From Acidobacteriota bacterium (GTDB lineage Bacteria > Acidobacteriota > Vicinamibacteria > Vicinamibacterales > UBA8438): a stretch of 64,000 bases of DNA. Below, piece by piece: positions 1 through 64,000 of this stretch. Each line of letters starts with the position of its first letter. Position 1 is the first letter of the stretch. The DNA is taken from assembly GCA_026708265.1 (NCBI GenBank), contig JAPOVI010000070.1, positions 1 through 64,000 on the forward strand, in the 5' to 3' direction. Made by a program: the position numbers and the translations under genes. The notes under the pieces are model-generated. The model did no database searches and was not told the DNA's origin. It saw only the letters and a list, made by a program, of their open reading frames with translations.

Positions 1-10
1 ACGCTATTGC

Positions 11-90
11 CACACTTTCGTCACAGATCGTGCGCAAGCCGTGCGCCTTTCTCGGCTACCCTCCCTGGGTGGTGGATGGGGGGCGGGCTG
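11..90 (+). repeat. Intergenic phased-repeat module, copy 1
   Basis: cacactttCGTCACAGATCGTGCGCAAGCCGTGCGCcttTCTCGGCTACCCTCCctGGGTGGTGGatGGGGGGCGGG. Confidence 0.8.
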
Positions 91-290
91 CTCTTAGTGG
101 CTGCTCGTGTTGGCCGTCGGGCGGCCCGCCGCCGTGGCGCGAAGGGTTCTTCTGGCGTGGCGCTCGAGCGGAGATCGCAGAGGGCCGCGACGCGGCTGGC
201 AGGGCGGCCGCGACGCGGCTGAGCATTCGCCACGTCAGGCGACGCCTCGCTCGGCCATCGTCGGCAGATGCGCAGCAGGTGCGCGGCCGA

Positions 291-1319
291 TCAGGGGACA
301 GTGGTGCCTGTGATGTCTGCGCCGGGCTCTTGCCGTGCGAGGAGCGGATCCCGTCCTTCGTCGACGACGAGCCCCGTGAAACCCTCTACCGGCTCGGGTG
401 GCTGCGGGTCGAGCCTGCACAGAATCTCCACGAGGAGGCTTCCGACCGCGACGTTGCGAACCCACTTTCGGTCGCTCGGGACGACATACCACGGCGCCCA
501 CTCCGTCGAGGTCTTGGTGAGCGTCTCTTCGAACGCCCGCTGGAACTCGTCCCAGCGGGCTCGGTCCTCGAGGTCGGCGGCCTGGAACTTCCAGCGCCTC
601 TCGGGATTGTCGATTCGGCTCTGGAGCCGCCGACGCTGCTCCTGTCGGGAGATGTGGAGGTACACCTTGACGAGCGTTGTGCCCTCGTCTGTGAGCAGGC
701 GCTCGAAGTCGTTGATGTGCCCGAAGCGCCGTTTCCACACCGCTTCAGGAGCGAGCCCGCGGACCCGAACAGTGATGACGTCCTCGTAGTGCGACCGGTT
801 GAAGATGCCGATCTCACCGCGTTCCGGGCAAGCCGAGTGGACACGCCACAGGTAGTCGTGCGCACGCTCGTGGCCTGCCGGCGCCGTGAACGAGACAACC
901 CTGCAGCCTTGCGCGTTGACTCCGGTGAAGACGCTGCGGATCGTGCCATCCTTGCCCGATGCATCGAGACCTTGCAGCACGAGCAGGATGCTTCGGCTGC
1001 TCTCCGCGTAGAGCCGGTTTTGTCGCAGCGCAAGCTCACCGATGATCTCGCTGAGCTGCTCTTTCGCGCGTCGTTTGCCTTCCAGTCCGAGACTGTCTCG
1101 CGGATCACGCTTGTCGAGCTGTGGGGCTGTCCGGGGAGGACAATGAGCCTCTCGATCATCACAGCGGAACCCTAGACGACGCGGCGTGGAATGACGCGGC
1201 TGCCCGCCGTATGGGCATGAGCTGCCCGGGAGAGTCTGCATGAGCCAACGGAGGCTGCATGAAACCGAAATAGAATACGTCGCCATGGCAGACGCGCTGC
1301 CGGCCAACCTCTGGGTCAC
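291..1319 (-). CDS. ppk2: PPK2-family polyphosphate kinase
   Basis: LLVLQGLDASGKDGTIRSVFTGVNAQGCRVVSF (Walker A-like GLDASGKDG), HYEDVITVRV, WYVVPSDRKWVRN; true start may be internal. Confidence 0.85.
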   Translation of the reverse strand: MTQRLAGSASAMATYSISVSCSLRWLMQTLPGSSCPYGGQPRHSTPRRLGFRCDDREAHCPPRTAPQLDKRDPRDSLGLEGKRRAKEQLSEIIGELALRQNRLYAESSRSILLVLQGLDASGKDGTIRSVFTGVNAQGCRVVSFTAPAGHERAHDYLWRVHSACPERGEIGIFNRSHYEDVITVRVRGLAPEAVWKRRFGHINDFERLLTDEGTTLVKVYLHISRQEQRRRLQSRIDNPERRWKFQAADLEDRARWDEFQRAFEETLTKTSTEWAPWYVVPSDRKWVRNVAVGSLLVEILCRLDPQPPEPVEGFTGLVVDEGRDPLLARQEPGADITGTTVP

Positions 1320-1502
1320 CGACGCTACCCGTCTGGCGCGGCGGGGTCAGACCACCGAGGTGCAGCTGGGGGCGCGTCGAGCAGGGCGAGACAAGCCGCT
1401 TGGGTATGGCGATGGGATCAGGGCCGCGCAGGGACACGCCGCAGCTGGCGCGTACCACTGTCCCTTCTCCGAGCTGCTGCGTAGAGCGGCTGGGTAATCA
1501 GG

Positions 1503-2663
1503 GTGGACGAGGGTTACGGAATCGAGACGAAGGCGGTTCGCGCTGGCCAAACCCGCCCCCTCCTCGAGGGGGCTGTGGTCGCGCCCGTGTTTCAGTCTGC
1601 CACCTACGAATCGGGCGACGAGACGAGCTACCACGGCATCCGGTATCTCCGTCTCAACAACTCGCCGAACCACCTTGCGCTTGCGGGCAAGCTCGCTGCG
1701 CTCGAGAACGCTGAGAGCGCGGTCGTGGCGGCGAGCGGAATGGCTGCGATCGCGACCGCTCTCTTCACAGTGCTGGGTTCTGGAGGCCACGTGCTTGCGC
1801 ATCGCACGCTGTACGGCGGGACGCACGATCTCCTGACGAAGGAGTTTGCCTCCCACGGGCTCTCCTTCGACCTGATGGATGCCGACGATCCTGGGTCCTG
1901 GTCGGCGAAGCTGCGCCCAACGACGAGAGCGGCCTACGTCGAGACGATCACAAACCCGTTGCTCGAGGTCTGTGATCTCGAGGCTGTGGTGAGATTCGCT
2001 CGCGAGAACGAGCTCGTCGCGATGGTCGACAACACGTTCGCGAGCCCGGTCAACTTCCGACCCGCAGAGCACGGCTTCGATCTCTCGCTTCACAGCGGCA
2101 CGAAGTACCTGAACGGCCACAGCGACATCGTGGCGGGCGCGGTCATCGGGCGCGCTGACCTCGTCGAGCAGGTCACCCACAGGTTGAACCACCTGGGTGG
2201 CACGCTCGATCCCCATGCGTGCTTCCTCCTCGACCGCGGCCTCAAGACCCTCGTCCTGCGCGTCCGCCAGCACAATGCGAGCGCGCTCGCATTGGCCAGG
2301 TTCCTCGAGGCGCACCCGGCTGTTGCCCTTGTGCACTATCCGGGTCTCACCGGTCATCCGCAACACACGCGGGCCACGCGGCTGCTCGCTGGGTTCGGCG
2401 GCATGCTGAGCTTCGAGCTGCACGGTGGGCTCGCTAGCGCCAGGCAGTTCCTCCAGAGTGTCGAGCTCGCCATTGTCGCCCCGAGCCTCGGCAGTGTCGA
2501 GACTCTCGTGACGCGCCCAGCCGCGACTGCCCACCTCGGGCTCTCACGTTCCCAGCGGGCCGCGTCGGGTGTGACGGATGGGTTGGTCAGAGTGTCGGTT
2601 GGTATCGAGGCGCTGGACGACCTCCTCGACGACTTTGGCCAGGCGCTCGATCGGGTGAGCTGA
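1503..2663 (+). CDS. Trans-sulfuration PLP enzyme (cystathionine gamma-synthase/lyase or methionine gamma-lyase family)
   Basis: IETKAVRAGQTRPLLEGAVVAPVFQSATY, VDNTFASPVNFRP, SLHSGTKYLNGHSDIVAGAV (PLP lysine motif). Confidence 0.9.
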   Translation: MDEGYGIETKAVRAGQTRPLLEGAVVAPVFQSATYESGDETSYHGIRYLRLNNSPNHLALAGKLAALENAESAVVAASGMAAIATALFTVLGSGGHVLAHRTLYGGTHDLLTKEFASHGLSFDLMDADDPGSWSAKLRPTTRAAYVETITNPLLEVCDLEAVVRFARENELVAMVDNTFASPVNFRPAEHGFDLSLHSGTKYLNGHSDIVAGAVIGRADLVEQVTHRLNHLGGTLDPHACFLLDRGLKTLVLRVRQHNASALALARFLEAHPAVALVHYPGLTGHPQHTRATRLLAGFGGMLSFELHGGLASARQFLQSVELAIVAPSLGSVETLVTRPAATAHLGLSRSQRAASGVTDGLVRVSVGIEALDDLLDDFGQALDRVS

Positions 2664-2740
2664 CGGCTCCCATTCGCGCTATTGGCGGCGCGGAGGGCCT
2701 GGGATGCCCACATGCGGCCCGAGCCTGTCAGGATGGAGCT

Positions 2741-3481
2741 GTGATCGTTGACGCTCACCTCCACGTCGATGACATCCCTGCACTGGGTTGGAAGATGGAG
2801 GCGTCGCTCTGCATCGAGCGCCTTGACGAGGCCGGAATCGACAGGGGCGTGATCATGACGATCGTCGACGCTCCCGAGGTCAATCCGGAGGCGGTCGAGC
2901 TCATTGCCGAGGCGTGCCGCCAGTATCCCGACCGCCTGTGGGCGTTTGCCAGCATCCACCCGTGGTAGGGCGATGTGGCGGCCGCGCTGCTCGAGCGCGC
3001 GTTCGACCTGGGCTTCAGGGGGCTCAAGTTGCACCTCGTCTCGACCATCGCCCACCCAGGGCTGGAGGAGACGTTGCAGCTGGTACGAATCGCGGCTCTG
3101 CACAACGCGCCGACGCTCTTCCACTGCGGCGACGAGCCGATGATCCCGCCACTGGCCGTCTCGAGGGCCGCCCAGGCCGCTCCCGACGCCACGATCATCC
3201 TCGGCGGCCACATGGGCGGCTACTTCCACGTCGGCGAGGCAATCGAGGTTGCGCGTCGCGTGCCGAACCTCGTTCTCGAGACGTCGGCCATGCCCTACCC
3301 CGCCAAGATCCGCGAGGCGGTCGATGCCATCGGGGCGGAGCGCGTTCTCTACGGGAGCGATGGGCCCGTCTGCTCACCTCGTCTCGAGGTGCGAAATGTC
3401 CGGCTCGCTGCTCTTCGCGCCAGTGACGAGGAGCTCGTCCTGGCGGGGAACGCGATGCGGATTCTGCAAGCGGTGCGGTGA
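2741..3481 (+). pseudogene. Amidohydrolase family 2 (TIM-barrel metal hydrolase) with in-frame TAG at 2966-2968
   Basis: ORFs 2741..2968 and 2975..3481 share one frame and together make one protein: MIVDAHLHVDD...AFASIHPW*GDVAAALLERAFDLGFRGLKLHL...LYGSDGP. Confidence 0.75.
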
Positions 3482-4225
3482 TCGTCGATTCGCTCGCCTT
3501 CCTTGGCGAGGGGCTGTTCGGGCCCTCTTCAACGGTGGACAGGCTGCTGGCAACGCTCGATGCAGCCGGCGCGGACGCGCGGTCGTCTGCCCCGCGCGTC
3601 CGCCCGACTACTTCCTGGAGCCGGGCAACGAGCGCGTCAGCGACGCGGTGCGCGAGCATCAGACCGGCTGATCGGGTTCGCTCGGGTTGATCCGAACAGG
3701 GCCGATACTGCCGCGACCGAGGCGCTACGCGCACTTGACGGGCTCGGGCTCTCCGGGGTCTTCCTGCAACCGTGGGAAGAGACGTTCCGCGTGAGCTCTG
3801 CCGTCGTTGAGCCGCTGATCGAGATTGCGCAGGAACGAGGTGTCCCGGTGATCATGGCTGCCGGCTATCCATGGCTGTCAGAGGGGTTGCAGATCGGCGA
3901 TCTCGCTCGTCGGTTCCCTGACGTCGCGTTCATCGCCACCAATGGAGGGCAGATCAACATCTCCGGACTCGGACAGACCGACATCGAGCTGGCCATGACC
4001 GACTGTCCCAACCTCTCCCTCCAGACCGCGGGCGTCTATCGGGAGGACTTCCTCGAGGGAATTGTCGAGCGCTTCGGGGCTGACCGGCTGCTCTACGCGA
4101 GCGCCTTTCCGCTGATGGAGCCGTTGCTCGAGGTCGAGCGCCCTCGCTCGATGCACGTCTCGGAGGAGGCGCGGGCGGCGGTGTTGGGCGGGACTGCCGT
4201 GCGCCTCCTGCTCCCGGAGCTGTAG
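3478..4225 (+). pseudogene. Second amidohydrolase family protein, two apparent frameshifts
   Basis: MIVDSLAFLGEGLFGPSSTVDRLLATLDAAGAD (frame 1) + VVCPARPPDYFLEPGNERVSDAVREHQ (frame 3) + RLIGFARVDPNR...LLYASAFPLMEPLLE (frame 2). Confidence 0.7.
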
Positions 4226-4397
4226 GGAGCTGCAGATCCTCATCGCGCTGTTCCAGCCCGATCTCTCTGGAAGCTGGGAACCGAGCCACTCAGTGCGGAG
4301 GCTTGGCTGACGCCGGGCGCTTGCACGCTCCATCCGGCAGGCACAGCGGCCTCGGCCCGACTGTACAGAGTTAGCGCGGCCTCCTGAGGCTTCCGCC

Positions 4398-4477
4398 ACA
4401 CTTTCGTCACGGATCGCGCGCAAGCCGTGCGCTTTTCTGGGTTACCCTCCCCCGGGTGGCCGGTGGGGGCGGGCTGC
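4398..4477 (+). repeat. Intergenic phased-repeat module, copy 2
   Basis: cacactttCGTCACGGATCGCGCGCAAGCCGTGCGCTTTTCTGGGTTACCCTCCCCCGGGTGGCCGGTGGGGGCGGG. Confidence 0.8.
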
Positions 4478-4661
4478 CCTTTCTGGCGGGTGAGGGCGAA
4501 TCTCCCGGCGGATGAAGGCGCCCTTTCCGGGAACTGAGGGCGAGCGCGATCGCATCGCTGCCGGTCGTGGTGCGGGTGGCTTTCTCCCAGCGGGTGGGAT
4601 AGCAGGCGGCTTCGTGGGCAAGCCGAAGCAGGTTAGGCTCGCCGGCGACGAGCTGGTTGAT

Positions 4662-5138
4662 CTAGGCGTCCTCGAGAACGAGCTCGGTCGTGCACTCGAT
4701 CGATCCCGAGATCGATCGGTAGACCGGGCACTTCGGCATGTGGCTGTCGAACGCGCGCTGGATCTTGGCGCGGTCGGTGTCTGCATCGACCTTGAGGTGG
4801 TACACGACGTGCACGCGCTTGATCACGATGACGCCATCGTCCTCGGCCTCGACCTCGCCCGTCGTCTCACCGACGAGGCGACCCTCGCCTGCTGGGATCT
4901 GACGCGCCTCCAGCGCGCCTCCGAACGTTCCGGTGAGTCAGCCGCCCGCCGCGGCAATGATGTAGTCGAGCGTCGCGGCCCGCTCGGACTCCGTGCCCGC
5001 TGGGACGCCGTAGTGCTCAGCGATGCCCGAGTGGACGCCGAACATGACCGGCTCTGCCTCGACGGGAATGATTGCGCGCCGCAGCGGCCCGCGAACTCGC
5101 TCGATCCGAACGTTCGAGGTGTAGATGACACGACCCAT
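4662..5138 (-). CDS. OsmC-like protein, candidate selenoprotein (in-frame TGA 4938-4940 at the conserved Cys position)
   Basis: MGRVIYTSNVRIERVRGPLRRAIIPVEAEPVMFGVHSGIAEHYGVPAGTESERAATLDYIIAAAGG[TGA]LTGTFGGALEARQIPAGEGRLVGETTGEVEAEDDGVIVIKRVHVVYHLKVDADTDRAKIQRAFDSHMPKCPVYRSISGSIECTTELVLEDA*; frame stays open on both sides of the TGA. Confidence 0.75.
4901..4940 (-). promoter_or_regulatory. Candidate bacterial SECIS (UGA plus downstream hairpin) in OsmC-like gene
   Basis: UGA-25 nt-loop; stem GGCGCGC/GCGCGUC (7 bp with one G-U), loop UGGAG with G at loop position 2. Confidence 0.6.
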
Positions 5139-5180
5139 GGCACGCATGCTAGGCGAAGCTGCGGCCAGTAGCCTTGTGAG

Positions 5181-6068
5181 GTGGCGAGAGTCGCGCTGAT
5201 CGGGACGGGGACGATGGGGCTCCCGATGGGACGCCAGCTCGTTGCGGCAGGCCATGAGGTCGTGGCGTGCGATCTCGACCCGGCGCAGGCTGCCAGGCTC
5301 GGTACCGCCACGGCCGCGATGCCCGCTGAAGCCGGCCGGGATGCCGAAGTGGCGCTTACTTCCCTACCCTCCGTGGGGGCCGTCGAGGAGGTGGTCCTGG
5401 GCGCTGACGGTCTGGAGGCCACCATGGCGCCAGGGACGACGGTGATCGACATGTCGACGAGCCCACCCGCGCTTGCGCGCAGGCTTGCGGGCGAGCTCGC
5501 CACGCGAGGCATCGAGTTTCTCGATGCACCGGTGAGCGGGGGCCCCACGGGTGCGCAGGCCGGCACGCTCGCGATCATGGTCGGCGGGGAGGAGCCGGTG
5601 TTCGCGCGGTGGCGCGAGCTCCTGGGCGCCCTGGGGACCAAGGTTGAGTATGTCGGCCGCCACGGCGCGGGCCAGACCGTGAAGCTCTGCAACAACCTCA
5701 TGGTCGCCTGCACGATGGCTGCAATGGCTGAGGCCTGTGCCGTGCTGGAGGGCGAGGGCGTCGACCCGGCCATCGCCTACGAGGTCTTCACGCGCTCGAC
5801 GAGCGACTCCAGTGTCATGCGGCGCCGGTTCCCACTTCCCGGGGTGCGGCCGGAACATCCCGCCTCCCAGGAGTACGAGCCGATGTTTCGCGTCGACCTG
5901 CTGGTGAAGGACATCGAGCTCGCGCTCGATCTCGCCCGCGAGCAAGGGGTCGAGTGCTCGACCGGCGCGGCTGCTGCGGCGCTGTACCGAGCCACGGTTG
6001 AGGAGGGCCTCGGCGCGCTCGACTACTCGGCGGTCGCGTTGGCCGTACCTCGGTCGGATCCCGGCTAG
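5181..6068 (+). CDS. NAD(P)-dependent 3-hydroxyisobutyrate dehydrogenase / beta-hydroxyacid dehydrogenase
   Basis: VARVALIGTGTMGLPMGRQLVAAGHEVVACDLD, FLDAPVSGGPTGAQAGTLAIMVGG, GAGQTVKLCNN. Confidence 0.9.
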   Translation: MARVALIGTGTMGLPMGRQLVAAGHEVVACDLDPAQAARLGTATAAMPAEAGRDAEVALTSLPSVGAVEEVVLGADGLEATMAPGTTVIDMSTSPPALARRLAGELATRGIEFLDAPVSGGPTGAQAGTLAIMVGGEEPVFARWRELLGALGTKVEYVGRHGAGQTVKLCNNLMVACTMAAMAEACAVLEGEGVDPAIAYEVFTRSTSDSSVMRRRFPLPGVRPEHPASQEYEPMFRVDLLVKDIELALDLAREQGVECSTGAAAAALYRATVEEGLGALDYSAVALAVPRSDPG

Positions 6069-6072
6069 CGTG

Positions 6073-7254
6073 ATGTCGCCGCGGTGGGTGCTCGCGACCG
6101 CGACCGCGGCGCAGGTGGCCGTGTCGCTGGTCACGTTCGGGCTGCCTGTGATCGGGCCGGAGCTGGCAGCCGAGTTTGGCCTCTCTCTCCCTGCCCTCGG
6201 CCTTGTCCTCTCGGCGAACGTCCTCGGTCAGGGTGTCATGCTCATTGCGGCAGGCCGCGCTGTCGAACGCTACGGCGGCAGATCCACGACGCTGCTCGGC
6301 ACGGCGGTCGCCACTGTGGGCATCCTCAGTGCGGCGTTCGCCCCCTCACTCGGCGTGCTGGTCGCGCTCCTGTTCGTGTCGGGTCTTGGCTCGGCCACCG
6401 TCCCGATCGCGGGGATGGGCTCGGTGCTCCGGGTGTTCGCGAGGGGCGGGCGCGCGCAGGCGCTCGGTGTCCGTCAGCTCGGGGTGCCGCTCGCGGGAAT
6501 GGTCGGGGCGTTCCTCATGCCCGCGCTCGAGTCCACCGGCGGCGTTCGTGCCGCGCTCTTGTTCTCGGGAGGCGTTGTCGCGCTGCTCGGGACGACGTTC
6601 GGGCTGACCGGCGCCTCGTGGTCACCGGGCGGGGTGGCCGGAGGGTTCCGCTCTGGTGCGCTGAGGCGCATCCTGCGAGCACCGAGCATGCTGCGGCTCC
6701 TGCTGGTTGCGTTCATCTACATCATCGTTCTCCAGGCCGCGCTGACGTACCTCGTGCCGTCGGTGCGCGATCAGGGTCTCTCGACGGTCTGGGCCAGCGC
6801 GGTGTTCTTCGCAATGCAGGCAACGGCAGGCGGTTCAAGGATCGTGTGGGGAAGGATTGCCGATCGCGGCCAGGGCACTCGTCGTATCCGTGCGCTCGTC
6901 GAGGTCGGGTGGGCATCGGCGGTCGGAGCGTCCATCTTTGCCGGGCTGCTTGGCACTGGAGCGATGGGCATCCTGATCGGCGCGGTCGTGTTCGCGCTCG
7001 GCGCGATGGGCTGGAACGCGCTCATCTACGTGAGCGCCGCAGAGCGCGGTCCGGGGGATGCGCCCGCGCAGTCGGTTGCAGTTGCTGCCACCGTGGTGTT
7101 CGCGATTGCGGCGATCTCCTCGCCGGCCATGGGCGCTCTCGCTGAGACGATCGGCTGGATGTCGTTCTGGCTCGTCTGCTCGGGCATCATGCTCATCGGC
7201 GCGCTGGTTGCCTCGTCGATCCCCGACCGCCAGCCGCCGGCCGAGCCAACCTGA
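6073..7254 (+). CDS. MFS transporter
   Basis: 12-TM pattern; FGLPVIGPELAAEFGLSLPALGLVLSANVLGQ; internal start chosen after the overlap with the preceding gene. Confidence 0.85.
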   Translation: MSPRWVLATATAAQVAVSLVTFGLPVIGPELAAEFGLSLPALGLVLSANVLGQGVMLIAAGRAVERYGGRSTTLLGTAVATVGILSAAFAPSLGVLVALLFVSGLGSATVPIAGMGSVLRVFARGGRAQALGVRQLGVPLAGMVGAFLMPALESTGGVRAALLFSGGVVALLGTTFGLTGASWSPGGVAGGFRSGALRRILRAPSMLRLLLVAFIYIIVLQAALTYLVPSVRDQGLSTVWASAVFFAMQATAGGSRIVWGRIADRGQGTRRIRALVEVGWASAVGASIFAGLLGTGAMGILIGAVVFALGAMGWNALIYVSAAERGPGDAPAQSVAVAATVVFAIAAISSPAMGALAETIGWMSFWLVCSGIMLIGALVASSIPDRQPPAEPT

Positions 7255-7387
7255 AGCACCTGCTGGCCTTACACCGTGCGCGGAGTGTCGGCGCTGAGCG
7301 CGAGCTTCCTCTGGGAGCAGTCCTGACCTCTGAGCACGGGCCGGTTTACTTGGCTGTCAGCTCAGCCGGGCGCCACACTACGGTGCA

Positions 7388-8492
7388 GTGAGGCACCTTC
7401 TGACCGCAGTCGTGGTCGTCGTTGTCGCGGCGCTAGACTTCTTCGGCTCGGACGCTGTCACGTCCGGTCAGCCCGGTTCGGCAGACGAGGCGCGCAGCGA
7501 TGATCTCAGGGGACCGTTCTCGCCCGAGCCGGGAGCCCTCTCGGGCACCCTTGTTGTCACGCGCGGAGAGAAGTACACGCTCCAGCAGATCGACCTCGAC
7601 CGACTTCGGTTTGGGCGGCCGAGGCCACGGACGAGCTGTGATGTCTGGGTGCCGCCGGACGGGCGGCTCGCTCTGGCCCCACGCCAGGAGACACCCATCT
7701 TGACGTGCCGACTCGTGACGCGCCGGCCGCTGTGCTCTTCGAGCTCGCCGACCGGCCGAGGCAAATCGCTCAGGTCGGGACGGTTGTGGCTCCGCCAGAG
7801 TGGTCGGCCGCTGGCGATCGGGTCGCGGTGTGCGGTGCAGACGAGCGAACGAGCCTCGTCACGCTTGACGGCGGCATCGAGGAGGTCGTCGATGGCTGCT
7901 GGCCTGCGTTCGATGCCGCTGGAGCCGTCATCACCCGCAAGCTGATCGATCCAGAAGCGAGCGAGCATGTGGTGCTTCGCGACGGCAAGGCCGTGCTCGA
8001 GGGCGATGAGCTTCTGCGGAGCCTACCCCTCGGCTCCCGTCCACCGGCGGTCGTGCTCGGGCATACGACGGCACGCTCGTGGTCGTGATTGCCCACGCGC
8101 TGGGTGAACGGGTCCGCGTGGTCTTGCAACACTGCCAGGATGGCTCGATCAATAAGGGCGTCGAGCTGTCGTTCTTCGTCACCGAGCGTCGAGCGCTTCC
8201 GGCAGCCAGGCGTCTGACAGACGAGCTTGTCCTCAGCCCAGATGGACAGGAGCTCGCCATCGTCCTCTCGCGGGGGGAGGGTGCCCTCGCGCTCCTCGAA
8301 ATCGCGACGGGGCGTCTGGTTCTGGGGCCGATCAGGCAGCGGGGCTGGGACTGGTCGCCGGACGGCGCCTGGCTCGCGGTCTCGACGGGGACGGCGATTC
8401 AGATCTACGGGCTGGAGCGCACGGCCGCACCGACTTTCACGATTCCGATTGCGGTCGAGGGCCTCGCCTGGCGTACGGCGGAGCCGGGCTAG
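7388..8492 (+). pseudogene. Secreted beta-propeller-like protein, at least two frameshifts
   Basis: Three consecutive frames (7388.., 7705.., 8079..8492) join as one protein: signal-like MRHLLTAVVVVVVAALDFFG; LSPDGQELAIVL; DWSPDGAWLAVSTGTAIQIYGLE. Confidence 0.5.
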
Positions 8493-8693
8493 TCTCACCG
8501 CGCTCTCCTGCTGCACGCCGATGGACGATCGGCAACAATGGGCCGAGCGAGGTTCTCTAGGCGGGCGGCTGCGTTGTGACGCGGAGTCTTGCGGTCGAGG
8601 GCGACGAAGTCGAGCAGCTCAGACGGGGATTGAGACAGCCGTACGACGGACACAGCGTGGCCGGCTCCGAGCCGGCGGCGAGAAGGAGGCGAC

Positions 8694-9272
8694 ATGACAA
8701 CGATCGAGGGGGGAGTCGAGGTCCGGACGGTGACAGCGGAGCACCTGACCGTGGAGGCGTTCGCACCCTTCGGCGATGTCATCGGCCCTGAGGGCCACGA
8801 CCGTCTTCCCATTAACCTCTACGGCCGCACGATCGACGTGTACAGCATCCCGGTGGAGGCTGACGAGCCCATCGATTTTCTCGTAAACAGGCTTCGCTAC
8901 CGCGAGCTGCGGGTTATCAACCTCGAGACACATGCGGGGATGACCCAGGCTTTCATGCCGCTTGACGGCAAGCCGTTCATCCAGGTCGTCGCGGCTGCTG
9001 ACGCGAGGCTCGAGGGCGACGTTCCCGCCGTCGACGAGGTGCACGCCTTCATCGTGCCGGGCGACAGAGGCGTGCAGATAGGCCGGAACGTGTGGCACGA
9101 GCCGCCCTTCCCACTCCAGGACGAGCAGCTCATGGTGGTCACGAGCCATCAGTCGCTGACGAAGGGGCTCCAGTCGAAGGTCAATGCAACCCAGGAAATC
9201 GCCCAGCTCGATGTCGACAAGCGCAACATCACGGAGCGGGCCGGGTTTGAGCTGAGAATCCAGCTGGTCTAG
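8694..9272 (+). CDS. Ureidoglycolate lyase-like cupin-fold protein
   Basis: EHLTVEAFAPFGDVIGPEGH, HAGMTQAFMPLDGKPFIQVVA, GVQIGRNVWHEPPFPL. Confidence 0.75.
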   Translation: MTTIEGGVEVRTVTAEHLTVEAFAPFGDVIGPEGHDRLPINLYGRTIDVYSIPVEADEPIDFLVNRLRYRELRVINLETHAGMTQAFMPLDGKPFIQVVAAADARLEGDVPAVDEVHAFIVPGDRGVQIGRNVWHEPPFPLQDEQLMVVTSHQSLTKGLQSKVNATQEIAQLDVDKRNITERAGFELRIQLV

Positions 9273-9760
9273 TCCTCGCATCGCCTTGTTCCTCCGGGTC
9301 TCCTTGTCGCCTTGGGGGCTGGGTCTCGAAGTGGCCTGGTGCAGAAGTGAGCCTGGGTGAGGCGGGACGGTCGTACGTCCCCGGCCCTTGCCGTCGGCTA
9401 CCAGCGGCGAGCCGGAAGCGGCTGTCCGCTCCTACTGTCCAGCTGGTCACCGCCTCAGCCGGATGTCCCGCGAACGTCTGGGAGCAGCAAAGCCGCCGAG
9501 GGCGAGGCGCCTGCTGGACCGAGATGCCCCGCGAGCGTCTGGGAGCAGCTGTCCGCTTCCGTGTTCCAGCCGGTTGGCGTGACTCGCTGAGCGCAGCGCG
9601 CCCGTGGCCAAGCGACTCGCTGGTCCACATCCACGTCCTCGCCGGGCTACGTCCCGGCCGGGCTCGTGCGGCTGCACAGGGTTGGCACAGCTTCGTGACG
9701 CTGTTGTGACCCGTTAGGAAGCGATCGGGATGGCGGCAGTCACGAAGTGCGACCGCACAG

Positions 9761-9862
9761 GCACAGAGTTGGCGCAGTTTCGTGACAGTGTTGCGACAGA
9801 TCGTGCGCAAGCCGTGCGCGCTTCTGGGCTACCCTCCCCCGGGTGGTGGATGGGGAGCGGGC
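9761..9862 (+). repeat. Intergenic phased-repeat module, copy 3 (partial extra half at ~9677-9710)
   Basis: CGTGACAGTGT TGCGACAGAT CGTGCGCAAGC CGTGCGCGCTTCT GGGCTACCCTCCCCCGGGTGGTGG. Confidence 0.85.
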
Positions 9863-10200
9863 GGTCCGTGCAGCGGTTGGGCGGTGCGACGCCTCGGCGG
9901 CCCTGAAGCCTCGGCGGCCGGACGGGCGTCCCGGCAGCTCCATCCTGCACGCCCGCCGGCAGGGATCGCCACGGCGTCGGGCTGACCGCAGAGCGCCCGC
10001 CGGCGGGGTTGACCCGCAATCCACGACCGGAGCACTCCACGGCACCGACCCCGGCGGCTCCTGCAGTGCGCGACCGAGACGGGCGCGGCAGGGCTGTGAT
10101 CACCGCCGACCGTCCGCCCTCCTGCTCGTCCTTGCGTCGTGCGTGGAGTGGACGCGGAAAGATCCGCGCGTGGGCGGCTCGCAGTACGCCTGCCCAAACC

Positions 10201-11352
10201 ATGGGTGAGCCGCGTCGCGTACAGGCGTGTGTTCTGCGAAGTCTCGGCCGGCTGGAGGTTGAGGAGGTCCTGCTCGATCCGCCCGGCCCTGGCGAGGTGC
10301 AGGTGCGGGTCGCTGCCGCTGGCGTCTGCCACTCAGACGTCCACCTCATCGACGGTCATCTTGGGCACCACCACCTGCCGACTGTGCCGGGCCACGAGGG
10401 CGCCGGAGTCATCGAGGAGCTTGGTGAGGGCATCGGCCACCTTCGCGTCGGCGACTCCGTCGCGTTCTGCTTCGTTCCAGCGTGTGGCGAGTGCGCCGCA
10501 TGCCAAGACGGCCACCCGAACCGGTGCATCCCAGGCGCCCTCAATGCGTTCCGGGGCGTCATGACCGATGGGTCCTCCCGCTTGCGGTCAGCCGACGGAA
10601 CACCCCTCGGGCAGTTCCTGTCGGTCGCCTGCTTTGCCGAGCGATCGGTCATGCCAGCCGCGGCGGCCGTGCCGATCCCGACTTCGCTGCCCTTCTGGCA
10701 GGCGGCTCTCGTCGGCGGCGCTGTCGTCACCGGAGTTGGAGCTGTCCGGAATGCGGCGCGTGTCGAGGCCTGTCAGGCGGTCTGCGTCGTGGGATGCGGA
10801 GGTGTCGGTCTTCAGGTGATCGCCGGCGCGCGTCTAGCCGGTGCCGATCCGATCATCGCTATCGACCTCGCGCCCGGGAAACTCGAGCTGGCCGAGGCGC
10901 GCGGCGCGACCCAGTTCGTCGATGGTGCCGAAGGCGACGTCGCGCGCGCTGTACGAGGGATCTCGAGCGGCGTGGACCACGCCTTCGAGGTCGTGGGTCG
11001 CCCTGAGACCGTCAGCCTCGCCTGGAACACGGTGAAGCCCGGCGGCACGGCGACGGTCGTCGGCGTCGTGCCGGATGGGGTCGACGTCGCGATCGACGCA
11101 CGCGGCCTGCTTGCCGAGCAGAGCCTGCGCGGGTTGTTCTACGGGTCAGGCCATCCCGCGCGCGAGATTGCCGACCTGGCCGACCTCATCGACCGTGGAG
11201 GCTTCGACGTCGAGAGCACAATCTCCCATGCCACCAACCTGCTCGGCGTTGGGGCAGCCCTGGAGCGGATGCGTCACTCGGACGGTGCGAGAACGATCGT
11301 CGTGATCGATGAGGAACTCGTCGGCCCGCTGCCCGAGCGTCTACGTGTGTAG
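10201..11352 (+). CDS. Zn-dependent alcohol dehydrogenase (MDR superfamily)
   Basis: GVCHSDVHLIDGHLGHHHLPTVPGHEGAGVIEELGEGI; CGECAACQDGHPNRC; VVGCGGVGLQVIAGARLAGADPIIAID. Confidence 0.92.
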   Translation: MGEPRRVQACVLRSLGRLEVEEVLLDPPGPGEVQVRVAAAGVCHSDVHLIDGHLGHHHLPTVPGHEGAGVIEELGEGIGHLRVGDSVAFCFVPACGECAACQDGHPNRCIPGALNAFRGVMTDGSSRLRSADGTPLGQFLSVACFAERSVMPAAAAVPIPTSLPFWQAALVGGAVVTGVGAVRNAARVEACQAVCVVGCGGVGLQVIAGARLAGADPIIAIDLAPGKLELAEARGATQFVDGAEGDVARAVRGISSGVDHAFEVVGRPETVSLAWNTVKPGGTATVVGVVPDGVDVAIDARGLLAEQSLRGLFYGSGHPAREIADLADLIDRGGFDVESTISHATNLLGVGAALERMRHSDGARTIVVIDEELVGPLPERLRV

Positions 11353-11458
11353 TCCTCCGGATCGTTATCGGGCCTCTTGCGGTGACCTGCTGCCCAAGCG
11401 TTTGCGAGCTTGACTGGCAGCGTCGAGGCACCCATACTCGCGTTCCGGGAGTGCGGTT

Positions 11459-12325
11459 ATGGGTGCCCGAGGCGAAAGGGGCGTCGAGCCAGCGATGACA
11501 GAGGAAGGCAACGACATGCAACGGGGGTACGAACGTGGATGGGTCGAGCTCGTGCACGCACCCGAGCTGCCGTGGGAGCCCGCGCACGGCGAGAACTGGC
11601 CTGTCGGCGCCGAGGTCAAGGTGCTCTCCCGCGACGAGAGCAGCGGGGCGCTCACCGGCATTGTCCGCCTGCCCGAGGGCTACCGCCGCGGGGCCGGACA
11701 CCATGAGGGCGCGACCGAGTACCTCGTACTCTCAGGTGGGCTCCGCGTGGGCAGGGCGCTGCGTGGGAGGGGCTACTACGGGTACTCACCATCCGGCACC
11801 AACCAGGAGCCGTGGGTCAGCGACGAGGGCGCCGAGCTCTTGTTTATGGCTCGTGACTCGACTCCTGACTTCGTGCCCAAGCCAGGCATCGTCCGCGAGG
11901 ATGCTGGCCAGATTCAGCTGGACACCGCGCGTATTCCGTGGATGATCACCCCAGTTGAGGGGCCGCCCCCAGGCATCTGCGTGAAGCTGCTTCGGCATGT
12001 CGAGGAGACAGGCGAGCTGGCGGCGCTCATTGCGAACGTGCCGCAGTTCGACTACCCCAAGCTGGAGTTCCATGACTGCATCGAGGAGATCTTCTGCGTC
12101 TCAGGCGACATCTGGCTCGGCAACGCCGGGGCGATGCGGCCCGGCTCGTACCTGTGGCGGCCGCCATACATCACGCATGGGCCGTTCTACTCAGAGCATG
12201 GGAGCGTGCTCTTCCTCTGGGTCGACGAGACCCTCGTGAACCACTTCGTCGATGACCCGAGGTCCTCGCGCGAGGAGAATCGCCGTCGCGCGCAGGCTGA
12301 GCGGGACTCGGCAGAAGGCGCCTGA
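11459..12325 (+). CDS. Cupin-domain protein (DUF4437/ChrR-like); likely start at 11516
   Basis: HDCIEEIFCVSGDIWLGNAGAMRPGSYLWRPPYITHGPFYSEHGSVLFLWVDE. Confidence 0.75.
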   Translation: MGARGERGVEPAMTEEGNDMQRGYERGWVELVHAPELPWEPAHGENWPVGAEVKVLSRDESSGALTGIVRLPEGYRRGAGHHEGATEYLVLSGGLRVGRALRGRGYYGYSPSGTNQEPWVSDEGAELLFMARDSTPDFVPKPGIVREDAGQIQLDTARIPWMITPVEGPPPGICVKLLRHVEETGELAALIANVPQFDYPKLEFHDCIEEIFCVSGDIWLGNAGAMRPGSYLWRPPYITHGPFYSEHGSVLFLWVDETLVNHFVDDPRSSREENRRRAQAERDSAEGA

Positions 12326-13104
12326 TGGCCAGGCCGCACATCGAGTTCATCGAATCGGGCGACGTACCCAAGCGTCTGGTCGGCGAGGGGCTGCTGGCCG
12401 GCACCGAGCAGCGTCTCCTCTCCGAGGACGACGAGAACGGCGCTTGGACAGCACTGCACACGATGCCGAGCGGCTGGGAGGGTGACCTCGGGCTCAGCCA
12501 GCGGCCGATCGAGATCTTCGTGCTCGAAGGCGTGCTCGAGGTCGAGGGCCAGCCGGTCGGCACGGGATGCTATGCGTTCCTGCCCGCAGGTGGCTCGTCG
12601 CGTCCGGTCGTCTCACGGTCGGGCGGGCACGCGCTCGTGATGCTCGATCCCGAGCGCCCGGATGCCTCCGGCGGGCCTGCGCAGATCGTCGATCCCTCCA
12701 CGCAGCGTTGGGTGCCGGCCGCGCTGGGTGAGGCCGACATTCCGCCGGGCATCTGCATCAAGCTGCTCCATGAGGATGCCGAGACCGGGGACTGGACGTG
12801 GGTGGCAGCGACGGTCCCGGGCTGGCAGGAGAACCGCGCTGAGATTCACGACACGATCGAGGAGTGCCTCCTGATCAGAGGCGACACGCTGCTCGGCGAG
12901 CGCGGTGCCATGAAGCCGGGCTCCTACTTCTGGCGGCCGCCGATGGTGCGCCACGGGCCGATGTTCACGCATTCCGGGGGCTACTTCTTCTTCCGCTCGA
13001 AGGGCGGCGGCCTGACCCTCGAGTACGAGGACGTGCCGGGTTGGCAGAAGATCGTGGACGACTACGTTGCCTCCGGCGACTTCTACGCCGGCAACACCGT
13101 CTGA
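12325..13104 (+). CDS. Cupin-domain protein, tandem paralogue of preceding gene
   Basis: HDTIEECLLIRGDTLLGERGAMKPGSYFWRPPMVRHGPMFTHSGGYFFFRSKGG. Confidence 0.75.
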   Translation: MARPHIEFIESGDVPKRLVGEGLLAGTEQRLLSEDDENGAWTALHTMPSGWEGDLGLSQRPIEIFVLEGVLEVEGQPVGTGCYAFLPAGGSSRPVVSRSGGHALVMLDPERPDASGGPAQIVDPSTQRWVPAALGEADIPPGICIKLLHEDAETGDWTWVAATVPGWQENRAEIHDTIEECLLIRGDTLLGERGAMKPGSYFWRPPMVRHGPMFTHSGGYFFFRSKGGGLTLEYEDVPGWQKIVDDYVASGDFYAGNTV

Positions 13105-13347
13105 CTCGGGTTTCGGAGCTGCAGTTCGGTTCCGTCCGGTTGCCGTCGGCCTGCGCGGGTTGTTCCAACCGGTCTCGATTGAGCCCGACGGTGCCGAGCA
13201 GCCGAGGGTGCCGGAGCACCCCGATCTCGAAGAGAGATCTGCGTGATGCTGCGCGGTGGGGCAAACCTGTGCGGTCGTGCGGGGCGCTACGAGCTGCCGG
13301 CCGGTCTGTGCTGGCCGCGAGCTGCTGCGAACGGCCGCACCCTGGCC

Positions 13348-13631
13348 GGATGGGGCGGCTGGGGGTACCACCCTGCCGGCCACGTGGCGGGGCAGGTTCC
13401 TAACCCCTGCATCCCGGCCGGATGGGGCGACCTCGAGTACCAGCCCGCCGGCCGCGAGCCGCGGCGGCGCCCTAGCCGGTTGGTGCGGTGGTGGTACCAG
13501 CCCGCCGGCCACGTGGCCGTGTAGGTTCTAAGGCCCTTGTCCCGGCCGGATGGGGCGGCTGGGGGTACCACCCTGCCGACCACGTGGCGGAGCAGGTTGC
13601 CAACGCCTGCGTCCCGACCAGATGGTGCGGC
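13348..13631. repeat. Tandem repeat, about four units of 58-72 bp plus a partial unit
   Basis: Unit starts at 13348, 13420, 13478, 13548, 13620; unit like ggatggggcggctgggggtaccaccctgccggccacgtggcggggcaggttcctaacccctgcatcccggcc. Confidence 0.85.
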
Positions 13632-13633
13632 TG

Positions 13634-13736
13634 CGCAGAGTTGGTGCAGTTTCGTGACGCTCTTGTGACAGGTCGTGCGAGAGCCGTGACGACTGCTCGG
13701 CTACCCTCCCCCGGGTGGTGGGTGAGGGGCGGGTTG
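13634..13736 (+). repeat. Intergenic phased-repeat module, copy 4
   Basis: CGTGACGCTCT TGTGACAGGT CGTGCGAGAGC CGTGACGACTGC TCGGCTACCCTCCCCCGGGTGGTGGGTGAGGGGCGGG. Confidence 0.85.
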
Positions 13737-14009
13737 TCTGTTGTGGCCGCTGATCACGGCACCCGGCCGCCGTGGCTCAGCATCGGATTCTCCTCGTGCG
13801 GCGCTCGGGCGTACATCGTGGCGTGGGCTGCCGGCCGGGTCAACCTTGATGACCCACGACGAATCGCACGGCTCCTCACACGGACCGCCGCTCTTTGCCA
13901 CCGAGCCGCTCCCTCGCTGCCAGGCAGTGCGGCGGCGGCCGTCAGCACCCAGACCGAACGACCATCCCGGCTGGTCTCTGCACCTCGTCCCGCGCTCGTC
14001 GCAGTGGTG

Positions 14010-15251
14010 CTAGCCGCCGGTCTCGACGTGCCGCTGCGCTGTCGTACGCTGCTTGCGCACCAACGCTGTTGTCCAGACGACGGTCACGACACACAGGCCC
14101 AGAATGACGAGGTAGACCCAGCGATCAGCGACTGCGCTCGCGATCGCTGCACCGCCGAGCGGACCGATGACGTTCGCCGTTCCGGAGGAGAGCATGAGCA
14201 GCCCGCTGACGGCGCCAACGCCCACCGCGGCCGAGGCCGCTCCGGTTGCACCGAGCGGAAACGCGATCGTGTAGACGACGCCGATAGCAGCCATGCGGAC
14301 AACGATCGCCGCGATCACGGCGGGACTGGACGTGCTGATCACGAGCGGGGTGAGTGATGCCGCGAGCAGCGCCACGGCCCCTCCGGCGGCCGGCAGCGTC
14401 ACGAGGTGGGAGCCGAGGCGCGCGATGGCGGTGCTCGTTGTCAAGCTCGCTGCTAGGAACGCGGTGGCTCCTGCTGAGAAGACCAGGCCGATATCGCGGC
14501 TTGAGAGGCCGTTCTCGTCGAGCTGCAACGGTGTGAGCGTGGATACCACAATCTCAGCAAGCCCGCCGATGAGGAAGAGCAAGCACGCCGCGAGGACGAC
14601 TGGGGCGGCGCGTGCTACCTGCAGCATCGTCAGGATCGGGGTGTGGCCGTGCCGGGCGCGGCCGCCCGGCTGGCTCACGGTCAGCATGGCGAGCGAGGCA
14701 ATCGCAACCCCCATCCAGACGAGGAACGGCACGGTTGTCCCGTAGAGATCCTCCAGCTGCCCAGCCACGGCTGGCCCTGCCAGCGCGCCCGCGGCAGCGA
14801 CCGGTATGACACCGCCGATGAGTGTCGGCCGCCAAGCGGCCAAGGTCGAGTCTGAGAGCCATGAGACCCCAGCGGTGAGAACGCCGGCCGATCCGATCGC
14901 AAGGATCACCCGAGCGGCAGCCAGGGTCCAGAAGTCGACGGCGACCGCGTGGCCCAGCGTTGCGAGAACGAGCACCGCAGCGCCCGCGATCGTGACAGGG
15001 CGCGCGCCTAGGCGGTCACCGAGAACCCCTACTGGCATTGCCGCGAGCAGGAATGAGAGACCACCGCCCGCAAAGAGCCCGCCGATCTGGAGCTTCGAGA
15101 GCGAGAACTGCTCCTCGAACGCGGGGAGCAGCGGGAACAGCGCAGTCAGGGCCGCCGAGTTCGAGAAGACCAGCAGGTAGAAGGTCGTTGTCGGTGACCG
15201 CGCGGCTTGGGCGAGGCGCTGCGCCCCCGCCCCTGAATGGGTCACCCGCAC
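14010..15251 (-). CDS. MFS transporter
   Basis: FYLLVFSNSAALTALFPLLPAFEEQFSLSKLQIGGLFAGGGLSFLLAAMPVGVLGDRLG. Confidence 0.88.
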   Translation of the reverse strand: MRVTHSGAGAQRLAQAARSPTTTFYLLVFSNSAALTALFPLLPAFEEQFSLSKLQIGGLFAGGGLSFLLAAMPVGVLGDRLGARPVTIAGAAVLVLATLGHAVAVDFWTLAAARVILAIGSAGVLTAGVSWLSDSTLAAWRPTLIGGVIPVAAAGALAGPAVAGQLEDLYGTTVPFLVWMGVAIASLAMLTVSQPGGRARHGHTPILTMLQVARAAPVVLAACLLFLIGGLAEIVVSTLTPLQLDENGLSSRDIGLVFSAGATAFLAASLTTSTAIARLGSHLVTLPAAGGAVALLAASLTPLVISTSSPAVIAAIVVRMAAIGVVYTIAFPLGATGAASAAVGVGAVSGLLMLSSGTANVIGPLGGAAIASAVADRWVYLVILGLCVVTVVWTTALVRKQRTTAQRHVETGG

Positions 15252-15772
15252 ATGAGGGCGTCCAGTACCGCGCGACCGAGCGGACGGGCTGCCGCCGCGA
15301 TCTCCTCCCGCTCCAGACCGTGCAGCGGCCGCTCGACCGGAACGATCGGCAGATCGGGCATACAGGCCACCCGGGCTGTCTCGCTCGCGATTCCCATCAG
15401 GCCGCCGGTGAGCAGAAGCACTGTTGGGACGCCTCGGTTCTCGACGACGATCGCGTCACGCACACTGCGTGACGAGCACGACGCTCAGTCACCGGCCGCG
15501 ACGACGAGCGCAGCGTATCGCTCTGCCATCGTCTCGGCCCAGACCTCGGGAGAGCTTGCCGCCACCTGCGGGCGCGACACACGCTCGAACCTGATGCGGG
15601 GGAACTGGCCGACCAGGTGCTCCTGTGCCGCGTCGAGCAGACCTTGGCCCCAGTCGGCGACGGGATTGAGCATGCCGTCGACGAGGCCGACGAGGGCCTC
15701 ATCGAGATCGGCCGGCCGCGGCGCTACGCGCTGCGCGCTGAAGCTGTCGGCGGTCGGATCGATGAGCGGCAT
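15242..15772 (-). CDS. UGSC-motif family (seleno)protein, in-frame TGA 15485-15487 read as Sec
   Basis: MPLIDPTADSFSAQRVAPRPADLDEALVGLVDGMLNPVADWGQGLLDAAQEHLVGQFPRIRFERV...AALVVAAGD[TGA]ASCSSRSVRDAIVVENRGVPTVLLLTGGLMGIASETARVACMPDLPIVPVERPLHGLEREEIAAAARPLGRAVLDALMCG*; U-A-S-C matches the U-G-S-C redox motif context. Confidence 0.82.
15454..15487 (-). promoter_or_regulatory. Candidate bacterial SECIS in UGSC-family gene
   Basis: UGA-18 nt-loop; perfect 8-bp stem CGUCACGC/GCGUGACG, loop AGUGU with G at loop position 2. Confidence 0.72.
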
Positions 15773-15779
15773 CCCGACA

Positions 15780-16718
15780 TCATGCCGCCTCGACACGACG
15801 AGTGATACTTCCTCCGATGTCGCCGAAGACGATCGCCGTGTAGCCGCCATAGCCGCCGCCGGCGACGGTCACGACCACCTCCTCGGGGCCGCGGATGATC
15901 GGCACGAGCTCGTCCGGCTTGGTGTCGTCCAGCCACTCTGGGCGCGTGAGCGAGTCAGCAAAGCCATAGAGACCGCGGTCTCGCAGGTCGCCGGCCCGGA
16001 TGCGGACGTGCTCGTAGAGGTACTCGCCAATCTCCCTGCGGCCCCAGCCGCCGCTGTCGACGATTCGAGCATGCTCGGGCGACATGACGAGCCAGAGCTC
16101 GCCGCGAGTGAACGTGTTGTACGTGCCAGGAATGCGCGCGCACTCGGCGATCGTGCGTAGGACATGCTCGGGTGAGGGGGTCCCCATCTCCGCGACGCAG
16201 AGCGGAGCGTCAGCAGCGTAGAGCGTGACCGTCGAGTCGTTCTCCGAGTACCCACGCTCCACCGAGAGCGCAGGCCATGGCGAGAGCTCGGTGTTCTCGG
16301 TGTAGCAGTACGTGTACTTGCCGGGGTGCCCGATCGTTCCCGGGTCGAGGCCGCCGGGCCGCGCCCCGCCGATGTTCGACGCGCACAGGGCGAGCGCGCG
16401 ACCGATCGTTGCGTTTGCTCGGTTGCCTTGACCAAGCGCGTTGGCGCCGCCATTCATGCCGACGCGGTCGGCGATCGGTCCCGAGACGACCATCAGCGGG
16501 CCCATGGAGTGGACGGTCGTCAGCAGGTCGTAGGCGCGGAAGTCTGGCTGTGCCAGGGCCTCCACAGCAGTTAGGACAATCGGGAAGTAGCTGGGCAGGC
16601 AGCCCGCCATGACGGCGTTGGCCGCGATCTTCTCGTACGTCGCGATGCCGTCGGCTGGGGGCATCGCCACGATCGGCTCGTGACGGTGGGCGCTCCAGCG
16701 GCCGAGCATCCGCTCCAC
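15780..16718 (-). CDS. Conserved protein in operon with the UGSC-family selenoprotein; frame is open upstream to ~16.82 kb, so the true start is probably non-ATG
   Basis: In-frame upstream extension ASTSDSEQIEACFERGWTDGLPVVPPTPERVERMLGRW; ends 8 bp before the UGSC-family start. Confidence 0.65.
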   Translation of the reverse strand: MERMLGRWSAHRHEPIVAMPPADGIATYEKIAANAVMAGCLPSYFPIVLTAVEALAQPDFRAYDLLTTVHSMGPLMVVSGPIADRVGMNGGANALGQGNRANATIGRALALCASNIGGARPGGLDPGTIGHPGKYTYCYTENTELSPWPALSVERGYSENDSTVTLYAADAPLCVAEMGTPSPEHVLRTIAECARIPGTYNTFTRGELWLVMSPEHARIVDSGGWGRREIGEYLYEHVRIRAGDLRDRGLYGFADSLTRPEWLDDTKPDELVPIIRGPEEVVVTVAGGGYGGYTAIVFGDIGGSITRRVEAA

Positions 16719-16889
16719 GCGCTCGGGCGTCGGCGGGACGACCGGGAGGCCGTCCGTCCAGCCGCGCTCGAAGCACGCCTCGATCTGCTCGGAGTCGCTC
16801 GTGCTCGCCGTGCTCAGTGCCGGCCTCCGCTGTTGACAGTCCGGGCGCGGCCGAGAATACTAGGCGCCCCGACGCTCCGAGAGCACACG

Positions 16890-17603
16890 ATGTTGCTGGC
16901 AAGCATCCTGGCTGACGCACCGATCCGAATCGTCCACGTGCTGCTGCTGGTCGCCTGGCTGGGCGTCGATGTCGGCGTCTTCTACGGGAGCACGATTATC
17001 AAGCGGGCCGGTGTCTTGGCCGAGACGCGGATGACGCTGGCGAAGATGGTGCTTGCGCTCGATCTTGGACCGCGCGTGTCGCTGATTCTCATGATCCCGG
17101 TTGGCATCGGGCTGGCGTGGGCGTCCGGCCTCGGTCTCGACGAGCTGTCCACGGGGGCGATCAACGCACTCTTCTGGGGAGTGCTTCTCGTCGCTGCGGT
17201 CTGGATCTGGGCGCTCCTGCGGGATTACCGCCTGATGGGCTCGGGCCGGCAGGGCACCCGCTTCCAGGTGAACTACAAGCGCGTCGACTGGACACTGCGG
17301 CTCGCCGTGCTGCTGTTTTTCCTGGTCACTGGTGTTATGTCGCTTGTCGGGGACGGCATCTGGGAGGCAAACCACGTGGCCTGGAAGGCGGTCGTTTTCG
17401 TGATCATCATCGCAATCGGCCAGTGGATCGACTACTCGTTCCGCGATTTCGCGCCTGCGCCTCGTGACATCGTCGAGAGGGGCGAGACTCCCGCGCGTCT
17501 CGCGCGGCTCAACTCCGCGACGACTGCGGCGTATCCGCCCGTGCTTGCGATCTACGGGGCCGTCATCGTCATGGCGATCCTGGGGATCGCTCGCATCGGC
17601 TGA
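16890..17603 (+). CDS. Integral membrane protein (DUF2269/CopD-like), paralogue of 35.5-36.2 and 36.2-36.9 kb genes
   Basis: ADAPIRIVHVLLLVAWLGVDVGVFYGSTIIKRAG...SYRDF-like tail DYSFRDFAPAPRDIVERGETPARLARLN. Confidence 0.7.
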   Translation: MLLASILADAPIRIVHVLLLVAWLGVDVGVFYGSTIIKRAGVLAETRMTLAKMVLALDLGPRVSLILMIPVGIGLAWASGLGLDELSTGAINALFWGVLLVAAVWIWALLRDYRLMGSGRQGTRFQVNYKRVDWTLRLAVLLFFLVTGVMSLVGDGIWEANHVAWKAVVFVIIIAIGQWIDYSFRDFAPAPRDIVERGETPARLARLNSATTAAYPPVLAIYGAVIVMAILGIARIG

Positions 17604-17613
17604 CCTGCCCGCG

Positions 17614-18309
17614 GTGCATCGGCCGTCGGTGGAGCCTCCTCCGAGCCGCTGGCGGTTTCCCTCGGCTGGCCAGGCCGACGGCGACGGCATCGTCGCGGTG
17701 GGGGCCGACCTCGAGCCCGGGACGCTGCTTGCGGCGTACCGAGCCGGCGTGTTCCCGATGCCGGTTGGCGATCGTGGGCCCATGGTGTGGTGGTCGCCGG
17801 ATCCGCGAGGGGTCATCCCGCTCGATGCGGTGCGGGTCAGCCGATCGCTACGGCGTTCCGCACGGCAGTTCACAGTTACCTGGGACAGCTCGTTCGACAC
17901 GGTCGTCGAGCGGTGCGCTGACCCGGCGCGGCCCATGGGCTGGCTCAGCGACGAGATGCGGCACGCCTATGGACGCCTGCACCGGCTCGGGTGGGCCCGC
18001 AGCGTCGAGGCTCGTGACGCTGAGGGCGAGCTCGCGGGCGGCCTCTACGGGGTCTCGGTCGGCGGCCTGTTTGCCGCTGAGTCGAAGTTCTATCGGAAGA
18101 CCGACGCGTCGAAGGTTGCCCTCGTCGCGCTCGTCGAGGTGCTAGCGGGTACCGACGGGGCCCTGTTGGACGTCCAGTGGTGCACCGATCACCTCCGGTC
18201 GCTCGGCGCCGTCGAGATCAGCCGCGAGGAGTACCTGCGGCGACTCGACCTCGCCCTTGAGGCCGCCCCTCCGACGTTCCCCTCACCCACCTCGCCGGCG
18301 GACTTCTGA
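17614..18309 (+). CDS. aat: Leucyl/phenylalanyl-tRNA-protein transferase
   Basis: WRFPSAGQADGDGIVAVGADLEPGTLLAAYRAGVFPMP, MVWWSPDPRGVIPLD, GGLYGVSVGGLFAAESKFYRKTDASKVALVAL, LLDVQWCTDHLRSLGAVEI. Confidence 0.95.
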   Translation: MHRPSVEPPPSRWRFPSAGQADGDGIVAVGADLEPGTLLAAYRAGVFPMPVGDRGPMVWWSPDPRGVIPLDAVRVSRSLRRSARQFTVTWDSSFDTVVERCADPARPMGWLSDEMRHAYGRLHRLGWARSVEARDAEGELAGGLYGVSVGGLFAAESKFYRKTDASKVALVALVEVLAGTDGALLDVQWCTDHLRSLGAVEISREEYLRRLDLALEAAPPTFPSPTSPADF

Positions 18310-18687
18310 CCTGGTGCCTGCTCGCCTAGCCGGGCGGCGCTGGCTGCGAGGCTGCTGGTCGTATGGCGCGTGCTGAAAGGCGCCGGCGTGTGCATGCCGG
18401 GTGTGCGTTGAGGTGTGCCGGGTGTGGCCGCGACCTGTGCGGCGGCGGCGCGCGGGGCGCGCTCTGCGCCTACTGGAGCTGGCCGGTGCGCTGGGGCGGT
18501 CTGCTAGTCGTCGGCGCTGCGAGGTTTGCTGGCTGGGTGTGCAGTGAGGTGGGCGAGCGCTCGACGCGCCTCTCGTGCGCAGGATGGCAGCGCGGCGGCT
18601 GTTAGCACATCCGCTGAGCGCGTGGGGCTTCGGCTGCAGGGGCATCGCCACGGCGGTTGCTCCAGTAGCGGTTCTGGTTGGTTGGCG

Positions 18688-18850
18688 CAGCCGTGCGGAG
18701 GTGGGGGCGGCCGTACGAGTTGATGCAGCCGTGCGGAGTTGACGTAGCTGTACGAGTTAACGTGCCGCGCGGAGTTGGTGCCGGGTAAGGCTCGTTCAGC
18801 AATCCAGAGTTGCGGCAGCCGTGCAGAGGTGTGCCGCGCAGGGCTGGGGC
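18688..18850. repeat. Degenerate short tandem repeats (~18-20 bp, GCAGCCGTGCGGAGTTG-like)
   Basis: gcagccgtgcggaggtgggg/gcggccgtacgagttgat/gcagccgtgcggagttgac/gtagctgtacgagttaac/gtgccgcgcggagttgg. Confidence 0.6.
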
Positions 18851-18855
18851 GAGCG

Positions 18856-18949
18856 CGCAGAGTTTGGTGCAGTTTCGTGACGCTCTTGCGACAAACTCGT
18901 GGCCCTTTCTGGGCTACCCTTCCCCGGGTGGTTGGTGGGGGGCGGGTTG
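18856..18949 (+). repeat. Intergenic phased-repeat module, copy 5 (three-unit form)
   Basis: CGTGACGCTCT TGCGACAAACT CGTGGCCCTTTCT GGGCTACCCTTCCCCGGGTGGTTGGTGGGGGGCGGG. Confidence 0.8.
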
Positions 18950-19281
18950 TCTCCTGTGGCAGCTCTGGGCGACCAGACTTGGAGCAGCTGGGCGGCCCGA
19001 CTCAGCGGCTTCGCCCGGCTCAGCGGCTGGGTCTACCCAGCTACCCGCAGCGCCCCAGGAGCGTCGTCAAGCGCCTGTCTACCGGCTACGAACACGCATC
19101 CAAACCCAGAGAGAAAGACGCGGTCCCGTAGCTCACCGGCTGGCGCCGCGACAGGCCGCCGCTTGTCCAGTACTTTCCGCCCGAAAGACGCGGCTTCGTA
19201 GCTCGCCGGCCGCCGCTGCGGCAGCGGCGTGTGGCGTCCAGGCTGAGGCGCCCAGACCGAAGACACGGTGGGATGCGTCAG

Positions 19282-20193
19282 TTAGGAGATCGGATGCTTC
19301 GAGATCGGGTGCTTCTGGAGGTGGCCGTGGATCGCGTCCGTCAGCACCGACGGATTCCACCAGCTGATGTTGTCATCCGCCTTGGCGAGGTTGTGGATCT
19401 CGGCGTTCGGGATGAGCTTCGCCGCACGCGCGGCCGTCTGTGTGAAGAAGGCCTCGTAGGGCGAGTCGGGCTCGATCAAGAGCGTTGGAGCCTGGATCTT
19501 GGGCAGCGCGTCGAGCGGGTCGCGGTTGTAGAGCGAGTCGTACACACTCTTGCCGCGGCCCTGCGCGTCGGCGGCGAGCAGGAAATCGATCATCATCCCG
19601 TCGAGGTAGTCGAGCCCCATCTCCTGGATCCAGATGTGGCTCGCCTTCGCCGGGGACGGCAGGTAGATGGGGCTCATCACGTTCCGCACGTCGTACTTCC
19701 AGCCCTCGGGTGGCGGATGCTGGGAGTGCAGGAGCCAACGGATCGGGTCGTCCATCGCCCGGGTCCACATGCGCATCAGGTGCGTCCCATCTGCCTCGGT
19801 TCCCCACGTCTTGTAGCCACCGTAGGAGCGGTGCATCTCGTTCATGACGTCGCGCGCTTCCGGGTCCAGGATCGGGAAGCAGAAAAGCGTAAGCGTTGCG
19901 ATCCGATCGGGCCAACCTGCCGCTGCCTCGGCCGAGACCGCCGCACCCGTGTGCAGCCCGTATACATGCGCCTTCTTGATCTCCCTGCGGGCGGGATGTT
20001 CGCGCCCATCGCTTCGGAGTGCTTCGCCGCGTGAGGCTGCGCAGAATTGGCACACTTCGGGCACAGCTTGTGACGCTCTCGACACAGACACGCACGTCCT
20101 TGCTCGGTAGGCTGGAAGCCGGGTGGTGGGGAAAGGGGTGCCCCAGGGGGTGACGAGTTTGGCCACGTCTAGCCTGGACAGGTACTTCGTCAC
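19282..20193 (-). pseudogene. Alpha/beta hydrolase lacking its N-terminal half
   Basis: Recognisable hydrolase starts only at KKAHVYGLHTGAAVSAEAAAGWPDRIATLTLF; upstream residues look non-coding. Confidence 0.6.
20041..20138 (+). repeat. Degenerate copy of intergenic module
   Basis: gcagaattggcacacttcgggcacagcttgtgacgctctcgacacagacacgcacg...ggtaggctggaagccgggtggtgggga. Confidence 0.4.
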
Positions 20194-21934
20194 GGTTGGT
20201 GGGTGCCGACAGGTTCATTACCGGCGTGGTGGCGCCGGTCCTCCTCTTGTCCTCCTACACGCGTCGCCGCGCTCGTCGGCGGCTCTCGTCCCACTGGCAG
20301 AGGCGCTTGCAACGCGGTTCAGCGTGGTTGCTCTTGATACGCCGGGATACGGAAGCTCCGACCCGCTTCCTGGGATCGAGCAGCCCGAGATTCTCGACCA
20401 CGCCGCTGCAACCGCCGAGGTGCTTGGTGCGCTCGGTATCGAGCGATGCGCCCTGTACGGAACCCACACGGGCGCCTCGATCGCGCTTGAGCTCGCGAGC
20501 TCGCGCCCCGACCTCGTCGAGGCTGCCGTGCTCGATGCGCTCCCCATCCTGACGAGTTACGAGAGCGCGTCCTTGCTCCAGAACCTGCCGGCCTACCGAC
20601 CCCAGCCCGACGGAGGTCACCTCACGGCGCTCTGGGAGCGCGTCCGCGCCGAGCATCTCTACTTCCCGTGGTTCGATCAGCGGCCCGCGGCCCGGGTCGA
20701 CGCGCCTATGCCCAGCGCCGCCTGTCTCCATCAGGCCGCCATGGACCTGCTGCGGGCCGGCGAGGGCTACCGTGCCGCGTACGCGGCCACGTTCCGCTAC
20801 TCGTCACAGGCCGCGCTCGCAAGTCTCGAGACTCCCGTCGCGGTGATCGCATGCGAGAACGACCCACAGGCCGCTTGGCTCGAGCGGCTGCCCAGGCTTC
20901 CCGAGTGCGTGGAGACCGCGCGCCTCGCAGGTGGGCGGGACGAGCTGTGCAGCTGGATCGCCGGCTTCGCAGCGCGGCATCTCAGTGAGGCATCCGTTCC
21001 TGAGCCGCCTTCCTGGAGCGCGATCCCCGACCGCATGACGCGGACGTACGTGAAGACTTCAGTGGGTCAGCTCCATGTGCGTGGACGCCCCGGCGAGGAC
21101 GAGCGGCCTCTGGTCGTCTTCCATGCATCGCCGGGCTCGGCAAGGATGCTGCACCGTCACATCATCGAGCTGATGCGCAGCAGGCCGGTGCTCGCGATCG
21201 ACACGCTCGGCAACGGCGAGTCGGACAAGCCGCCGGGTTGGGAGCACCCGACCAGCTGGGAGCCCACCGGGCCCCGGCTGCCGCGAAGTCAGGTCGATCC
21301 GGAGGCTCCTTGGATTACCCCCGGGATCGCCGACTACGCCGCCTCCGTCGTGGAGCTGATCGACGCGCTGGGCCTCGAAGAGCTCGATCTCTACGGCTCG
21401 CACACCGGCGGGTCGATCGCGATCGAGGTGGCAGTTGCACTCGGGCCCGACCGCGCGCGAAACGTCATCGTCGATGGCCTCGCGATGTTCTCCGAGGCTG
21501 AGCGCGACGATCTCCTGGCGTGTTACACACCGCCGCTCGAACCCCGGTGGGACGGGGCGCACCTCCCCTGGGCATGGGCGTTCCTCCGCGCGCAAACCGA
21601 GTTCTGGCCCTGGTACTACCAGACTCGCGAAGGGATCCGCTGGGTCGAGCCTATCCCGGCGAAGGCGCTCCACACCTGGGTTGTCGAGCTCCTGAAGAGT
21701 GGGCATACCTACCCGCTGGCTTACAATGCCGCCTTCGCCTATCGAGCCGCCGGGCGGCTCCCGCACCTGCGGTCGCGCACGCTCATTGCGGCGACATCCG
21801 ATGACATGCTCGCTGAGTGCTCGGCCTCAGGTGCCCGGCTTGCGCCGAATGCTGTCGCGCGAGATCTCCCGCCCGATCCCGATCAGCAATGCGAGCTGCT
21901 CGTGCGGTTTCTGGGCGGTGACGACCTGGGGTAG
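20123..21934 (+). CDS. Tandem two-domain alpha/beta hydrolase (GxHTG elbows)
   Basis: Domain 1: PLVLLHASPRSSAALVPL...LYGTHTGASIALELA; domain 2: PLVVFHASPGSARMLHRHI...LYGSHTGGSIAIEVA. Confidence 0.85.
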   Translation: MVGKGVPQGVTSLATSSLDRYFVTVGGCRQVHYRRGGAGPPLVLLHASPRSSAALVPLAEALATRFSVVALDTPGYGSSDPLPGIEQPEILDHAAATAEVLGALGIERCALYGTHTGASIALELASSRPDLVEAAVLDALPILTSYESASLLQNLPAYRPQPDGGHLTALWERVRAEHLYFPWFDQRPAARVDAPMPSAACLHQAAMDLLRAGEGYRAAYAATFRYSSQAALASLETPVAVIACENDPQAAWLERLPRLPECVETARLAGGRDELCSWIAGFAARHLSEASVPEPPSWSAIPDRMTRTYVKTSVGQLHVRGRPGEDERPLVVFHASPGSARMLHRHIIELMRSRPVLAIDTLGNGESDKPPGWEHPTSWEPTGPRLPRSQVDPEAPWITPGIADYAASVVELIDALGLEELDLYGSHTGGSIAIEVAVALGPDRARNVIVDGLAMFSEAERDDLLACYTPPLEPRWDGAHLPWAWAFLRAQTEFWPWYYQTREGIRWVEPIPAKALHTWVVELLKSGHTYPLAYNAAFAYRAAGRLPHLRSRTLIAATSDDMLAECSASGARLAPNAVARDLPPDPDQQCELLVRFLGGDDLG

Positions 21935-22217
21935 GAGGGAGCCCGGGCGGTTGTTCCATCTGGCTTCGTTCTGGCTGCTGTCGTGGCTTTGGTTGGTGGC
22001 CGGGCCGTTGCGGGGCCATGTGGGCGGTCTGGGCCATGAGGTCGAGCCAGCCGGAGAGACGGGTGGGTCTCGACCGGGTTCCCGCCCGTTGTCGTGGGCC
22101 GCGGGCCGAGCCAGCAGGCACTTGGTGACGTCTCTGGGTGTCGCTGCAGTGGCCGGGCAGGCCCAGCCGCCGCAGCTGATCCCCGCGCACGAGTTGCCCG
22201 CACCGGCTGCGACGTAA

Positions 22218-22303
22218 GGCAGCCTGTCCCCCACCCACCAGCCGGGGGAGGGTAGCCCAGAAAGGCGCACTGGTTTGTCACGAAAGCGTCACGAGACTGC
22301 GCC
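22218..22303 (-). repeat. Intergenic phased-repeat module, copy 7 (three-unit form)
   Basis: Reverse complement: CGTGACGCTTT CGTGACAAAC CAGTGCGCCTTTCT GGGCTACCCTCCCCCGGCTGGTGGGTGGGGGACAGG. Confidence 0.82.
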
Positions 22304-22758
22304 GATTCTGCGCGCAGCCGCGCCGCCTGGCTGTGCCGCAGGCTCAGGGGAAACCTCCCTCCCGGACCTCCCCAGGGCCGCGACGGTAGCTCAGCCTGCT
22401 CGGGGCTGTGCCGCCGACGCAGCGGGAAGTGCCTGGCGAGGCCTGGCGTTGTGCCCAATGAGGCATCGGGGCGTTGCTGCCCCTGCGCCCGGCGAGGGCC
22501 GGCCCGTTCCCTGCGGACGCCGGCGGTCATCGAGGCTGACGCCGGCCGCCGGTGATGGCTCCCTCGCCACCACCCGGCGCCTTCCCCACGGGCTCCTCAG
22601 CAGCCCCAACCTCTGAGGCCACTCGGCTTGGTTGGTCGCGCCGCCGGTGTCATCGCGGCATGGCCCTCAACAGCTCCAATCTCCCAGGCCCCGGCCTCTG
22701 AGGCCATCCGGCTCGGGCAGCCGTGCTACGGGTCTCCGGCGCGTCGAGGTCAGACCGG

Positions 22759-23193
22759 TCAGCTGCTGATCGTCTCGGTGCCGTACGGGCGGTCCTTCGG
22801 GAAGGAGACATGCTCGAAGACGATTACCCACCGGCCGTCCACGCGCTCGAGGATCCAGGTGGCCCGCTGCTCAACCTCGATCTCCCCTTCCCCGTCCGCG
22901 GGGACGAACCGTGACCGGGTCGTGCCGCCAACCCAGCCCAGATCACCGTCGCGCCCGGCTCGGGCATCATCGGTCAGCTCGATCGTCGAGAAGCTCACCT
23001 GGTCGAGGAGGCCACGCCACGCGGTGGCGTTCGTCTCCTTCTCAAACCCCTCGATCTTGCCCTCCCAGCCTTCGAGGAAGATGAAGAGGCGGTCTTCCTG
23101 CAGGTAGCGGCTCTGAATGCGCTCGATGTCCTTGGCGAGGATCGCGTCGATCAGGTCATCAACTGCCGCTCGTACCTCGCGAGGGTCTTGCAT
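22759..23193 (-). CDS. SnoaL/NTF2-fold protein
   Basis: MQDPREVRAAVDDLIDAILAKDIERIQSRYLQEDRLFIFLEGWEGKIEGFEKETNATAWRGLL...DGRWVIVFEHVSFP. Confidence 0.75.
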   Translation of the reverse strand: MQDPREVRAAVDDLIDAILAKDIERIQSRYLQEDRLFIFLEGWEGKIEGFEKETNATAWRGLLDQVSFSTIELTDDARAGRDGDLGWVGGTTRSRFVPADGEGEIEVEQRATWILERVDGRWVIVFEHVSFPKDRPYGTETISS

Positions 23194-23213
23194 CCCTTCC
23201 TCCTGGCTGCCGT

Positions 23214-24056
23214 GTGAGAATGGTCCACCGTAACGCAGAACGGCACCCGGTGACAGACGACGACACTATCCGCCATCTCATCCAGACTCGGCACGGGGCC
23301 ATGCACGTGCGGGTGACGGGCGAGCAGGACGACGCGCCCCCGCTTGTGCTGCTGCATATGTCGCCGCTCTCCGGACGGATGTTTGATCGGGTCGTCCCGT
23401 TGCTCGCGCGCGGTCGGCAGGTCGTGGTTCCTGACCGGCTGGGCTTTGGGTACTCCGACCGTCTGGCCGAGCGCATGCCACTGTCTGAGTACGCTCTCGC
23501 GACCCTGGATGCGTTCGATGCCATTGGTGTGCGGCAGTTCGATGTGGTCGGCATCCACACCGGCTCGACCGAGGCGGTCGAGCTTGCGACCGCGCACGCT
23601 GACCGTATCCGCCGCGTTGGCATCGTCGCGATCCCCGTTTTCACAGAAGCGGAGCTCGCCGCGTTCAAGGGCCACTATTTCGAGCCTCCTGAGCCCGCGG
23701 CCGACGGGTCGCATCTGACGTGGGTGTGGGAGTGGTGGCGCGAACATCAGCAGAAGCAGCCGGGCTGGACGATCGAGCTCATGCACGACCGCGCGGTCGA
23801 CCACATGGATTCCTGGCCCTTCTTCTGGTGGACGTACCACTCGGTCTTCGACTATCCGATCGCCGATCGCCTGGCGCGGGTCGAGCAACCCTTCCTCGTG
23901 CTGGCGCCGCACGATGACCTCTGGCCGCAGACGCAGAACGGGCGGCAGTACCTGCCAGAGCACGCCCAGTTCCTCGAGCTTCCGCACCTGGCGCTCGAGA
24001 TCTTCAACGTGGCAACCGAGAAAGTAGCCGGCTGCGTCGAAGAGTTCCTCGCGTGA
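23214..24056 (+). CDS. Alpha/beta hydrolase (GIHTG elbow)
   Basis: PPLVLLHMSPLSGRMFDRVVPLLARGRQVVVPDRLGFGYSD; VGIHTGSTEAVELA. Confidence 0.85.
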   Translation: MRMVHRNAERHPVTDDDTIRHLIQTRHGAMHVRVTGEQDDAPPLVLLHMSPLSGRMFDRVVPLLARGRQVVVPDRLGFGYSDRLAERMPLSEYALATLDAFDAIGVRQFDVVGIHTGSTEAVELATAHADRIRRVGIVAIPVFTEAELAAFKGHYFEPPEPAADGSHLTWVWEWWREHQQKQPGWTIELMHDRAVDHMDSWPFFWWTYHSVFDYPIADRLARVEQPFLVLAPHDDLWPQTQNGRQYLPEHAQFLELPHLALEIFNVATEKVAGCVEEFLA

Positions 24057-24841
24057 GCCCGCACACCCTGCTCGACACGCGGGAGCTGCCCTGGGAGGAC
24101 AACCCTGGCATCCCCGGCGGCAAGATGAAGGTGCTCGCTCGTGCCTCGGAGGGTTGGCCGTCGGTGATCCTCAACTGGCTGCCTCCGGGCATCGGTGAGG
24201 GCGCTGAGCCCCACCGCCACTACCACCGGACGGTTCGCGAGCACGGGCTCGTGCTCCACGGCGAGCTGCCGATGGTCGAGTTCGAGAGCCTCGAAGCTGA
24301 GCGAGGCGCTGCCGTGCTCTTCCGGGAGGGCTACTGCATGGACCGCAGCCCAGGATCCGTGCATGGGCTCGATCCGCGCTTCACCTCGCAGATCGGCTTC
24401 ACGATTCTCGAGTGGCGCACCGGCACCGGTACCTACCTGACCGAGGAGGGAGCCTGTGAGGAGAGCATCGTCTTGCCCGCGCCGGCCGAGGTTGACGAGC
24501 TGGCGCCCAGCGGTCGGCCGGGCGTTGTGGTCGATGGCCCCGCGCTTCGCCTGCTCGACACGCGCGAGCTGCCAGGCGAGGAGCTGGACGAGTGGCCGGG
24601 CGCCCGCATTCAGCGGGTGGCGCTCGGTGCGGATGGCTCAACGACCACGGCGATCGTCCAGCTTGCTCCTGGCGCCGCCGACCCGTCGAGCGCGATCTGC
24701 GCGGACGCCGCCCGCGCCTACGTGCTCGAGGGCCAGATCGTGCTCGGTAGTGGCCGGGTGCTGCGCGCTGGCTGCTACGCCGACCCGGTGCTCGGCACTT
24801 GCGTGGCTGGTGCCACGGGTGGCCGGGTGCTTCGCTTCTAG
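24053..24841 (+). CDS. Bicupin-like protein
   Basis: LLDTRELPWEDNPGIPGGKMKVLARASEGWPSVILNWLPPG...LLDTRELPGEELDEWPGARIQRVALGADGSTTTAIVQLAPG: two similar halves. Confidence 0.7.
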   Translation: MSPHTLLDTRELPWEDNPGIPGGKMKVLARASEGWPSVILNWLPPGIGEGAEPHRHYHRTVREHGLVLHGELPMVEFESLEAERGAAVLFREGYCMDRSPGSVHGLDPRFTSQIGFTILEWRTGTGTYLTEEGACEESIVLPAPAEVDELAPSGRPGVVVDGPALRLLDTRELPGEELDEWPGARIQRVALGADGSTTTAIVQLAPGAADPSSAICADAARAYVLEGQIVLGSGRVLRAGCYADPVLGTCVAGATGGRVLRF

Positions 24842-24863
24842 CTTCTATGTCCCTCGCAGAGTC

Positions 24864-25805
24864 CTAGCGGAAGGCGGGGATCACCTCGCCCGCGAACAGC
24901 TCGATGTCGTCGTAGTTGATGCCGTCGATGAGGATCACGCCGAAGTGCTGGACGCCGGCTGCCTCGTAGGCTGCTAGCTGCTCGACGATGCTGCTGGGAT
25001 CGCCGGCAAGCACCATCTTCGCGGCGTTCTCCTCGCTCAGCCCGAAGGCCTCCGCGATCTGTCGGCGGCGTCCAAGCGCAGTGTCTGCGTTGTCATTGAC
25101 GACAACGACGAGGGAGAGGTTGGTCTCGATCTCAGCCGGGTCACGCCCGACCTCCTCGCAGCGCTGCCGGAGGACGGCGTACTTTGCCGCGAACTCCTCG
25201 GGCGAGACCCCGGTGTCGCCGGGTGGCATGTTCCACTGGTCGGCGTAGAGCGCGGTCGTGCGCAGCGTCAGCTTCTCACCGCTGCCGCCGACCATGATCG
25301 GCGGGTGCGGTGACTGCACAGGCTTTGGCTCGCAGGGCGCGTCGGTGATCGTGTAGTAGCAGCCCTCAAAGGTGAAGCGCCTGTCGGTCCAGAGCCCCCT
25401 GAGGATCTGGAGCGACTCGGCCAGACGATCGGCGCGCTCGCGGACGCTGCCGAGATGGATGCCGAATGCGTCGTGCTCGGGCTCGAAGTAGCCCGCGCCC
25501 ATCCCGACGATCAGTCGGCCACCGCTGATGGCATCGACGGTGGCGCACATCTTGGCGACGAGCGCCGGGTGGCGAAACGTGTTCGAGCTGACCATCACGC
25601 CAATCTGCACGCGCGAGGTCTCGCTCGCCATCGCCGCGAGCATCGTCCAGCCCTCGTAGATTGGATCTTCGGGATTCGGGCTCAGAGGCAGCAGGTGGTC
25701 GAAGTTCCAAGCCGAGTCGTACCCGAGCGAGTCCGCCTTCCTCCACACCTCCAGCAGTGCCTGCCATGACGTGTTCTGTGGGCCTGTTCCGATGCCGAAC
25801 TTCAC
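24864..25805 (-). CDS. LLM-class F420-dependent oxidoreductase
   Basis: MKFGIGTGPQNTSWQALLEVWRKADSLGYDSAWNFDHLLPL; GGRLIVGMGAGYFEPEHDAFGI. Confidence 0.9.
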   Translation of the reverse strand: MKFGIGTGPQNTSWQALLEVWRKADSLGYDSAWNFDHLLPLSPNPEDPIYEGWTMLAAMASETSRVQIGVMVSSNTFRHPALVAKMCATVDAISGGRLIVGMGAGYFEPEHDAFGIHLGSVRERADRLAESLQILRGLWTDRRFTFEGCYYTITDAPCEPKPVQSPHPPIMVGGSGEKLTLRTTALYADQWNMPPGDTGVSPEEFAAKYAVLRQRCEEVGRDPAEIETNLSLVVVVNDNADTALGRRRQIAEAFGLSEENAAKMVLAGDPSSIVEQLAAYEAAGVQHFGVILIDGINYDDIELFAGEVIPAFR

Positions 25806-26851
25806 GTGTGCTTCACCTCCGCAAGGGTTGCAATGATCCGTTGCGTCTGCTCGATCGTCACCTCACGGGGATGCCCGAGAGGCGGCATGAGCTCGACGAA
25901 GTCCATGTGCTCTGCGTAGTGCTCAAGCTTATGGGCGATCTGCTCGGGCGTTCCGGCCAAGGACAGCGCGTCAACCATGCGGTTGGTCACGGCGGCTGTC
26001 ATGCCCGCTTCATCCCTGGCTGCCCATGCCGCGCTGCCACGCTCGAGCTCCTCGCCGAAGCCGTGAAAATCGAGCAACGGCGCAAGGTAGGGGACGGAGA
26101 AGTAGAAGCCGATCCCCGGCCGCGCGAGCTCTCGGGCTTCGTCGGGATCATCGGAGACCGCTGCGATCGCGAGCGCACCGACGTCGATATCGCCGCGCGT
26201 TCGCCCGCCCAGCACAAGCCCGCGGTCGAGGGCGGGCAGGGCGTGCCCAATCAGCCAGTCGAGCGAGAGCATGAGGTTGAAGACAACGCCGTCGCCGACC
26301 TCGCCGGCCAGCTCGATTGCCCCGGGCCGCGTGACGCCGAAGTAGAGCGGGACGGGCGCCCAGTCGGGCAGCTGGTGCTCGTAGGAGCTGATTCGGTAGA
26401 AGGGGCCCTCGTATGAGACTGGGCTGCCGGGGCTTGCGGCCCAGGCGGCGCGAATCGCCGCCGCGAGATCCCGCAGCCGCTCGACCGGCCGCTCGTAGCT
26501 GATGTCGTACCACCGCTCGCTGACGTTGCGCGGCGAGGTGCCGAGGCCCATGCGAAAGCGGCCGCCTGAGAGAGCGGCCAGCGTCGAGGCGCCGAGCGCG
26601 AACGTGACCGGGGTCCGCGTCCAGTGAACGACTGACGTGACGAGCTCCACTCGCTTAGTCCGCTGGGCAAGCGCCCCGACCACCGCGAAGTTCTCGGTGA
26701 CGCCCTCGCCTGCCGCGACCAGGTCGAGCTTGGCCGCCTCTGCCTGTGCAGCCAGGTCAATCGACTCGGGCAGCCGGACGCCGGGCAGGCCAATGACGAT
26801 GCCGGTGCGGAGCGCGCTGAGTCGGTGGCACTCGTTGCCTACGCTAGACAT
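25802..26851 (-). CDS. LLM-class F420-dependent oxidoreductase
   Basis: LDLVAAGEGVTENFAVVGALAQRTKRVELVTSVVHWTRTPVTFALGASTLAALSGGRFRMGLGTSPRNV. Confidence 0.9.
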   Translation of the reverse strand: MSSVGNECHRLSALRTGIVIGLPGVRLPESIDLAAQAEAAKLDLVAAGEGVTENFAVVGALAQRTKRVELVTSVVHWTRTPVTFALGASTLAALSGGRFRMGLGTSPRNVSERWYDISYERPVERLRDLAAAIRAAWAASPGSPVSYEGPFYRISSYEHQLPDWAPVPLYFGVTRPGAIELAGEVGDGVVFNLMLSLDWLIGHALPALDRGLVLGGRTRGDIDVGALAIAAVSDDPDEARELARPGIGFYFSVPYLAPLLDFHGFGEELERGSAAWAARDEAGMTAAVTNRMVDALSLAGTPEQIAHKLEHYAEHMDFVELMPPLGHPREVTIEQTQRIIATLAEVKHT

Positions 26852-26907
26852 CCGTCAGAGTGTCACGGTTGGCCAGGCCGGCCGCAACCAGCTACGGAAG
26901 GAGCAGC

Positions 26908-27702
26908 ATGCCAAGGAGTCGACGCTACCTCGTGGATACGGGCGAAGGTCAGATGCACGTGCGCACGGTTGGCGAGGGCGGCACGCCCCTCGTGCTGCTT
27001 CACAGTCAGGTCGTGTCGAGCCGCTGGTACGACTACGCGGCGCCTCTGCTCGCAGCCGACCGCCTCGTGGTCATGCCGGACCGGATCGGCTACGGCGACT
27101 CCGATCCGGCCGATCGACCGCTCAGCTTTCCTCAGTTTGCCGTTCTCACCCTTGAGGCGCTCGACGCACTCGACGTCGTGACCTTCGATGCCTCGGGCAT
27201 CCACTCTGGCGGCATCGAGGCCATCGAGCTCGCCGTCCTCGCGCCCGATCGAGTTCGGCGAGTCGCGGCAATCTCGGCCCCGGTGTTCACCGACGAGGAG
27301 CGACCGGCCATCAAGGAGGCGTTCGGGCCGCCGCCGGAGCTGGCAGACGACGGCTCCCACCTCGAGTTTGCGTGGGGATGGTGGAAGAGCGCTCAGCCTG
27401 AGGGCGTCGGGCTCGACGTGGTGCAGACCTGGCTGGTCGATCACCTGAAGGCCTGGCCGAACTACTGGTGGACGTTTGGGCAGGCCATCGACTACCCGAT
27501 GGCGGAGAAGCTGCCCCAGATCACCCAGCCGTTCATGCTGCTGGTGCCACACGATGACATCCACGAGCAGACGCAGCGCGCGATTCCGCTGCTTCCCGAG
27601 GGGGCTGAGGTGGTCGACCTTCCGACGATAGTGAACGTCATGGGCGTCCTCACTACGCACGTCGAGGAGGTCTGCGAGCACCTCCGGAGGTTTCTTGGGT
27701 GA
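26908..27702 (+). CDS. Alpha/beta hydrolase (GIHSG elbow)
   Basis: PLVLLHSQVVSSRWYDYAAPLLAADRLVVMPDRIGYGDSD; ASGIHSGGIEAIELA. Confidence 0.85.
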   Translation: MPRSRRYLVDTGEGQMHVRTVGEGGTPLVLLHSQVVSSRWYDYAAPLLAADRLVVMPDRIGYGDSDPADRPLSFPQFAVLTLEALDALDVVTFDASGIHSGGIEAIELAVLAPDRVRRVAAISAPVFTDEERPAIKEAFGPPPELADDGSHLEFAWGWWKSAQPEGVGLDVVQTWLVDHLKAWPNYWWTFGQAIDYPMAEKLPQITQPFMLLVPHDDIHEQTQRAIPLLPEGAEVVDLPTIVNVMGVLTTHVEEVCEHLRRFLG

Positions 27703-29141
27703 GCAGGGAGACGTTCGAGAGCGGGGAGACGTTCGACGCAGTCATCGTCGGTGCGGGCACGGCAGGGATGCCCTGTGCGATCACCGCCGCGCAGCATGGA
27801 GCGCGGGTCGCCGTCGTCGAGAAGACCGCCGAGGTTGGAGGCTCGCTGCACGTGAGCGCGGGCAGCATGTCGGCTGCCGGAACCCGCCGGCAGCGCGAGC
27901 GGGGTATTGACGACGACCCGCGGCTGCACCTCGACGACATCATCCGAATCACGAGGGGAACGGCAAATCCAGCGCTTGCGCGCCTTGCCGTCGAAGAGGC
28001 CCCTCACGCAGTCGACTGGCTCGACGAGCTCGGTTACGCCTTCGACGAGGCAACCCCGCTCATCTACTCGGGCTATGAGCCCTACTCGCGCGCCCGGGTG
28101 TACTTCGGTCAGGATCTGGCGCGCTCGATCTACGTCGTGCTACGACCGCTGTGGGACGAGCACGTCGCGGCGGGTCGCATCGTCCCGTTCCTCGAGACGT
28201 CGCTTCAGAGCCTCCTTCTGGACGAACAGCGTGTCGTCGGCGTCACCGCCTGCAGGAAGACCGGCGAGCTTACGCTCCGCTCCCAGGCCGTCGTGCTCGC
28301 AACGGGCGGGTACGGCTCGAACCCAGAGCTGTTCAGCGAGCTCACGCCGGGCAGTCCACGGCTGGTGAGCGCAACCCGCCTGTCCTCCACCGGCGACGGG
28401 CTGCAGATCGCGCGCGAGCACGGCGCTGCCGTTCGCGGTACGGAGCATTACCTGGGCACGATTGGGGGGATCGAGGAGGAGCCGGGCTCAGGCCGTTCGG
28501 ACTGGTGGGCCGGCTACGCGAACATCTATCCGTCCGAGCGCCCGCCGGCCGAGATCCACGTGAATGGGCACGGAGTGCGCTTCGTTGCTGAGGATCATCC
28601 GAGCCCCGACCTTCGGCAGCGCATCCAGCTCGAGCAGCCCGATGGGAAGCTCTGGGTTGTCTTCGGCGCGGGTGCGCTCAAGGCCGGTGAGCCGCTCGTG
28701 CCCCAGTGGGATGCCGCGACGTTCCGCCGCAAGGCGAGGGAGGGCCGCTGTGCCTTCAGCGCGTCGACACTGCGGGAGCTCGCCGGTCGGGCCGGTATCG
28801 ATGCCGACGGGCTGGAGCGCACGGTGAGGGCGTGGAACGAGGCTGTACGAACTGGGGTCGACCCGCTTGGGCGTCGCGAGCCCGGTCCACCGATCGACAC
28901 GCCCCCCTACTACGCGCTGCTGACGCACCCAATTTCGCTGCTCACGTTCGCCGGTCTCGCCGTCGACACCGACCTCCGCGTCCTCAGCGAGAGTGGCGTG
29001 CCGATCGAAGGTCTCCATGCGATCGGCGAGGTCATCGGTGGCAGCGCGGTCACCGGCAACGCCTTCTGCACGGGCATGATGGTGACCCCCGCGCTCAGCT
29101 TCGGCCGGATCGTCGGCCGCAGGCTCACCGTCTCGGTCTAA
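27699..29141 (+). CDS. FAD-dependent oxidoreductase (fumarate reductase / 3-ketosteroid dehydrogenase-like flavoprotein)
   Basis: FDAVIVGAGTAGMPCAITAAQHGARVAVVEKTAEVGGSLHVSAG...GLHAIGEVIGGSAVTGNAFCTGMMVTPALSFGRIVG. Confidence 0.88.
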   Translation: MSRETFESGETFDAVIVGAGTAGMPCAITAAQHGARVAVVEKTAEVGGSLHVSAGSMSAAGTRRQRERGIDDDPRLHLDDIIRITRGTANPALARLAVEEAPHAVDWLDELGYAFDEATPLIYSGYEPYSRARVYFGQDLARSIYVVLRPLWDEHVAAGRIVPFLETSLQSLLLDEQRVVGVTACRKTGELTLRSQAVVLATGGYGSNPELFSELTPGSPRLVSATRLSSTGDGLQIAREHGAAVRGTEHYLGTIGGIEEEPGSGRSDWWAGYANIYPSERPPAEIHVNGHGVRFVAEDHPSPDLRQRIQLEQPDGKLWVVFGAGALKAGEPLVPQWDAATFRRKAREGRCAFSASTLRELAGRAGIDADGLERTVRAWNEAVRTGVDPLGRREPGPPIDTPPYYALLTHPISLLTFAGLAVDTDLRVLSESGVPIEGLHAIGEVIGGSAVTGNAFCTGMMVTPALSFGRIVGRRLTVSV

Positions 29142-29532
29142 TGCTGAGCGTCTGGGCATGCGCTGACTCCGAGATGGAGAGATGGTTGCTCATCCCGGTT
29201 TCTTCTTGTAGGCGCTGTGGACGATGTTGCCTGGGGCTCTTCCTCTTGTGAGTGTTCCCGGTGTGGGCGGGGTCGCGGTTGTCGTTCGTGAGGTAGTGGT
29301 TGACGTCGCCTTTGAGCGCTGTCTGTTCTAGGACGAGTCCCGGATGAACCGGGATGGCAGCCAGGGGCAGCCCCGTTCGCTCATCCACAGCGACGGACCA
29401 TTGACCGCTGGCTCCCTCCGCGTCTGAGGTCTGGCGGAGCGGCGTCCGTGGCGCTGGCCTGGCGGGCACGGCAGCGCGGAACGGCCTGACGGCGCGGTTG
29501 GGTTGCGCGCCCGGGCCGTGCAACTGCGGACA

Positions 29533-29622
29533 CTCGGCGCAGTTTCGTGACGCTCTTGTGACGGTCCGTGCGCAAGCTGTGCGCTCTTCTGGGCTACCCT
29601 CCCCGGGCGGAGGGTGGGTGGT
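29533..29622 (+). repeat. Intergenic phased-repeat module, copy 8
   Basis: CGTGACGCTCT TGTGACGGTC CGTGCGCAAGC TGTGCGCTCTTCT GGGCTACCCTCCCCGGGCGGAGGGTGGG. Confidence 0.85.
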
Positions 29623-30086
29623 CTGTCATGGCAGGCGGCCTGCTCGGCCCGCGCGGCGGCGTGAGCGGGCTGTGTGGTGGCGTGAGCGGGCCGTGCGGCG
29701 GCCTGCCTGGCCCGCGCCAGGCGGGAGTTGTCTCGCGAGCACACGGAGCGCGACATCGAGCATGTCCAGTCCCGTGCCCACGCGGAGCTGCCGTGACTGT
29801 GTTAGCGGCCGGCGGCTCTTGACAGGTGGGCGGGCTCACCCGACCATCCACACCAAACCCGTGGCGCCTCCAGGCGTCTGCCACCCAATCCCCCAGCCCA
29901 GGGGTTCATGACAACCCGGGCAACTCACGGCTCCCGCCGGGTACGAAACCCTCCCCCCGACGGCGGCCGGAACCACCCAGGCAGGGCCTACCTCGTAACA
30001 GCCTGGCTTGTTTTTCTCCAGCTGGGTTTTGGAGTGACGCCGCTCGCGCACGTAGGCACGCAAGACCACCCCTACAATCGCCAGCC

Positions 30087-32483
30087 ATGACAGCAGCCGC
30101 TCATCCTCCGCGCGGATCGATCGGCGAACGGGTGCCCGTGAGGGACGGTGACCGCTTCCTCAGCGGCGGTGCGACCTACTCGGATGATGTCGTCGTGCCT
30201 GGGATGACGCACGCGGCTGTCCTTCGAAGCTCCCACGCGCATGCGAGAATCGTCCATATCGATACCGCCGCGGCACGTGAGGCGCCGGGTGTTCTGGTTG
30301 TGATCACGGGCGCAGAGGCTCGCGATGTCGCGGGACCGATTCCGCACTGGATGAGCCCCGTGGACGGCGGCGGCAACCACGCTGACGTCTTCTGCCTGGC
30401 CCTCGACAAGGTGCTCTACGAGGGACAACCCGTGGCGGCGGTCGTAGCGCAGACCAGGGCCGATGCCACCGCGGCGCTTGCGCTCATTGACGTCGAGTAT
30501 GAGCCGCTGCCGTTCGTGATAAACGCCGAGGAGGCGCTCGAACCCGACGCACCCTTGCTGTACGAGGACTGGCCGGACAACGTGATCGAGCGCGGTCGGT
30601 TTGAGGACGGGGATGTCGATAGGGCCTTCGCGCGGTCGCCTCACGTCGTGGAGGACGAGATCCATATCCAGCGTTACACGAGCGCGCCGATCGAGACGCG
30701 CGTTTACGTGGCCGACTGGGACGTACGCGGCGGGCGGCTCACGGTGCATGGCACCTTCCAGAACCCGCACATCGTGCGCGGTGTGCTCGCGGGCGCCCTC
30801 GACCTTCCCGAGACGCGCGTGAGGGTGATCGCTCCGGCAATCGGCGGCGGCTTTGGAATGAAGATGCACGGACACCCCGAGGAGGTGCTGGTGTGCGTGC
30901 TCTCGAAGCTTGCGGGCCGGCCTGTCAAGTGGTTTGAGACACGCCAGGAAGCGCTTCACATCGGTGGGCGCGAGCAGATTCATCGCTTCCGCGCGGCGTT
31001 CGACGACGACGGGACGGTCACCGGCTTGGTGGTCGACATCGTCGCCAACGTCGGGGCGCTCCAGGCCCTCTCGAGCTGGGGCATGGTCTTCGTGACCGCG
31101 CTGAGCTTCCCCGCCGGCTACCGCATCGCGAACGCCCGCGTCGACTTCACGATCGTCGCGACCAACAAGGGCGTGTGGAACGGTGCCCGCGGCTACGGGA
31201 AAGAGGCCACGACGTTGTGCATGGAGCGCATGATCGAGCTCGTGGCCGCGCATCGTGGGCTCGACCCGGTGACGGTGCGCCGCCGCAACCTCATTCGGGC
31301 CGACGAGTTTCCCTACACGACCACCTCGGGGTTGAACATCGACTCGGGCGACTACCACGGCGCTCTCGAGGCGATGCTCGAGCTGCTCGACTACGCCGGC
31401 TGGCGCCTCAAGCAGGAGCGCGCGCGGGCGGAGGGACGCTATCTGGGTGTCGGCATCGCCTATGAGCTGACGCCGGAGGGTGCCGACATTCCCCACACCA
31501 TCGTTAGCGGCTACGACACGACGACGGTGAAGATGGGCCCGGACGGAGCCGTCACCGTGCTGACTGGCGTGACGAGCCCGGGAGGCGGGAACGATACGGG
31601 CATTGCTCAGATCGTGGCGGGGGAGCTCGGGATCGATCCGGCCGCGATCCTCGTCATCCAGGGCGACACGGACGCGTGCCCGTACGGGTTCGGTAACTAC
31701 TCGGGGCGCAGCATGCTCGTTGGAGGCGGCTCGGCCGCCCTTGCCGCTCGTGATATCGGAGGGCGGCTCCTGAAGGTTGGCGCGGCCATGCTGGAGGCCG
31801 ATGAGTCCGACCTCAAGCTCGCCGATGGGCGCGTGAGGATGCGGGGCGAGCACCTGCACGGGATCGCCATCGGCGCTGTTGCCAATGCCGTCTACACGCT
31901 CGCGTTCGCCGATGCCAGCATGGTGACGCCGCCCCTCGAGGCAACCTACACCTACAAGCCTGGCAACATCAGCCACACGCCTGACGCGAAGGGGCGCATC
32001 AACCCCTACCCGACCTACTCGAACGGAGCATACGGGGCTGTCGTCGAGGTCGATCGTGAGACGGGCGCGGTCGAGATCTGCGATCTTGCCTCGGTACACG
32101 ACTGCGGCACGATCGTCAATCCCGCCCTTGTCGAGGGGCAGACCCTCGGCGGCATTGCGATGGGAGCCGGGGCGGCGCTCAGCGAGGAGCAGCGATACGG
32201 CGCCGCAGGGCACCTGCTCTCCAACCGCCTCAAGACGTACCTCATGATGCGCGCCGGCGATCTTCCTGCCATCAAGCTCGGCCACCAGGTCACGCCGAGT
32301 CCGTACACGCTGCTCGGCACCAAAGGCGCCGGCGAGGCTTCGGTTGGAGGAGGGCTTGCCGCCGTCGCCAACGCCGTCGCCGATGCGCTCGGGCCGCTCG
32401 GCGTCCCAATCCGCCAGTTCCCGCTCACGCCGCCGAGAATTCTCGCTCTCATCGCCGCGCACGGGGACACCGAGCCCGCTTAG
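30087..32483 (+). CDS. Xanthine dehydrogenase family molybdopterin-binding (large) subunit
   Basis: IGERVPVRDGDRFLSGGATYSDDVVVPGMTHAAVLRSSHAHARI; APAIGGGFGMKMHGHPEEVLVCVLSKLAGRPVKW; GTKGAGEASVGGGLAAVANAVADALG. Confidence 0.9.
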   Translation: MTAAAHPPRGSIGERVPVRDGDRFLSGGATYSDDVVVPGMTHAAVLRSSHAHARIVHIDTAAAREAPGVLVVITGAEARDVAGPIPHWMSPVDGGGNHADVFCLALDKVLYEGQPVAAVVAQTRADATAALALIDVEYEPLPFVINAEEALEPDAPLLYEDWPDNVIERGRFEDGDVDRAFARSPHVVEDEIHIQRYTSAPIETRVYVADWDVRGGRLTVHGTFQNPHIVRGVLAGALDLPETRVRVIAPAIGGGFGMKMHGHPEEVLVCVLSKLAGRPVKWFETRQEALHIGGREQIHRFRAAFDDDGTVTGLVVDIVANVGALQALSSWGMVFVTALSFPAGYRIANARVDFTIVATNKGVWNGARGYGKEATTLCMERMIELVAAHRGLDPVTVRRRNLIRADEFPYTTTSGLNIDSGDYHGALEAMLELLDYAGWRLKQERARAEGRYLGVGIAYELTPEGADIPHTIVSGYDTTTVKMGPDGAVTVLTGVTSPGGGNDTGIAQIVAGELGIDPAAILVIQGDTDACPYGFGNYSGRSMLVGGGSAALAARDIGGRLLKVGAAMLEADESDLKLADGRVRMRGEHLHGIAIGAVANAVYTLAFADASMVTPPLEATYTYKPGNISHTPDAKGRINPYPTYSNGAYGAVVEVDRETGAVEICDLASVHDCGTIVNPALVEGQTLGGIAMGAGAALSEEQRYGAAGHLLSNRLKTYLMMRAGDLPAIKLGHQVTPSPYTLLGTKGAGEASVGGGLAAVANAVADALGPLGVPIRQFPLTPPRILALIAAHGDTEPA

Positions 32484-32578
32484 CCCGGGGGCGCTGCGCC
32501 GAGACCACGTGGGGCGCTGGGCCGGGGGCTGCGTCCGGGGCGCCTATGCCCCGTCACCCGCCCTCAGCTTGCGAAAGG

Positions 32579-32665
32579 CAACCCACCCCCTACCCACCAC
32601 CCGGGGGGGAGGGTAGCCCAGGAAGGCGCACGGGATTGTCACAGAAGCGTCACGAAACTGTGGCC
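32579..32665 (-). repeat. Intergenic phased-repeat module, copy 9 (three-unit form)
   Basis: Reverse complement: CGTGACGCTTC TGTGACAATC CCGTGCGCCTTCCT GGGCTACCCTCCCCCCCGGGTGGTGGGTAGGGGGTGGG. Confidence 0.83.
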
Positions 32666-32941
32666 ACGCTGCACGGCCCTGCGCAGCCTGTCGTCCCTGC
32701 ACTCGACGCGCCTCACCCTGCGCGCCCTGTGGCCGCCCTTGCCGCTATCTCGGCCTCATCCAGGTCATCCCCTTAGACCTGCCTACCTTGACACCGCCAG
32801 CCTCCAAGAAGGCCCGCTTGGGCCAACGCGCATTTAAGATTCATAGGGAACGTCGCGGAACGAACGTCGCGAAACGGGCGCCTACTGATGGTGCTCGGCG
32901 GCGCCTGCGGTCGCCGCGCAGACGAACGGGGAGTGGCCAGC

Positions 32942-33364
32942 ATGGGACAGATGAGCAATGCCGAGATCGCCAGGTTCACGGCGGAGTGTTTCAACACGCG
33001 AGACTTTGGTGCGACGAACCCGTTTCTCTCAGAGGATCTCGAGTGGAAGGAGATCCCCAACGGCCGCGTGTTCCGAGGCCCAGCAGGAGCGATCGAGGAG
33101 TACGAGGCGTGGGCTCGTGCCTTCCCGGATGGCAGGGTGGAGGTCAAGAACGTCATCGGCGAGGGTGATCGTGTGGTCGTCGAGATGGTCGTCACCGGCA
33201 CGAACACCGGCCCTATGCTCGGACCGGACGGCGCCGAGCTTCCGCCTACCGGGAAGTACACCGTCCTCGGGTTGTGCGACGTCATGGAGTTCAAGGACGG
33301 CCAAGTGATTGGAGGGCGAAGCTACTTCGACCTCGACACGCTCAAGCGCCAGCTGCAAGGCTGA
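32942..33364 (+). CDS. SnoaL-like (ketosteroid isomerase fold) protein
   Basis: MSNAEIARFTAECFNTRDFGATNPFLSEDLEWKEIPNGRVFRGPAGAIEEYEAWARAFPDGRVEVKNVIGEGDRVVVEMVVTGTNTG. Confidence 0.82.
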   Translation: MGQMSNAEIARFTAECFNTRDFGATNPFLSEDLEWKEIPNGRVFRGPAGAIEEYEAWARAFPDGRVEVKNVIGEGDRVVVEMVVTGTNTGPMLGPDGAELPPTGKYTVLGLCDVMEFKDGQVIGGRSYFDLDTLKRQLQG

Positions 33365-33438
33365 GCACGTGCTCGGGCTTGCGTCGTCGAGCAGGCCGGG
33401 AATGATCGACCAGGGCGCACGGTAAGGCCCGAGCGGCC

Positions 33439-33890
33439 TTGAGTGGCTGCTGCGATCTCCTGATCGTCGGTGGAGGCACGGCTGGCATGCCGTGTGCGAT
33501 TGCCGCTGCCGAGGCGGGCGCGCGCCCGGTGGTTGTCGAGAAGACCGAGGATGTTGGTGGCACGCTTTCCGTCAACTTCACCGGGCACATCTCAGCGCGT
33601 CGGGGACGTGCCGGCAGCGCGCGCGGGGGATCGACGACTCGCCCGACGAGCACTTCGCCGACGTCATGCGTATCAGCAACGTGCTGGCTGATCCGCTGCT
33701 CGTGCGGCTGGCTGTCGATGAGGCTCCCGCCACGATCGACTGGCTTGAGGACCTGGGCTTCGACTTCGATCCCGACTGTCCAGGGTTCGCCTACCTCCAC
33801 GAGACCTACTCGCGGCCTCGCACCTACTGGGGGAAGGCAGGGGGCGTGTCGATCCTCGCTGCGCTGCGCACCCGTTGGGATGCGCAGTGC
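33439..33890 (+). pseudogene. Truncated and frameshifted FAD-dependent oxidoreductase N-terminus
   Basis: CCDLLIVGGGTAGMPCAIAAAEAGARPVVVEKTEDVGGTLSVNFTGHISA, then next frame GTCRQRARGIDDSPDEHFADVMRISNVLADPLLVRLAVDEAP...GKAGGVSILAALRTRWDA, then similarity ends. Confidence 0.7.
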
Positions 33891-34560
33891 TGGAGGACGC
33901 CGATGCGGAACTGCGATCGCCGGCGGTTCCCATCCGCGAGCCCGCGCGCGATGGCCGCCAAGACGACGTCGCTAAGGAACTCGACCGAGTGGACCGCGTT
34001 GACGATCACCCCTTCCGCGATCTCGCCGGCGAGCCGGCTCACGCCTGCGCGTGTCACACCGAGGTAGACGGGGATCGGCAGCTCGGGACGCACACGGTCG
34101 GGTGCATAGCTGCCGACCCGGTAGAAGCTCCCCTCGAAGCGAGCAGGCTGGTCGGGCCGTGCGGCCCAGACGGCTCGCGTTGCGCTCACGAGCTCGCGCA
34201 TGCGCTCGATCGGGTGCTCATAGGGGATGCCGTGCCAACCCTTGCTGCGATCACGCGGCATGACGCCGAGGCCGACCAGGTACCGGCTCCCAGAGATCTC
34301 TGCAAGGCCGGCTGCAGCGAGTGCCATTGCGACGGGCGTCCTGGTCGGCGTTACGACTGCAAACAGGAGCGAAATCCGCTCGGTACGCATGACCGCCGCC
34401 GTGAGCAGCGAGAACGTCTCGTTGTAGCCATCGCCGGCAGAGATGAGGTCGAAGCCGCTCGTCTCAGCCGCCTTAGCGAGCTCGAGTGAGGCGGCGATGG
34501 GCAACAGCGGATAGCTGATCGCGACGCCGAGCTTCAACGACGCCTCGCCGCCTGGGGCAC
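33885..34560 (-). pseudogene. C-terminally truncated LLM-class oxidoreductase
   Basis: KLGVAISYPLLPIAASLELAKAAETSGFDLISAGDGYNETFSLLTAAVMRTERISLLFAVVTPTRTPVAMALAAAGLAEISGSRYLVGLGVMPRD...RRRSQFRIGVLQ, then similarity ends. Confidence 0.65.
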
Positions 34561-35411
34561 CGTTCCGTCCTCCCATGCAGCGTGGCGTGGAGGCTCGAGC
34601 CACGAGGTTGTGTCGAGGTAGCCTTCGACGATGGCCTTGCCGCCCTCGTAGTCGCGACGGGTCATGTCAATCGGCCCCGCCGTCTCGCACAGGAGCACCG
34701 CGCTGAATTGGCTCACCATGGGCGCATGCCAGAACTCCGCCGGATTGCCCATGCAGCTGCCCGGAGCGACCCGGCTTGAGCCGGCGAGGAGCATGTCGCC
34801 GGCCAGGAAGATCATTCCCTCCCATACCCCGTGCACGTGCTCCTGCGGATCGGCATGGCCGGGGGACATCAGCCACAGGCGCAGGAAGCCTGCTGGCGGA
34901 CGCTCCGCAGGACGCCCGCCTCCGCGAGGCGCAGCGACTTGGAGAAGCCGGCGTGCGGGGCGTGCGGGTACTCCCGCTCCTGCCGCGGTTCGTGGTGAAC
35001 GCGGGTCACGTGAATCTACTCCCGCCCAGAGGGCGCCATCGACGGGTTCGAGAACACGAACACCTGGGCTCCGCCGGTGCTGCCGAGATCGCAGCCGAAG
35101 CCGCGGGGCACCAACGTGTATCCGCCCGCACCCACTTTGGCGCCCTCGACAGACAGGTCGCCCTCGCACACGGAGAGCTCGAGCGTCGCCTCCTCGTCGC
35201 AATGCGTTGGCGGCCAGCCCGCGGGCAGCCGAGCCATCGATGTCGGAGCGCCCGTGACCGCGTCATGCGAGATCAGCTTCGACTCGAGGCCACGGAGGAG
35301 CCGAACATCCCCCTGATGCACCGAGTCGAGCGCATGGATGCTGAAAAACTGCGGCTCGGCGCGGCTCTTCCGCGCTCGCTCGGCTCGAGAGAGAGAGAGA
35401 GAGAGAGTCAC
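34534..35411 (-). pseudogene. Cupin protein, frameshifted
   Basis: N-part (35016..35411) LARLPAGWPPTHCDEEATLELSVCEGDLSVEGAKVGAGGYTLVPRGFGCDLGSTGGAQVFVFSNPSM; C-part (34534..) PQEHVHGVWEGMIFLAGDMLLAGSSRVAPGSCMGNPAEFWHAPMVSQ. Confidence 0.55.
35387..35407. repeat. Dinucleotide simple sequence repeat (GA)10.5
   Basis: ctcGAGAGAGAGAGAGAGAGAGAGtca. Confidence 0.95.
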
Positions 35412-35529
35412 AGCCTTCGTCGTTCACGCCCTCCGCGGGAGGATCCCTCGAATGGATTGCGCGCGGCGGTCGCCTTGAGTATAAGGGCGTCATGCTGGCT
35501 GTCCCATCCCACGGCGTCGGGGAGTAGAG

Positions 35530-36197
35530 GTGTGGAAGTACGAGGCGCTGCTGGTTCTGCACCTCGTGTTCGTGATCCTCTGGCTTGGCCGGACCTGTTC
35601 TCCTGGTACGTGTGGGCGGCTCTCCGCAATCCGCGCTACGACATCTCAGGCCGGATGGTCCTGACCGAGACGTTCCGCATGCTCGACCAGTACTCGTGCA
35701 CGGCGACCATCCTGCTGATCCCGACAGGCATCGGGCTCTTACGCCTCGGCGGCTTCGGACTTCAGAACCTCCCGGTCGCGCTGCTCTGGCTCGCGGCCGG
35801 CGTTTGCTTCCTCTGGGTCATCGGCAGCGTCTGGATCACCGGTATCCAGCGCAGCTGGAAGGGGATGAAGTGGTTTGCCCGTACCGAGCTCGTGCTGCGC
35901 TTGCTCGTCGCGATCGTGGCGCTCATCATGCTCGGAACCTCTCTCGGCTCAGGCGACACCGTAACCTCCACCTGGCTCCTGATCAAGATCACGATTTTCG
36001 CGTGGATCATGCTCGCGGCAATCGCGGCCTTCCTGCTCCCGAACCCCTTCGTGATGATGTACGAGATGTCTCAGTCGGGGGCGATGCCCGAGCGCGAGTC
36101 TCGCTTCACCCAGAGCATCGACCGGATCATGTGGATCGTGGTCGCGATCAACACGACCCTGATCGTCATGGTCATCGTCGCGGTGGCGCGGCTCTGA
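35530..36197 (+). pseudogene. Integral membrane protein (DUF2269/CopD-like) with frameshift near 35585
   Basis: VWKYEALLVLHLVFVILWLG (frame 1), then PDLFSWYVWAALRNPRYDISGRMVLTETFRMLDQYSCTATILLIPTGIGLLRLG (frame 3). Confidence 0.6.
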
Positions 36198-36222
36198 TGC
36201 CCGGACGCTCGTGGCCGGCGCG

Positions 36223-36933
36223 ATGACGCTCATGGCCGTCCTCGCTGACGGGCCGCTCCGCGTCGCCCACCTCCTCGTTGCGGCGGCGTGGATCGGCGCC
36301 AATATCGGACTCCTCTACGTGAGCGTTGCAGTCCGGCGGAAGGGGCTCTCGGCCGAGACGCGCGGCGAGCTCGTCAAGGCCCTCGGTTTCCTCGAGCTGG
36401 TCGTTGGCGTGTGCCTGCTGCTGATCATTCCCCTGGGTATCGGCTTCGTCTACGCGGCTGGGCTCGGCCTGCACGACCTCGGCAGCGGCTCGGCCAACGC
36501 GCTGTTCTGGGGCCTGCTGGCGCTGACCGCGGCGTGGATCGCTGCGCACTGGCGGGAGAACCGCGAGCTCGGTGCGGGAATGGTGGCAACGCCCTTCCAG
36601 CGTGTGTATACGCCCGCCAGCTGGGTGCTTCGCTTGGTCTTCTGCGGCTTCTTCCTGATCACCGGGGCAACGTCGCTTGCCGGCAGCGGCATTTGGGCTT
36701 CCGATCACATCGCCTGGAAGTCCATACTCCTTGGGTTCATTCTCGGGATGGAGCGCCTGACGAACTACCTGTTCCGCGACTTCGGGCCGGTGTTCGCCGA
36801 GCTTGTGATCGGCGGGGAGACCCCCGAGCGCTTCGACCGCTTCAACCGGCTGTTTCTGAACGCGTACCCGCCCGTCCTGACCCTCTATGCAGCGATCATC
36901 GCCGGCGCAATCATCGGGGTCACAGGGCTCTAG
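36223..36933 (+). CDS. Integral membrane protein (DUF2269/CopD-like), paralogue of 16890..17603
   Basis: LADGPLRVAHLLVAAAWIGANIGLLYVSVAVRRKG...TNYLFRDFGPVFAELVIGGETPERFDRFN. Confidence 0.75.
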   Translation: MTLMAVLADGPLRVAHLLVAAAWIGANIGLLYVSVAVRRKGLSAETRGELVKALGFLELVVGVCLLLIIPLGIGFVYAAGLGLHDLGSGSANALFWGLLALTAAWIAAHWRENRELGAGMVATPFQRVYTPASWVLRLVFCGFFLITGATSLAGSGIWASDHIAWKSILLGFILGMERLTNYLFRDFGPVFAELVIGGETPERFDRFNRLFLNAYPPVLTLYAAIIAGAIIGVTGL

Positions 36934-37179
36934 CATGTCCTGGGCCGTTGCTGGCGTGGGGCGTGCTCTGGGGACGGTGAGACCCGCACTCGCGAGGAAC
37001 ACGGGGCGCGTCAGCAACACAGGGCGTTTCGGCCGGCGGCTTGCGGCTCGGCGCGGCCGAGAGGGCCGCGAGGGGCTGGCATGCTGCTGCATCCGCCCAG
37101 CGCATGGTCTGCAGACTCCACGGCGTGCCCCGCAGGCAGTTCCCTCCACCTCGGAGGCGTCCGGCGTCTGAGGCGAAGC

Positions 37180-37589
37180 TTCGCTCGGTTGAGCGCTACT
37201 TCAAGGAGGTCTTTGCAGGGCTCGACCTGGACGTTGCCGAGGAGCTGCTGACACCAGATATCGTCGCTCGCGCTCCGGGGGGTGCCGCCGCTGACGAGCA
37301 TCCAGAGCTTTCTGTGTTCTATCGGGGCCTCCTTTCCCGAGCGCCGCGTCGAGGCCGGCCCCAGCGCCATGAAGGGAGATCACGCGTTCGGGTATTCACG
37401 ATCTACCAGAGGCACCTCGGCGAGTTCTGCGGCATCGCGCCGACTGGCAACGAGGTTCAGGTCACGGGTGTCAACCGGTTCCGGTTCTCGGACGAGCGGA
37501 TCAGCGAGGTAACCGTCTGGTACAAGCCGCTCGACCTGCTGGAGCAGATCGGCGCAGGGTCTGAGGCAACCGCCTACGGGAGCGGCTAG
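37180..37589 (+). pseudogene. SnoaL-like ester cyclase, apparently with two compensating frameshifts
   Basis: VERYFKEVFAGLDLDVAEELLTPDIVARAPG ... SIQSFLCSIGASFPERRVEAGPSAMKGDHAFG (other frame) ... FTIYQRHLGEFCGIAPTGNEVQVTGVNRFRFSDERISEVTVWYKPLDLLEQIG. Confidence 0.55.
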
Positions 37590-38094
37590 GCCGCGAGCCC
37601 ACTTCGGCCGTCGCCATCCAGGGCGACTGGGAGGCTCGGAGACCTCGGTCCGGCGTGGGGAGGACCCGCGGGAAGGGTCCACGTGAGGCTGGACGGTGGC
37701 GGGGTGGCTCGTCCCATGTCACGTTGAGCAGGTTGGGAGGGCACCTGCAATTCGCATGCGATGGGGTCGTGGCCTTGTAGGCCGGAAGGGCGCTGATGAT
37801 CATGGCGGAGCGCCGGCCGGGGGGTGGGGTGGTCCCGCGGCCGGAAAGGGCGCCGACGGACCGCAAGCCGCGTCTGCCACGACGGAGCGCGGTAGTCCTG
37901 TGTCCACTGGCGCCGACGGCTGCTGGCTGACACCGGTGCGCTCGATCAAGGTAGTCGCAGGGGGCGCCGGTGCGCCGTTCTCTCAAGCGGCTTCTCGGAG
38001 CGGCTTCTTGCCGCTGGCCACCAGCCCTTCTGTTCCGCCGTCCGGAGGAGCAGCACGCCGAGTGGCGTCGCTACGCAGGACTTGGCACGACCGA

Positions 38095-38187
38095 ATCGGT
38101 GCAGCTTCGTATCACTTCTGTGACAGATCGTGCGAAAGCTGTGCGCATATCTCGGCTACCCTCCCCCGGGTGGTGGGCGGAGGGTGG
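38095..38187 (+). repeat. Intergenic phased-repeat module, copy 10
   Basis: CGTATCACTTC TGTGACAGAT CGTGCGAAAGC TGTGCGCATATC TCGGCTACCCTCCCCCGGGTGGTGGGCGGAGGGTGG. Confidence 0.83.
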
Positions 38188-38266
38188 TTGTGTCTTCCGA
38201 TGGCTGGATGGCGCCGCCTGCCGCGGCTGGGGCCACGTCGAATCGATGAGCCTATGATGAGGCGCG

Positions 38267-38701
38267 GTGATGGGCAAGCACGAGAAGCAGCTGCACGAGA
38301 AGCGCATCGAGATCCGCTGGCGCGACCAGGACCCGCTCGGTCACGTGAACAACGCGGTTTATGCCACGTACTTCGAGGAGGCCCGGGACGAATGGGTCGA
38401 CACGCTACTGCACGGCGTCTCCTCGGTAACGGAATTCGCGCTCGCGCACGTCTCGATCGACTTCCGTCGTGAGCTCACCCAAGACGACGGCTGCGTGATC
38501 TCGCGCTGCAGGATCGTGCGCATTGGCAACTCGAGCATTAGGACACGCGAGGAGCTCGCCAAGCTCGACGGCACGATCGCAGCGCAGGCCGAGGCCGTCC
38601 TCGTCGCGCGCGATCCCGGGGGTGGATCCCGGCCGCTCACCCACCGAGAGCGGGCTGCTCTTGAGCCGCACGTGACCTCTCCTTGTCCAGAACAGACATG
38701 A
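38267..38701 (+). CDS. Hotdog-fold acyl-CoA thioesterase
   Basis: RIEIRWRDQDPLGHVNNAVYATYFEEARDEWVDTLL. Confidence 0.88.
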   Translation: MMGKHEKQLHEKRIEIRWRDQDPLGHVNNAVYATYFEEARDEWVDTLLHGVSSVTEFALAHVSIDFRRELTQDDGCVISRCRIVRIGNSSIRTREELAKLDGTIAAQAEAVLVARDPGGGSRPLTHRERAALEPHVTSPCPEQT

Positions 38702-39052
38702 TCCCGCCCCGGGGCCGGCCGCGTGCCTCCCTCCAGCCAGAGCGTAACCCCGAAGGTGCGCCGTGTCAGCAACGCTTCGTGCCAACACTGAGCCACTCTG
38801 CCCACAAGCGGATCTACTCTCCACATGCGGATCCCACTCCGCCCACACGCAGACCCGCGACGGCGATGCAGGATCGCAGCTCTCGCGCCTCCGCCAGGAA
38901 CCGAACAGCCAGGGCCAGATGCCCGTCGCTCCCCAGCGACGGCCCCTTGAGCCGCACGAGCTGCCCCCGCCCCGCGAGAAGGCCGGAGGCCAACGCACCA
39001 GCTACCGGCCCCCCCGCGGGAGAGCCGACCAACGAGCGAGGAGGAACGGAAG

Positions 39053-39451
39053 ATGCGGATCGCCACGATCGACCGCGACGCAGCAGGCCCGCCGCCAAAC
39101 GCCGAGTGGTTTCCGGGCGGCCCTGTGCGGATGCAGGCCATCAACAACCCCGAGACGGACGGCGTCCAGATGCTCAGCGTGTGGTTCGATGCCGGCGCGC
39201 GCACGCGCCCGCACATCCACGTCTGCGATCAGATCCTGCACGTTGTGGAAGGAGAGGGAGTCGTCGCCACCGCCGACGAGAAGCGGATCATCCGGGTGGG
39301 CGACGTCGTGATCGTTCCCGAAGGGGTCTGGCATTGGCATGGGGCGACGCCCGACTCGGCAATGTGCCATCTCTCGATTAAGCCGCCCGGACCGACCCAC
39401 TGGGATCAGCCCTTCGAGGACTGGGATGCCTACATGGAAGGCGCCAGCTAG
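39053..39451 (+). CDS. Small cupin-domain protein
   Basis: MLSVWFDAGARTRPHIHVCDQILHVVEGEGVVATADEKRIIRVGDVVIVPEGVWHWHGA. Confidence 0.85.
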   Translation: MRIATIDRDAAGPPPNAEWFPGGPVRMQAINNPETDGVQMLSVWFDAGARTRPHIHVCDQILHVVEGEGVVATADEKRIIRVGDVVIVPEGVWHWHGATPDSAMCHLSIKPPGPTHWDQPFEDWDAYMEGAS

Positions 39452-39455
39452 ACGC

Positions 39456-40925
39456 TCAACCGGCCACCCCGGCCGCACCCGTCGGCGCTACGTCTCCCGA
39501 TCGCCCCTCGCCCGCTGGCTCGGCTCCCCGAGCAGTTGCCTCGGTGCGGACGGGCTCAAACCGCAGCTTCTGCAGCCGAAGCCCGTCCGGAATTGACGTG
39601 GGGTAGGTACCCGTCAAACACGCTCGGCAGAAGCGCTCGGCCGGCCGCTGTGTCGCACCCTGCAGCCCTTGCAGGCTGAGGTAGGCGAGCGTGCTCGCGC
39701 CGATATACGCACAGACGTCGGCAGGCGCTCGCTCGGCCGCTACGAGCTCGTTCTGGTCGGCCATATCGATCCCGTAGAAGCACGGCGAGACGATCGGCGG
39801 CGAGGAGATCCTGATATGGACCTCGCGCGCTCCGGCCTCGAACAGCATCGTCACGATCTGCTTTGTTGTCGTCCCTCGAACGATCGAGTCGTCGACGACG
39901 ACGACCCGCTTGCCGGCAATGTCCGCCAGCGGGTTGAACTTCACCTTGATCCCGCGCTCGCGCAGCGCCTGGTCAGGCTGGATGAACGTGCGGCCAACGT
40001 AGCGATTCTTGATCAGACCCTCCGTGTATGGAATACCGGAGGCGCGCGCGAACCCGATTGCCGCAGGCGTTCCCGAGTCCGGGACGGCCATGACGAGGTC
40101 AGCATCAACCGGGGCCTCCTCAGCCAGCCGCTCTCCCATGCGAACCCGGGCACCGTGTAGCTCGACGCCGCCCAGCTCGCTGTCGGGGCGCGCGAAGTAG
40201 ATGTACTCGAAGATGCAAAGTGAGCCATCCCGGTTGGGCGCGTCGACCTGGAGCGAGCGACAGCCGCCCTCGTCGACGACGACACACTCGCCGGGCAGAA
40301 CCGTCCGTACCTCCTCCGCCCCGACGATGTCGAAGGCACACGACTCCGAGGCGATCAGCCAGTCGTCCTCGAGCTGTCCGATCGCGAGCGGGCGGATGCC
40401 AGCTGGATCGCGAAACCCAACGAGCTTTCCCTCGCTGAGCACAACTGCGGAGAAGGCGCCTTCGATGCGCTCCATCGTGCCGGCGACGGCCTCTTCGAGC
40501 GGGCAGTCGGCACGTGCGATCAGCGCTGCGATGACTTCCGTGTCCGAGGTCGACGCCAGCCGGGCGCCGGATGCGATCAGCTCATCCCGCAGCTCCTGGG
40601 TGTTCGTGAGATTGCCGTTGTGACCCAGCACGACGGTTCGGCTTGGCCCGTGCTGCACAATCGGCTGCGCGTTGGCCCAGTGCGTGGAGCCGGTGGTCGA
40701 GTACCGCGTGTGGCCGATCGCAGCCTGCCCGCCAAGACCTCGCAGCCTCTCCTCCGAGAAGACCTGCGTCACGAGCCCCATGTCCCGCAGCGTGACGACG
40801 CGCTCGTCATCCGAGACCGCAATGCCAGCCGACTCCTGACCTCGATGCTGGAGCGCAAACAGGCCGAAATACGTCAGCCGTGCAACGTCCCTTGCCGGCG
40901 CGTAGATGCCGAAGACACCGCACAT
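39456..40925 (-). CDS. purF: Amidophosphoribosyltransferase
   Basis: MCGVFGIYAPARDVARLTYFGLFALQHRGQESAGIAV; KNRYVGRTFIQPDQALRERGIKVKFNPL; KRVVVVDDSIVRGTTTKQIV. Confidence 0.97.
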   Translation of the reverse strand: MCGVFGIYAPARDVARLTYFGLFALQHRGQESAGIAVSDDERVVTLRDMGLVTQVFSEERLRGLGGQAAIGHTRYSTTGSTHWANAQPIVQHGPSRTVVLGHNGNLTNTQELRDELIASGARLASTSDTEVIAALIARADCPLEEAVAGTMERIEGAFSAVVLSEGKLVGFRDPAGIRPLAIGQLEDDWLIASESCAFDIVGAEEVRTVLPGECVVVDEGGCRSLQVDAPNRDGSLCIFEYIYFARPDSELGGVELHGARVRMGERLAEEAPVDADLVMAVPDSGTPAAIGFARASGIPYTEGLIKNRYVGRTFIQPDQALRERGIKVKFNPLADIAGKRVVVVDDSIVRGTTTKQIVTMLFEAGAREVHIRISSPPIVSPCFYGIDMADQNELVAAERAPADVCAYIGASTLAYLSLQGLQGATQRPAERFCRACLTGTYPTSIPDGLRLQKLRFEPVRTEATARGAEPAGEGRSGDVAPTGAAGVAG

Positions 40926-40926
40926 C

Positions 40927-43104
40927 TCACGCTTCTCCGAGCGCGCGCTCGAGACCGCCCCCGTAGGCGTGCTCGAGCTCTGCGAGCTGAATGCCAAACA
41001 GCGACTCGCCGGCGACGACGCCGACCGCGCGAACCGGTACGCCACTGCCCGTGACCCGGCCGACGCGGCTCGGAGAGCACGCCACGACAGCCTGACCGCC
41101 GCCCTCGCCGAACAGCTCCTCGGCGTCCCAGCCAAGGTCGAGCTCGACGCCAACACGCGAGTGCAGCGCGCTCTCCACGAGCGCGGTCGCCAGTCCGCCC
41201 ACACCCGCATCATGGCTGTGCGACAGCTCGGGAGCAAGCGACGAGAGCGTCCGCACGAGCTTCGCCTCAGCCACGAGGTCCGGCCAGGCGATCGCACCGG
41301 CCTGACCGTCGAGGAACAGCGTCTCGTACTGCGAGCCGTCGAGCCGAAGCATCGGGTTGCCGACACTCAGCACGACATCGCCCTCCTGCCACTTCGCGGG
41401 CACAGACCGCACATCCTCGATGAGACCCACGCAGCCAACCACCGGCGTGGGATGGATGGCACTGCCATCGGTCTCGTTGTACAGCGAGACGTTGCCAGAG
41501 ACGATCGGGATACCGAGAGCCTCGCAGGCGAGCGCCATTCCCTCGATCGTCTGCGCGAGCTCCCAGGCGATCTCGGGCTTCTCGGGGTTGCCGAAGTTGA
41601 GGCAGTTCGTGAACGCGAGCGGCTCCCCCCCTGCGCAGGCTGCGTTTCGCGCGGCCTCCATGACCGCAAGAGCCCCGCCGGCCTGCGGGCCGAGCGCGGC
41701 GAGCCGGCCGGCGCCATCCAGCGAGAGCGCAAGGCCCTTGTAGCCTGGACGGAGCCGCAGCACCGCAGCATCCAGGCCGGGCCGACGCGCTGTCCGTGAC
41801 TGCACGAGCTGGTCGTACTGGCGATAGACCCAGGCGCGGCTCGCGACGTTCGCGGAGGCGAGCACACCAAGCAGCTCGTCGGGTGTGGCCGTCCGCGGCT
41901 CGCGCGGGCGGGGCGACGGGATCTCCCGCTCGCGCGTCTCGACGCGATAGCGAGGTGCCTGTGCCAAGAACTGCGCGGGAATCGCTCCGACCTCCTGTCC
42001 ACGAAAGAAGCAGCGCAGAACACCGGTGTCGGTCACCGTGCCGATGACCGCGTGGTGGAGATCCCACTTCTCGCAGGCTGCGGCGACCTCATCGATCGAC
42101 CCCGGCTCGACGACAGCCACCATCCGCTCCTGGCTCTCGGAGATCATGATCTCCGCAGCGCTCATTCCCGGCTCGCGCAGCGGCACGCGGTCGAGGTGAA
42201 CGTCGATGCCCGCACCACTTCTCGCTGCCATCTCGGAGATCGAGGACGCAAGGCCGGCAGCACCGAGATCCTGCAGTGACGCGACAAGGCCTCCCTCGAC
42301 GAGCTCGAGGCTTGCCTCGATGAGCTTCTTGCCCGTGAACGGATCGCCGATCTGAACGGACGGGCGCTTGTCGAGGTTGTCGTCAGAGAGCTCCTGGCTC
42401 GCGAGCACGCTCGCCCCGCCAATGCCGTCACGCCCGGTCGAGGCGCCATAGAGGACGATGCGGTTCCCGACGCCGGCCGCCTGCGAGCGGGTCAGCCTCT
42501 CCTCCGGCAGGAGCCCGACGCACATCGCGTTCACAAGGCAGTTCTCGCGGTAGGCCTCGTCGAACACGCATTCCCCACCGACCGTGGGAACACCCACGCA
42601 GTTCCCGTAGTTTCCGATTCCAGCGACGGCGTTGCTGAACAGCCAGCGCTGGTGCGGCTCCGTCAACTCGCCGAAGCACAGCGAATCGAGCAGTGCCACT
42701 GGTCGGGCGCCCATCGCGACGATGTCCCGCAGAATCCCGCCGGCACCGGTCGCCGCCCCCTGGAATGGCTCGACGGCGCTCGGATGATTGTGGCTCTCCA
42801 CCTTGAACGCGACCGCCAAGCCGTCTCCCACTGAGACAACGCCAGCGTTCTCGCCAGGACCCTGGAGCACGTGAGGGCCCTCGGAGGGAAACCGCCTTAA
42901 GAGCAGCGCGGAGTGCTTGTAGCCGCAGTGCTCAGACCAGAGCAGGGAGAACACTGCGAGCTCGAAGTCGTTGGGCTCGCGCCCGAGCAACCCACCGATC
43001 CGCTCGAACTCCGCGTCTGTGAGACCGAGCGCGTGAGGCAGCGTCAGGTTCGTGTCCTGCGCGCAGGCCGTCTCCCGTGAGTGGGTTTCCGCGACCGAGG
43101 TCAA
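40927..43104 (-). CDS. purL: Phosphoribosylformylglycinamidine synthase subunit
   Basis: LLWSEHCGYKHSALLLRRFPSEGPHVLQGPGENAGVV; FKVESHNHPSAVEPFQGAATGAGGILRDI; PVVGCVGLIEDV. Confidence 0.96.
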   Translation of the reverse strand: MTSVAETHSRETACAQDTNLTLPHALGLTDAEFERIGGLLGREPNDFELAVFSLLWSEHCGYKHSALLLRRFPSEGPHVLQGPGENAGVVSVGDGLAVAFKVESHNHPSAVEPFQGAATGAGGILRDIVAMGARPVALLDSLCFGELTEPHQRWLFSNAVAGIGNYGNCVGVPTVGGECVFDEAYRENCLVNAMCVGLLPEERLTRSQAAGVGNRIVLYGASTGRDGIGGASVLASQELSDDNLDKRPSVQIGDPFTGKKLIEASLELVEGGLVASLQDLGAAGLASSISEMAARSGAGIDVHLDRVPLREPGMSAAEIMISESQERMVAVVEPGSIDEVAAACEKWDLHHAVIGTVTDTGVLRCFFRGQEVGAIPAQFLAQAPRYRVETREREIPSPRPREPRTATPDELLGVLASANVASRAWVYRQYDQLVQSRTARRPGLDAAVLRLRPGYKGLALSLDGAGRLAALGPQAGGALAVMEAARNAACAGGEPLAFTNCLNFGNPEKPEIAWELAQTIEGMALACEALGIPIVSGNVSLYNETDGSAIHPTPVVGCVGLIEDVRSVPAKWQEGDVVLSVGNPMLRLDGSQYETLFLDGQAGAIAWPDLVAEAKLVRTLSSLAPELSHSHDAGVGGLATALVESALHSRVGVELDLGWDAEELFGEGGGQAVVACSPSRVGRVTGSGVPVRAVGVVAGESLFGIQLAELEHAYGGGLERALGEA

Positions 43105-43191
43105 GGAGAGGAAGTCACTCTAGATGGTGTCACCGCTGGAGCCCGCCGGAAGTTCCAGGCCAGCCTCCACCCGCAGGATAGCCTCTCGCTG

Positions 43192-44127
43192 GTGGCGCGA
43201 AGCTACCCGGTGGTGCTGCTTGCCTTCGCGGCTCTCTGGGGCGCGAACTTCGCGCTCATCAAGCTTGCCGTGGACGAGGTTGAGCCCACGACGATGGGTA
43301 CTGCCAGGCTTCTCCTCGCCGCGCTCGCGCTGCTGCCGTTCGTCGTGTTGCGGTTCGGTGTCCGCACAATGGTCGCGCAGCTTCGGCGAATCGGCTGGCG
43401 CATCTTCGTTGTCGCCTTCTTCAACCACGCTCTCGCCTTCGTGCTGATCGCGTGGGGTGAGAAGCACATCGACTCCAGCGTTGCCGCAATTGCAAACGCA
43501 ACAATGCCGCTGTTCGTGGCGCTGATCGCGATCAAGGTACGCGAGAGCGAGCGGGCAACGGGTCTCAGGATGCTGGGGATCATCGTCGGCCTCGGCGGCG
43601 TTGCGGTGCTCGCGGGTTTCGACCTCGCGGTGAGCATGATGGCGATCCTCGGGACGCTCGCCGTCGTCGTAGCGGCACTCTCTACGCGATCGGCGTGCTC
43701 TACACGCAAGAGCGCTACGACGACACGCCCGCGCTGATACTCGCGACGGTCTCGACGGCGGCCGGCGGTCTCATCCTCCTGCCCTTTGCCAACTGGCAGG
43801 CGCCGGACGCCATGCCGAGCTTTCGAGCCTGGGGGGTCGATTCTCGCGCTCGGACTCGCCGGAACGGGGCTTGCAGCGATCATCTACTACTCCATGCTCA
43901 GCCGGTTCGGCTCGCTGCGCACGGGGTTCGTGACCTACCTGCTCCCCGTCGCAGCGCTGATCTACGGTGTCCTGCTCCTTGACGAGCCACTTGCGTGGAG
44001 CGCCCTCGTCGGGCTGGTGCTCATCCTCCTCGGCGTCGCGCTCGGTTCCGATCTCGTGGCGCTCCGACGGCAGGCGGCAATCCCAATCAGCCCTTCCGCC
44101 AAGCCGAGCGACCCGCGCCAGAGGTGA
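43192..44127 (+). pseudogene. EamA/DMT-family transporter with compensating frameshifts near 43680 and 43830
   Basis: VVLLAFAALWGANFALIKLAVDE...LAVVVAAL / LYAIGVLYTQERYDDTPALILATVSTAAGGLILLP / GSILALGLAGTGLAAIIYYSMLSRFGSLRTGFVTYLLPVAALIYGVLLLDE; second shift lies at a G6 run. Confidence 0.8.
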
Positions 44128-44298
44128 GCGCATTCGAGCGGAGAAAGGCTCCGGCGAGCGCGATGCCTTTGCCTACGGGGTCGTTTCATGACGACAGCAG
44201 CAGAGGCCAGCCGAGTCGAGGAACCGGCGAGTACCCTTCCGCCGTGCCGCTCGCAGGCCAAAGCGCTCTGAGCCAGGCGCCCGAGGCGGCCCCGCCCG

Positions 44299-45033
44299 TT
44301 GCCTCACAGATCGGGAACACAGGCCCGGCATCCGGGCGCGGCTGTGGCGCCTGAGCCATCGCGCATGCGACTGCCCCGCGCGGAGGCGCACGATCTCGAG
44401 TTCCTCCCCGAGCTCGCCGCCGATCCGGACACCGAGCCGTTCCTCGCGCCGATCTCAGCGCAGACGCCCGAGGAGTTCGCCGAGGAGATCGACCGCGCAG
44501 GACGCGAGCCCCGGCACTACGGCCGGCTGATCATCGAGCGTGACCTCGTCGGGTCGGCCGAACGGATGGGCTCGGTCGCGTACGAGGTGGCGAATCGCAG
44601 GAGCCGCATCGCCTACGTCTACGAGCTCGCGGCCGCTTCCCGCTACCGCGGCCGCGGTAGCGGGGTGGAGGCAGCGTGGCTCCTCGTCCGCTTCCTGATC
44701 GAGGAGCTTGGCTACCACCGAATTCAGGTCGAGATCTACGCGTTCAACGAGCGGGCCATCCGCGTCGCCGAGCGCGCCGGCTTCATCCGCGAGGGGCTCA
44801 AGCGCAAGGCGTATTGGCGCAACGAGACGTGGATCGACAGGGTGATGCTCGGAATCGTCGCCGAGGACATCGACCGTTTGATCGTCGCTCGTCCTCGCAT
44901 CACATCGCGGCCGAGTAGCGCTGTCCGGGTGGCTGCGGCCGTCTCTCCGGCAGCGGCCGGTGGCCGTGAACCCACGGCTCCCGGACTGTGCAAGCCGAGT
45001 TTGGCGCGGTGGGTTGTGACTGTGGCCGTGTGA
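44299..45033 (+). CDS. GNAT-family N-acetyltransferase
   Basis: VYELAAASRYRGRGSGVEAAWLLVRFLIEELGYHRIQVEIYAFNERAIRVAERAGFIREGLKRKAYWRNETWIDRVMLGI. Confidence 0.82.
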   Translation: MPHRSGTQARHPGAAVAPEPSRMRLPRAEAHDLEFLPELAADPDTEPFLAPISAQTPEEFAEEIDRAGREPRHYGRLIIERDLVGSAERMGSVAYEVANRRSRIAYVYELAAASRYRGRGSGVEAAWLLVRFLIEELGYHRIQVEIYAFNERAIRVAERAGFIREGLKRKAYWRNETWIDRVMLGIVAEDIDRLIVARPRITSRPSSAVRVAAAVSPAAAGGREPTAPGLCKPSLARWVVTVAV

Positions 45034-45097
45034 GTGGCAGTCACCCTACGGCTTCCCGGCTGCGTAAGCCGCGCGGGCCGCTCAGCCGCCGCAAAGG

Positions 45098-45191
45098 GCA
45101 GCCCGCCCCCACCCACCACCCGAGGGAGGGTAGCCCAGAAAAACGCACGGCTTTCACACGATCTGTCACGGGAGTGTCACGAGACTGAGCC
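45098..45191 (-). repeat. Intergenic phased-repeat module, copy 11
   Basis: Reverse complement: CGTGACACTCC CGTGACAGAT CGTGTGAAAGC CGTGCGTTTTTCT GGGCTACCCTCCCTCGGGTGGTGGGTGGGGGCGGG. Confidence 0.85.
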
Positions 45192-45699
45192 AATTCTGCG
45201 CGCCCGCTCTCGGACCGCTTTGCGCGGCCGCGCCCACCGGCGGGAGAGAGGCCGGAGCAGGCTCGAGGCTGTGGAGAACCTGACGGCCCTGAACCGCCCG
45301 TGCCGTCTCGCGGGAGCGCAGGCCGCTGCAACAGCGGAGATCGCGCCGTGTTGGAGACCGTGCTGTGTTGATCCCACCGCCTGTGCCGCTCGGCGGGAGC
45401 ACAGAGACCGGCGAAACGCCGGCGGCGCTCCCTGCGTGGCACCGTGGGCCACCCTCGACGAGGGCTCGTGGTTGCCCTTGGAGAGGGCAGCCGCGTGCAC
45501 CCGGCAGGCACGCTCAGGCTGTGCGCAACACACATTCGCGCTCACCGACCTGCCGCGGCGCCTATCAACTCCGCACGCATGCTCCACGGGCACACGGCAC
45601 GGCGGCTTGCGCGCAGCGTAAGCGCTGCGCCCGCCGAGATCGTCCGGAGCCATCAGGGGCCGTCGTGCCGAGCCGCCCGGCTGCGCGACCCGGCGCCCG

Positions 45700-46300
45700 T
45701 CAGCCGGTCTCGGCGTCGGCAAACCGGCTCGGCAGGAACGCCTCGAGCGACACCGGCAGATCCGACCGGCCGGACGCGATGAGATCGGCCACGATCCGAG
45801 CGGTGGCCGGCGCAAGATGGATTCCCTTCGTGCCGTGCCCTGTTGCGACGTAGGCTCCCTCGAGCCCTGGGACGGGCCCGATCAGAGGCATGCGGTCTGC
45901 GCAGAGCGGGCGGAAGCCGGCGAGGTGGGCGAGCACATCAGCCCGCTCGAGCGCGGGCATGACGCGCGTTGCCTGGAAGATGATGAGCTCCCGGCTCGCC
46001 TCGCGCGGCACGCCGTCGAACTCGGGAGGCGGGGGGTTCAGCGGGTCGAACACGTGGGCGGTATCGACGTCCGCGCCCGTCATGCTGACGCCGCCGATGC
46101 TCCCAACCAGCAGGATGCCGTCGCGCCGCGGCAGGATCGGGCCGTGCCGCGCGGTGAGGATGAAGATCTTCAACGGCTCGCCTGGAAGGCGCATCTGCAG
46201 CACCTCGCCGTGGTACGGGCGCACCGGAACGGGAAACCCCAGCCACTCACCCGCCGCGTACGCCCAGGCGCCGCTTGCCACGACGACCCGCTCGCAAGCG
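45700..46300 (-). pseudogene. C-terminal fragment of FAD-dependent amine/glycine oxidase; its 5' part is lost at a junction near 46300
   Basis: ACERVVVASGAWAYAAGEWLGFPVPVRPYHGEVLQMRLPGEPLKIFILTARHGPILPRRDGILLVGSIGG...FRPLCADRMPLIGPVPGLEGAYVATGHGTKGIHLAPATARIVADLI. Confidence 0.85.
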
Positions 46301-46457
46301 ATCTCACCGCCGCGAGCAGGACCCCGGCCGCGAGCGATCCCCAGGTCGGACGCGCGAACGCGATGGTGGCCGCCGCCGCCCCGAAGCCGAGCGCCACGCG
46401 CAGGCGCGCGATCCGGAACAGCCGGCGCAGCCGCGGGTTCGCGTCGAGGTCAAGCAT
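46300..46457 (-). pseudogene. N-terminal fragment of a membrane protein (isoprenylcysteine carboxylmethyltransferase-like), truncated at the junction
   Basis: MLDLDANPRLRRLFRIARLRVALGFGAAAATIAFARPTWGSLAAGVLLAAVGE, then runs into oxidase sequence. Confidence 0.55.
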
Positions 46458-47511
46458 CGTCCGGCATGCTCCGCAGCCGACGGTCGACCGCCGCCGTGAC
46501 GTCTTCGACCGCGATCTCGTCGAGACAGCGCGCCGCACTGCGGCACGCGCGCACCATGCGACCGGCGGCCCCCGCGCCGCGGTCGTGCGCCGGACGGCAG
46601 CGGCACGCCGCGAACCGCGACACGACGACGTCGTCGGGCGACCATGGGCCGTTGCGCGCCGGATCGCTCGGGCCGTAGAGCCCGACCACCGGCGTCCCCA
46701 CCGCGGCCGCGACGTGCAGCGGACCGGTATCGCCGGAGACCATGACGGCAGCGGCCCGGGTCAGCGCGACGAGGTCCCGCAGGCGGGTGGGCGGCGCTGC
46801 CTCCGCGGCGCCGTCCGACGCAGCAACCACCGCCTCCGCCCGCTCCTCCTCCCCCGGTCCCCACAGCACGGCCGACGGCAGCCGGTGGGCGCGCCGCAAC
46901 CAGGATGCGACGGCTCCGTACCGCTCCGCCGGCCAGCACTTGCTCGCCCAGGCGGAGCTCGGATTGAGCAGCGCGAAGCGGCCGCTCCCGGCGCCGAGGC
47001 CGAGCCGGACGCGTGTCCGGGCCGGCGCCTCGGACGGCGCGGACTGCAGCGGAAACGTCCAGGCTCCGCCGTCCACGCCCAGGGGGGCCAGCAAGCCCAG
47101 ATTGCGCTCGACGACGTGCGTCGGGCGGCCGGGATCGGCCCGCTCGGTGTACAGCCACCGCGCCCAGCGCTCGCGCAAGTGGGGCGTCGCGAAGCCGACG
47201 ACGCGGGCGGCGCCGCTGCAGCGCGCCACGAGCGAGGACTTCCCGAGGCCCTGCGCGTCGAGCGCCACGTCGTAGCTCCGCCCGCGGAGCGTGCGGCAGC
47301 ATTCGGCGAGGGCGCGCAGGGCGGGGCGGCTGCGGGTACGGAGGACGACCACGCGGTCGAGCACCGGCACCAGGGCGAGCAGGTCGGCGCTCCGCTCGTC
47401 GACCACCCAGTCGATCACGCCGTCGGGGAACGCGCGCCGGAGGGCCGCCGCCAGCGGCAGCGTGTGGACCACGTCGCCGAGGGCGCTGAGCCGCACGATC
47501 AGCAGGCGCAT
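46450..47511 (-). CDS. Glycosyltransferase family 9 (LPS heptosyltransferase)
   Basis: MRLLIVRLSALGDVVHTLPLAAALRRAFPDGVIDWVVDERSADLL; ALTRAAAVMVSGDTGPLHVAAAVGTPVVGLYGPSDPARNGPW. Confidence 0.93.
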   Translation of the reverse strand: MRLLIVRLSALGDVVHTLPLAAALRRAFPDGVIDWVVDERSADLLALVPVLDRVVVLRTRSRPALRALAECCRTLRGRSYDVALDAQGLGKSSLVARCSGAARVVGFATPHLRERWARWLYTERADPGRPTHVVERNLGLLAPLGVDGGAWTFPLQSAPSEAPARTRVRLGLGAGSGRFALLNPSSAWASKCWPAERYGAVASWLRRAHRLPSAVLWGPGEEERAEAVVAASDGAAEAAPPTRLRDLVALTRAAAVMVSGDTGPLHVAAAVGTPVVGLYGPSDPARNGPWSPDDVVVSRFAACRCRPAHDRGAGAAGRMVRACRSAARCLDEIAVEDVTAAVDRRLRSMPDDA

Positions 47512-47518
47512 CGCGGCC

Positions 47519-48016
47519 TTACTCCCGGCGGCCGATCCGCTCGACCAGATCGCGGGTGGAGTGCTCCTTCGGGTCGCCGACGATGGCGACGCGCCCGCCG
47601 TAGGACTCCACCACGGAACGCTCCGGCACGGTTTCCGCGGTGTAGTCGGTCCCCTTGCAGTGCACGTCCGGCCGGAGCGCCCGCAGCAGTCCCGCCACGG
47701 TGGGCGTCGTGAACACCACCACGTAGTCGACAACGCCGAGCGCCGCGACGATCTCCGCCCGCTCGGCCGCCGCCTGCACGGGCCGGCCGGCTCCCTTGAG
47801 CGCCGCCACCGTCGCATCGTCGTTGACGGCCACGATCAGCCGGTCGGCCTCCGCCGCGGAGCCCCGCAGATAGCGGACGTGGCCGACGTGCAGCAGGTCG
47901 AAGCAGCCGTTGGCCAGCGCCACCGTGCGGCCGGCGGCGCGGTCCGCGGCGACCAGCGCGCGCAGCCGATCCTCCGTGACGACCACGCCGCAGCGCTCAG
48001 GCACGCCCGTCCACAT
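47519..48016 (-). CDS. rfaE2: D-glycero-beta-D-manno-heptose 1-phosphate adenylyltransferase
   Basis: [58 protein letters not shown]. Confidence 0.93.
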
Positions 48017-49085
48017 CCGCCCGCGCCGCGCCGTCGCAGAGGTCCGCCCGCACCGCGGCGGTCAGCTCGCTTGCCGCGACCGCCGCCGTCCCCCGCTTCG
48101 TCACCGCCACCCCGCCGGCGTAGTTGGCCAACCGGGCGGCGTCGGCCAGCGAGGCCCCGGCAGCGAGAGCGAGGGTCATGGCGGCGATGACGGTGTCTCC
48201 GGCCCCGGTCACGTCGGCCACCTCGTCGCTGCCGAAGATCGGGATGTGCACGGTTGGGCGCCGCGGCGCGAAGACGGCCATCCCCCGGCTCCCCCGCGTC
48301 ACGACGACCCCCTTCGCGCGCGTCCGCCGCAGGACCTCCCGTCCCGCGCGCTCCAGACGCTCCGGACCGTCCCCGATCGCGGTGCCCAGCGCCTGCTCCA
48401 CCTCGGACTCGTTCGGGGTGCAGGCCGTGCACCCGCGGTAGGCCAGCAGGTCGTGGCGCGAGTCGACCAGGACGGGCGGCGCCGGCCGCCGCCGCGCGAG
48501 CGAAGCCTGCAGGGCCGAGACCAGGGCGGGGGTCACCGCACCGTGTCCGTAGTCCGAGATCAGCACGGCGTGGCAGTCGGCGGCGGCGGCGATGGCGGCG
48601 CGCTCGAACGCGTCGCGGACCGCCGGGTCCGCCACGCCCGGCCCCTCCCGGTCGACCCGGACCACCTGCCGGTAGACCCCGTGCACGCCGCCGGCCAGCA
48701 CCCGGGTCTTGACGGGCGACCGGTAGGCGCGGGGCCGGACGACGTGCGACACGTCCACCCGAGGCCCGAGCCCGCGCTCCAGGCGGCGGTCGGCGTCGCC
48801 GCGCCCGACCAGAGCGACGAGGCAGGCCGCGCCGCCGAGCGACGCGACGTTGCGCGCGGCGTTGCCGGCCCCCCCGGGGGCTATGGCCGTCCGGTCGTGG
48901 GCCAGGATCAGGACGGGCGCTTCGCGCGATACCCGCGACACCCGCCCGTAGACGAACTCGTCGGCGATGACGTCACCGATGACCGCCGCCCGCACGTTCG
49001 GGAACCGCCCGACGAGGTCGGCGAGCCGCGGACCCCGGCCGTGCGCGTCGTCGCGAACGCCCGGGATCACGGCCGCTCGCACCAT
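47997..49085 (-). CDS. rfaE1: D-glycero-beta-D-manno-heptose-7-phosphate kinase
   Basis: [78 protein letters not shown]. Confidence 0.92.
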
Positions 49086-49118
49086 CGAATCGCGGGGTCG
49101 GGCATCGGTGGCCGCAGT

Positions 49119-50036
49119 CTACCGCACCCCCTCCGCGTCCGAGGCGGCCCCGGGCCCGGCCGGCGCGCGCCAGCGGCGGTGCATCCAGAGCCAGAGGTGC
49201 GGGTAGCGCCGCACGTACGCCTCGAGGACGTCGGTGCAGCGCTGCGTGTAGGTGCGGACGGGGTCGGGATCGTCGGGCCCCGGCGGCTCGACGGGGGGCT
49301 CGTAGATCAGGCGGTATCGGCCGCGGGGCATCGGCAGCGCGAACACCGGGATGACGGGGGCCCCGGTGCGCAGCGCGAGGGCCGCGATGGCCGACGTGGT
49401 CGACGCCGGCCGGCGGAAGAAGGTGACCTCCACCGCGCTCCGGTCGTGCATGTGCTGGTCGATCATCATCCCGACCGACTCCCGCCGCTTGAGCGCGCCG
49501 AGCAGCCCGCGCACCGCGCCCCGGCGCGGGACGACGCGCGTCCCGGCGCGGCCCCGCAGGTGCTCGATCATCCGCTCCAGCAGGGGGTTGTCGAGCGTGC
49601 GGGCGACCATCACGATGGGGCCGAAGCGGTAGGCGTGCACGATCACCTGCAGCTCCCAGGAGCCGAAGTGGCCGGTGAAGTACATCACGCCGCGCCCCCG
49701 CGCCTCCGCGCGCTCGACGTGTGCCGCGCCCACGACCTCCACAAGCTCCAGCATGCGCTCCGGCCGCATCGCGCTGAAGTTGAGGAAGTCGACGACGTGC
49801 CGGCCGAACTGCTCGAACGTCGCCCGCAGGACGGCGCGGCACTCCCCGTCGCTGCGCGCGGGGAACGCGGCCCGCAGGTTGGCGACCGCGAGCTCCCGCC
49901 GGGGGCGGTGGAGCGCATGGAAGAGGCGGCCGAGGGCGGTGCCCAGCCCCAGGCTGAGCCGTCGCGGCAGCCAGCGGGCGACGTGGCGCACCGCCACCAC
50001 GGCGGCATGCTCCAGCCGGTGCCGCGCCCGCCTCAC
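49119..50036 (-). CDS. Lipid A biosynthesis lauroyl acyltransferase-like (LpxL/HtrB family)
   Basis: VMYFTGHFGSWELQVIVHAYRFGPIVMVARTLDNPLLERMIEHLRGRAG; PPVEPPGPDDPDPVRTYTQRCTDVLEAYVRRYPHLWLWMHRRW. Confidence 0.92.
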   Translation of the reverse strand: MRRARHRLEHAAVVAVRHVARWLPRRLSLGLGTALGRLFHALHRPRRELAVANLRAAFPARSDGECRAVLRATFEQFGRHVVDFLNFSAMRPERMLELVEVVGAAHVERAEARGRGVMYFTGHFGSWELQVIVHAYRFGPIVMVARTLDNPLLERMIEHLRGRAGTRVVPRRGAVRGLLGALKRRESVGMMIDQHMHDRSAVEVTFFRRPASTTSAIAALALRTGAPVIPVFALPMPRGRYRLIYEPPVEPPGPDDPDPVRTYTQRCTDVLEAYVRRYPHLWLWMHRRWRAPAGPGAASDAEGVR

Positions 50037-51103
50037 CGGCTCCCCGCCCGCGATTGCCGCGCGGCGCGCAGGCGGTCGACCAGCCAGCTCCGGAAACGCT
50101 CCGCCGGCTCGATCTCCACGCGGAGCGGGACGCTCGCCACCGGGACGGCGAACGGCGCCAGGGGACGCAACCGGACCATGTCCTTCTCCGTCGTCAGCAC
50201 CGCGTCGGCTGCGAGCTCCCCCGCCCGGCGCGCGACGCGCGCCACGTCCCGGGCCGAGAACCGATGGTGGTCGGCGAACGGCAGCAGCGCCGCCACGTCA
50301 TACCCGGCCGCGCGCACGTCGTCGGCGAACGCGGCGGGATGGGCGATGCCGGCCACGACCACCACCCGCGCGCCGCTCGGCACGTTGGCCGCCGCGTCGA
50401 GCGCAACCGCCGGCTCCGGCGCAGGAGCAGGCTCGCGCGCAGGCGGCAGCTCGAGGACCGGCGTTCCGAGCCGGCGCGCCAGCCGGAAGACGGGGCCGGC
50501 GCCGAACCGACCGGCCAGCGACGCGGCCCGCGCGAGCGACGGCGCCTCGACGAGCAGGGCGTCGGCCAGGTTCGCGGTGTCCGGGTGCTCCCTGAGCCTT
50601 CCCGCCGGGAGCGTCCGGCGCTCGACCGCGTCGGCTGCCCCGATCACGACGAGATCCACGTCGCGGTCGAGCGCCAGGTGCTGGAAGCCGTCGTCGAGCA
50701 CGTGCACGGTGACGTCGAAGCGCTCCTCGGCCAGCCGGCCCGCGCGGTGGCGGTCCGCGCAGACCAGAACGCACGCCCCCGGGAGCCGTTCGGCCAGCAT
50801 CAGCGGCTCGTCTCCGGCCTCGTCGACGCCGGCGCGGACCCCGTCCGGATCGCGCACCACGACCACACCGGCAGGGCGGGCGGCGCGCCCGTAGCCGCGG
50901 CTCAGGACGGCGGGCCGCTCGCCCAGCCGCGCAAGGAGCTCGGCGACGTGCGCGGCGACCGGCGTCTTGCCGCTGCCCCCGACGGCGAGGGCGCCCACGC
51001 TGATCACCGGCCGCCCGAGGCGCCGCCGGGCGGCGGGGCGGCTGGCGTACCAGCGCCGACGTTGCCGGGCGGCCGCGCCGTAGAGGGTGCTGAGAAGCCT
51101 CAT
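50033..51103 (-). CDS. lpxK: Tetraacyldisaccharide 4'-kinase
   Basis: RPVISVGALAVGGSGKTPVAAHVAELLARLGERPAVLSRGYGR; DEPLMLAERLPGACVLVCADR; VLDDGFQHLALDRDVDLVVI. Confidence 0.95.
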   Translation of the reverse strand: MRLLSTLYGAAARQRRRWYASRPAARRRLGRPVISVGALAVGGSGKTPVAAHVAELLARLGERPAVLSRGYGRAARPAGVVVVRDPDGVRAGVDEAGDEPLMLAERLPGACVLVCADRHRAGRLAEERFDVTVHVLDDGFQHLALDRDVDLVVIGAADAVERRTLPAGRLREHPDTANLADALLVEAPSLARAASLAGRFGAGPVFRLARRLGTPVLELPPAREPAPAPEPAVALDAAANVPSGARVVVVAGIAHPAAFADDVRAAGYDVAALLPFADHHRFSARDVARVARRAGELAADAVLTTEKDMVRLRPLAPFAVPVASVPLRVEIEPAERFRSWLVDRLRAARQSRAGSR

Positions 51104-52419
51104 GATTCGGCCGCGGAGCCCCCCGCCGGAACGCCCGGCGGCAGCAGCTCCGCGACGGCGGCCAGCGTACGCGAGGTGGCGCCGCGGTGCGCGTCGACCA
51201 CCGCCCGCGCCGCGCTGCCCAGGCGCCGGCAACGCGCGGGATCGTCGAGCAGGGCGGCCACCTCGGTCTCGAGCTCGACCGCGCTCCGCACCTGCACGGC
51301 GGCGTCCCGGGCCACGAAGAGGCGGGCGATCTCCGCGAAGCTCTCCATGTGCGGTCCGAACAGGATCGCCTTCCCGACGGCGGCCGGCTCCAGGATGTTG
51401 TGCCCGCCCGCGGGCACCAGGCTGCCCCCCACGAAGACGCACGACGCCGCCTCGTACACGTAGGGCAACTCGCCGATCGTGTCGAGGACGACGACGTCCG
51501 CATCGCCGCCCCCGTCGCCGGCCAGCGACGTCCGGCGCACCACCCGGTGGCCGGCTGCGACGGCGATCCGGGTCGCCTCCGCGAAGCGCTCGGGGTGCCG
51601 CGGGGCCAGGATGAGCAGGGTGCCGCGGTGGCCCTCGCGCGCCCGGGCGAAGGCCCGGAGGACGGGCTCCTCCTCCCCCCGCAGGGTGCTGGCCGCCACC
51701 ACCACCGGCCGCCCCCCGGCCACCGGGAGGCTGGCCAGCACGGGATGCGGGGCGCCGCGGACCGCCGTCGCCGCGACGGGCGCATCGAACTTGAGGCTTC
51801 CCGTGACCGAGATCCGCCCGGCGTCCGCGCCGAGCGCCTCGAACCAGCGCCCCCATTGCTCCGTCTGCACGCAGATGCGGTCGAGGTCGCCCACCACGCG
51901 GCGCATGAACCGGCCGGCCCGGCGGTAGCCGCGGAACGAGCGGGCCGTCAGCCGGCCGTTGGCGAGGGCGGTGCGGACGCCGCGGCGACGGCACGCCCGC
52001 AGCAGGTTCGGCCAGATCTCGGTGTCGACCACGATCAGCAGATCGGGCGCCGCGCGGTCCAGGGTGCGCGCCACGAACCGCGGCAGGTCGAACGGGGCGT
52101 AGAACGTCGCATCGACCAGATCGCCCAGCCCGCGCGCGACCTGCTGCCCGGTGGCGGTCGTCGTCGAGAGCAGCCGGCGGTGTCCCGGATAGGCATCCCG
52201 CAACGCCGCGAGGAGCGGGCGGGCGGCGAGGGTCTCGCCGACCGAGACCGCATGAACCCAGATGGACGGGCGACGCTCCGGATTGACCGCGCACGGCAGC
52301 CGGCCGCAGCGCTGGCCCAGGTCCCCGAGCGCCTTGCCGCGCCACCAGACTCCCCAGGCGACGGACGGCAGTCGGAACAGGACGTAGAGGAGCAGCAACG
52401 CGTCGTACAGCAGGTACAT
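51100..52419 (-). CDS. kdtA: 3-deoxy-D-manno-octulosonic acid transferase
   Basis: SIWVHAVSVGETLAARPLLAALRDAYPGHRRLLSTTTATG; IVVDTEIWPNLLRACRRRGVRTALANGRLTARSFRGYRR; PAGGHNILEPAAVGKAILFGPHMESF. Confidence 0.95.
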   Translation of the reverse strand: MYLLYDALLLLYVLFRLPSVAWGVWWRGKALGDLGQRCGRLPCAVNPERRPSIWVHAVSVGETLAARPLLAALRDAYPGHRRLLSTTTATGQQVARGLGDLVDATFYAPFDLPRFVARTLDRAAPDLLIVVDTEIWPNLLRACRRRGVRTALANGRLTARSFRGYRRAGRFMRRVVGDLDRICVQTEQWGRWFEALGADAGRISVTGSLKFDAPVAATAVRGAPHPVLASLPVAGGRPVVVAASTLRGEEEPVLRAFARAREGHRGTLLILAPRHPERFAEATRIAVAAGHRVVRRTSLAGDGGGDADVVVLDTIGELPYVYEAASCVFVGGSLVPAGGHNILEPAAVGKAILFGPHMESFAEIARLFVARDAAVQVRSAVELETEVAALLDDPARCRRLGSAARAVVDAHRGATSRTLAAVAELLPPGVPAGGSAAES

Positions 52420-52461
52420 CGGCGACCGGCGCGCGGGAGGCTGCCGACCCAGGGACTTGCG

Positions 52462-52609
52462 CCGCGGCTCGCACTTCGTTGGCGTTCCGCGTCCGAAGCT
52501 CCTAGCGCCGCCAACCCGTCGCAGGCTCCGGGTCGGCCCCAGCCCCACCGACCTATGAGCTTCGGCCGCGGCTCGCACTTCGTTGGCGTTCCGCGTCCGA
52601 AGCTCCTAG
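52462..52609. repeat. 44-bp perfect direct repeat (52462-52505 and 52566-52609) upstream of gap
   Basis: ccgcggctcgcacttcgttggcgttccgcgtccgaagctcctag twice, 104 bp apart. Confidence 0.95.
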
Positions 52610-52692
52610 AATAGCCTGTTTGGGCCGGTGTCGGCGGGCCCCACCCGGGGGGACGGACGGGCTCCAGGCAATCCCGCTTCGAGAGGACGGAC

Positions 52693-53727
52693 ATGGGAAT
52701 CAGGGTCGGCATCAACGGATTCGGGCGCATCGGACGCAACGTGATGCGCGCCGCGCTGCGGGACACGGCGGCGGGCGACGAGGTCTCGTTCGTCGCGGTC
52801 AACGACATCACGAGCGCGGAGACGCTCGCGCACCTTCTCAAGTACGACTCGGTGCTCGGCAACCTCGAAGAAGACGTCGCCGTCGACGGTGACGGGCTGC
52901 GGGTCGGCGACCGCCGCTTCCGCGTGCTGTCGGAGCGCGACCCGGCCAACCTGCCGTGGGGCGATCTCGGGGTCGACATCGTGGTCGAATCGACCGGCTT
53001 CTTCACGAAGCGCGACGATGCGGCGCGCCACCTGGCGGGCGGGGCGAAGAAGGTCATCATCTCCGCCCCCGCCAAGGGACCGGACCTGACTGTCGTCCTC
53101 GGCGTCAACGACGACCGCTACGACCCGACCCGGCACCACATCATCTCGAATGCCTCGTGCACGACCAACTGCCTCGCGCCGGTCGCGAAGGTGCTCCACG
53201 AGCAGTTCGGCCTGCGCCGCGGCTGGATGACCACCGTCCACTCCTACACCAACGACCAGAAGCTGCTCGACCTCCCCCACAAGGACCTCCGCCGGGCGCG
53301 CGCCGCCGGGGTGTCGATGATCCCGACGACGACCGGCGCCGCGGTGGCCGTGGGCGAGGTGCTGCCGGAGCTCAAGGGCAAGCTCGACGGCATCGCGATG
53401 CGGGTACCGACGCCGAACGTGTCGGTGGTCGACCTCGTCGCGCAGGTCGAGCGCGCCGCCACGCCGGAGGCGGTGAACGGCGCCTTCCGGTCCGCCGCCG
53501 AAGGCCCGCTGGCCGGCATCCTGCAGCTCTCGACCGAGCCCCTGGTGTCCATCGACTTCAAGGGCAATCCGCACTCGTCGATCGTCGACGCGTCGTACAC
53601 CAAGGTGCTGGAGGACGACTTCGTCAAAGTGCTGGCGTGGTACGACAACGAGTGGGGCTACTCGTCGCGCTGCATCGACCTCATCCGCGCCATGGCCGCC
53701 AAGGGATTCCAGGAGTCTGCGCCGTAG
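52693..53727 (+). CDS. gap: Glyceraldehyde-3-phosphate dehydrogenase
   Basis: [60 protein letters not shown]. Confidence 0.98.
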
Positions 53728-53797
53728 GACGTGCCATGCGGAACTCCCGTGCCCGCGCAGACTCCCGACGCGCCCGTCAGGGCGCTCCCGGGACGCC

Positions 53798-55006
53798 TTG
53801 ACGCAGGCCGTGCCCAAGCGCTCCATCCGCGACCTCGACCTGGCCGGCCGGCGCGTATTCGTGCGCGTCGACTTCAACGTGCCGCTGGCCGGCGGCCGGG
53901 TGGCGGACGACACGCGCATCCGCGCCGCGCTCCCGACGCTGCGGCTGGCCCTGGAGCGGGGCGCCGCGCTGGTCCTGGCCTCGCACCTCGGGCGGCCCAA
54001 GGGGACCGTCAAGCCCGCCCTCGGCCTCGCCCCGGTCGCGGCGCGGCTCGGGGAGCTGCTCGGCCGGCCGGTGACCCTGGCCGGGGACGCCATCGGCGCC
54101 GAGGCCCGCCGCGCGATCGCGGACGCCGGCGCGGGCGGCGTCACCCTGCTGGAGAACCTCCGCTTCCATGCCGGGGAGGAACGGAACGACCCGGACTTCG
54201 CCCGCGAGCTCGCGGCGCCGGTCGACGTCTACGTGAACGACGCGTTCGGCGCGGCCCACCGGGCGCACGCCTCCACGACGGGCATCGTGCCGCTCGTCGC
54301 CGACGCGGGCGCCGGCCTGCTGCTGGCGAGCGAGCTGGAGCACCTCGGCGCATTGCTCGCGTCGCCGGCGAGGCCCTTCACGGCGGTGCTCGGCGGCGCC
54401 AAGGTGTCCGGCAAGCTGGAGGTGATCGAGAACCTCCTCGGACGGGTCGACGCACTGCTCGTCGGCGGCGCCATGGCCTACACCTTCTTCGCGGCGCGCG
54501 GCCTGCCGGTCGGGGGCTCGCTGGTCGAGCCCGACCTGCTCGACGCCACCCGCCGCATCGAGCGGAGCGCGGCCGAGCGCGGCGTGCTCCTGACCCTGCC
54601 CGCCGACCACGTGGTAGCCGATCGCCTGGACGCGGGCGCCGCCCACGAGGAGCTGGCCGTCGACGACCCGGCCATCGGCACCCGTATCGGGGTGGACATC
54701 GGCGCACGCGCGCGGCAGGCGTTCGCGGCGGCAATCGCCGGCTCCCGGACCGTCGTCTGGAACGGTCCCCTGGGCGTGTTCGAGATCGACGCGTTCAACG
54801 CCGGCACGATGGCAGTCGCCCACGCCGTGGCCGACTGCGCCGGCACGACCGTCATCGGCGGCGGCGATTCGGTGGCCGCCGTCGCGCGGGCGGGAGTGAG
54901 CGACCGCATCACGCACATCTCGACCGGAGGCGGCGCATCGCTCGAGTTCCTCGGCGGCCGGACGCTGCCCGGGGTGGCCGCGCTGCCCGATGCTGCCCGC
55001 CCCTGA
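53798..55006 (+). CDS. pgk: Phosphoglycerate kinase
   Basis: [86 protein letters not shown]. Confidence 0.98.
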
Positions 55007-55110
55007 CGGGGCGCGTCGGGAGCTTTCGCGGGCGCGAAACTCCTGCGCACCGCTGACGGGGCGCGCGCCACGAATCTGCCGCCGGCCGCGAAAGGAGACC
55101 GGCCCGACTC

Positions 55111-55896
55111 ATGAGGACACCGCTGCTCGCCGCCAACTGGAAGATGCACAAGACGGTGCCGGAGGCCGTCGCCTTCGTGAAGGCGTTCGCCCCCCGGGTG
55201 GCCGCCGTCATGGATGCCGACATCGTTCTCGCGCCGCCGTTCACGGCCCTGGGCGCGGTGGCGGACGCCTGCCGGGGTACGCGGATCGCGGTCGCCGGGC
55301 AGAACCTTCACTGGCCTTCCGAGGGGGCGTTCACCGGCGAGGTCAGCGCGGGGATGCTGTCCGGCGCCGGGGCCAGCCACGTCATCCTCGGGCATTCCGA
55401 GCGGCGCCAGCTCTTCGGGGAGGACGACGCACTGGTCGCACGCAAGACGCGCGCCGCGCTCGACGCCGGGCTGACGCCGATCGTCTGCGTCGGGGAGACC
55501 CTCGACCAGCGGGAGGCGGGCGAGACGCCGGCCGTGCTCGCCCGCCAGATGGAGGGGAGCCTGGCCGGCGTGACAGCGGCCGAGCTCGCCGCCCTCGTCG
55601 TCGCCTACGAGCCGGTGTGGGCGATCGGCACCGGGCGCACCGCGACGCCCGACCAGGCCCAGGACGCGCACGCGCACATCCGGCGCTGCCTCGCCGGTCT
55701 CGGCGGCGCGGGGGCTGCGGAGGCGTGCCGTCTCCTTTACGGGGGGAGCGTCAAGCCGGCCAATGCGGAGGCGATCTCCGGCCGGGCGGACGTCGACGGC
55801 GCCCTCGTCGGCGGCGCGAGCCTCGATCCCGCCAGCTTCGCCGAGATCGTGGCCGCGGCCCGGCGGGCGGCGGGGCGCCAGAAGCCTGCACAGTAG
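55111..55896 (+). CDS. tpiA: Triosephosphate isomerase
   Basis: [78 protein letters not shown]. Confidence 0.98.
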
Positions 55897-56018
55897 ACGA
55901 ACGGCGAGCTAGGAATCTGCGCCGCAGAACCGGCGACACGGGACTTCGCGCAAGCGCGACCCGCTGCATCGCGCATTCGGCCGGCGACGCAAGCTCCCAG
56001 GAGGTATAATCACTCGCT

Positions 56019-56357
56019 ATGCTGGGCATGGTAGTCACCGGTGTGTACGTCGTCGTGTGCCTGTTGCTCGTGCTGATCGTGCTCCTGCAGCAGGGCAAGG
56101 GCGGCGACGTGGCGGCGGCGTTCGGCGGGGGGGGCGGCACGCAGGCCGCGTTCGGCGCGCGCTCCGGCGCCACCGTCCTCACGCGCGCCACCACCGTCCT
56201 CGGCGCGATGTTCATGATCGGCGCGCTCGTGCTCGCCATCATGGGCCAGCAGGAGCCCGGGTCGGTCGTGAGCGGGGTCGAGTCGGCGGACGTCACCGCG
56301 GCCGAGACGGTGCCGGCGCCTCCGGCGGGCGGCACGCCGGACCAGGAGCCGCAGTAG
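56019..56357 (+). CDS. secG: Preprotein translocase subunit SecG
   Basis: VYVVVCLLLVLIVLLQQGKGGDVAAAFGGGGGTQAAFGARSGATVLTRATTVLGAMFMIGALVLAIM. Confidence 0.95.
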   Translation: MLGMVVTGVYVVVCLLLVLIVLLQQGKGGDVAAAFGGGGGTQAAFGARSGATVLTRATTVLGAMFMIGALVLAIMGQQEPGSVVSGVESADVTAAETVPAPPAGGTPDQEPQ

Positions 56358-56404
56358 CGGGCGGCGGACGCGCCCGCGACGGCGTCCTCGCTCCCCATCC
56401 ACTT

Positions 56405-56492
56405 GCGGAAGTGGCGGAACTGGCAGACGCACCAGCTTGAGGGGCTGGCGAGCCGAAGGCTCATGGGGGTTCAAATCCCCCCTTCCGCACCA
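56405..56492 (+). tRNA. tRNA-Leu(GAG), CCA encoded
   Basis: gcggaag...anticodon loop ctTGAGg (GAG anticodon)...long variable arm...ggttcaaatcc...cttccgcACCA; 7-bp acceptor stem gcggaag/cttccgc. Confidence 0.95.
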
Positions 56493-56512
56493 CCATCGCT
56501 TCGAGGAAGCCC

Positions 56513-57010
56513 ATGCCCGAACGAGCCGCATCGTCCGCCGCCCTGGCCCTGCTGCTGAGCGCGTGCCTCGCTCCGGGGCTCGCCGCCCAGGACCTGCCCG
56601 AGGCGAAGGTGAAGGAAGAGGTGCGCGCGGCGTGGGACGCCTACATCGACGCGTTCTCCACCCGGCGCACGGACGTGATCGCGGCCGAGGTCTACTCCGC
56701 CCCCTCGTTCCGCATCGGAGCGGAGGGCGCGGCGGTCCTGGGGACCGCGGCGGAGACGGAGGCCTCCTTCGACGCCATCCACCGGCAGCTCGCGCCCGAG
56801 CGCTACGATCGCTCGGAGACGGACCGCACCGAGATCTGCGTGATCAATGCGGGCACCGCCCTGCTGAGCGCGTACTTCACGCGCTACCGGACGGACGGGA
56901 CGGTGCTGATGAGCGGGGCGTCGAGCTACCTCTTCGCCCAGGTCGACGGCGCGTGGCGCATCCTGGCCAACATGGCCAACCCGGCCCGCAAGCTGATCGC
57001 CTGCGACTGA
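56513..57010 (+). CDS. Secreted SnoaL/DUF4440-like protein
   Basis: Signal peptide AASSAALALLLSACLAPGLAAQ; EEVRAAWDAYIDAFSTRRTDVIAAEVYSAPSFRIG; YLFAQVDGAWRILANMANP. Confidence 0.7.
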   Translation: MPERAASSAALALLLSACLAPGLAAQDLPEAKVKEEVRAAWDAYIDAFSTRRTDVIAAEVYSAPSFRIGAEGAAVLGTAAETEASFDAIHRQLAPERYDRSETDRTEICVINAGTALLSAYFTRYRTDGTVLMSGASSYLFAQVDGAWRILANMANPARKLIACD

Positions 57011-57032
57011 CGGTCCGACCCTCGAGCACGCC

Positions 57033-57404
57033 TCAGAACGCGATGGCGCCGAGCCGCAGCAGGTTCGTCAGGTGGGCGAGGGCGTTCGACTTCCGGCGCT
57101 TCAGGTAGAAGACCGTGCCGTCCTCCTCCTCGCTCACGTGGTAGCAGTCCCAGCGCTCCTGGCCGAGGGCGTTCAGGCGCTCGTCCAGGGTCGCCATGTC
57201 GGCGTCGGCCACGAACACGGTGCGGTACTCGATGGCCCAGATTTCGCGGAGCTCCTCCGTCGAGAGATCGCCAATCGCCTCGACCCGGTTCCGCGCGTCG
57301 TCGAGCACCTCCTGCGCCCCTCCGCGCAAGTCGTCCAGCGGAGCCTGCTGACAGCCGGCGGCGACGCCCAGCGCGACGAACAACGCGATCAAGCCCGTTC
57401 GCAT
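57033..57404 (-). CDS. Small lipoprotein-like protein (DUF4177-like tail)
   Basis: MRTGLIALFVALGVAAGCQQ (lipobox AAGC); EYRTVFVADADMATLDERLNALGQERWDCYHVSEEEDGTVFYLKRR. Confidence 0.65.
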   Translation of the reverse strand: MRTGLIALFVALGVAAGCQQAPLDDLRGGAQEVLDDARNRVEAIGDLSTEELREIWAIEYRTVFVADADMATLDERLNALGQERWDCYHVSEEEDGTVFYLKRRKSNALAHLTNLLRLGAIAF

Positions 57405-57540
57405 CGTCGACCCTCCTGCCAACAGTCTAGGAGCTTGCGCCGCAGAAAGGAACGCAGTGAGCTTCGACTCCCCTGCCACACTTCGCGGGTGGCCGCTGCG
57501 AGCCTGCCGGCCTGGTCTAACATGTTCGGGTAGAGGCACT

Positions 57541-58116
57541 ATGCCGAACACGAGCGTTCATCTGCCGCAAGCGCTGCTGGCCAGTCTGGATCGGATCGCA
57601 GCGGAGCGGGGTACGATCACCTGAGCGACGCCGATCTGCGGGATCTCCAGCAGAGCGAACTGGATTTCCGGAAGACCATCGAGAACGCTCGGCGGAGTCG
57701 CACGCGCCCGCCGTTCTGATGCTCCTCCTCGACACGAGCGCCGCTTCGGCCTTCATGCCCCGGCGCCCGCACGCCCTGCTCCTGCTGCGCGAGCAGGATC
57801 CGTCGACCGTTACCTCTGCGCGCCGGTCGCGGCCGAGATCCACTTCGGCCTGTCGCGCCTGCCGCCCGAATCACGTCGCCGACGACTTCTCGCAAACGAG
57901 TTCGAGCGCCTGCGCGCCGCAGCGCGCTGGACCGGCTGGACCGAGACGGCCACCCGGGCGTTCGGACACTGGAAGGCCACCCTGCAGCACCGGGGAACGC
58001 CGATTGAGGACATGGACCTCGCCATCGCATCGATTGCCCTCGGCCTGCAGGCGCAACTCGCCACGATGAACCCCGGAACGCAGGTAACGAGCCGCGATCC
58101 GTCAAGATCGAGCTGA
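57541..58116 (+). pseudogene. Degraded VapBC-like toxin-antitoxin pair (antitoxin and PIN-domain toxin, both disrupted)
   Basis: MPNTSVHLPQALLASLDRIAAERGTIT* ... MLLLDTSAASAFMPRRPHALLLLREQDPSTV, then shifted frame CAPVAAEIHFGLSRLPPESRRRRLLANEFERLRAAARWTGWTETATRAFGHWKATLQHRGTPIEDMDLAIASIALGLQAQLAT. Confidence 0.6.
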
Positions 58117-58140
58117 CGCTCGGCCGAGAGCTCAACCCGA

Positions 58141-59625
58141 TCAGAGTCCCAACGTCGTCTGCACGTAGAGGAAGTCGGCCGTTCGTTGCGCGAAGCCGGC
58201 GTCCCGCAGGTAGGCCCCGCCGAAGAAACGGCCGTAGCCTACCTCGAGTCCCACATGACCGACAGGGACCCGGATGGTGACGTCCACCTCGTTGCCCACG
58301 TGCGGGGAGAGCGTCTCGCCGACGGCCCGGTGGACCACCGCGCCGCCCACGTTGTACCAGGCGTCGGCGCCGGGCGCAGCGAGCGCGAAGTCCTGAACGC
58401 CCATGCGCAGCCTCATGCCCCCGGGGAGCGAGGCCTCCACCGTGACCTCCGTGTTGCGGAGGTTCTGGAGTGCGAACAGGTCGATGTAGCCGTAGTAGGC
58501 GTGACCCAGCGGATAGAGCTGGTCGAACGTGGCGTGGACGCCGTCGTGCGGATCGTCGTCGCCGCTCCCGTAGTTGAACGCCGCGCCCAGCTCCGGCCGG
58601 CCCGGCAGTTGCGCGGTGAACGCCCCGCCCACGTGCAGCAGGGCCGCGCGGTGGGGAACGCCGCCGTAGCGCCCGCGCTGGCCGGCGAGCTCGGCATCGA
58701 GAGCCCACGCGCCGTGGACCACGTCGACGCGCGTGCCGACGGTATGGACCGCATCGTCGAGGCGCGCCTCCCGACGCAGCAGCCAGTAGCCTTCCACCTG
58801 GCCCCCCGGCAGCAGCGACGCACCGCGATAGTAGACGCCGAGGAGCTGGCTGTTGAACATGCGGCTCCCAGTCGGGCCGTGATCGTTGAAGCCGGTCGGC
58901 CGCACGGGAACGAGGCGCGTGGCGAAGGCGTCGAGGCCGCGGCCGGAACCGGCGTCGACCCCGATCCGGACACCGTCGAACACGCGGGCGGTGTTCACCC
59001 ATTCGAGCGGTGAGACCATCCGCTGGGCTCCGTAGACGAGCTTCTGCCGGCCGATCCGGACCGAGATCGGGACGGATGCGGACCCGGGCAGGCCTACATC
59101 GAGGTAGGCCTGGTGGACGTCGAGCGGGTCTGCATAGATGTTCGGCGCCCGGCGGTCGCTGATCGCCTCCTCGCCCAACATCCGGGCATCCTGCAGCTCG
59201 ACGACCCCGGTCACGCGCTCGCTGGGCTCCCAGGTCAGGCCGACCCGGAAGCGCGACAGGAGATAGCCCTCGTCGTTGCCCGGGCGCGCGCGGTCGAACC
59301 TGGCGTTGCGACGGCTCTCGCTGCGCAGGCGAAGCTCGGAGCCGAGGGTGAGCCCCGGGAGGATCTCGCGCCAGTCCGACGAGGCGTCGGTGGCGGCCGG
59401 AGCCGGGAGCGCGTCCGAAGCGGCCGGACCCTCGGGTTGGGGCTCCGAGGCGACCGACGACCCGCCGACATCGGGCGGACCGGAAGCGCCGGACCGGGCG
59501 TTGACGGGCGCGTGAAGGAAGACGGCAAAGGCGACCGCGAGCGGCACGACCACTGCCAAGTAGACGCGGTCGATCCCGTGCCGATGCCCCGGCGGGCTAC
59601 CGAAGAGCGGAACGTAGCTTCGCAT
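58141..59625 (-). CDS. Alginate-export-domain outer membrane beta-barrel protein
   Basis: SELRLRSESRRNARFDRARPGNDEGYLLSRFRVGLTWEPSERVTGVVELQDARMLGEE; DVHQAYLDVGLPGSASVPISVRIGRQKLVYGAQRMVSPLEWVNTARVFDGVRI. Confidence 0.85.
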   Translation of the reverse strand: MRSYVPLFGSPPGHRHGIDRVYLAVVVPLAVAFAVFLHAPVNARSGASGPPDVGGSSVASEPQPEGPAASDALPAPAATDASSDWREILPGLTLGSELRLRSESRRNARFDRARPGNDEGYLLSRFRVGLTWEPSERVTGVVELQDARMLGEEAISDRRAPNIYADPLDVHQAYLDVGLPGSASVPISVRIGRQKLVYGAQRMVSPLEWVNTARVFDGVRIGVDAGSGRGLDAFATRLVPVRPTGFNDHGPTGSRMFNSQLLGVYYRGASLLPGGQVEGYWLLRREARLDDAVHTVGTRVDVVHGAWALDAELAGQRGRYGGVPHRAALLHVGGAFTAQLPGRPELGAAFNYGSGDDDPHDGVHATFDQLYPLGHAYYGYIDLFALQNLRNTEVTVEASLPGGMRLRMGVQDFALAAPGADAWYNVGGAVVHRAVGETLSPHVGNEVDVTIRVPVGHVGLEVGYGRFFGGAYLRDAGFAQRTADFLYVQTTLGL

Positions 59626-60305
59626 GCACGGCGAGGCACTCAAGTCGCGTGCCAAGTCGGACGCAGGGCTGCGTTCGCACGTCGAATCGAACGATCACGC
59701 CGTGGATGCGGGCACCCGCAGGACCTCCGGACGAGCTCTGCGACGCGCCGCCGGGGACCCCGCCGGGGGGTCGGGTTTGTCGATCTCCACGATGGTCGGT
59801 GACATTCCTGTTCCTGCCGGCCGTTCACGTCCCTTACGCTCCACCCCTCCCCCGAGCCGGAGGAATGCAGATCTCTCGGGCCTGCCCCGCGCAACCCGCG
59901 GTGGGCGCGGGGTTGCGGCTCGCGCTCCAATTGGTGGTCAACCACTTTGTCGAATGACCCCGTCGGCACCTACATTCCCGTTCGCATCGATTGGCGTGGG
60001 GCAGCGACGAGGCGGATGGGCGAAGGGCGCCGGAGCATCGCCCGCCACAAATGTGTCCAATGGAAGTCCAACCTCACATGCATGTGGAATCGGCGCCGCC
60101 CCCGCACCGTGGCTCCGCACCCCGCGCCCCACGAACGGGCCCGTCGTTGTTGATGGCAAGGCGCTTCACGCTTCCCTGAGCGCAGAGCTGGCCCGAGTCT
60201 TGCTAGGCGCCATCCCCCATAGGGAACGCTGCCGATGCGGACCGACGCTGCCCCCGCATCCGGCGGCCACGCTGCTTCTCGGGCATACGCGTCGGAGGCG
60301 CCGTC

Positions 60306-61739
60306 ATGGAGGTCACCAGCAAGGCAACCCGGATTCGGCTGTTCAGCATCGACACCCCGCAGATGCGCGCGTTCCACATGACCTGGTTCGCGTTCTTCCT
60401 CTGTTTCTTCGCCTGGTTCGGCATCGCGCCGCTCATGAAGATCGTCCGCGACGAGATGGCGCTGACGCAGTCGCAGATCGGCTGGCTGGTCATCGGCTCG
60501 GTCTCCATCACGGTCGTCGCGCGGCTTCTCATCGGGTGGCTGTGCGACCGCATCGGACCGCGGCGGGCCTACACGTGGCTCCTGCTGGTCGGCTCACTCC
60601 CCGTCATGGGCATCGGGCTCGCGCAGGACTTCCAGACGTTCCTCGTGTTCCGGCTGCTGATCGGCGTCATCGGGGCCTCGTTCGTGATCACGCAGTACCA
60701 CACCTCGGTGATGTTCGCTCCCAACGTCGTAGGCACCGCCAACGCCACCACGGCCGGATGGGGCAATCTCGGGGGCGGCGTGACGCAGCTCGTCATGCCC
60801 ATCGTGCTCGGCATCCTGACGGTGGGCGCCTACATCCCGTTCACGAACATCCAGTTCCTGCCCGGCCTCGGGTTGAGCGACGCCGCCGGCTGGCGCATCG
60901 CGATGGTCATCGCGGGAGCGATGTGCGCGCTGGTCGGCATCGCTTACTACTTCCTTACCCAGGACGCCCCGGAAGGGAACTACCGCGAGCTGCGCGCCGC
61001 GGGCAAGCTCCCGCCCAAGCAGACCGTCAAGGGGTCGTTCGCCGCGGCCTCGCGCGATCCTCGCGTGTGGGTCCTCTTCGTCATCTACGGCGCGTGCTTC
61101 GGCATCGAGCTGACGGTGAACAACGTCCTCGCGCTCTACTTCCTCGACTACTTCGACTTCTTCGCCTCGATGAGCGCCGTGCAGGCGGTGCAGTGGGCCG
61201 GCGCGGCGGCGATGGTCTTCGGCCTCATGAACGTCTTCGCGCGCACGCTCGGCGGGGCGCTCGGCGATCTCTTCGGCCGCCGGTGGGGACTCGCGGGACG
61301 CGTGCGCTGGCTCTTCGTCGCGCTGTTCGCCGAGGGGCTGGCGCTGATGCTCTTCTCGCAGATGCCGGTGCTGGCCCTGGCCATCCCGGCGCTCATCGTC
61401 TTCAGCCTCTTCGTGCAGATGTCCGAGGGAGCGACCTACTCGGTCGTGCCGTTCATCAACAAGAAGGCGCTCGGGTCGGTCGCGGGAATCGTGGGGGCGG
61501 GCGGAAATGCAGGCGCCGTCCTGGCCGGGTTCCTCTTCCGGGGCGCCATCCCCTGGCCGACGGCATTCTTCATCATCGGGGCGCTCGTGACGGTCACCGC
61601 ATTCCTCGCCTTTGCGGTGCGCTTCGACAGTGCGACGGAGACGGAAGCACGCTCGGCCCTCGATGCAGCGCTGGCGCACCGGCAGGCCGGACTCGCGGCC
61701 GGAACCGGTGCCGCGCGAACGGCGGAAGCGGCGGGCTAG
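60306..61739 (+). CDS. narK: NarK-family nitrate/nitrite MFS transporter
   Basis: MRAFHMTWFAFFLCFFAWFGIAPLMKIVRDEMALTQSQIGWLVIGSVSITVVARLLIGWLCDRIGPRRAY; GWGNLGGGVTQLVMP; GNAGAVLAGFLF. Confidence 0.92.
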   Translation: MEVTSKATRIRLFSIDTPQMRAFHMTWFAFFLCFFAWFGIAPLMKIVRDEMALTQSQIGWLVIGSVSITVVARLLIGWLCDRIGPRRAYTWLLLVGSLPVMGIGLAQDFQTFLVFRLLIGVIGASFVITQYHTSVMFAPNVVGTANATTAGWGNLGGGVTQLVMPIVLGILTVGAYIPFTNIQFLPGLGLSDAAGWRIAMVIAGAMCALVGIAYYFLTQDAPEGNYRELRAAGKLPPKQTVKGSFAAASRDPRVWVLFVIYGACFGIELTVNNVLALYFLDYFDFFASMSAVQAVQWAGAAAMVFGLMNVFARTLGGALGDLFGRRWGLAGRVRWLFVALFAEGLALMLFSQMPVLALAIPALIVFSLFVQMSEGATYSVVPFINKKALGSVAGIVGAGGNAGAVLAGFLFRGAIPWPTAFFIIGALVTVTAFLAFAVRFDSATETEARSALDAALAHRQAGLAAGTGAARTAEAAG

Positions 61740-61916
61740 GAGTCTGCACCGTGGAACGGCGACGACTCCTGGAGGGTTGGTTGGGCGCCATGCGGAGCCG
61801 TCAGGCGACGAATGGCGGGCTACCAGCACGCGCCGCCGGGCCGGGCCCGGCGCGCCGCGGCGGTCTGTGAGACACGTGCGAGGGCCGGGGAACGAGAGAG
61901 AGAACGGAGAAAGGCA

Positions 61917-64000
61917 ATGGTCAACCCGGCCGAGGTCTGGAAGGCGAAGAAGCACAGCTTCGAGGTGTGGCCCGACGTCGTGCGCCACGCCGCCGCCAGG
62001 ACGCCGATGGCCGAGATCGATACCCCCGATCTCGAGCGGATGAAGTGGTACGGCTTCTTCTACCGCAAGCGCGATGCGCCGGGCCGCTACATGAACCGGA
62101 TCCGCATCACGGCGAACGAGCTGACCTCGGAGCAGGCCCGCGAGATCGCCGCGATCGCCTACGAGCACGGTCACGGGATCGTCGACGTCACCACGCGCGC
62201 CAACCTCCAGGTGCAGGGACTCGGCATCGAGCACGTGCCGGAGGTCGCCGAGCGGCTGGCGGCGGTGGGGCTGACCGCGAAGCAGACCGGCCACGACAAC
62301 GTCCGCAACGTCTTCGCGCACCCGTTCAGCGGGGTGCTCCCGGACGAGCTGATCGATACGCGCCAACTCTGCCGCGACGTTACCGCGCTCTTCGTCGACA
62401 GCCGGGAGTACTCGGACCTGCCGCGCAAGTTCAACCTCTGCCTCAACGGCGCCGCCGAGCATTCGGTTCACTTCTGGACGCAGGACCTGAGCTTCCTCGC
62501 CCGGCGCGTCGGGCGCCAGGTGTTGTTCCAGGTGCTGGTCGGTGGCACGCAGGGACAGAATCCCCACCTCGCCTGGCACCTGCCGGTGCTCGTGCGCCCC
62601 GACCAGGTCGTGGCGGTGACGGCCGCGCTGCTCGACCTGTTCCGCGTCGAGGGGTCGCGCGAGAAACGCCACCGGGCGCGCCTCCGCTACCTCGTGGAGC
62701 GGATCGGCATCGAGGCGATCCGCTCCTTCCTCAGCGACCGGGTCGCACTCCGGGCCTGGCCCGACCTCCCGCCGCCGGTGCCGGCCGGCCGCAACGACGA
62801 CCTCGTCGGCTGGTTTCCCGAGCGCCGCCCGGACCGCTGGACGATGGGTCTCGCGGTGCCGCTGGGCCGGCTGAGCTGGCGGCAGCTCGAGGCGCTCGCG
62901 GTGCTCGCGAAGCGGTGGGGCGGCGGAGAGCTGCGGACGACGCACGAGCAGGGAATCGCCGTCCTCGGCGTCCCGACCGGCTTCCGGGACGCGGCGGCCA
63001 CCGACGCCGCCGCGGTCGGCCTGAGCGTGCACGCCGACACCCTCGTGCGGAACACCATGGCGTGCACCGGCACGCAGTTCTGCAACATCGCCGTGACCGA
63101 GACCAAGGGCGCGATGTTCCGGCTGATCGAGACGCTCCGGCAGCGGGCCCTGGCCCTGCACGGCATCCGCATCCACATGAGCGGCTGCCCGTCGAGCTGC
63201 GCCCAGCACTTCACGGCCGATATCGGGCTGAAGGGAGTCCGCGTCCGGCGCCTCCTGGGCACGCGCGAGGGCTTTGACGTCTACCTCGGAGGCGGGGTGG
63301 CCGGCGACGTCCACCTCGGCCTCCGCTACCGGCTGGGCGTGGACGCCGAGCAGCTCCCGCTCCTCGTCGAGGACGTCGTCGGCGAGTACTACCTGCGGCA
63401 CCAGGAGGGTGAGACCTTCAGCGCCTACTGGCGGGCGAAGCTGCGCGAGGCCGAGGCCGCGAAGGTCGGCGAGGACGACTACCGCCCGTCGACGTGGATC
63501 TGCGAACGCTGCGAGCACCGCCACCTCGGGGAGGATCCGCCGGTGTTCTGCCCCGGCTGCGCCGGCGTGCGGCGGCTCTTCGCCCGCGTCGAGGAGCGCG
63601 CCGAGGCGAGCGTCGAACACGACGCGTCGGCCGCCGCCGCAGCTCCGTCGGCCCACCCCGTCGGGGGAGCCCGCATCGAACCTGTCGTGGAATCCCCCGC
63701 CGACACTGCCGGCGCCACGACGCCGCCCCGCGACGACGGGTTCGTGCTCGCGGCCCGCGAGGAAGCGCTCCGGGAGGGCTCCGCGATGGCGGTCGAGATC
63801 GGCGGCCACTCCTACGCACTGTTCCGGATCAACGGGAAGGTGACGGCGATCGACGGTCTCTGCCCCCACGAGGGAGGATCGCTGGCCGAAGGAACGGTCC
63901 GCCAGGGGGTGGTCACCTGTCCCTGGCACGGGTGGACGTTCGACGCCTGCAGCGGGTGCAGCCTGGACCCGCCCGGCAACGACGTTGCGCGCTACCCGAC
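61917..64000 (+). CDS. Nitrite/sulfite reductase (siroheme) fused to a rubredoxin-like zinc/iron knuckle and a Rieske (NirD-like) domain; runs off window
   Basis: MVNPAEVWKAKKHSFEVWPDVVRHAAARTPMAEIDTPDLERMKWYGFFYRKRDAPGRYMNRIRI; NTMACTGTQFCNIAVTETK and HMSGCPSSCAQHF (CX5C/CX3C); STWICERCEHRHLGEDPPVFCPGCAG; CPHEGGSLAEGTVRQGVVTCPWHGWTFD (Rieske). Confidence 0.9.
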   Translation, partial: MVNPAEVWKAKKHSFEVWPDVVRHAAARTPMAEIDTPDLERMKWYGFFYRKRDAPGRYMNRIRITANELTSEQAREIAAIAYEHGHGIVDVTTRANLQVQGLGIEHVPEVAERLAAVGLTAKQTGHDNVRNVFAHPFSGVLPDELIDTRQLCRDVTALFVDSREYSDLPRKFNLCLNGAAEHSVHFWTQDLSFLARRVGRQVLFQVLVGGTQGQNPHLAWHLPVLVRPDQVVAVTAALLDLFRVEGSREKRHRARLRYLVERIGIEAIRSFLSDRVALRAWPDLPPPVPAGRNDDLVGWFPERRPDRWTMGLAVPLGRLSWRQLEALAVLAKRWGGGELRTTHEQGIAVLGVPTGFRDAAATDAAAVGLSVHADTLVRNTMACTGTQFCNIAVTETKGAMFRLIETLRQRALALHGIRIHMSGCPSSCAQHFTADIGLKGVRVRRLLGTREGFDVYLGGGVAGDVHLGLRYRLGVDAEQLPLLVEDVVGEYYLRHQEGETFSAYWRAKLREAEAAKVGEDDYRPSTWICERCEHRHLGEDPPVFCPGCAGVRRLFARVEERAEASVEHDASAAAAAPSAHPVGGARIEPVVESPADTAGATTPPRDDGFVLAAREEALREGSAMAVEIGGHSYALFRINGKVTAIDGLCPHEGGSLAEGTVRQGVVTCPWHGWTFDACSGCSLDPPGNDVARYP

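Follow-up and report, generated by a model that had tools for sequence, protein, structure and literature searches.

The minus-strand gene at 5138-4662 of the window, that is, of the whole stretch of 64,000 nucleotides that was analysed, is best explained as encoding a selenoprotein of the OsmC/Ohr fold, in which an in-frame UGA is read as selenocysteine (Sec) with the help of a SECIS hairpin and Sec67 is the peroxidatic residue. We infer Sec insertion and hold this reading with very high confidence. It is strongly supported by the reading frame, the fold, the Sec/Cys column in homologues, the conserved hairpin and the co-occurrence of Sec machinery. The relevant features are as follows.

5138-4662, minus strand: predicted OsmC-fold selenoprotein gene, 158 codons and a TAG stop, with ATG at 5138
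4938-4940, minus strand: in-frame TGA, the single TGA of the frame, predicted Sec67
4965-4967, minus strand: Asp58, an acidic residue nine residues before Sec, invariant in alignments A1 and A2
4728-4730, minus strand: Cys137 of the KCPVYRS motif, predicted resolving Cys; C137 and P138 are invariant in alignment A2
4919-4901, minus strand: bacterial SECIS-like hairpin GGCGCGC/UGGAG/GCGCGUC, with a 7-bp stem and UGGAG loop (or 8 bp and a GGA loop)
1-46000, no strand: DNA that is Thermoleophilia-like and foreign to the remaining bin, by tetranucleotide profile, GC and AT skew; boundary at about 45.5-46.5 kb
40927-43104, minus strand: second PurL copy, within the Thermoleophilia-like part

The reading frame and its product

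The frame reads MGRVIYTS...AAAGG-U-LTGTFGGALEARQ...KCPVYRSISGSIECTTELVLEDA and ends in TAG. A preliminary description of this DNA had reported a frame uninterrupted except for the TGA, with a downstream Cys in CPVY, and its coordinates, strand and frame were all confirmed. With the TGA read through, the product of 158 residues matches Pfam OsmC (PF02566) with an E-value of 1.8e-11 and 44.8 bits (cut-off 27.5). Its AlphaFold model, made with 42 sequences, has a pLDDT of 94.1 and a pTM of 0.87, and the nearest solved structures are OsmC and Ohr proteins; profile match and fold both place the protein in PF02566. The two redox positions, U/C67 and C137-P138 (the second in a CP motif), are invariant in the alignment.

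An antisense open frame of 219 residues, 4512-5171 on the plus strand, covers the whole gene and is longer than either of the halves into which the TGA splits it. Such antisense frames are also present at homologous loci, and the one in the window could get annotated instead of the selenoprotein gene. The divergent neighbour at 5181-6068 (plus strand) resembles the 3-hydroxyisobutyrate dehydrogenase family (VALIGTGTMGLPMGRQLV), as judged by eye. No broad conserved neighbourhood of the gene was found, the commonest shared "neighbours" being the gene's own antisense shadows, and comparison with plasmids and phages gave no match.

The TGA codon and the hairpin in homologues

A homologue was present in 30 of the 60 genomes searched (the bin and 29 of its 59 relatives), each with one TGA. 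This TGA is at the same codon as 4938-4940 in every relative's homologue that was read, one relative's match being in two pieces; leaving aside the window's own gene, the homologues from the bin's relatives are 41-50% identical. The bin has a second TGA-containing OsmC-type gene (G000:C382:19963-20388, minus strand, within L138), of a type common among its relatives. Among 80 loci from a scan of public genomes, 79 have TGA at this codon and one, from Geobacter sp. palsa_1151, has TGT (Cys), a proportion biased to Sec members because the search pattern was modelled on Sec-containing sequences. As labelled in the sequence records, which are mostly of MAGs, these loci come from Chloroflexi, Acidobacteria, Actinobacteria, Gemmatimonadetes, Desulfobacterales and Geobacter, Poribacteria, Nitrospirae, Nitrospinota and KSB1.

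A protein search of 299 genomes from the class of the nearest named relative found a homologue in 42. The six top-scoring ones (57-80% identical) all have TGA; the lower-scoring ones (29-45% identical) are mostly without a stop, with a minority having TGA, and the stop-free ones that were read carry TGC or TGT (Cys) at the Sec column. Thermoleophilia Cys homologues (L177-L197 and L199), 35-45% identical and with the motif CLIGT or CLTGT, share this column with the window protein, whereas their codon is TGC or TGT and the hairpin is not kept; the TGA and Cys genes fall mostly into separate clades, so that the contrast is partly one of ancestry. A conserved in-frame UGA with Sec/Cys pairing among homologues, as is looked for in selenoproteins, is thus present, and the proposal that the TGA stands at the conserved redox Cys is borne out.

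If a single genome were seen alone, one TGA in an otherwise open frame would resemble a recent nonsense change, or a misread TGC or TGT. However, the same TGA is found in more than 100 homologues from many phyla. Purifying selection is about as strong after the TGA as before it, most differences being at third codon positions. Sequencing error is unworkable because the nearest relative found (L171, 80% identical) and other close relatives have TGA at the same codon. We therefore regard a pseudogene or an error as extremely improbable. Decoding of the TGA as an ordinary amino acid under another genetic code deserves equally little credence: it has the open frame in its favour and nothing more, whereas the PurL, PurF-like and luciferase-like genes on the same DNA end in TGA, the TGA-free homologues carry Cys, and the carriers are spread across many phyla, mostly with selA.

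The preliminary description had also placed a 7-bp stem, GGCGCGC/GCGCGUC, after the UGA, and the hairpin was located where it had been proposed, beginning 18 nt after the UGA with its UGGAG loop 25 nt after it. The RNAfold check that it called for favoured the same stem, but with U-G added as the closing pair, which leaves a loop of 3 nt, and the folding energy did not stand out: it was unremarkable over 51-76 nt (z of -0.2 and +0.2) and modest over 31 nt (z of -2.1). Codon-preserving shuffles showed a small mean shift in folding energy (z about -0.7), and the SECIS score of the window gene by itself gave p = 0.1. The folding energy of the window's hairpin, not being significant, was dropped as evidence; it is weak by itself, and the case for a hairpin beyond chance is comparative.

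In the 68 TGA genes having the window's form of the hairpin, the codons of the stem are nearly frozen: GGC for Gly+7 in 64, GCG for Ala+8 in all 68, CTG for Leu+9 in 66, GCG at codon +11 in 65, and CGC or CGT for Arg+12 in 64. Elsewhere in the same genes GCG makes up 34% of the Ala codons. The loop codon is free (GAA in 36, GAG in 31), and all four Gly codons occur just before the stem. This pattern of frozen stem and free loop spans many phyla and holds at 45-49% GC. The wobble base of Ala8 and the second base of codon 11 pair as G-C in 63 cases, A-U in 28 and G-U in one. The 28 A-U cases belong to the LLGT branch, where codon 11 is Val (GTG) and the Ala+8 codon has become GCA, so that the pair is kept; as this branch is one clade, the change may be a single event. 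At least six of the seven pairs are present, in the window's geometry, in 94 of 115 TGA genes vs 0 of 22 Cys genes.

Other members have other hairpins. Seventeen, mostly marine SAR202/Dehalococcoidia, have the different sequence GCC CTT GAG GCY CGC, for which a possible GCGG-u-GCC/CUUGA/GGC-YCGC with a bulged base can be drawn by eye. A third form, with a stem of 6-7 bp and the loop CGGCG(U/C), is seen in L198 and L200. These alternative hairpins at the same place, in L198, L200 and loci of the L083-L108 type, suggest a SECIS remodelled under the same protein constraint. The other feature looked for in selenoproteins, a hairpin shortly after the UGA whose first loop bases include G, is found in the window gene.

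Decoding of UGA in bacteria competes with termination. The gene might in that case have two useful products, a short form of 66 residues and the Sec-containing full-length protein, in a ratio set by selenium supply, and the hairpin would set the efficiency. The short form, however, would have neither the Sec position nor the second half of the fold in the AlphaFold model, and there is no sign that it is useful. We consider this improbable and retain full-length Sec insertion as the reading of the gene.

Source of the DNA and the selenocysteine machinery

The contig of the window (C135) is composite. In 4-kb stretches its tetranucleotide correlation with the rest of the bin is 0.76-0.84 up to about 46 kb and 0.88-0.94 from there onward, and near 46 kb GC goes up and AT skew shifts. 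The left part contains PurL and a PurF-like gene; the right part is compositionally like the rest of the bin. The window PurL is about 50% identical to the bin's own (C165) and to PurL of the same genus, vs 69-76% identical to those of two other genomes that also carry close homologues of the window's OsmC gene (73% and 69% identical): Thermoleophilia bacterium Bin1.3, with locus L058, and Acidobacteriota REEB338, with locus L059, which is nevertheless listed in the class of the former. The bin proper looks Gram-negative, since a heptosyltransferase lies just beyond the composition boundary and a TonB-receptor-like frame, read from translation, precedes the bin's selA. The bin has a contamination of 9.4%. 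A mis-joined contig is the likeliest cause of the composition break; a large recent transfer is possible.

A search of the source bin for Sec machinery, as had been proposed, found tRNA-Sec (C165), selA (C389) and selD (C334), on contigs with the bin's composition. These were initially accepted as support but were discounted when the window turned out to be composite: positions 1 to about 46 kb are foreign to the bin, so its selA, selD and tRNA-Sec are irrelevant to the window gene. The machinery was there, apart from selB, but in the case of this DNA the bin was the wrong place to look. The tRNA-Sec search of the bin gave eight matches, two of them past the cut-off, and ARAGORN called one of the four best a tRNA-Sec and the rest tRNA-Ser or tRNA-Leu. 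The best match in another genome (G044) was rejected as a tRNA-Ser. Five candidates for selB in the bin were rejected, being read as EF-Tu, IF2, BipA, LepA and EF-G; there was one further weak match (L014). The SelB wing domain was not found in the bin and is present in genomes of the same genus, so the missing selB is probably an assembly gap. The bin's selD (L016) is part of a long frame whose translation suggests a NADH dehydrogenase-like FAD domain at its N terminus.

The foreign 46 kb yielded no Sec machinery of its own, and the machinery of the actual source organism is therefore inferred from relatives. Of 50 genomes carrying the OsmC gene, 44 have a selA match past the cut-off, including those of L058 and L059; five gave no selA match and a sixth a weak, non-specific one, and these are mostly drafts. 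In the L058 and L059 genomes, the two nearest named ones and of the Thermoleophilia type, tRNA-Sec was confirmed by ARAGORN, and contig C95 of the latter holds selA, tRNA-Sec and a piece of PurL that is 76% identical to the window PurL. Five relatives of the bin lack a credible selA, four giving no match and one a match of 24.7 bits; none of the five has an OsmC homologue. The suggestion of a probable selenoprotein is thus upheld by the conserved TGA, the Sec/Cys column, the conserved hairpin and the presence of selA in 44 of 50 carriers.

Relation to known OsmC proteins and likely function

The preliminary description was correct that metagenomic surveys had reported OsmC-like selenoproteins, but these are of another form. 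An OsmC-like selenoprotein with the motif UxxT was described from the Sargasso Sea in 2005 (three sequences, with a bacterial SECIS shown after the UGA; PMC1088965) and from the GOS survey in 2008 (five sequences; PMC2398784), and reviews of 2022 and 2026 give the UxxT motif only (PMC9312934, PMC13188914). No further form of OsmC selenoprotein turned up in our literature search, and the main text of the deep-Sep paper makes no mention of OsmC. The published protein resembles that of the window in belonging to the OsmC superfamily and in having Sec in place of the peroxidatic Cys. The motifs differ: the window has U-L-T-G-T and its relatives U-(L/M)-x-G-T, so that the branch reads GGU(L/M)xGT, in place of UxxT (ULLT), and its second Cys lies in a CPVYRS or CPAANS context.

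NCBIfam has a model for OsmC (seleno)proteins, NF041052 (OsmC_like_Se). The window protein scores 22.8 bits against it, below the cut-off of 95 and thus outside the family, and 12 of the 14 members of alignment A1 match weakly (best E 1.8e-6). One genome (G104) carries both branches as separate genes, L127 of the window's branch and L209, which has ULLT with TGA and scores 136.5 bits; from the motif of L209, NF041052 appears to be the published UxxT family. Because of the scores of 22.8 and 136.5 and the occurrence of both branches in G104, the window gene is placed in a separate branch. By its motif and NF041052 score, GGUxxGT forms a distinct branch within a kind of protein already known; it is absent from the current lists that were consulted and may be undescribed. 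We think it rather likely that it constitutes a second subfamily of OsmC-fold selenoproteins, found in at least eight phyla, almost always with Sec and with at least three SECIS hairpins, that has been overlooked.

The Ohr/OsmC peroxiredoxins (TIGR03561, TIGR03562; PDB 1ukk, 1zb9, 1nye, 2bjo) share the fold and the same two redox positions with the window protein, which has Sec rather than Cys at the first position and is 9-21% identical to those structures. From the fold, the invariant U67, D58, C137 and P138 and established knowledge of Ohr and OsmC, the likely function is Sec-dependent peroxide reduction. SelB and Sec-tRNA-Sec would bind the SECIS hairpin, and the ribosome would decode the UGA at 4938-4940 as selenocysteine. 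Sec67 would take the place of the peroxide-attacking Cys of OsmC/Ohr and reduce a hydroperoxide, forming a selenenylsulphide with the resolving Cys137 that a cellular thiol would reduce again. Asp58 presumably stands where OsmC/Ohr-type proteins have their active-site Glu.

A Sec-dependent OsmC-fold protein might instead have a main role other than peroxide reduction, such as thiol transfer or the handling of electrophiles, sulphur or selenium. The functional evidence is made up of the OsmC fold with its Sec/Cys pair; Asp replaces Glu as the acidic residue, the +3/+4 residues (GT) are unlike those of known OsmC selenoproteins, and no conserved neighbourhood hints at a substrate. Against this, Sec at the peroxidatic position together with an invariant second Cys is the arrangement of a peroxidase. 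Such a role is conceivable but unlikely, and peroxide reduction is preferred.

In summary, the reviews present OsmC-like selenoproteins as one small marine family, and the GGUxxGT branch occurs in at least eight bacterial phyla, in organisms of soil, groundwater and the sea. No NCBIfam model is passed by this branch, and its genes are easily mis-annotated, likely as truncated or antisense ORFs. The branch also provides a natural collection of sequences for studying how SECIS structure restricts codon choice, and the pair of Sec and Cys branches is a clear case for asking what the OsmC/Ohr mechanism gains from Sec.
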